Made by a program: the position numbers and the translations under genes. Shown here piece after piece: positions 1 through 26,478 of a stretch of 26,478 nt of DNA; the first letter of the stretch is position 1, and every line of letters starts with the position of its first letter. The notes under the pieces are model-generated. The model did no database searches and had not been told where the DNA came from. It worked only from the letters and a program-made list of their open reading frames with translations. This DNA is from a virus, in IMG/VR virus record IMGVR_UViG_3300003267_000437, positions 1-26,478 of that record; one strand, given 5' to 3'.

Positions 1-696
1 TTCCAGGTGCTGACGAAGCGGCCGGAGCGCATGCGGGCCTACCTCTCGGCCGCGCGGGCGCACCCTGTCGGTTTGGAAGCTCTCGGCCTGACACTCGAGT
101 GCTATGCGCGTGATCCGAAGTCCCAAGTAGGGTCGGGCGTCATTCTGCAGGGCGACGTCGCGCATCTCAAAGTCTGGCCGCTGCCGAACGTGTGGCTCGG
201 CGTGTCGGCCGAGGATCAGGCGACGGCCGACGGCCGCATTCCTCTGCTGCTCGAGACGCCCGCGGCGGTCCGCTTCGTCTCCTACGAGCCGGCGCTCGGC
301 CCTGTCGACTTCACCCGCATCGTGTTCGAGCGCGCATATGGAACGGGCCTACTCGATGCGCTGACCGGGAAACGGCGCGACCACCACTATCGCCCCTTAC
401 CTCATCCTGAGGCGCCCGCCGAAGCCGGGCCTCGAAGGATCGACTGGGTCATCTGCGGCGGGGAATCCGGGCCGCATGCGCGGCCGATGCATGCCGATTG
501 GGCGCGCTCGGCGCGCGACCAGTGCGCAGCCGCCGCCGTGCCGTTCTTCTTCAAGCAATGGGGCGAGCACGCCCCGACCTCCGACGCGAATGGGCCTTAC
601 ATGACGCGGGTCGGGAAGCAGGCCGCCGGCCGTCTGCTCGACGGCGTCCTGCATGACGCCTTCCCGCCGAACGCGGCGCATCGGGCCGCCGCATGA
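1..696 (+). CDS. DUF5131 (phage Gp37/Gp68-like) protein, 5'-truncated by window edge
   Basis: The reading frame is open from base 1, so the N-terminus lies outside the window; 231 residues are visible. The start codon seen at base 7 is not the real one. The family signature is clear: VLTKRPERM near the visible start, VWLGVSAEDQ (about 190-219), SYEPALGP, then VICGGESGPHARPM (about 448-489) and FFFKQWGEH (about 544-570). In DUF5131 proteins an N-terminal cysteine cluster, reminiscent of radical-SAM enzymes, would come first; it is not visible here. They are common in phages and prophages but their reaction is not established. The segment joining SYEPALGP to VICGGESG is longer than usual and encodes a low-complexity stretch (RPLPHPEAPAEAGPRR) that coincides with a palindromic repeat at about 399-441. 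The stop overlaps the next gene's ATG (ATGA at 693-696), implying translational coupling with the downstream integration genes. Confidence 0.85.
   Translation, partial: FQVLTKRPERMRAYLSAARAHPVGLEALGLTLECYARDPKSQVGSGVILQGDVAHLKVWPLPNVWLGVSAEDQATADGRIPLLLETPAAVRFVSYEPALGPVDFTRIVFERAYGTGLLDALTGKRRDHHYRPLPHPEAPAEAGPRRIDWVICGGESGPHARPMHADWARSARDQCAAAAVPFFFKQWGEHAPTSDANGPYMTRVGKQAAGRLLDGVLHDAFPPNAAHRAAA
399..441. repeat. Palindromic REP-like element inside the DUF5131 gene
   Basis: The stretch begins CTCATCCTGAGG and ends CCTCGAAGGAT, with a GC-rich centre (CGCCCGCCGAAGCCGGGC). From memory this resembles a dispersed palindromic intergenic repeat of Hyphomicrobiales genomes. Here it sits in frame within a coding sequence, in the variable linker before the conserved VICGGESG motif. 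The family assignment is by recognition only. Confidence 0.6.
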
Positions 697-947
697 TCGA
701 CATCGAGAAGCGCGACGCCCTCCCTGGCGGCTGGTGGTTCCTGACGCTCTGCGGCGAGCCGGTCGTCGCCGCCGCCTGCCTCGACGTCTGCCGGCGCTAT
801 GCGAAAATCCTGTCGCAGGCCGCGAACGCGCCCTTCCGCGATGCGATGCGCCTGCTGACCGCCGACATCGGCCTCTGCGAAGCGGCGGCGCGCGAGCTCT
901 ACCTGAAGCTCCAGAGCCGGCCGGCCGAGAAGAGGGCGGTGAATTGA
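693..947 (+). CDS. Small phage protein of unknown function (84 aa)
   Basis: This 84-residue protein begins MIDIEKRDALPGGWWFLTL and ends QSRPAEKRAVN. Its ATG overlaps the stop of the DUF5131 gene by four bases, and its own TGA overlaps a TTG start of the following helix-turn-helix gene. It is soluble, with no signal peptide or membrane segment and a helical C-terminal two thirds. I do not recognise a family. The tightly packed co-directional genes leading into the integrase suggest an early or lysogeny-module accessory protein. Codon use matches its neighbours. Confidence 0.7.
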   Translation: MIDIEKRDALPGGWWFLTLCGEPVVAAACLDVCRRYAKILSQAANAPFRDAMRLLTADIGLCEAAARELYLKLQSRPAEKRAVN

Positions 948-1255
948 GCCACGTGCCGGCTTCCCGCATCGCCGAAGAATTCGGCTTTTCCCCGCGCCAC
1001 TGGACGCGGCAGGCCGCGGCGGGCAACATTCCCGGCGTCTACCAGCCGAGCGGCCCGGGCGGCCGCTGGATGTTCGATCTGTCGGCGTTCCGGCGCTGGT
1101 GGTCGTCGAAGCAGCGGGAGGTCGGCGAATGGCGGGGATCTACAGGCGCGGCTCAACCTGGTGGGGACGCGTTCAACGTCAGGGCAAGGACCTCCGGACG
1201 AGCCTCGACACAGGAGATCGACGCGTTGCTGAGAAGCGTCTTAGGCTCTGGCTAG
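944..1255 (+). CDS. Helix-turn-helix DNA-binding protein, excisionase/Cox-like position
   Basis: The frame encodes SRIAEEFGFSPRHWTRQAA, then IPGVYQPSGPGGRWMFDLSA and FRRWWSSKQREVGEW. This is the usual pattern of a winged or MerR-like helix-turn-helix of the excisionase type: a recognition helix followed by a basic/aromatic wing. The likely start is TTG at 944, overlapping the previous TGA, with GTG at 953 as the alternative (100 rather than 103 residues). The last 40 or so residues run out of frame over the start of the integrase gene (from 1129) and look like non-conserved tail. Its place directly before the integrase suggests it controls recombination directionality or the lysogeny switch; that role is inferred from position and fold, not shown. 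Confidence 0.65.
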   Translation: MSHVPASRIAEEFGFSPRHWTRQAAAGNIPGVYQPSGPGGRWMFDLSAFRRWWSSKQREVGEWRGSTGAAQPGGDAFNVRARTSGRASTQEIDALLRSVLGSG

Positions 1256-2247
1256 AGGAGATGGACGCCGTTGCCTGGGGCGAGAAGCCGCGGCGGCTCT
1301 TCGACGAGGCGGTGCGGAAATTCATCCGCGAGCATCTGCCGACCCTGAAGCCCGGCAGCGCCAAGCGCTACGGCGTCTCGATCCGCCACCTGCACGCGGC
1401 TTTCGGCGGCAAGTCGATAGACCGCATCCGCACCGCCGAGCTGAGCGACTTCGAGACGGCGCGACGTAGCGCGGGAGCCGCGGCGCCGACCATCCGGCGC
1501 GATCTCGCCTGTCTCTCCTCGATTCTTTCGTCCTGCGAGGAATGGGAGTGGATCACCGACGGCTCGAACCCGGTGCCCTCCTACCTGAAGCGCCGGCGCA
1601 AGCGCGGGCTGAAGGAGGCCCCCGCGCGCGAGCGCTATCTCTCGCCGGCGGAGGAGGAGCGCCTCCTCGCCGCGGCGAGCCCGAGCGTGCGCGCGGCGGT
1701 GATGACGGCGATCGACACCGGCCTCCGCCGCGAGGAGCTCTTCTCGCTAACCTGGGACCGTGTGGACCTGAAGCGCGGTCTGGTGACGACGACGACCGAC
1801 ACCAAATCCGGCCGTGCGCGCGTCGTGCCCCTGGCGCAAAGATCGGCGCAAGCGATCGCCCGCCTGCCGCGCCATCTGAAGTGCCCTTACGTCTTCTGGC
1901 ACGAGATGGTCGGCGCCGACCACAAGGTGGCGCCGGTCCGCTATGTTCAGATGGAGAAGGGGTTCAAGGGGGCCTGCATTCGCGCCGGGCTCTGCCGCAT
2001 CGCCGGCGCCGCGGAAGACGGGCGCGAGATCAAGCGCGCCACGCTCCGCTGGCACGACCTCCGGCGCACGGCCGGCTGCCGCTGGCTGCAGCGCGACCGC
2101 CGCACGATGGAGGAGGTCTCCCGCCTGCTCGGGCACTCCTCCGTGCAGGTGACGGAGCAGCGCTACGCCTTCCTCGATATGCAGAAAGTCGCGCAAGAGG
2201 TCGCACAAATGCCGGCACACTCCGCCGAAGGAGAGAGTCATGGCTGA
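1129..2247 (+). CDS. int: Tyrosine recombinase / phage integrase
   Basis: This 372-residue site-specific recombinase would integrate and excise the phage at att. The start chosen is ATG 1129 (MAGIYRRGSTWWGRVQRQGK), seven bases after a GGAGG; the GTG at 1099 is less likely. An arm-binding/SAM-like N-terminal region (to about residue 165) precedes the catalytic domain. The full active-site set is visible: Arg200 in DTGLRREE, Lys226 in TKSGRARVVPL, His309 and Arg312 in WHDLRRTAG, His336 in LLGHSSVQVTEQRY and the nucleophile Tyr346. No damage is seen, so the enzyme should be functional. The gene reads toward a tRNA-Gln 3' fragment about 160 bp downstream, the expected position of its attachment core. 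Confidence 0.95.
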   Translation: MAGIYRRGSTWWGRVQRQGKDLRTSLDTGDRRVAEKRLRLWLEEMDAVAWGEKPRRLFDEAVRKFIREHLPTLKPGSAKRYGVSIRHLHAAFGGKSIDRIRTAELSDFETARRSAGAAAPTIRRDLACLSSILSSCEEWEWITDGSNPVPSYLKRRRKRGLKEAPARERYLSPAEEERLLAAASPSVRAAVMTAIDTGLRREELFSLTWDRVDLKRGLVTTTTDTKSGRARVVPLAQRSAQAIARLPRHLKCPYVFWHEMVGADHKVAPVRYVQMEKGFKGACIRAGLCRIAGAAEDGREIKRATLRWHDLRRTAGCRWLQRDRRTMEEVSRLLGHSSVQVTEQRYAFLDMQKVAQEVAQMPAHSAEGESHG

Positions 2248-2408
2248 GCTGAGGCATAGTCGCGGCGCGACCGGAGTTCTCAAGGTCGCTGCGTTCCGCG
2301 CGAGCAAGCGCTCGCGGTCGCGAGGGCGGCACGTATCCCGGCACAACGTCCGGCGGACTGACGGGGAAAATCGCGGCGGGGCGGAGCCTTGCATGACCTG
2401 CGGCGAGA

Positions 2409-2453
2409 ACTCTGACTCCGTCGATCTTGGTTCGAATCCAGGTTCCCCAGCCA
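2409..2453 (+). other. attP/att core: 3' half of tRNA-Gln(CTG)
   Basis: The block runs from the anticodon loop (CTCTGACTCCG, anticodon CTG) through a complete T-arm (CTTGG-TTCGAAT-CCAGG, 2426-2442), the acceptor 3' strand TTCCCCA, discriminator G and encoded CCA (2451-2453). This matches the 3' end of alphaproteobacterial tRNA-Gln. The 5' side of the anticodon stem is replaced (GAGAA cannot pair with TCCGT), so it is not a working tRNA. It is the type of sequence phages carry to rebuild a host tRNA on integration. The rest of 2248-2501 holds no supported gene; it contains a perfect 7-bp hairpin at about 2299-2316 (CGCGAGC/GCTCGCG) that could be an arm site or a structure downstream of int. 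Confidence 0.75.
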
Positions 2454-2501
2454 GCCTTTCTCTAGGAGTTCCGGGCTTTTTGCGAGGCGGACAAGCCGGA
2501 C

Positions 2502-2753
2502 ATGGCGGAACGGACAGCGCACGCGCGCCGCACAAGAGCCGGCACACTCGCGACGGTCGGCGACTTGATCGACGGCGGCTATCGGATGGATGCGTGGTGC
2601 CCGAAATGCTCGCGCAGCATCCGCATCGACCTCGAGCGTCTCGCCGGGCGCTATGGGCGGACAGAGAGCTACATCGTCGGCGAGACGCGCATCAGGATCG
2701 TCTGCAACGTCTGCGGCACCAAGCCGCTCGCGTTCACGATCGCCGCGCGCTGA
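2502..2753 (+). CDS. Small zinc-ribbon protein (83 aa)
   Basis: This 83-residue protein carries two CxxC knuckles: Cys33/Cys36 (AWCPKCSRS) and Cys68/Cys71 (VCNVCGTKP). About 30 residues of basic and aromatic sequence separate them, as in a single zinc ribbon. The N-terminal 28 residues are basic. ATG 2502 follows a GAGGCGG; an internal ATG just before the first knuckle is an alternative. Similar little zinc proteins occur on alphaproteobacterial mobile elements without known function. P2 places its late-gene activator Ogr, also a small four-cysteine zinc protein, between the tail genes and attP, and this gene occupies the equivalent slot. I see no convincing Ogr sequence match, so a regulatory role is only a positional inference. 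Confidence 0.6.
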   Translation: MAERTAHARRTRAGTLATVGDLIDGGYRMDAWCPKCSRSIRIDLERLAGRYGRTESYIVGETRIRIVCNVCGTKPLAFTIAAR

Positions 2754-2828
2754 CACAGCCCTCGCGTATTTATGAGCCCCGGCGTTTGTTGGCCGGCAGC
2801 ACATGTTGGAATTGAGGGAGACGGGCAG

Positions 2829-3093
2829 ATGCGCGCTCATGTGGTAGGTCTTCTATTAGTATTGACTTGCGCGCACCCGGCCGCCGCCCAAAAGGGGATC
2901 TTTGGAATGCAATGTTGCGATCGACCATTACAATTCCGTTCTGAGCGACATATCGGGATATCTGCGTCGATATTACGATTGCATCTCGAGCAGCCAAGGC
3001 AACGATGATTGTTACAGCGAGTTTCGCCGCCTCCGGTCAGCTCAGGACGACTTTGAAAGCGCCGTTTCCAACTATAGAATTCAGTGCCAGTAG
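2829..3093 (+). pseudogene. Secreted cysteine-rich small protein split by a frameshift
   Basis: From ATG 2829, preceded by GAGGGAG, the frame reads a clean signal peptide (MRAHVVGLLLVLTCAHPAAA, then QKG). It then goes out of register at the AAAAGGGG run (about 2890-2897). One base further on, the adjacent frame continues as SLECNVAIDHYNSVLSDISG, then YDCISSS, NDDCYSEFRRL and ends YRIQCQ with TAG at 3091-3093. Removing one base from the homopolymers joins the two into an exported protein of about 87 residues whose mature part has four evenly spaced cysteines. It may be an assembly error, a recent mutation or a recoding site. The downstream half could also start at TTG 2902, but it would then lack the signal peptide. 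The family is unknown. Confidence 0.6.
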
Positions 3094-3100
3094 CCCGCCC

Positions 3101-3754
3101 TCACCACGCCGGCAGTGCGGCATCCGCTAGCGCAAAATCGGCTGGGGGCCGGAAGTGAGAGCGTGTCGGCGGCTCGAAGGCCGCCCGCCGCCGCGAGGCC
3201 ACCGGCGACGAGATCTCCGCCACCGTGGCGAGGGGCTGGAGCGGTGCACTCTCCGTCTGATCGAGCGGATCGAGCAGCCATAGCCCGGCGAGGACGATGA
3301 GAACCGCGCCGGCGACCGCGAAGCCGAGCCGCACCCAGTTCCGCCGCGGAATCGTTCCGTGCACGGCTCCCTTGGCCGTCACGTGCATCACGCCGCCCCA
3401 TACGAGCACCCAAACCGCGAAAGCCTGCACGAGCGTGTCGCGCATCCACGCAGGCTCGCCCATGTAGCGATAGAGGTAGGAATAGGCGCCGCGCTCCGCC
3501 GAGCTCGCCCAGGCGACCACGATGCCGAGCACCAGGAGGTGCCCCCCGGAAACTGCGCGCCGCGGGAGTCGGATTGTCACCCAGACTTCCGGCAGATAGG
3601 CGATCACGATGGCGATCGCTATGACGAAAGCGAGGGCATTGACGATCGCATAGACTTGGCCTCGGTCGAGGAGTGGCGCAACCAGCCAGTAAGCCGTGAA
3701 GAGAACGACGCCGGGCAGCAGGAAGGTGCGGAAGTTCTTGTGGAGCTTATCCAC
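3101..3754 (-). CDS. Polytopic inner-membrane protein, last gene of the lysis/envelope module
   Basis: The 217-residue product starts at GTG 3754. It has hydrophobic segments at about residues 11-28 (LLPGVVLFTAYWLV), 36-54 (IVNALAFVIAIAIVIAYL), 69-84, 104-122 (LVQAFAVWVLVWGGVM) and 142-160 (LGFAVAGAVLIVLAGLWLL). A hydrophilic, arginine-rich C-terminal tail of about 55 residues follows. No family is recognised. It overlaps the upstream gene by eight bases and is the final gene of the leftward module, facing the att region. As a membrane protein co-expressed with lysis genes it could affect lysis timing or superinfection; nothing in the sequence decides between these. Confidence 0.7.
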   Translation of the reverse strand: MDKLHKNFRTFLLPGVVLFTAYWLVAPLLDRGQVYAIVNALAFVIAIAIVIAYLPEVWVTIRLPRRAVSGGHLLVLGIVVAWASSAERGAYSYLYRYMGEPAWMRDTLVQAFAVWVLVWGGVMHVTAKGAVHGTIPRRNWVRLGFAVAGAVLIVLAGLWLLDPLDQTESAPLQPLATVAEISSPVASRRRAAFEPPTRSHFRPPADFALADAALPAW

Positions 3755-4019
3755 GTGGATCCCTCGCTTTTCGGATTGTCATGATCTCGTTCGCGGCGCG
3801 GATTCCTTCGAGAGACGCCCGCACCCGTTCGTCGGTTTCCTCGGCGAGCTTCGCATCCTTATGGGCGACGCGCCGCGTGCGCGCCGCGGAGATGCGCAAC
3901 TCCTGCGAAGCCCGCGACGCCTTCGCCTGCGCCCTAGAGAGCTCGTGCGCCAAACGTGCGCGCTCCTGAAGCTCTTCGTCACCCATGATGAACCGACGAA
4001 CAGCCGCCCAAAGCCTCAT
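3747..4019 (-). CDS. Small coiled-coil protein (90 aa)
   Basis: The 90-residue protein starts at ATG 4019 within an ATGA overlap with the upstream stop. It begins MRLWAAVRRFIMGDEELQER and is then almost entirely charged helix (alternating E/R/K/A, for example LAEETDERVRASLEGIRAAN), so a coiled coil is likely. There is no true membrane segment; the N-terminal dozen residues could form a short amphipathic anchor. An alternative start is the Met at residue 12. The tight overlaps on both sides place it in the lysis/envelope transcription unit. Its function is unknown. Confidence 0.6.
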   Translation of the reverse strand: MRLWAAVRRFIMGDEELQERARLAHELSRAQAKASRASQELRISAARTRRVAHKDAKLAEETDERVRASLEGIRAANEIMTIRKARDPRG

Positions 4020-4456
4020 CGTCTGGCGATCCTCGCTTCGACCCGCCGGAGCGTGGCTAAAATCTCCGCACGAGTGGCGTCCGCCACGCCTTTTTGCCGA
4101 TCGTTCTCGCGCCGATCCTCCTCCAGCGAGCGGAGCAGCCGCTCTTGGACATCGCTCAGATGCTCGATCGCCTGGTTCGCCGCCTTCTGCGTCTCGCCGA
4201 GGACGGCGGTGAGCGGATTACGGTGCTCGATCGAGACGTTCAACGCGTTGAGCGAGGCGGTGAGCGCCGCCGATGCTTCGATGCTCTTGCCATAGAGCGA
4301 GAGGAGCTCCGCCGCGTAAGCCTTCTGCGCATCGACCTCGCGCTGGTGTGCAGCCCGAACCTCGGAGAACAGCCAACCTATCACACCGAGCGCCAGAGCC
4401 AGCGCGCCGTAGGATCCGTAGTCGCGGAAGAGCGCCGCAATTCCTTCCGGAGACAT
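4016..4456 (-). CDS. Membrane-anchored coiled-coil protein of the lysis module
   Basis: This 146-residue protein has one N-terminal transmembrane helix (about residues 15-31, GSYGALALALGVIGWLF). A long charged helical region follows, with heptad-like spacing (HLSDVQERLLRSLEEDRREN) and ending ILATLRRVEARIARR. The topology resembles an i-spanin or a type-III holin-like protein. However, a better Rz/Rz1 pair lies at 5558-6170, so this is more likely an accessory membrane protein. ATG 4456 directly abuts the RlpA-like gene's stop with no gap. Function is not assigned. Confidence 0.65.
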   Translation of the reverse strand: MSPEGIAALFRDYGSYGALALALGVIGWLFSEVRAAHQREVDAQKAYAAELLSLYGKSIEASAALTASLNALNVSIEHRNPLTAVLGETQKAANQAIEHLSDVQERLLRSLEEDRRENDRQKGVADATRAEILATLRRVEARIARR

Positions 4457-4822
4457 TCACCAGACCCGCTCGAGTCGGACCCGCGCCGTGCCGCGCTTCA
4501 GGATCCCGAGCGCGCGCGCCGCTGCCTTGGAAAGATCGATGATCCGGCCGGTCCAGCGGGCCGGCCCGCGGTCGCGGATCGGGCAACGGATTCGCCGCCC
4601 CGACTTGAGGTCGGTCACCAGCACCATCGTCCCGAACGGCAGCGAGCGGTGCGCGCAGACGATGTCCTCCGGGTCGAACCGCTTGCCGTCGGCGCGCCGG
4701 GAGCCGCTTTCCGCGCCATACCAGCTGGCGATCCCCGTCTCGGCATATCCGCGTCCCGGCTTGAGCGCGAGAAGAGCTGCGCCGAAGAGGAGGAGGACGA
4801 TCGCAGCGCGCAGCGCCTGCAT
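4457..4822 (-). CDS. RlpA-like double-psi beta-barrel protein with signal peptide
   Basis: The product is 121 residues, from ATG 4822 in an ATGA overlap. A signal peptide (MQALRAAIVLLLFGAALLAL, processed near GYA) leads into a nearly bare RlpA-like barrel. Visible motifs are GIASWYGAESG (30-40), RRADGKRFD (42-50), CAHRSLPFGTMV (56-67) and CPIRDRGPARW (80-90), then GRIIDLSKAAARALGI. Bacterial RlpA proteins are lytic transglycosylases that act on peptidoglycan lacking stem peptides. There is no SPOR domain here and no lipobox, so this would be a free periplasmic form. In a phage lysis module it could help clear or locally open the wall; catalytic activity is not demonstrated by sequence. Confidence 0.85.
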   Translation of the reverse strand: MQALRAAIVLLLFGAALLALKPGRGYAETGIASWYGAESGSRRADGKRFDPEDIVCAHRSLPFGTMVLVTDLKSGRRIRCPIRDRGPARWTGRIIDLSKAAARALGILKRGTARVRLERVW

Positions 4823-5157
4823 CACGTCCCGCCGGCCGGGGTGAAGAAGCAGCGCCGCGAGCCGTCGTAGCGCTGGCAGCGCCAGAAAAAGCCGTCTTCG
4901 CCGACCTGCGCCTCGGCGTCGGGAATGCGCTCGCCGGTCGCCCTGATTTCCCAGCCGCCCTCGACCTTGACGACTTCGCTCTCCTTGAGCGCCTTGCAGT
5001 CGTGGTCGCCGCAGCAATGCTCGCCGGTGATCGATTTGTAGCCGGAATTGTTGATCCAGAAGTCGTGCGGTAGTCCCTCGCCTCCGCCGGCCAGGGTCAA
5101 GGCTCCCGCGAGCGCGAGGCCTCTCAGCCTCGCGCTCCGTTTGCCTGGCGGCGTCAT
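4822..5157 (-). CDS. Exported small protein with a CCGDHDC motif
   Basis: The start chosen is ATG 5157, which overlaps the upstream stop as ATGA; an in-frame ATG further up at 5187 would add ten residues. The 111-residue product has a signal peptide (RGLALAGALTLAGGGEGLP), then HDFWINNSGYKSITGEHCCG and DHDCKALKESEVVKVEGGW, and ends FFWRCQRYDGSRRCFFTPAG. Five cysteines in the mature part suggest disulphides in the periplasm. I recognise the GEHCCGDHDC pattern as recurrent in alphaproteobacterial exported proteins and prophages, but know of no assigned function. It is translationally coupled to the genes on either side. Confidence 0.7.
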   Translation of the reverse strand: MTPPGKRSARLRGLALAGALTLAGGGEGLPHDFWINNSGYKSITGEHCCGDHDCKALKESEVVKVEGGWEIRATGERIPDAEAQVGEDGFFWRCQRYDGSRRCFFTPAGGT

Positions 5158-5519
5158 ATCTGCCGGCCCGGGCGAATGGTGACGCACGCATAGGCCTTGA
5201 TCGTGAAGTCAACATGCTGCGCGGCGATCTGCGGAAGGAGGGTCGGCGCGGCGTGCCAGCACTGCTCCTCGGTGCGCACGTCCATGATGAACGCCGGCTC
5301 CACGCACGAGCTCGGATCGCTGGTGAGGCACGCGCGAACGACCAGCATGATCACGGGCTTCGTCTGCGCCTCGACCCGCTGCGCCGTCCCGAGCACGACG
5401 AGAAGCGCCCCGAGCGCGATCAGCGCGAAGACGTAGAGCTTCAGCCTGCCGGCGCCGTAGAGCAGCCAGAGGATGCCGAGAATGATCAGCACGAAGCCGA
5501 AGGCGGTGAGCACGCCCAT
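5154..5519 (-). CDS. Two-helix membrane protein with cysteine-containing periplasmic domain
   Basis: ATG 5519 is preferred over an upstream in-frame ATG because AAAGGAGA precedes it at normal spacing. The product is 121 residues, with two transmembrane helices at about residues 2-20 (GVLTAFGFVLIILGILWLLY) and 28-46 (LYVFALIALGALLVVLG). A periplasmic-type domain follows (MLVVRACLTSDPSSCVEPAF, then EEQCWHAAPTLLPQIAA and AYACVTI) with four cysteines. The gene follows the o-spanin after a gap of about 38 bp. Similar C-terminal domains occur in small exported alphaproteobacterial proteins without known role. Confidence 0.65.
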   Translation of the reverse strand: MGVLTAFGFVLIILGILWLLYGAGRLKLYVFALIALGALLVVLGTAQRVEAQTKPVIMLVVRACLTSDPSSCVEPAFIMDVRTEEQCWHAAPTLLPQIAAQHVDFTIKAYACVTIRPGRQI

Positions 5520-5557
5520 GGCCGTCTCCTTTTCGGGATCTTCAAAGAGAAAAAAGC

Positions 5558-5842
5558 TCAGTCCGCCTCGAGTACCGCGACCGACCGGGCGAGCGCGGCG
5601 TGCCGGCTTCCGCATTCCCTGAGAGCCGCCCTGTCGCGCGCCCAGAGACGCCCGACCTGAACATCGCTCGCCGTCTCCGGCGTCGTCGCCGGCGCGTCGC
5701 AGGGCTGAAGCAGCGAAGCATCGATCCGCGCGCGCGGCGGGGAAATCGCCCCCGAAAGCGCCGCCCGCCGCTCGGCGCTACCGAACGAGCTGCAGGACGC
5801 GAGGATCAAAAGGATTGGGAGCGCCGTGAGTTTTCGCATCAT
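5558..5842 (-). CDS. Rz1-like outer-membrane spanin lipoprotein
   Basis: This 94-residue lipoprotein has signal sequence MMRKLTALPILLILASC with a lipobox LASC and lipidated Cys17. The mature part is proline-containing (ISPPRARIDASLLQPCDAP) followed by a helical tail. The gene begins inside the 3' end of the upstream i-spanin gene, overlapping it by about 65 bp in another frame, the classic overlapping Rz/Rz1 arrangement. O-spanins link to the inner-membrane i-spanin across the periplasm and fuse the membranes in the last step of lysis. It is longer than lambda Rz1; a second cysteine at about residue 48 could dimerise. ATG 5842 or the next codon is the start. Confidence 0.8.
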   Translation of the reverse strand: MMRKLTALPILLILASCSSFGSAERRAALSGAISPPRARIDASLLQPCDAPATTPETASDVQVGRLWARDRAALRECGSRHAALARSVAVLEAD

Positions 5843-6170
5843 CCGCCTCGAGCTCCATCAGCCGCCGTTCGAACGTGTCCTCCTGGTCGCGCCGCCTTGC
5901 CTTCTCGTCGGCGAGGGTCACCGCGATGTTTCGGAGCTTCTCCTCGTCGGAGCGCCGGCGCTTCTCCTGCTCCGCCTTCAGCCGGCCGAGCTCAGCCCGC
6001 CATTTTTCGCGCTCGGCGGATGCGCCGGCGACGTAGCGCTCCGCCCCAAAAGCCTTCACCCGATGCGCGTGCCAGGCGAGCGCCGCGCCGAAGAGGGCGA
6101 TCGCGGCGACGAGCGCAGCCGCGATCGCGAGCGGCTTGCGAAACCGCCAGGCGAGCGCGAGCCAGGTCAT
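5778..6170 (-). CDS. Rz-like inner-membrane spanin
   Basis: The 130-residue product starts at ATG 6170 in an ATGA overlap with the holin-like gene. It has a transmembrane helix at about residues 14-33 (PLAIAAALVAAIALFGAALA) near the N-terminus. A long charged periplasmic coiled coil follows (EREKWRAELGRLKAEQEKRR, then NIAVTLADEKARRRDQEDTF), ending FDPRVLQLVR. This topology plus the embedded Rz1-like lipoprotein gene identifies the pair. Together the pair bridges inner and outer membranes and disrupts the outer membrane after endolysin action. Confidence 0.8.
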   Translation of the reverse strand: MTWLALAWRFRKPLAIAAALVAAIALFGAALAWHAHRVKAFGAERYVAGASAEREKWRAELGRLKAEQEKRRRSDEEKLRNIAVTLADEKARRRDQEDTFERRLMELEADDAKTHGAPNPFDPRVLQLVR

Positions 6171-6577
6171 GGCTTGCCCTCCGCCGGCGCCGTCTCCGTG
6201 GTGGTCACTTCGGTCGTGCTCGCCGGCGGGCCCTCGTCGGTGACGATCGTGCTTGTCTCGGTGACCGTCGCCCCCGAAATGAGCTCGTTCTTCTTCCCCC
6301 ACTCGGCGAAGCCCAGATAGCCGAGCACCACCCCGCCGTTCAGCGCGAAATTGGAGGTGAGGATCGTCTGCGTCAGCGCCTCGGAAAAGCCGAACAGGAG
6401 GTTCGCCAGGCACGCCAGGAAGCAGGAGAGCCAGCCGATCAGGAGCCAGAACAGCATGAACCAGCGGCGGCGCACCCATTCCGCATTGCCGCCGTAGATG
6501 AAATGGCCGACGCCGATGATGTCGATTTTTGCGAGCGGCGAGTCCAGCTCGCGCCAGGCTTTTCGTTCCTTCGCCAT
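6167..6577 (-). CDS. Putative holin-like membrane protein
   Basis: The 136-residue protein is located between endolysin and spanins, with ATGA overlaps to both. The N-terminal 35 residues are polar and charged. A strong hydrophobic segment follows (about 40-64, FMLFWLLIGWLSCFLACLAN), then a weaker one (about 72-92, ILTSNFALNGGVVLGYLGFA). The C-terminal tail is Thr/Glu-rich (TETSTIVTDEGPPASTTEV). It belongs to no holin family I can name. The assignment rests on topology and on the endolysin-holin-Rz/Rz1 order. If correct, it forms the inner-membrane lesion that releases or activates the endolysin. Confidence 0.6.
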   Translation of the reverse strand: MAKERKAWRELDSPLAKIDIIGVGHFIYGGNAEWVRRRWFMLFWLLIGWLSCFLACLANLLFGFSEALTQTILTSNFALNGGVVLGYLGFAEWGKKNELISGATVTETSTIVTDEGPPASTTEVTTTETAPAEGKP

Positions 6578-7104
6578 CAGCCGGCCATCCGGAGCGCCTC
6601 GGCGCGCACCGCCGCGACGCGGCGCGACCAGCCCTTGCCGAATTTCCCCCAGGTCGACAGTCTTTTGAGGAAGGCGAGCCGGCGGTCGCAGAGCTGCGTG
6701 ATCAGCGTCTTGGCGTTGCGCGAGGCGATTGCGGCGAGCGTGATCGGACCTATCGCGCCGTCGTCGGCGACCCCCACCAAATTCTGCAGCTCGGTCGCCG
6801 CTTTGTGCGGCCCGGAATTGACGGCGTAGTCGAGCGTTGCGAAATCGAGTCCCGGCGGCAGATCGTCGAAGCGGATTTTTCGCGCGTAGTCGCGCCGGTA
6901 GATTTCGGTCGCCTCTCCGAGCGTCAGGTTTTTGATATCGATCAGCGGGTAGGAGTTCGCGGCGATCCCGAACTTCGTCCCCTTGAGCTCTCCGGCGCCG
7001 ACCTTTCCGCCGGTCCAGTTGCCCGGGTCGGCGCGGTTGGCCGTGAAGCCGCCCTCGTGCCCAAAGATCTCGCCGAGCGCGTGCTCGAGATTGGCTGCCG
7101 CCAT
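6577..7104 (-). CDS. Endolysin, glycoside hydrolase family 108 with peptidoglycan-binding domain
   Basis: The product is 175 residues, from ATG 7104 preceded by GGAGA. The N-terminal GH108 (DUF847/ZliS) muramidase domain shows FGHEGGFTANRADPGNWTGG with the catalytic-type Glu17 in HEGG, then GTKFGIAANSYP and the RRDYARKIRFDDLPPGLDFA stretch. The C-terminal part (NLVGVADDGAIGPITLAAI) is the PG_binding_3 region that usually accompanies GH108. There is no signal peptide, so export would depend on the holin. The length is typical. It is the first gene of the overlapping lysis block and is separated from the upstream glycosidase-like gene by about 35 bp. Confidence 0.92.
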   Translation of the reverse strand: MAAANLEHALGEIFGHEGGFTANRADPGNWTGGKVGAGELKGTKFGIAANSYPLIDIKNLTLGEATEIYRRDYARKIRFDDLPPGLDFATLDYAVNSGPHKAATELQNLVGVADDGAIGPITLAAIASRNAKTLITQLCDRRLAFLKRLSTWGKFGKGWSRRVAAVRAEALRMAG

Positions 7105-7139
7105 CGTCGTTTCTCCGTTTTTTGGCTTTTCGGAAAAGC

Positions 7140-8393
7140 TCAGGCGGCCGGGACGATCAGCCCCGTCTTCGCCTCGAGCCTGATCGGGGTGCCGCCATCG
7201 AGCGTCACATTCGTCGTTGCAATCGTGCTGTTCAGAAGCACGGTCGCGCGGTTGAACTCGCGCTTGTAGACGCCCGGCTTGCCGGCGATCGCCTGGCCGG
7301 CCGGGCTCTTCGCCCCGCCGACATTCACGCACCAGTCGCCGTAAAAGGCCTGGCCGCCATACTGGTCGAGGCTCGGCGTCGGCGAGTTGAAATGGAAGAG
7401 GAGCTGCCCCTCGTTGAAGACGTGGAAGGCGGCGAGATAGTAGCGGGCGAGCCGCCGCTCGCGCGCCGCGACCGCGTTCTCATAGGTGCTGCCGTCGACC
7501 TTGGTGTTGGCCGTGGCGATGATCCATTTTCCCTGCGCCCTGGCGGCGTCGAGCACCGGCTTTTGCAGCGCCACGCGCAGGGCGAGATCGCCCTTCACCG
7601 GCCCGAACGCGTCTTCCAGCATCAGCCCGTCGACGGCGGAAAGGAGCGAGAGCGCGAAGCCGGTCGCGTCGCGCGCGACATTGACGAAGACGAACTGCCC
7701 CGGCGCGACCTTCGCTTTCAGGAGCTCAAGCAGGGCGCGCCAGGCCGCCGGCCATTGGTCGCGCTTTTCCGGCGGCATCTCCGAGGGCGCGATCCGCGGC
7801 AATGTAAGAACATTGTCGATCAGGACGCCGTCCATCCGATAGTAGGGGATCGCGGCGGCAAGCCTTGTGGTGACGAAATCCCGATAGCCGGGGTGGGTGA
7901 TGTCCAGAATTCTCGCCGGCGGCGCGGCGGCGGCCGCTTCGACCATCGTCGACGCCGTCGTGGTGAGCCATTCCTTGCTCGACCCGGCGCGCCGCACGAA
8001 CCACTCGCCATGCGCGGCGATCTCGGCAAAGCCGACCTGGCCGACCTGCCATTCGGTGAGCTGCTGGTAGCCGATGAATTTCAGCGACGGGTTTGCCGCC
8101 TTGAAGTCGGCCACGTGCTCGCGCAGCCGCAGGGCGGAAAAGTAATCGGTCGCGCTCTGGAACGGCGGATCCGTCTCCAGCAGGACGGCGCAGCCCTCCC
8201 AGGTGAACTTTGGCGCGAGGGTGCGGATAAAATCCTGCTGCGCCTCGGAGAGCCGCCAGTCCATGCCGGGCCCGGGCTTGCGGTAGCAGCCGCAGCCGGC
8301 GACGAGCGGCAGGAAGGCGTTGCTTTTCTGGGCCGTCTCCCACGGGTCGCCGAACGCGTTCAGCGCCCGCTCCGCCAGGGACCGTTCGATCAT
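7140..8393 (-). CDS. GHL15-type putative glycoside hydrolase (TIM barrel)
   Basis: This 417-residue protein starts at ATG 8393 after a GGAG. The pattern fits the hypothetical glycosyl hydrolase family GHL15. KFIGYQQLTEW (105-115) is followed by GEWFVRRAGSSKEWL (129-143), LDITHPGYRDFVTTRLAAAI (163-182) and MDGVLIDNV (187-195). Next come VFVNVARD (235-242) and DGLMLEDAFG (255-264). Asp193, Glu260 and Asp261 are plausible barrel-end acidic residues. There is no signal peptide or membrane segment. Members are seldom characterised; related barrels act on polysaccharides. Between gpD and the endolysin it may be a virion- or lysate-associated depolymerase acting on host capsule or wall glycan. That role is inference. 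Confidence 0.7.
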   Translation of the reverse strand: MIERSLAERALNAFGDPWETAQKSNAFLPLVAGCGCYRKPGPGMDWRLSEAQQDFIRTLAPKFTWEGCAVLLETDPPFQSATDYFSALRLREHVADFKAANPSLKFIGYQQLTEWQVGQVGFAEIAAHGEWFVRRAGSSKEWLTTTASTMVEAAAAAPPARILDITHPGYRDFVTTRLAAAIPYYRMDGVLIDNVLTLPRIAPSEMPPEKRDQWPAAWRALLELLKAKVAPGQFVFVNVARDATGFALSLLSAVDGLMLEDAFGPVKGDLALRVALQKPVLDAARAQGKWIIATANTKVDGSTYENAVAARERRLARYYLAAFHVFNEGQLLFHFNSPTPSLDQYGGQAFYGDWCVNVGGAKSPAGQAIAGKPGVYKREFNRATVLLNSTIATTNVTLDGGTPIRLEAKTGLIVPAA

Positions 8394-8424
8394 GTAGGCT
8401 CCGAAGAAGGGGTTTTTTTGCGGG

Positions 8425-9504
8425 CTATTCCTGCGCGCGCGGATCGCTGCCGACGCCGCCCGCCGGCTGCTCGAGGTCGAGGCGGGTGAGATAGCCGCTC
8501 TGGCGCGAGAACGAATGCTCGGCCTCGACGATCTTGTAGCTTCCGTCGACCCCGGGCCGGGCGCCGCGCACGATGCACTCTCCCCCGGCGCGCGCCGCGG
8601 GCTCGCCGTCGATCAGCACCCAGCCCGTGCCGCGCCGGCGCTCCGAGTCGGCGACCGGCCCCTCCGATTCCTGATCGGCCTGGTCCTCGTCGGCGGTCGT
8701 GTAGCGGACCAGGTGCGCGGCGGTGGCCGCGTAATTCCCCTCCCCCGGAACGGCCGAGCTCATGCGCTTCCAAAAGCCCCGCAGCTGATCGAAGAACTCG
8801 CCTTGCGACTTGCCGATGAGCGGGCGGCTGACGACCGGCTTCAGCCGCCACTGGATCAGGTTCTTGCCCCACTCGGCGGTGACGCCCGTCATCGCCTGGC
8901 CGAGCGCATTCAGGAAATCGGTGGCGCCGGTCAGGCTCGCGACGCCGTTCGCGATCTTGAACACCCCCCCGAGCTCGCGCGCGAGCCGCTGCCCGAAATG
9001 AAAGAAGCTCTCGCGGTTTTGCGACCAGTAGGTGCGCGCGATGCCGGCGAGGGCCGGGCTTATCAGCATCGACAGGCCGGCGCCGCCGGCCGCCTCCGTG
9101 AGCACCTGGCCGAGCGGGATCGGCGTCCCCGGGGCGGAAGGGTGGCTTCCCTCGCCCCAAAACCGCGAGGAATGAGTCTTGCCGTCGCCGCTCGCCTTGG
9201 CGCTCTGCCCCTCGATCCACAGCCGCCGGCCGCTCTCGCGCGAGAAGCCGGATTCGACGTTGCTGACCACGCCGTCGAAGACGACGAGCAGCGTCCCGCC
9301 CTTCCACCCCATCGAGATTTTCAGCGGGTGGCCGACCGCGGGGAGCGACAGCTGGCCGTAGCTGTCGTCGAGCTCGACCGCCGCCTCGTCCATGCCGTCG
9401 AGCTTGTCGATCACCACGACCGAGATCAGGTAGGGCCGCATGCGGTCGGTCACGTCCACTCCGGCGACGAAAACCTTCAGCGCCGCGACCTCGTAACCGC
9501 TCAT
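8425..9504 (-). CDS. D: Phage late control / tail protein gpD
   Basis: The 359-residue product starts at ATG 9504 (MSGYEVAALKVFVAGVDVTD). It matches the P2 gpD family, a hub/baseplate component distantly related to T4 gp27. It begins with a barrel-type segment (SVVVIDKLDGMDEAAVELDD and LKISMGWKGG). The middle has QVLTEAAGGAGLSMLISPAL and ESFFHFGQRLARELGGVFKI, and the end has EAEHSFSRQSGYLTRLDLEQ. In P2-like phages gpD works with gpU, gpX and gpI in tail completion and baseplate assembly. It follows gpX after about 180 bp, an interval filled by a terminator and a palindromic repeat, which is unusual in a compact tail operon. Confidence 0.9.
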   Translation of the reverse strand: MSGYEVAALKVFVAGVDVTDRMRPYLISVVVIDKLDGMDEAAVELDDSYGQLSLPAVGHPLKISMGWKGGTLLVVFDGVVSNVESGFSRESGRRLWIEGQSAKASGDGKTHSSRFWGEGSHPSAPGTPIPLGQVLTEAAGGAGLSMLISPALAGIARTYWSQNRESFFHFGQRLARELGGVFKIANGVASLTGATDFLNALGQAMTGVTAEWGKNLIQWRLKPVVSRPLIGKSQGEFFDQLRGFWKRMSSAVPGEGNYAATAAHLVRYTTADEDQADQESEGPVADSERRRGTGWVLIDGEPAARAGGECIVRGARPGVDGSYKIVEAEHSFSRQSGYLTRLDLEQPAGGVGSDPRAQE

Positions 9505-9528
9505 GAGAATTCCATCGGGTTGTCGAGG

Positions 9529-9668
9529 CCACGGGAGCGCCAGCGACCAGATCGCCCGATCTCGGGAAGACCCGAGATCGGTTTCTGAATTGCGCAAGTC
9601 GGGAACACCCGACTTGCGAGGGTCAGCCGGGCGGAACGTGAGTTCCGATCCGGCTGCCCGAACGGCGG
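9529..9668. repeat. Intergenic palindromic repeat copy R1, interrupted by two hairpins
   Basis: Left part (about 9529-9558) is CCACGGGAGCGCCAGCGACC; right part (about 9618-9668) is GAGGGTCAGCCGGG...GCCCGAACGGCGG. These ends match copies R2-R4 at 15.5, 17.2 and 17.4 kb. Unlike the others, the centre contains two tandem perfect hairpins with 4-nt loops: 9557-9580 (stem CGATCTCGGG) and 9593-9618 (stem CGCAAGTCGGG). Both share the core TCGGGAA(G/C)ACCCGA. The element occupies most of the gpX-gpD gap. Confidence 0.75.
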
Positions 9669-9699
9669 AAAAAACAAGGTCGCGCCTTAAGGCGTGACC
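9669..9699 (-). terminator. Intrinsic terminator overlapping the gpX stop codon
   Basis: On the minus strand, GGTCACGCC-TTAA-GGCGCGACC forms a 9-bp stem with one mismatch. TTG and six T residues (9669-9674) follow it. The TAA stop of gpX lies in the loop. This is a good Rho-independent terminator shape inside the tail operon, before gpD. Confidence 0.7.
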
Positions 9700-9947
9700 G
9701 GACCATAGAGCCCGATCGCCGTGCCGAAGGCGGGCGAGCCCGACAGGATGTCCGGGTCGATCGGGATCCTCACCTGCAGCCCGACCGGCAGGAACGGGCC
9801 GTATTTGTGCACGCGCGCGAGATTCGGGTTGGCGTCGAGCATCGCCTCCAGCATGCCCGGCGCCGGCCGCCGATAGCGCCGCCAGATGAGCAGGTCCGCC
9901 GTCACGTCCTCCGCTTGGATCAGGACGGTCTCGAACGAGGCGATCAC
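9687..9947 (-). CDS. X: Tail protein gpX (LysM-like)
   Basis: The product is 86 residues from GTG 9947, preceded by GAGGGGAG at normal spacing. The same GTG context is preserved in the duplicated remnant at 10446-10484, supporting this start. The sequence begins VIASFETVLIQAEDVTADLL, then IWRRYRRPAPGMLEAMLDAN, PNLARVHKYGPFLPVGLQ and VRIPIDP, the gpX/LysM-like pattern of P2-type tail proteins. It is a small baseplate or tail-completion protein thought to bind peptidoglycan or other tail parts. It normally follows gpU directly; here two inverted cargo genes and a chimeric remnant separate them. Confidence 0.85.
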   Translation of the reverse strand: MIASFETVLIQAEDVTADLLIWRRYRRPAPGMLEAMLDANPNLARVHKYGPFLPVGLQVRIPIDPDILSGSPAFGTAIGLYGPVTP

Positions 9948-10004
9948 GTTGCGTCTCCCCTCGCCTTCGCCTTGAATGACGATCGCCAAAAAAGGGGGGC
10001 GCCC

Positions 10005-10382
10005 ATGGTGGCCGTCGCGACCGTGAAGGAGCTGAAGATCGACGAGGCCGGGATCGTCACGCTCGAATTGCAGTCCGACGATGGCCCGCTCACCGCAATT
10101 ATTCCGCGCGAGCGCGCAGTCGACAGCCTCATGAGTCTGCTGAAGGGGATAGCGCGCGCCTCCGAGAAGCCTGGCCCGGCCTATCGGATGCTGATCCAGC
10201 CGATCGGCTTTGCGGTCGAGCGGGTCGGTAACCCGGGGCAATCAGGAGCGGTCCCGTGCCTGAACCTCGAACTCGCGCCAGACACATACCTTCGGATTGC
10301 GCTGACGGTCGGATGGGCGCGAGCGCTGAGCGATGCGCTGTCGACTCTGGCAAAGGCAATGCAACCCGGATCGGCGCATTGA
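10005..10382 (+). CDS. Cargo gene A (moron) of unknown function, opposite to tail operon
   Basis: This 125-residue protein starts at ATG 10005, preceded by a strong AAGGGGGG. The N-terminus is VKELKIDEAGIVTLELQSDD, then IIPRERAVDSLMSLLKGIAR, a strand-rich stretch (RMLIQPIGFAVERV, then AVPCLNLELAPDTYLRIAL) and a C-terminal helix (WARALSDALSTLAKAMQP). It has no signal peptide, membrane segment or recognised domain. It points against the tail genes, converging with a gpU 3' remnant and diverging from gpX, so it needs its own promoter or antisense transcription. That is typical of a moron expressed in the lysogen. The C-terminal half follows the same strand/helix pattern as cargo gene B, suggesting distant relationship. 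Confidence 0.75.
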   Translation: MVAVATVKELKIDEAGIVTLELQSDDGPLTAIIPRERAVDSLMSLLKGIARASEKPGPAYRMLIQPIGFAVERVGNPGQSGAVPCLNLELAPDTYLRIALTVGWARALSDALSTLAKAMQPGSAH

Positions 10383-10394
10383 GCGGAAAGTCGG

Positions 10395-10484
10395 TCACGT
10401 CACCATCCTGAGCAGATCCCCCGATATAGCTTCCGGCGTCGCGCGGGATCAGCACGGTCTCGAACGAGGCGATCACGTTGCGTC
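10395..10484 (-). pseudogene. Chimeric remnant: gpX 5' end fused to gpU 3' end
   Basis: Bases 10446-10484 repeat the gpX start region 9917-9955 with one mismatch in 39. Bases 10395-10453 repeat the gpU 3' end (10984-11041) with three substitutions and one extra C. Read leftward, the frame begins VIASFETVLI as in gpX, then switches to PRDAGSYIGG as in gpU, joined at a shared GGATC. Order X-start then U-end is the reverse of the intact operon. It is what remains when two U-cargo-X segments are joined in tandem. Neither gene part is functional here. Confidence 0.85.
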
Positions 10485-10599
10485 CTCGAAGTCGCGGATC
10501 ATCAGGTCCCATCCTTGGCCACGAGCATGTCGATGTTTCGGCCCTGATGGTAGGGTCCCTCCGGGACAAGCGTTTCATAACACCCGGGGGTGAGCGCAA

Positions 10600-10980
10600 A
10601 TGTTGGTGTCGATAAGCCCGAAGAACGGTCGTGTTGAATGGGTCGCACGACAGGACCATAGGGAGTTAGCTTGGAGCTCTTCGTTATCGGAAGCTCAGGA
10701 CGTCCTTCAGGACCTCGCAAGCTCAATTGTCGAATTGCAGCGCGAACAGCAGCGAGCCGGGCCTGGAATTCTGGATCGTCCCGTCTTTGCCGACGTCTCC
10801 GATCCATCATTTCAGATAGCCTCCGACGAACAGGGACGCGCGGTCTTGGTCTTCGAGCTTACGATGCTCCCCCCTATCCGCTTCCATTTCGACGATTCAG
10901 ACATGCTGATGATCGCCAAGGCATTCACGGACATTCTCAGTCGGCCGAAGAGCGCTCGCGGTCCGGGGCACTATCACTAA
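10600..10980 (+). CDS. Cargo gene B (moron) of unknown function, opposite to tail operon
   Basis: This 126-residue protein starts at ATG 10600 after GGGGGTGAG. It reads MLVSISPKNGRVEWVARQDH, then LSEAQDVLQDLASSIVELQR, strands (DPSFQIASDEQGRAVLVFEL and IRFHFDD) and a helix (MLMIAKAFTDILSRP). There is no known domain, signal peptide or membrane segment. Base composition is clearly more AT-rich than the flanking tail genes, a usual sign of recent acquisition. It ends four bases before the gpU stop, tail to tail, and heads away from the gpX remnant. That is the same arrangement as cargo gene A. Both genes share the layout helix, F-x-[VI], hydrophobic strand ending E-L, then A-x-[AL]-x-D-x-L, so I treat them as possible distant paralogues. 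Confidence 0.72.
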   Translation: MLVSISPKNGRVEWVARQDHRELAWSSSLSEAQDVLQDLASSIVELQREQQRAGPGILDRPVFADVSDPSFQIASDEQGRAVLVFELTMLPPIRFHFDDSDMLMIAKAFTDILSRPKSARGPGHYH

Positions 10981-10983
10981 GGA

Positions 10984-11475
10984 TCACGTCACCATCCTGA
11001 GCAAATCCCCGACATAGCTTCCGGCGTCGCGCGGGATCGGCACGCGCACGAAGATCGCCTCGAACTCCACCACCTGGCCGATTCCGTCGATGGTGAGATG
11101 CTTGTGGCCGCGGATCAGCCGCTCGAGCACGAACCAGGCGTCGTCCTTGTCCCCGCCGCCGATCCTGTCGCCCGTCCCGTCGATCATCGGGTGCGGCAGC
11201 GCCTTCTCGCGCATTTCCTCCATCACCCCGAGCTCGTCGAGCCCGCCGAGGCGCAGCGGAAAGACCCGGCCGCGCATGTAGAGCTCGGCATCGTCCTCGC
11301 CGACATATTCGCGCGGCGGCCGCGCCCCGGCGATCTCCTTTTTCGCGAATTGCGCCGCGGTCAGAAGATCGTATTCGTGCGTGTTGAGCTCCGCGACGGT
11401 GAACTGCAGCGGCCCCCATTGCACGAGCGTGTTCCCCGTGTGCAGCAGGTCGTAGCGGCGCGGCGCGAATTCCAT
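10984..11475 (-). CDS. U: Tail protein gpU
   Basis: The 163-residue product starts at ATG 11475. It begins MEFAPRRYDLLHTGNTLVQW (residues 1-20), continuing GPLQFTVAELNTHEYDLL. Conserved features of the P2 gpU family follow: RPPREYVGEDDAELYMRGRV, the LGGLDELGVMEEMREKALPH block and GHKHLTIDGIGQVVEFEAIF, ending IPRDAGSYVGDLLRMVT. In P2-like phages gpU is a tail-terminator/completion protein. The 3' end is duplicated at 10395-10453. The gene lies just after the tape measure, as expected. Confidence 0.9.
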   Translation of the reverse strand: MEFAPRRYDLLHTGNTLVQWGPLQFTVAELNTHEYDLLTAAQFAKKEIAGARPPREYVGEDDAELYMRGRVFPLRLGGLDELGVMEEMREKALPHPMIDGTGDRIGGGDKDDAWFVLERLIRGHKHLTIDGIGQVVEFEAIFVRVPIPRDAGSYVGDLLRMVT

Positions 11476-11494
11476 TGGTGTCTCGGCCTAGGTT

Positions 11495-14272
11495 TCAAGC
11501 CGCGCCGATATCGGCCATCGAGTTCCAGCGCGCCTCGCGGATCTCCCGGCTGATCAAACGTCGCGCTGTCGCCCGCCGAAACTGCGGCGCAAACCGCGAC
11601 GGAAGCTCCGGCGTCTCGATCTTCGGTCGGATGGGTCGCTCGAGCTCGGCGCGCGCCTCCCGGAACGCCGCGAGGCTGGCGTCGGCGGCATGGGCATCGG
11701 CGCCAATGCCCCCCTGCGCGCGCGGATCGTTCGGGGCGAGCATCGCCTCGGTCGCCGAGATGTCGTGCGGCGGCCGCGCCGCGGCGAGCGCGGTTCGCTG
11801 CCCCGCGCTGCTCGCCGCCGCAGCCGAGCGCTGGTTGGCGAAATCGCGACTCGCCCGTGTCGCCCTGTCTTCCTCCGGAGCGCCGGCGAGGTCGACATCG
11901 CCGGACATGAGCTTCGGCAGAAACGCCGCCCGGGCGCGCACCTGGCTGTTGATATTCCTTGGCACCTCGAAGTAGCGGACGAACGAGTCGAGCGCCCCTC
12001 TTTCGTCGCCGGCCGCCTGGATGTTGCGCCACGCTTTCGCGTGCGTCGTCTCCATCTCGTGCTTGAAGAATTGCTGCTGCACGCCGATGTCGCGCCAGTC
12101 GGCGCCGCGCTCAGCGGCGAACCGCTTCAATGCAGTGAGTCGGCCGCCCGACCTTCCCTGAACGTCGTGCCAGGCGGCGGTCCCGCCGCTCGGGCCGTTC
12201 ACGTCCCAGTACTCCTTGTCCGGCCTGAGTTTGGTTCCACTCTCTCCCATCAGGCCCGCGACGACGCCGGCGGCCTTCTCCTTCGAAAGCCCCATGTCGT
12301 TCATCAGGAAGTTCATCCAGCTCTGGGCGTTCTTGCCGACACCGCCCGAGTAGGCGCCGCCCGGTCCGCCGCGGGCGACCTTCCGATTGTCATAGCCCTC
12401 TGCCGGCTGCTGCCGCGCGCCGAGCATCGCTTCGATCTTGCCGGGGCTCGCTCCGCCGCGAGCCGCATGCGCGAACGCCGCCGCTGTCGGATCGCGCCGA
12501 TAGCTCCGGCCGCCTTGTGGCGCTGGCGCGCCAAAGCTTCCCGCCGCCGGATCCGACGCGTAGTCACCTTCCGCCGATTGCGGCGTGTAGCTCGCATTCT
12601 GGACGCCAGGCATGCCGCCGTATCGGCGGCCTCCGCCCGACCAGGCGGCGTTATAAGTGCGCGGGCCGCCCTCCGCCGGCATGTCGAAGCTCATCTTCTG
12701 GATGCCGGCCCGCATCTTTTCGAGCTCGCGCGTGACCCGCACGACTTCCTTGGCGAGGTTGATCGCCTCGGTCTTGAGCCTGTTCTGCTCGGCTGGGTCT
12801 GTCGCCGCGGCGAGCTTGCGCTTCGTCTCCTCGAGCTCGGAATTCAAGTCGGCGAGGCGCTCGCGCGCCAGCGTCTCCTGGCTAACGATCCCGGGCGTCA
12901 TCATGGTGGAAGGCGCCTGTCGGAACCGCCTTCGAGCATTCAGCCCGGCCTCGTCGCGCTCCTCGAGCGACTTTCCGCCGAAGTAGACCCCTGCCCCGCC
13001 CATCGTGTTGGGCGCGACCGGCGGCCTTCCCAGGGTATTGTCGCGCAGGTTCGTGAGCGCCTCGCTCGGGTGTTCGAGCAGCAGCTTCCAACCCTTGATC
13101 CCTTGGGTGATGGCGTCGACGCCGTCCTTCATGGTGTCGATCCACGCCGGCACCCGCGCCTCTGCCATCAGCTCAGCGACGCTGTTCGAAAGCTCGCCGA
13201 GCGCGTTCCCGACATCGGTCAGGCCATTTTTGGCGTTGCCGGTGAAGCGGGACCACGCGTCTTCCAGCTTTCCAGTGGAACCGAGCATCACCGAGATCGA
13301 GTCGTTGATCTCTTTGCTGCCCTCCTGGAAGAGGGCGGCGAGCGCGCGGCCGAGCGGCTTTCCGAACATCGCGACGAGCTTCTCCTCGCTGTCGCCGAAA
13401 TGGTCCTTCACCGCCTGCACGAAGACGGCGGGCACGTCCAGGCCAGCCTGCTTGGCGCTGTCGAGAACCGCCTCGATGTCGACGCCGACGTCCTTGAACG
13501 CCTGCTTCACCCTGCCCGAATGCATTCCCTCCAGGATGCTCTGCAGGCCGTTGAACGCCTCCTCGTCGGTGTTGGTGTGCTCGCGGATGGCTTGCAGCAC
13601 GGCGATGATGGTGGCGAGGCCTGCGTTGCCCTCGTAGCCGGCGTCGTGCGCCGCGGTGGCGAGCTTGGGAAGGTTCTCCAGCAGAGCCTTCATCTTGACG
13701 CCGCCCCGGTTGGCGCCCGCGAGCATGACGTCGAACGACTTGTCGAGCTCCTCCCGCTTCACGCCCATCGTGTCGAGCAGCCCGTCGACGCCCGCCGCGA
13801 CTGTCGTGACCGCCGTGCCAGTCACCCGCGCAGCCTTGATCACCGTCGGCATCACGGCGATCGCGTCCTTGACGCTCCAATTGCCTTCGTCGACCAGAGC
13901 CTCGATGCCGGAGATCACCGTCTCGAACGGCACATGCAGATCGTGCGCCAGCTGCTCGGCCGCCGGCTTGATCTTCTTCGTCTCCTCGATCGAAGTGTTG
14001 GCGGCGACGCCGATCCGGTCGATCCTCTCCTCGAGCTCGGCGAAGTCGCGATAGGACTTCGTCAGGAGAGCGCCGACGCCGATCCCCCCGAGCACGCCGG
14101 CGAGGCCGCGGGCGGCGCTGGTGGCGCCGAGGAGCCGGCCCCGGACTCCGCTTTCGAGAAGCGCCGCTTCGTTGGTGAGCCCGCGCATGTTGCGCATGGA
14201 GCTCGCAAACGCGGCCGCCGTCGCGTCGGTGGCGGTGAGCCGCAGCCTCGCTTCGATGTCGCTGTTCGCCAT
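11495..14272 (-). CDS. T: Tail tape measure protein with C-terminal tail lysozyme domain
   Basis: This 925-residue protein starts at ATG 14272. The N-terminal third is TP901-type tape measure: YRDFAELEERIDRIGVAANT, VPFETVISGIEALVDEGNWS, GVDGLLDTMGVKREELDKSF, then a conserved LLENLPKLATAAHDAGY. A coiled-coil segment lies around residues 470-520 (LADLNSELEETKRKLAAATD). About residues 645-790 form a phage tail lysozyme domain: WMNFLMNDMGLSKEKAAGVV, then GLMGESGTKLRPDKEYWDVN with a likely catalytic Glu near 675, GVQQQFFKHEME and FVRYFEVPRNINSQVRARAA. The protein sets tail length, and the lysozyme part would cut peptidoglycan during DNA entry. It is somewhat longer than P2 gpT because of that domain. 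Confidence 0.92.
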   Translation of the reverse strand: MANSDIEARLRLTATDATAAAFASSMRNMRGLTNEAALLESGVRGRLLGATSAARGLAGVLGGIGVGALLTKSYRDFAELEERIDRIGVAANTSIEETKKIKPAAEQLAHDLHVPFETVISGIEALVDEGNWSVKDAIAVMPTVIKAARVTGTAVTTVAAGVDGLLDTMGVKREELDKSFDVMLAGANRGGVKMKALLENLPKLATAAHDAGYEGNAGLATIIAVLQAIREHTNTDEEAFNGLQSILEGMHSGRVKQAFKDVGVDIEAVLDSAKQAGLDVPAVFVQAVKDHFGDSEEKLVAMFGKPLGRALAALFQEGSKEINDSISVMLGSTGKLEDAWSRFTGNAKNGLTDVGNALGELSNSVAELMAEARVPAWIDTMKDGVDAITQGIKGWKLLLEHPSEALTNLRDNTLGRPPVAPNTMGGAGVYFGGKSLEERDEAGLNARRRFRQAPSTMMTPGIVSQETLARERLADLNSELEETKRKLAAATDPAEQNRLKTEAINLAKEVVRVTRELEKMRAGIQKMSFDMPAEGGPRTYNAAWSGGGRRYGGMPGVQNASYTPQSAEGDYASDPAAGSFGAPAPQGGRSYRRDPTAAAFAHAARGGASPGKIEAMLGARQQPAEGYDNRKVARGGPGGAYSGGVGKNAQSWMNFLMNDMGLSKEKAAGVVAGLMGESGTKLRPDKEYWDVNGPSGGTAAWHDVQGRSGGRLTALKRFAAERGADWRDIGVQQQFFKHEMETTHAKAWRNIQAAGDERGALDSFVRYFEVPRNINSQVRARAAFLPKLMSGDVDLAGAPEEDRATRASRDFANQRSAAAASSAGQRTALAAARPPHDISATEAMLAPNDPRAQGGIGADAHAADASLAAFREARAELERPIRPKIETPELPSRFAPQFRRATARRLISREIREARWNSMADIGAA

Positions 14273-14277
14273 TTTCG

Positions 14278-14730
14278 CTAATCGCTCACGTCGAAGCCGA
14301 GGCCAGTGTCATCCGGCGATGATTGTGCCGTCGATGGCCTCAGCTGCGCTTCGGCTTCACTCGCCTTCGCCACCGCCCAATCGTCTGGGAGAGCCGCGGC
14401 ATTCGCCTCTGGCGAGGCAGCCGCTTCCGTCGGCTGTCGAGAGCCGGAGGCCGGCGGCGGCACATGGCCGCCCTCGAGATCCGTGCGGATAACGGATGGC
14501 AGATGCAGGTGCAGCTCCGCCATGACCCGATCGACGTCGGGATAGCGCATCTCGCGCAGCGCCGGCTCCTCGATTCCCGAGAGCTCGGATAGGAGCGCCA
14601 GGCCCGAGGAGAAACGCCCCTCTTTCCACCGCAGCATATGGTCGAGCTTGACCGGCGCGAGCGTGATCGCGTCGATCGCCCGCCCCTGATGCTCGAAGGG
14701 CGCCATCAGCGTGACGGTGCGGTTCGCCAT
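14278..14730 (-). CDS. E: Tail assembly chaperone, gpE-like
   Basis: The product is 150 residues from ATG 14730 (AGAGGCG upstream). The N-terminal 75 residues match the P2 gpE / Mu gp41-type tail assembly family: TVTLMAPFEHQGRAIDAITL, APVKLDHMLRWKEGRFSSGL and EEPALREMRYPDVDRVMAEL. In P2 a -1 frameshift extends gpE to a protein of about 142 residues. Here the single frame already reaches 150, the C-terminal half being Pro/Ala/Glu-rich, and I see no slippery heptamer inside the gene. It would bind the tape measure during tail assembly. It lies six bases before the tape measure gene. Confidence 0.8.
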   Translation of the reverse strand: MANRTVTLMAPFEHQGRAIDAITLAPVKLDHMLRWKEGRFSSGLALLSELSGIEEPALREMRYPDVDRVMAELHLHLPSVIRTDLEGGHVPPPASGSRQPTEAAASPEANAAALPDDWAVAKASEAEAQLRPSTAQSSPDDTGLGFDVSD

Positions 14731-14811
14731 GAATGTTCGCCTCTAAAAAAGGTCGCGGGCCGCCCGCGAGCACGGTTTGTCAGACGGGGAAAATGTGCGA
14801 AGAGGATGGGC

Positions 14812-14830
14812 GGAATACCAATGGTATTCC
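14812..14830. promoter_or_regulatory. Perfect 8-bp inverted repeat (operator-like)
   Basis: GGAATACC-AAT-GGTATTCC lies in the 165-bp gap between the tube gene and gpE. It is AT-rich for this genome and perfectly symmetrical, the usual shape of a dimer-binding site. It is immediately next to a plus-strand terminator. The binding partner is unknown; a dispersed host repeat is the alternative. Confidence 0.4.
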
Positions 14831-14841
14831 CCCCAACTTTG

Positions 14842-14870
14842 AGCCCCGGCCGAAGGTCCGGGGCTTTTTT
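14842..14870 (+). terminator. Intrinsic terminator oriented on the plus strand, against the tail operon
   Basis: AGCCCCGG (14842-14849), an 8-nt loop and CCGGGGCT (14858-14865) are followed by a T tract to 14870. On the minus strand the hairpin is preceded by A residues and followed by CAAAG, so it should not stop the tail transcript. No plus-strand gene ends here. Confidence 0.65.
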
Positions 14871-14895
14871 CCATGGGCTTGGAGCGACCGGCGCG

Positions 14896-15441
14896 CTACC
14901 CGCTCGGCGCGTCGGCGGTCGGGATGCCGAGATTGCGGTTCAGCTCGGCGTTCAGGTCGACCCCGCCCACGCGCCGCGCCGAGGTGAAGAAGTCCCAGTA
15001 GTAGATTTCCTGGTTGTCGATATAGAGCCGGTAGTGGACGATGCCGCGGATCGCGTATTCGTGGCTCTGGTTCTGCCCGCGCGAGAACTCCGTCGGGTTC
15101 ACCCGTCCGAGCCGCCCGTGCATGATGGCGAGCGCCTGGATGGCTTTCCCCGAGCGGCGCTGCCGGATCTGGCCGTAGGCCGTGAAAATCTGCCGGTCGA
15201 CGCGGCTCTCGCCGATCAGCGTCATCACATAGGGCGTCCAGCCGAGCAGCGTGAAGGGCGCCTCCAGATGGTTGATGTGGGTGTCGATCTCGATCTCGAT
15301 CGGCGCGCCGCCGGCGGCGTGGCTGACATAGTTCTCCTCGATCGCCGGCAGCTTCAGCATCGAGATGGTGAGGTGGTTGGATTTCGTGGGGTCGTGACTG
15401 CCGCAGAACAGGTTCGCGGCCTCCATGATGAGGACGTCCAT
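14896..15441 (-). CDS. FII: Major tail tube protein gpFII
   Basis: The 181-residue product starts at ATG 15441. Family features of P2 FII are clear: MEAANLFCGSHDPTKSNHLT, LKLPAIEENYVSHAAGGAP, IEIEIDTHINHLEAPFTLLG, then GRLGRVNPTEFSRGQNQSHE and LYIDNQEIYYWDFFTS. It polymerises into the inner tube of the contractile tail, inside the sheath. It normally follows the sheath gene directly; here 133 bp holding a palindromic repeat and the sheath 3' hairpin intervene. Confidence 0.93.
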   Translation of the reverse strand: MDVLIMEAANLFCGSHDPTKSNHLTISMLKLPAIEENYVSHAAGGAPIEIEIDTHINHLEAPFTLLGWTPYVMTLIGESRVDRQIFTAYGQIRQRRSGKAIQALAIMHGRLGRVNPTEFSRGQNQSHEYAIRGIVHYRLYIDNQEIYYWDFFTSARRVGGVDLNAELNRNLGIPTADAPSG

Positions 15442-15466
15442 GTCGGTCTCCTAAATCGGTGAAGCA

Positions 15467-15549
15467 TCGGCGGGAGCGAAAAGCGACAAACCGCCCGAGG
15501 GTCAGCCGGCCGAAGCGGCAGGCTTCGGCCGGATGCCCGAACGGCGGCG
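15467..15549. repeat. Intergenic palindromic repeat copy R2
   Basis: It reads CGGGAGCGAAAAGCGACAAA, then CCGCCCGAGGGTCAGCCGGC, an imperfect stem built on CGAAGC/GCTTCG with the flanking GGCCG/CGGCC, and GGATGCCCGAACGGCGG. It shares both ends and the internal stem with R3 and R4 and lies between tube and sheath genes. Confidence 0.75.
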
Positions 15550-15558
15550 GATAAAGAC

Positions 15559-15594
15559 AGCTCAACTCGCCGCTTTAAGCGGCCAAGTTGAGCT
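15559..15594 (-). terminator. Long hairpin spanning the sheath stop codon
   Basis: On the minus strand, AGCTCAACT...GCCGCTT / AAGCGGC...AGTTGAGCT gives a 9-bp outer and 5-7-bp inner stem, with the TAA stop in the loop. The following bases GTCTTTATCC are only weakly T-rich. It may be a partial terminator or an mRNA-stabilising structure. The layout, stop codon in a TTAA loop, is the same as at the gpX end. Confidence 0.5.
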
Positions 15595-17095
15595 GCGCGG
15601 CGAGGTCGGCGACCATCGCCTCGATCGCCGGACGGTAGCGGCTCGACTCGATGGTGATCACCTTCAAGGGCGGCGGCTCCTCGGCGGCGAAGGAGATGGT
15701 CAAATGGCCGAGGCGGATCTGCTCCGGCGAGTTCTTGTCGGCCAGGAAATAGCACTTGAAGCCGAGGATGTGCTCGTTCGCCTGCAGGTCGAGCAGGAAG
15801 CTCTCCATGGTGTTGACGATCTGCTGCACCGCGTTCCGCGTGATGTTGAATTTGCCCAGATAGTAGCGGAGCGTGCGGATCAGCCCGAGGTGGATGTAGT
15901 CGCGGCCGCGGGTGACGTTGTAGAAGCGCCAGAGCTCGTCGTCGCCGGCGTTGTCGGTGCCGATATAGACGAAGCCGCCGGAGGAGATGGCGAGCTCGTT
16001 GCCGAGCTGCCCGCGCACCACCACGCCGAGATTGTTCCCGATCAGCTGCTGGCCCTCGTTGGCGCCGTCGGTCAGCACGAATTTCATGGCGCGGCCAGGC
16101 CCGACGATCCCCTGCACCGGCTGGTTCGCCCAGGAATGGAAGGGCGCGCCCTTCTCGTGGTCGCGGCGGATGGCGATGCCGGCGATCCGCGGGGCGACCG
16201 GGCGCACCACCACCGCGCCGGTTTCCGGATCGATCACCTTGCAGCCGCCGGAGACCGGGATGATGCGCTGCGAGTTGATGGTCTCGCGCCAGTCCTCGTC
16301 GCCCTGCTCCGACGTGCCCGAGGATTCAACGATCGCATGGCCGAGGAGCTGGTTCAGCACCGAGGTCATGGACGCGACCACCGGGTTGGCGAGAAGCTCG
16401 ATCGTAGCGGTGGCGGTCGCCTGCGTGCCGGTTCCCGGCGCCGCGATGGCGACGGTCGGCGCCGCGGTATACCACTGGCCCGGCGTGTCGATGATGACCG
16501 CCGTCACCTCGCCGTCCTCGTTGACGACCGCGTGCCCGGTCGCCTGCACGATCGTGGCGTTGCTGCCGCCGCCGGAGAAGGTGACGGCGGGCGGATCCTC
16601 CGGGTCGTAGCCGTCGCCGGCCTCGGTGATGGCGACCGAGGCGACCCCGTTCGCCATCTGCCCGGTGTAGCCGGGCGCGAGCAGCAGCCGCGGGGTGACG
16701 GCCAGAAGGTCGGCCGATTGCAGGAAGGCGAAGAGCCCGGTGCCGAGCGTCGAGGAGCCCATGATCTTGGCGATCGTCTCCTGCATCTTGAGCGCGGAAT
16801 TGGCGTTCGTGCCCTCCGCCGTGCGCACCAGCACGCAGACGGCGGCGAACTGCATCTCGCCGAGCTGGTCGTTGACGCCGCGCAGCGCGTCGGCGAGGTA
16901 GCCGGCCTCGCCGAGCTTTTTGATGAGCGTCGTGTCGTGGCTGTAGATTTTGACCGGCGTGTCGAGCGGAAAGAGGGTCGGATCGGCGTCGGGCGCCGGC
17001 CCGATCAGCCCGATCGTGGAGAGATCGGGCGCGATGACCGGCCGCGGCTCGTTGTCGATCTTGATGGTCTGAATGCCAAAATTCGGGGCGGACAT
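15575..17095 (-). CDS. FI: Tail sheath protein gpFI with inserted domain
   Basis: The 506-residue product starts at ATG 17095, preceded by AGGAG. The N-terminal part (FGIQTIKIDNEPRPVIAPD, FPLDTPVKIYSH and LGEAGYLADALRGVNDQ) and the C-terminal part are standard P2-type sheath. The latter includes WRETINSQRIIPVSGGCKVI, WANQPVQGIVGPGRAMKFVL, FYNVTRGRDYIHLGLIRTLR and VNTMESFLLDLQANEHILGF. Residues about 145-235, right after LLLAPGYTG, are an insertion with two repeats of the G-x-x-Y-x-x-x-P-x-V-x-[FI] type (GDGYDPEDPPAVTFSGGGS and GQWYTAAPTVAIAAPGTGT). This looks like a surface-exposed decoration domain. The sheath contracts to drive the tube through the envelope. Confidence 0.93.
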   Translation of the reverse strand: MSAPNFGIQTIKIDNEPRPVIAPDLSTIGLIGPAPDADPTLFPLDTPVKIYSHDTTLIKKLGEAGYLADALRGVNDQLGEMQFAAVCVLVRTAEGTNANSALKMQETIAKIMGSSTLGTGLFAFLQSADLLAVTPRLLLAPGYTGQMANGVASVAITEAGDGYDPEDPPAVTFSGGGSNATIVQATGHAVVNEDGEVTAVIIDTPGQWYTAAPTVAIAAPGTGTQATATATIELLANPVVASMTSVLNQLLGHAIVESSGTSEQGDEDWRETINSQRIIPVSGGCKVIDPETGAVVVRPVAPRIAGIAIRRDHEKGAPFHSWANQPVQGIVGPGRAMKFVLTDGANEGQQLIGNNLGVVVRGQLGNELAISSGGFVYIGTDNAGDDELWRFYNVTRGRDYIHLGLIRTLRYYLGKFNITRNAVQQIVNTMESFLLDLQANEHILGFKCYFLADKNSPEQIRLGHLTISFAAEEPPPLKVITIESSRYRPAIEAMVADLAAQLNLAA

Positions 17096-17117
17096 CGGAT
17101 TGATCTCCTATTGCTCA

Positions 17118-17185
17118 AGGGGAGCCCTCTCCCCTTGTGGGAGAGGGTGGCCCTCCGGCGTCAGCCGGGGGCCGGGAGAGGGGTT
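17118..17185. repeat. CCCTCTCCC-type palindromic repeat
   Basis: CCCTCTCCCCTTGTGGGAGA and a second arm with CGGGAGAGGGG flank a GGCCCTCCGG/CCGGGGGCC stem. This is a common class of proteobacterial intergenic palindrome, recognised by eye. It lies just upstream of the sheath ribosome-binding site. With R3 and R4 it fills the 327-bp gene-free stretch 17096-17422, in which I see no coding frame worth supporting. Confidence 0.55.
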
Positions 17186-17212
17186 TCGAACGAAGCCGCC
17201 GGCTGGCGGAGC

Positions 17213-17322
17213 CCACGGGAGCCCTCGGGTCGAGCCCGAGGGCAGGCTCCCGCGACCAGCGCCCGAGGGTGGTCAGCCGGAGCGAAGGTGAAGCCTTCGC
17301 TCCGGATGTCCGAACGGCGAGA
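17213..17322. repeat. Intergenic palindromic repeat copy R3
   Basis: It begins CACGGGAGCCCTCGGGTCGA, contains a nested perfect hairpin GCCCTCGGG/CCCGAGGGC (17221-17243), then CGACCAGCGCCCGAGGGTGG, TCAGCCGGAGCGAAGG / CCTTCGCTCCGGATG and ends TCCGAACGGCG. It shares the terminal motifs of R1, R2 and R4. Confidence 0.75.
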
Positions 17323-17341
17323 AAAAGCCGTCTGGCGAAGT

Positions 17342-17422
17342 CCACGGGAGCGCCAGCGACAAATCGCCCGAGGGTCAGCCGGAGCGAAGCGGAAGGCTTC
17401 GCTTCGGATGCCCGAATGGCGG
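17342..17422. repeat. Intergenic palindromic repeat copy R4
   Basis: CCACGGGAGCGCCAGCGACA, then AATCGCCCGAGGGTCAGCCG, the stem GAGCGAAGC/GCTTCGCTTC and GGATGCCCGAATGGCGG. This is the least interrupted copy and is almost directly tandem with R3. It abuts the stop of the small gene at 17423. Confidence 0.8.
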
Positions 17423-17647
17423 CTAAACGTTTAACGGCGGAGTCGTTATCTCGATCGCCGCGTGCGTCGCGCCTTCCACGCGCACGGTGAGGAGCGTCGG
17501 CGGCGTGCCGGTCACCTCGTCCGGCGCGCCGAAGAACTTGAACTCGCGCACGTAATTGCCGCTGTCGGGATCGAGCACGATGTCGGTCACGGCGACGTCG
17601 CTCACGCCGTCGATGTGATAGCTCGCGGCCACCTGGGTGAGCGCCAT
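17423..17647 (-). CDS. Small tail-region protein (74 aa)
   Basis: The 74-residue protein is MALTQVAASYHIDGVSDVAV, TDIVLDPDSGNYVREFKFFG, APDEVTGTPPTLLTVRVEGA and a short tail ending TPPLNV. It is predicted all-beta, with no signal peptide or membrane part. ATG 17647 follows a GAAAGGAAGA tract. It lies between the fibre-associated genes and the sheath gene, and could be a small fibre or sheath-decoration component; I do not recognise the family. Confidence 0.6.
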   Translation of the reverse strand: MALTQVAASYHIDGVSDVAVTDIVLDPDSGNYVREFKFFGAPDEVTGTPPTLLTVRVEGATHAAIEITTPPLNV

Positions 17648-17772
17648 GAACGTTCTTCCTTTCGCGCCTTGATCGGTGCTTGAATGGCTCGCCGTCGTTC
17701 AGCTCCACAGCCCGGCGGCGGCGGCGGCCCCGGCAGGAAAGCCCCCACGCTTATCCCTAGGCCGGGGCCGTT

Positions 17773-18384
17773 CTATTCCGGCCAGCCGTTCTGAAGATCG
17801 ATCCCCGCGAGCGCGGCGGCGTCCGCTGCCGCGTCCACCGCGTCCTTCAGGTCGCGCGCGTGCTGCCGGAGCTGCGCGTAATGGTCGCCGACGGCCGCGG
17901 CGAGCGCCAGGCCCGCTTCCGGCGTGGAAAGCGGGAAGCGAAGATTCTCGATGGTGATCCAGCCCTGGCTGTAGCTTGCCGGCCAGGGCGCGGCGCCGGA
18001 GAGCGCGGCGAGCGCCGTGGTCGCCATTCCGCCCATGTTGGCGCGCGACCCGTCGTCGAGCGCGACATGCAGGCCGCCGTCGATCTCCGTCCCCGCCGCG
18101 ATCTTTTCCGCAAGCATCGCGCCGATCGCGGCGATCGCCGCATCCTTCTTTTGCGCGAGCGTGACGTTCCAGCGCCGGCGTACGACGTCGCCGTCCCATT
18201 CGAGCGCCGAGCCGGTGATCGGCTCGGCCGGGAGATCGTCGTCGACCACGCGGAAAAGCCCGATCGCGGCGAGCTCCTCGTCGCTCCACAGCGCCTCGAT
18301 GTTTGGGGGATGCTGCACTTGGTCCGCGCCCTCGCCGGAGACGAAGGGCGGCGCGACGGGTTCGAGGCTTTGGTTGACGAGCAT
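17773..18384 (-). CDS. DUF4376 protein (tail fibre-associated)
   Basis: The 203-residue product starts at ATG 18384, one base after the upstream stop, with AAGGA in place; an in-frame ATG at 18408 is possible. The C-terminal two thirds match DUF4376: RRRWNVTLAQKKDAAIAAIG, DGGLHVALDDGSRANMGGMA, SYSQGWITIENLRFPLSTPE, then a helical end (AAAVGDHYAQLRQHARDLKD). Such proteins sit next to tail fibre genes and resemble fibre assembly factors or fibre-linked modules. The biochemical role is not established. The 125 bp after it (17648-17772) contain only an imperfect GGCCCCGG/CCGGGGCC pairing. Confidence 0.75.
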   Translation of the reverse strand: MLVNQSLEPVAPPFVSGEGADQVQHPPNIEALWSDEELAAIGLFRVVDDDLPAEPITGSALEWDGDVVRRRWNVTLAQKKDAAIAAIGAMLAEKIAAGTEIDGGLHVALDDGSRANMGGMATTALAALSGAAPWPASYSQGWITIENLRFPLSTPEAGLALAAAVGDHYAQLRQHARDLKDAVDAAADAAALAGIDLQNGWPE

Positions 18385-18385
18385 C

Positions 18386-19174
18386 CTATGGGTCCTTGTA
18401 TCCAACAACCGCCGCCGTCCATCCTGACGTCGTATTGGATGCCGTCGGGTTGTAGGTCACGGCGCCGGCCGACGTGACTTGCAGATGGGCGACCGTCTGC
18501 GAGTGGCCTGCCGCCGAAACGGTCGCGTCCTGGGTTTCAACCCAATTCGCGGGCTGGGTATGGGTTATCGAAGCGGCATGGCGGGTCGCCCCCCCGATCG
18601 CGAACGAGCCGACCGCCACGGAGCCAGGAGTCGTGACTGTCGCCGCGCCGCTGGCCCCCGACGCAAGTGTCGATGCGCTCTGCACCGCAACGGTCTTGCT
18701 GAACTTGTAAGCGAGGGCGATCTTGCCGTTCGCGGCGACGCTATAAGTGACAGTAATCGTGCCGCCTGAGGCAAGAGCTGCCGGCGACAGGCAATCCCAG
18801 AAGCTTAGCTGACCGTTCGAGCCGTTGACCCTGTTGACGTAGCTGTTCCCGGCCGAGTCGGCCATGCCGCTCGCGTCGAATATGGCATCGCAGGCCACGA
18901 CTACGATGCTCTCGCCGGCCGCCACCGGGGCGGTCGTCGTCAGAACCAGCGTCGTGCTGCTGGCGTTGCTTGTGCCTTCCGCGATCTTTGTAATCTCTAG
19001 GGCCGCACCCCCGCTCATGAGCCCCGGCCCCGGAACAAGGCCGGGGATGACCGCCAGCAGAGGACTCTGGTCGACGCGACGCACCGAGGGGACAAGCATG
19101 CCCGAGGGCAGCCGCTCCCAGCCCGGATGGATCAGCGCCGGCGCGGCGAGGAGAGCGGCGGCCAGGCGCTTCAT
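18386..19174 (-). CDS. Fibre-like protein with N-terminal signal-like sequence
   Basis: The product is 262 residues from ATG 19174 in an ATGA overlap with the upstream fibre gene. It begins [18 protein letters not shown], which looks like a signal peptide, odd for a virion protein. Residues about 42-56 (VIPGLVPGPGLMSGG) coincide with a palindromic DNA repeat (19022-19046). The remainder is beta-rich, Ser/Thr/Ala/Gly-rich sequence (STTLVLTTTAPVAAGESIVV, then SFAIGGATRHAASITHTQPA and SNTTSGWTAAVVGYKDP), like an Ig-like or fibre-tip domain. It may be a receptor-binding tip, or an exported protein acting on the lysogen surface. Confidence 0.6.
   Translation of the reverse strand: MKRLAAALLAAPALIHPGWERLPSGMLVPSVRRVDQSPLLAVIPGLVPGPGLMSGGAALEITKIAEGTSNASSTTLVLTTTAPVAAGESIVVVACDAIFDASGMADSAGNSYVNRVNGSNGQLSFWDCLSPAALASGGTITVTYSVAANGKIALAYKFSKTVAVQSASTLASGASGAATVTTPGSVAVGSFAIGGATRHAASITHTQPANWVETQDATVSAAGHSQTVAHLQVTSAGAVTYNPTASNTTSGWTAAVVGYKDP
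19022..19046. repeat. Palindromic repeat in frame within the fibre-like gene
   Basis: CCCCGGCC (19022-19029) and GGCCGGGG (19039-19046) form a perfect 8-bp stem, flanked by CATGAG on one side and ATGACC on the other. The encoded VIPGLVPG peptide is one I recall from other alphaproteobacterial coding sequences invaded by this kind of repeat. Confidence 0.5.
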
Positions 19175-21378
19175 CACTTGCTGTCCTTCACAAGATTGGC
19201 GTGGATGACGCTCGACGTCTCGACGTAGAAGTAGAGGAGGTCCTTGGCGTTGGCCGCGGTCGAGAGCGTCGGCGCGGAGCCGCCGGCGAACTTCCAGGCC
19301 GAGTTGTAGGAGAGCGTCCGCGACCCCGTCCCGTCCTGCTTGATCAGGATGCAGCCCGATTGCCCGGGCTTGGCGTTCGAGGGCGCGCCGAGCGTGCGGT
19401 TGCCGGCGATCGTCACCGACGCGAAGCCGAGAAACGCAGCCATGTCGACGGCAATCGTCGCAGCGTCGGTCAGCCCGGGATCCGTCGCCGCCGACCACAG
19501 CTTATCGGTCGTCATGACCTTGCCGGCCGTGTTCGCCCGGATGTCAGCCGCGGAAGCAGGGGCCGACCAGTAGGCGATGCACCGCCAGTTGCCCGAGCTG
19601 TCGGAGGCGAAGAGCGCCGAGTCGTCCGCCACCGTCGCGATGTTCGCGCCCCCGGGCAGATAGAGGCTGGTCGCGTTGTGGGTGAGCGTCAGGGCGCCGG
19701 CGAAGCGAACCAGCCTGATCTTGTTGGCGACCGTTCCGAGGCTCGTGATCGTCGTCGTTCCGGTGATCGCCACCCGCATCGTCGGCGAGGCGCCGATGTC
19801 GGTTGTCGAGGCCGAGGCGATCGATGTCGGATCGCCCGTCCGGTGGCTCGCCTGGTCGAGCGAGACGATGGCGACCTTCGTCCATTTCGACGTCCCGTCG
19901 GTCTCGAGGCATACCGCGCCATAGGGCGTCGCGAGCTTCAGCGACGTGCCGGCCTCGATCGTGTCGCTCCCCGCGCGCGCGATCGTCAGCGTGTTTGTGA
20001 CCGAGACGCCGCCCGCCTCGTCGACCACCCACACCCGCGCCCCGGCGTTCAATGCGTTCGCCGCCGGCAGCGTCCAGGTCCGCGCCGCGGTAAGCGCCGC
20101 GGTCAGGGCGTAGACCGGCCCGTCCGCCGCCGTGAATGTGTGGTCGGAATCGCCCTGCCCCGTGCGCCCGTCGACGAGGAGATTGGCGCGCGCCGTCTTC
20201 TTGTCGGCGACGTCGGAAAGGTTGCTCGCGATCGCGAGCTTCGCGTCGAGAGCCGACTGCTGTGCGGTCGAGACGGGCTTCGCCGTGTCGGCGGTGTTGT
20301 CGACATTGCCGAGGCCGACGTCGCTTTTGGCGAGCGCCAGCGCCGTCTTGAACGCCGCGTATGTGCTCCCCTTGAGGAGCTTCCCGCTCGTCCCGTCGAA
20401 GAGGGCCGGAGTGCTGTCGGTGGCGCTCGCCGGCCCGATCACCGCGCCGTCGAGATTGGTCTGGACGATCGACCAGCTCGCGCCGACGCCGGCCTGCGTG
20501 CCGGAGGATGTTCCGTCGGTCAGGCAGAGGAGAAGGTCGCCTGCTTCGACGTTGATCCCCGACCCGCCGCCTATCTTGCCTGCGACCGAGACCCGATAGG
20601 TCCAGCCGCGGTCGGCCGCCGGAAAATTTGGATTGCCGGAGCAATCGACGACGCCCTTGAAGACCATGGCGTCGGCCGCCCCGATGATCGCGGCGGCCGC
20701 TGCGTCGGCATAGTCGTTCGCGTCCGCGAGCGCCGCGTCGACCTCGGCCTCGGTGTAGTAGCGGTCGTCGTGGTCGTGCGCATCGGGCGGAAAGGTCGAG
20801 GGCTTTCCGGTGATGTCGGCCCAGGCGTTCGATCCGGCCGGTCCCGTCGGTCCCGCCGGGCCCTGCGGGCCCGTGTCGCCGTCGTCGCCCTTCGCCCCCT
20901 GGATGCCTTGCGCGCCGGTCGCCCCGGTCGCCCCGGTCGCGCCCGTGGCGCCTGTCGGGCCTTCCGGCCCGGTGATGTCGGCGAGCGGGACCAGGTTCTG
21001 CCAGGCCGGGTCGGAGGTGTATTTCCACTGCAGATACGTGGTCGAGCGGCGGAACTCGACGTTTCGCCCGTCCGCCCCGTCCTCACCCGGATCGCCCTGG
21101 TCGCCCTTGAGGTCGACCCCGGTCCCCTCGCTGCCGTCCGGGTTGCCGATATGGAGGATTGTGCCGTCCCAGCTGTGCGGCGGGACGTTCATGGCGATGA
21201 TGTCTGCGATCTCCGCCTGGCGGGCGGCGATCTCGTCGCGCAGCGCCTTGGCGTCGACCCGGGAAGCCTCCGCGTTCGCAGCGCTCGCGTCCACGGCCGC
21301 GGAAAGCGCGCCGATCTCGCCTCGAAGCTTGATCGCGAGCGTGAGCGCCGCCTGCGCCTGCGGGTCGAGCGCGCTCAT
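19174..21378 (-). CDS. Collagen-like tail fibre protein
   Basis: The 734-residue product starts at ATG 21378, overlapping the upstream stop as ATGA; the open frame upstream of this is non-coding shadow. An alpha-helical N-terminus (residues 1-62) leads to a beta segment with [17 protein letters not shown]. Collagen-type G-x-y repeats follow at about 137-182 ([20 protein letters not shown] and [16 protein letters not shown]), then the fibre motif [20 protein letters not shown] (201-220). A long beta-rich shaft comes next, and a C-terminal domain of about 115 residues ([12 protein letters not shown], then [19 protein letters not shown]). That last domain is shared with the neighbouring fibre at 21375-22589. 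It probably binds the host receptor. Confidence 0.85.
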
Positions 21379-22589
21379 TTCACGTCCTTGAGCAACGTCG
21401 CCACGATGAAGGTCGAGGACTTCACCTGGAAGAACAGCCAGTCCTCGGCGTTCGCCGCCGTGGAGAGGATCGGCGCGGAGCCGGCGACGAACTTCCACAC
21501 CGAGTTGTAGGAGAGCGTGCGGGAGCCGGTCGCGTCCTGCTTGATCACGATCACTCCGGAAAGCCCGTTCTTGGTGTGGGTCGGCGCGCCGAGCGTGCGG
21601 TTGCCGGCGATCGTCAGCGTCCGGTTCCAGCCGTCGTCGAGGTCGGTGGCGATCGTCGCCTGATCGGTCAGCGCCACGAAATCGGCCGACGACCACACTT
21701 TGTCGGTCGACAGGATCTTTGAGGCTGTGTTGTTCCGCCATTGCGCAAGCGTCGCGATGTCGGCGATCGCGATCTTTGTGGCGATCAGGCTGCTGATCGT
21801 CGCGGAAAAATTGGCGTCGTCGCCGAGCGCGTCGGCGAGCTCCTTCAGCGTGTTGAGGGCGCCTGGAGCGCCGGCGACCAGGTCGGCGAGGAAGGTGTCG
21901 ATCTGCGTCTTGGTGTAGTAGGTCGACGGATCGAAGAGCGCCGCGGCGATGGCGCTCGCCGCCGCCGCTGCGGCGCTTGCCGCCGCGGCGATCTTGCTCG
22001 CGCTCGCATCGGCTGCGGCCGGAACCGCCTCGTCGCGCGCCTCGACCGTCTCGTCCCGTGCGGCGAGCGTCGTCGCCGCGGCGTTGATCATGGCGAGCGC
22101 CGCGCCCGGCGTGCCGGAGATCACCCAGTCGTCGAACGGGCCGGGATCGCCGACAATCGAGACGATCTCGGCCGCGAGCTCGCCATGCTCGCGGTCGTAA
22201 TCGATGAGCTGCGCGATCGCGTAATCCTCGACCACGTCGTCGTGCTGCAGCACCAAAAAAGGCGGCGGCGTGAAGAGGTCGCGCTCCGCTCCCTCGTCGA
22301 TCGTGAAATGTGCGGTCGTGCTCTCCTCCAGGACGACTTCGGTCGCGCTGGTCGCCACCAGGAAGCCGAGGCTCGACACCGCCAGGATCTTTTCCATCGC
22401 CGGGAGCAGCACGGAATCGAGCCGCGCCAGGCCGACCTCGCGCAGGTCGAATAGCGCCGCGTCTATCGCCGGCTTCAGCGTCTCGATCGCGGCGAGCCGC
22501 GCCGCGATGTCGCCGGCGACGATCTTGTTCCACAGCGCCGCGTCGAGCACGGTGGTGCGGTTGACGGTGTAGCTCTGCGGTGCGGGCAT
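21375..22589 (-). CDS. Second tail fibre protein with related C-terminal domain
   Basis: The 404-residue product starts at ATG 22589. The N-terminal region ([20 protein letters not shown] and [20 protein letters not shown]) is a likely baseplate-attachment part. The middle has an Ala-rich helical stalk ([20 protein letters not shown]) followed by [20 protein letters not shown], the usual fibre motif. The C-terminal 115 residues ([32 protein letters not shown] and [15 protein letters not shown]) align with the end of the collagen-like fibre, more than half identical by eye. It is probably a connector or alternative receptor-binding fibre arising by duplication. Confidence 0.8.
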
Positions 22590-22617
22590 GCCTGTCGCTT
22601 GTGCTTCGCTGGACCTT

Positions 22618-22863
22618 CTAGCCGCGGGTCGGCGCGTCCTCGTCCCGTTCCACCGCGCCGTCGGCCTTGAGAGCCTCGAAGACCGCCGGGCTCACGGTGT
22701 AGGGGTTGTGCTTGGGGCTGAAGCGGAGCGCGCCGACGCGCGTCGCCTTCGACAGCCAGACTTTCTTCATCGCGGTCCCCGCTTCCGGCGACAGCGGGGT
22801 TTCAGAAACGGCTTCTCCCTCTCCCACCCCGGCGCCCGGGGCGGGCTGTTTCGCTTTGGCCAT
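22618..22863 (-). CDS. Small protein between tail/baseplate and fibre genes (81 aa)
   Basis: The 81-residue protein starts at ATG 22863 after AAGGA. The N-terminal 30 residues are low-complexity (KQPAPGAGVGEGEAVSETPL). The remainder, MKKVWLSKATRVGALRFSPK then NPYTVSPAVFEALKADGAVE, looks like a compact folded domain. It may be a small head/tail-associated or adaptor protein. No family is recognised. Confidence 0.6.
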   Translation of the reverse strand: MAKAKQPAPGAGVGEGEAVSETPLSPEAGTAMKKVWLSKATRVGALRFSPKHNPYTVSPAVFEALKADGAVERDEDAPTRG

Positions 22864-22882
22864 GAGTAAAGGTCCTTCGGGC

Positions 22883-25159
22883 TTATGCGGTCGCGACGTA
22901 GTCGACCTGGCTCACATGGAAGAGGTTGTTGACGTTGTCCGTCGCCCCCTCGACGATGGTGCGGATCGAGGTGGTGGACGGGACGCTGAACACGCCCGTC
23001 CGCTCGATCGTGCCGATCAGGGTCTCCAAGTCGGAGACGCTCGAGGCGCTGTACTCGGTGGAGCCGGAGCGCACCTTCAGCACCGCGTCATGATGCGCCT
23101 CGTCGAAGCGCTCGAGCACCGCCTTGACCGTGATGGTGGTCGAGGCGGCGGCAAGAGTGCGGGCCACCGAGACGTGGCGAAAATCGTCGTCGGGACGCGA
23201 CACCTTCACCACCGAGCCGGGAAGCGTGATGCCCGGATGCATGCCACGCGAGCCGGTCAGGATGGCGCGCAGCCCGATCGTGGCAGGGAGCGGCGTCAAC
23301 GGCGAAGGCTGCGACGGATCGAAGGTCTTCCAGACGCCGGCGACCTGGACCTCCCATTCGAGCTGCGTGGAGTCCGGCACGATCATGTCGGCGAGAATGT
23401 CGAGCGAGGCGATGCCGCCGGCGAGCGCGATCGGGTCGAACAGGATCTCGCAGCGCGCGGCGCGGAAGCTCGCGATCCCGATGTCGACCATGAAATTGTG
23501 CGCCGGGTCGCTCTGCCAGAACCCGGAATTGTTGCGGAAGAACAGCGTGCCGTCGAGATATTGCGAGGCGTCGGTGACGGCGACGTTGTGGTTTCCTGGG
23601 GTGATGACGCCGCAGCCGTAGCGCTTTCCGGCTTTCAGAAAGGTCGGCGGGAAGGCGTAGCGCGGGTTGTTGCCGCCGGCGGCGCCGCCGAGCCGCAGCG
23701 AGGCGCGCGGCACGGTCACGTAGTTCAGCACGTTGTTGAAGTCGGGCGTCCCCGACTCCGTCACCTCGCAAAGCAGAAAGGTGACGTCGCCGGTCGTTCC
23801 GAGCTGCGGGAACGGCACTCCGAGCCCGACCACCCAGATGTCCTGCGCCACCAGGAACGTTTGCACCCATGGGTAGCCGCCAAAAATCTCCGGCGAGCCG
23901 GAGGTGCGCGTCCAGTAGGGCAGGATGATCGTGTCGCGCCACCGTTTGGCGACGCGGTAGATGACCACGCCGCTGGCGTCGGTCTGGTTGGTAGGGAGCG
24001 CCTGGAACTCCTCGCCGTTCTTGGTGAAGATGAAGGAGGCCGGGTCGGTCCAGCGGCCGTTCCCCCACCAGCTCGACGAGGCGCTGACGTAGAATTCCTC
24101 GCCGAAGCGCATGCGCGTGCGCGCCATGTTCGCATGGACGATGGAGGAATCCTCGTAATTGAACTGGTTCAGCGCGATGTTGCCGGAATTCCCGCGGATC
24201 TGCCGCCAGCGGATCTCGTCCCAGGCCGGCAGGATGAGGCCGCTCGAGTTCTTGATGTTGGCGTCGAGCGGATTGGCGAGCGCGAGCTCCTCGCCGTCCG
24301 CGCCGTTGTCGGCGGCGCTCGGGAAGCGGAGCGCCTCGTTGATCTTCGCCTTGTAGCCGGAGAACGCCGGGTCGCTCTCCTCCTCGTCCAGGAAGAAGTC
24401 GGCGCCGTAATCGTTGTAATCGTCCGGGAGATCGAGCTTCTCCTTGGTGCGCGCCGTATCGAAGGCGATTCGCTGCACGAACGGCATGTCGGCCTTCGAT
24501 TTGAGAGCGTTCCTGAGCGCCGCCATGTCTGCCTCGAGCGTCGCCAGCCGCGGCCCGAGGTCCTCGATCTCCTCGCCGACCTCCTCGGCGAGATCGTGCG
24601 TCTCGCGCACGTTCTTGAGCCGGTTCGCCTCGATCATCTCGATCGACTCGACGCCCGTCGAGTTGAGCGTGACATAGGCGACGGCGAGCACGTTGGAATC
24701 GGGCGGAAACGGCGTCGGCGCGGCCGACTCGTTGCCGAGGATGCGCGACACCTGCGCGATGCGCCAGGATTCGGTGGCGACCGCGCGCGCCTCCGTGGTG
24801 CGGTTCACCACGTCGGTCAAAAACTCCCGCTGCTCGGTCTTGGTGTTGGTCGGCAGCGACCCGGCGACCACAATGGTGGCGATGCGCTTGGTGACGACGG
24901 GCAGGTCGAGCACGAAGTCGATCTCGATCCCGCCGTCGTCGTCGCGGAAGAAGACCTGGCCGCCATTGTAGTAGCGGCCGAGCCCGACCGTCACCACGGT
25001 CTGCGCGGTCTTTACCGTATTGAAGCCCCAATAGGCCTTCAGCGGATCGATGCCGTCGTGCACGACGTGATCGAGGCTGTCGCGGCTGAAGGCGCCGATC
25101 TCGTTCAGGTCGTCCGAGGTCGCCTTCTGGAATTCGCTGAATTCGACGATCTTTTCCAT
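22883..25159 (-). CDS. Large tail/baseplate-associated protein (DUF4815-like)
   Basis: This 758-residue protein starts at ATG 25159. The N-terminal 190 residues (FSEFQKATSDDLNEIGAFSR, DPLKAYWGFNTVKTAQTVVT, GLGRYYNGGQVFFRDDDG, ATIVVAGSLPTNTKTEQREF) resemble phage DUF4815-type proteins linking baseplate to fibres. A helical/coiled segment at about 195-225 (EEVGEEIEDLGPRLATLEAD) precedes a long beta-rich region with surface-type loops (YVSASSSWWGNGRWTDP and FGGYPWVQTFLVAQDIWVVG). It directly follows gpI. A role as a long baseplate or side-fibre protein is likely; the domain name is from pattern memory. Confidence 0.65.
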   Translation of the reverse strand: MEKIVEFSEFQKATSDDLNEIGAFSRDSLDHVVHDGIDPLKAYWGFNTVKTAQTVVTVGLGRYYNGGQVFFRDDDGGIEIDFVLDLPVVTKRIATIVVAGSLPTNTKTEQREFLTDVVNRTTEARAVATESWRIAQVSRILGNESAAPTPFPPDSNVLAVAYVTLNSTGVESIEMIEANRLKNVRETHDLAEEVGEEIEDLGPRLATLEADMAALRNALKSKADMPFVQRIAFDTARTKEKLDLPDDYNDYGADFFLDEEESDPAFSGYKAKINEALRFPSAADNGADGEELALANPLDANIKNSSGLILPAWDEIRWRQIRGNSGNIALNQFNYEDSSIVHANMARTRMRFGEEFYVSASSSWWGNGRWTDPASFIFTKNGEEFQALPTNQTDASGVVIYRVAKRWRDTIILPYWTRTSGSPEIFGGYPWVQTFLVAQDIWVVGLGVPFPQLGTTGDVTFLLCEVTESGTPDFNNVLNYVTVPRASLRLGGAAGGNNPRYAFPPTFLKAGKRYGCGVITPGNHNVAVTDASQYLDGTLFFRNNSGFWQSDPAHNFMVDIGIASFRAARCEILFDPIALAGGIASLDILADMIVPDSTQLEWEVQVAGVWKTFDPSQPSPLTPLPATIGLRAILTGSRGMHPGITLPGSVVKVSRPDDDFRHVSVARTLAAASTTITVKAVLERFDEAHHDAVLKVRSGSTEYSASSVSDLETLIGTIERTGVFSVPSTTSIRTIVEGATDNVNNLFHVSQVDYVATA

Positions 25160-25177
25160 GGTGTGCGTGCCTTTGCC

Positions 25178-26478
25178 CTAAAGCCGGAACGGCGCCCGGC
25201 TGGAGAAGGTCTTCGACCCGTCGAGAAGCGGCCGGTCGCCGAACTGCAGCGGGCGGGTGGTTTCGAAGGTGACGAGGAGCGTGTCGCGCAGCGCCATCGC
25301 TGCGGTGAGCGCTCGAAAGGCGCGCTCGACCAGCGTCAGATTGTCCGGCGCCAGGAAGTCGTATCCGACGAAGCCCTGATCGCACATGAGTTCCGAGACC
25401 GGAGCGCGCCGCGGCGCCGATACGATCATCTCGGCCGTGTAGGCGGGCATGCCGATCCGCGCGTCGTCGAGGAAGTCGCCGACCGTCCCGAGCGGCGCGT
25501 CCACCTCCGGGTCGAACAGCCGCAGCCGGTCGAAGATCAGGTCGAGGGCATTGTCCGGAACCAGATAGGAGCGCCCGCCCAAAAAATCCCCGTCAAGCAT
25601 CAGCGACCAGCCGGCGTCGCCGACAAGACTTCCACGTTCGTAGCGCGGCGTGATTGGGTCGAGGCCGGGCGTCACGTAGGTGATCGAAAAGTCCGACTCG
25701 AAATGGTCGTAGGCGCGGTCGAGCTCGTAGGTGACGAGCCGCGCGCGCTCCTCGTTGCCGTCGAGATAGGCGGCGTCGCAGAAATCGGCGTCGAGCATCA
25801 GCCCGGCCCCGGCCTTTCCCGGGATCGCCACCCGCTCGAAGTCGACCGCGTGGTTCTCCACAATTCGCGTTTCGAGCCGGTAGGTTTTGAGCGGTATCTC
25901 GGCGCCCGGCCGGAACAGCGTCCCGCGCCGGCCGTAGAGGACCTCGCCGCGATCGGCCGGCAGGAAGCGGTCATCCAAGAAGCTCTCGCCGAGCCAGACG
26001 CCGCCATCGTCGCGATCGCGGAGCCGCGCGAAATAGACCCGGATCTCCGGCAAGAGCGCGTAATAGGCGTCAAGCTCCGCCTTGCTCGGCCCGCCGGCGA
26101 GATGCATGCCCTGCGGCTGCGTCACCACCTGGATCAGCCCGAGCTCGCGGCCCGGTTCCGACATGACGTCGAGCGCCATCTCGAAGGCGCGGAGCGTCCC
26201 GCGGCGCGCCTTGAACTCCCATTGGGCGGCGACCCAGCTCCGCTTCTTCTCCTCGCTCCAGTCCTCGTCCCAGAGCGTCACTCCCATCGCCCAGGCGAGA
26301 TAGGGCAGGTTCCGGGGAAGGACCTTCCACGGATCCCAGTTCTCGATGACGAGCTCGGCGTTGATGCCGAGGAGATGCTCGCCCTCCACGTCGGCGAGCG
26401 CCTGCTCGAGCAGGCGCTCGCCGAGACCGGCCGACTCCTCGTACTGCATGGTCTTCAGGAAATGCCGGATGTTGGAGC
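25178..26478 (-). CDS. I: Tail protein gpI with long C-terminal extension; may run off the window
   Basis: The frame has an ATG at 26449, but it stays open to the window edge (reading SNIRHFLKT before that Met), so the true start may lie outside. The first 120 or so residues match P2 gpI/TIGR01634: LGERLLEQALADVEGEHLLG, VLPRNLPYLAWAMGVTLWDE, DWSEEKKRSWVAAQWEFKA and RRGTLRAFEMALD. P2 gpI is under 200 residues; here another 300 or so follow (GVWLGESFLDDRFLPADRGE, LMLDADFCDAAYLDGNE and SLVGDAGWSLMLDGDFLGG), with repeated L-D-x-D-F motifs. gpI is a baseplate wedge component; the extension may carry fibre-attachment modules. Confidence 0.85.
   Translation of the reverse strand, partial: SNIRHFLKTMQYEESAGLGERLLEQALADVEGEHLLGINAELVIENWDPWKVLPRNLPYLAWAMGVTLWDEDWSEEKKRSWVAAQWEFKARRGTLRAFEMALDVMSEPGRELGLIQVVTQPQGMHLAGGPSKAELDAYYALLPEIRVYFARLRDRDDGGVWLGESFLDDRFLPADRGEVLYGRRGTLFRPGAEIPLKTYRLETRIVENHAVDFERVAIPGKAGAGLMLDADFCDAAYLDGNEERARLVTYELDRAYDHFESDFSITYVTPGLDPITPRYERGSLVGDAGWSLMLDGDFLGGRSYLVPDNALDLIFDRLRLFDPEVDAPLGTVGDFLDDARIGMPAYTAEMIVSAPRRAPVSELMCDQGFVGYDFLAPDNLTLVERAFRALTAAMALRDTLLVTFETTRPLQFGDRPLLDGSKTFSSRAPFRL

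Follow-up and report, generated by a model that had tools for sequence, protein, structure and literature searches.

Two opposite-strand accessory genes and a chimeric gpX/gpU scar at the gpU/gpX junction of a temperate phage with a P2-type tail module

Morons are genes of temperate phages that lie between genes adjacent in relatives, are of unlike composition, have their own promoter and terminator, and are expressed from the repressed prophage (PMC4378225). P2-like coliphages carry fun(Z) and three moron regions (PMC6823313, PMC8987985). The P2 examples, among them fun, tin, and old, confer immunity to other phages, and exchange of fun by site-specific recombination has been reported (PMC8987985). 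At the anti-phage hotspots of P2 and P4, which adjoin cos, genes turn over rapidly within a small locus bounded by two conserved phage genes (PMC9122126).

Herein, we analysed a stretch of 26,478 nucleotides of viral DNA (the window, IMG/VR record IMGVR_UViG_3300003267_000437), in which two genes, cargo-R and cargo-L, lie between the tail genes gpU and gpX. Like the morons of temperate phages, they are short genes between two adjacent phage genes and are absent in close relatives, and the composition of cargo-R is foreign. However, no promoter or terminator was recognised for them, and a chimeric piece of the two flanking genes links the occupants. As in fun(Z) and the moron regions of P2-like phages, variable genes stand between conserved genes of a P2-type phage, whereas here the position is U/X, the host group is another one, and a search of 9900-11060 found no flanking inverted repeats of the fun(Z) type. 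U/X is also, like the P2/P4 hotspots, a small variable locus between two conserved phage genes; unlike those hotspots, which adjoin cos, it is mostly empty, and its cargos have no PADLOC match. The type of slot is already known. What is new is an accessory slot at U/X, with a scar of double occupancy that is unusually legible.

The gpU/gpX interval and its chimeric scar

The window is a fragment of a temperate phage and carries an integrase gene at 1099-2247 (PHROG 1, E=1e-58), so that the temperate carrier typical of morons is present. Pfam and PHROG matches in order revealed a P2-type tail module on the minus strand, arranged as FI, FII, E, T, U, X, and D. The best annotated matches of the window were Microcystis phage Mae-JY30 and Aurantimonas phage AmM-1. 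Read along the minus strand, gpU is followed by cargo-R on the plus strand, a chimera of 90 bp, cargo-L on the plus strand, and gpX (Table 1). Cargo-R is convergent with gpU, and 4 bp separate its 3' end from the stop of gpU. The two cargos are co-directional, facing away from the late operon. The preliminary description had recognised two opposite-strand genes between gpU and gpX, split by a fusion of a gpX start to a gpU end; alignment of both repeats and homologs for both cargos confirmed this anatomy.

Table 1. Coordinates of the features of the gpU/gpX interval in the window
Feature	Position	Strand	Basis
gpU-like tail gene, intact	10984-11475	-	ORF of 163 aa; Pfam PF06995, E=1.3e-16
gpU-end repeat, intact copy	10984-11044	-	62-column alignment to 10395-10456
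cargo-R (cargo B of the preliminary description), 126 aa	10600-10980	+	homologs
Scar part 1: gpX start and 8 bases upstream	10446-10484	-	38/39 identical to 9917-9955
Scar crossover point: 11-bp X/U near-homology CGTGCTGATCC	10446-10456	-	overlap of both matches
Scar part 2: gpU end including stop region, 1-bp insertion	10395-10456	-	alignment to 10984-11044
cargo-L (cargo A of the preliminary description), 125 aa	10005-10382	+	homolog in Mu-like prophage
gpX-start repeat, intact copy	9917-9955	-	alignment to 10446-10484
gpX start codon GTG	9947-9945	-	
gpX-like tail protein gene, intact	9687-9947	-	PHROG 46, E=1.3e-9; by-eye alignment with L004 gpX

The single mismatch over 39 bp that had been noticed between the gpX-start copies was found again in our alignment. 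The match between the gpU-end copies, described as about 58 bp with a few changes and one indel, was slightly longer in our alignment (62 columns; 3 mismatches, 1 indel). The local alignment scores were 100 for the gpX-start pair and 57 for the gpU-end pair; when the slot was shuffled 300 times, the highest scores reached were 35 and 26, respectively. The flank copies of the scar are 93-97% alike, around cargos that are unlike each other. In the junctions of the collected relatives, no other copy of the scar was seen; the scar and the double load were found in the window alone.

The join had been described as a shared GGATC. This motif is present and is better described as the end of an 11-bp near-homology, CGT[G/C]C[T/C]GATCC on the minus strand, in which X and U match at 9 of 11 positions. 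The scar overlap CGTGCTGATCC corresponds to CGTCCTGATCC in the intact gpX and to CGTGCCGATCC in the intact gpU. At the sole gpX mismatch, the scar has G instead of C, as does gpU, indicating that this base may stem from the crossover and not from mutation. At the join, X and U share one reading frame, the 1-bp indel of the scar moves the frame past the U stop, and the codon use of the fused X/U frame is not phage-like. The chimeric scar is probably non-functional. In addition, ACGTGATC is present at both the gpU end and the gpX start in the window, and its copies bracket cargo-R and, with one mismatch, cargo-L too. This doubling may be a target duplication, or it may reflect the mere need for both a stop and a start.

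Several other features of the window were recorded. At the gpX stop, before gpD, a terminator-like hairpin lies on the minus strand at 9669-9699, with the structure GGTCACGCC-TTAA-GGCGCGACC (one mismatch) followed by TTGTTTTTT; its RNA fold z-score was -2.4 over a 61-nt stretch, and it might split gpX from gpD. A sequence resembling the 3' end of a tRNA or tmRNA gene (CTCTGACTCCGTCGATCTTGGTTCGAATCCAGGTTCCCCAGCCA) was observed at 2409-2452, about 160 bp after the integrase gene, and is possibly the core of an attachment site. ARAGORN and Rfam reported nothing at this position, and the window as a whole yielded no Rfam match and no whole tRNA. A DUF5131 (PF07505) homolog occupies 7-696 on the plus strand at the window end, upstream of an HTH_17-like gene and the integrase gene. 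A candidate opposite-strand gene at 22588-22869 on the plus strand was rejected, as the coding signature is in the minus-strand frame 22618-22863.

The U/X junction in related phages

Relatives were gathered by sheath alignment (115 loci) and gpU alignment (69 loci). Scans of viral contigs with single proteins, namely gpU, cargo-L, and cargo-R, gave no match, and the sheath alignment was needed to reach the relatives. Their named hosts include Hyphomicrobium, Rhizobium, Aquibium, Bauldia, Aestuariivirga, and several Rhodobacteraceae. As described for morons, the genes flanking the cargos are adjacent in these phages: the distance between gpU and gpX was no more than 49 bp in 102 of 115 distinct junctions, and in L004, the closest relative, the stop of U overlaps the start of X within GTGA. 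U/X was empty in about nine of ten relatives.

The occupied junctions carry a variety of unrelated genes. On the strand opposite to the late operon, we found DUF4440 in L093 (Aquibium), BrnT/BrnA in L201, and DUF3309 in both L152 and L153, whose loci are 87.6% identical and share the same insertion. On the same strand, DUF6527 occurs in L002 and in L053, L062 has a 67-aa protein, and L159 and L179/L200 have proteins of ~150 aa that are related to one another; L150 and L185 probably also carry same-strand genes. The opposite-strand cargos end 3-38 bp from the U stop and start 29-68 bp from the X start. The preliminary description had regarded the junction as a recurrent insertion slot for opposite-strand genes and had made this depend on relatives carrying cargo between U and X. 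Relatives do carry such cargo, and the unrelated families in L093, L152/L153, and L201 bear out the recurrence.

The strongest single evidence for insertion at U/X came from two near-identical phages. The junction is empty in L182 and occupied in L179. Their sequences agree to 99.98% on one side of it and to 99.85% on the other, and what separates them is an insert of ~500 bp standing in place of 3 bp exactly at U/X, indicating that the junction takes cargo without loss of either tail gene. Taken together, the unrelated occupants in other lineages and the clean insertion in near-identical phages indicate that U/X is an accessory-gene ("moron") slot.

U/X is not privileged in this respect, as inserts were about as frequent at other tail junctions. 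Gaps of at least 300 bp were found at FI/FII in 6 of 105 loci, at FII/E in 8 of 117, at E/T in 4 of 118, at T/U in 8 of 108, and at U/X in 6 of 114, and some of these gaps hold opposite-strand genes.

Some of the inserted genes have features of their own. The BrnT/BrnA toxin-antitoxin pair lies antisense between gpU and gpX at L201:5527-6007, with a hairpin and T-run between gpU and brnA. The phages L179 and L200, on the one hand, and L182 and L184, on the other, are near-identical and polymorphic at ~5438-5950 for the unannotated gene of ~150 aa at U/X. A relative with 66% identity occupies the same slot in L159, which suggests that this gene has an affinity for the U/X site; it is possibly a homing endonuclease. 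The motif YVYxIxVDGxxRYIGKG is found repeatedly in proteins encoded at other tail junctions, at T/U in L005 and at FI/FII in L014, L055, and L070, and by eye these proteins show a likeness to GIY-YIG nucleases.

The two cargo genes

Cargo-R belongs to an uncharacterised chromosomal family of Hyphomicrobiales. A profile built from chromosomal members only detected cargo-R at E=1.5e-8 among about 9,950 targets, with homology over nearly the full length. The family had clear matches in 8 of 398 genomes of the order (and one marginal match), and in one Hyphomicrobiales family it was found in 26 of 149 genomes, about one in six. Its chromosomal members (L207-L239) begin with MAGIS, are 126-157 aa long, and have a conserved terminal histidine. 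Unlike cargo-R, they sit in bacterial genomes, where no conserved neighbour was seen. Cargo-R is compositionally foreign to the phage: its GC content was 0.562, whereas the minimum over 312 tail-operon windows was 0.618, and its codon fit was -0.235, compared with 0.625 for gpU. The GC content of cargo-L, 0.643, was marginal, being near the 5% point of the tail windows.

The relative of cargo-L (G098 L126:1480-1872; 41-43% identity, E=9.5e-21) is located inside a Mu-like prophage with Mu-transpos_C, GemA, Gp27, terminase, and an S24 repressor. It is on the plus strand within the minus-strand early operon and is co-directional with the repressor, an orientation that would fit a lysogen-expressed gene.

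Neither cargo had an above-threshold match in Pfam, PHROG, NCBIfam, or PADLOC. The PADLOC result indicates no match to a catalogued defence family and is compatible with an uncatalogued defence function. No match was obtained by tblastn of both cargos or of the cargo-L homolog against phages, or of a cargo-R homolog and cargo-L against plasmids, and sequence searches of the PDB returned nothing usable. Consensus scans for sigma-70 promoters and intrinsic terminators found none for either cargo. Both cargos have intact frames with G-rich ribosome-binding-like stretches before the start. Since each has independent homologs at E<1e-7 over nearly the full length, both are real genes.

Proposed origin of the double occupancy and proposed role of the cargos

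We propose that alphaproteobacterial phages whose tail module is of the P2 type have a moron slot where the gpU stop overlaps the gpX start, that two occupied phages recombined out of register, and that the cargos are expressed in the lysogen, and we give this explanation as a whole a probability of about two in three (0.68). Accessory genes of short length enter exactly between U and X, damaging neither, and several of them lie on the strand opposite to the late operon. The parents, U-cargoR-X and U-cargoL-X, would have been two close phages whose opposite-strand occupants differed. Out-of-register recombination would then have joined the gpX of the first phage to the gpU of the second at the 11-bp near-homology, generating U-cargoR-(X'::U')-cargoL-X, in which each end has a complete tail gene and the chimeric scar lies midway. 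Flanks that are 93-97% alike around unlike cargos point to two close parents with different occupants.

A tandem recombination of two U-cargo-X segments from related phages had already been proposed in the preliminary description, and both the scar anatomy and the similarity of the flanks support it. That description had also anticipated that the gpU-gpX intervals of relatives would hold other genes as well as single-cargo versions with either gene. The former were found and the latter were not: a single-cargo parent was absent from the viral-contig protein scans, the tblastn searches against phages, the junctions of the relatives, and the DNA-pattern scans, in which the gpU end hit 11 unrelated contigs and the gpX start none. 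Because the scar is confined to this window and no single-cargo parent was found, the recombination history is what we infer to have happened.

The same arrangement might have arisen during assembly, as a chimera of two co-occurring phages with one cargo each. The record is an IMG/VR contig, and the scar was found in no other record. However, the only homology at the join is 11 bp with 2 mismatches, below the usual assembler k-mers, which leaves a chimeric read as a possible source, and we assign this origin a small chance. It would still need two single-cargo phages sharing the slot, so the slot itself would survive. A comparably slim chance is given to an exchange of cassettes by site-specific recombination, as reported for P2 fun, with the repeats as recombination sites. 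Both cargos do have the same conserved flanks; however, inverted repeats are lacking around them, and the repeats are the coding ends of tail genes, of which no copies were found at other occupied U/X loci.

If one U-cargo-X segment had been duplicated in tandem in a single phage and the cargos had then diverged, the two genes would have to be kin. They are of near-equal length, share a final histidine, and have a predicted beta-beta-beta-alpha start in low-confidence AlphaFold models from single sequences (pLDDT 50 and 58). Furthermore, hhalign gave a colinear match (P 0.0006-0.004), and in a search with a cargo-L profile a member of the chromosomal cargo-R family ranked first after the profile's own two sequences among ~9,950 targets (E=0.09). 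They could thus be distant kin, although BLASTP detected no pairwise similarity (E=6.0). As the profile of the wider chromosomal family did not find cargo-L, we do not claim kinship despite the suggestive profile-profile match. The scar flanks, which have no evident function, should have diverged along with the cargos after a duplication and are still 93-97% alike, making this scenario very improbable. Finally, that the cargos are spurious antisense ORFs in a degenerating region, as the lack of a promoter and of any Pfam, PHROG, NCBIfam, or PADLOC family might suggest, is practically negligible in view of their homologs, intact frames, and ribosome-binding-like stretches.

Returning to the recombination of two occupied phages, both cargos run in one direction, away from the late operon, and their homologs are a chromosomal host family and a gene of a prophage, and thus they are most likely expressed in the lysogen. 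There they would benefit the host and the prophage, for example, by superinfection exclusion or lysogenic conversion. This view of the cargos as lysogen-expressed helpers of the prophage or host, with superinfection exclusion as the first candidate, is a tentative one that we place well short of even odds; with neither a promoter nor a defence-family match, function is deduced from context and from the analogy to morons, to P2 fun, tin, and old, and to the P2/P4 hotspots, and the structural and evolutionary reading is much firmer than the functional one. It is also conceivable, although unlikely, that both cargos belong, as diverged members, to a single family of exclusion or immunity genes and that slot-to-slot recombination stacks alleles in one prophage. 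If so, a wider range of phages or conditions would be covered, and the scar would be a fossil of this stacking.

These results place an accessory slot where two tail genes overlap in alphaproteobacterial phages. The scar would be a legible record of the way in which two occupants of the same slot were brought together, through recombination that took place out of register over a few base pairs of similarity. The U/X slot can be used as an anchor for collecting uncharacterised genes of prophage benefit in Alphaproteobacteria, such as both cargo families described here.
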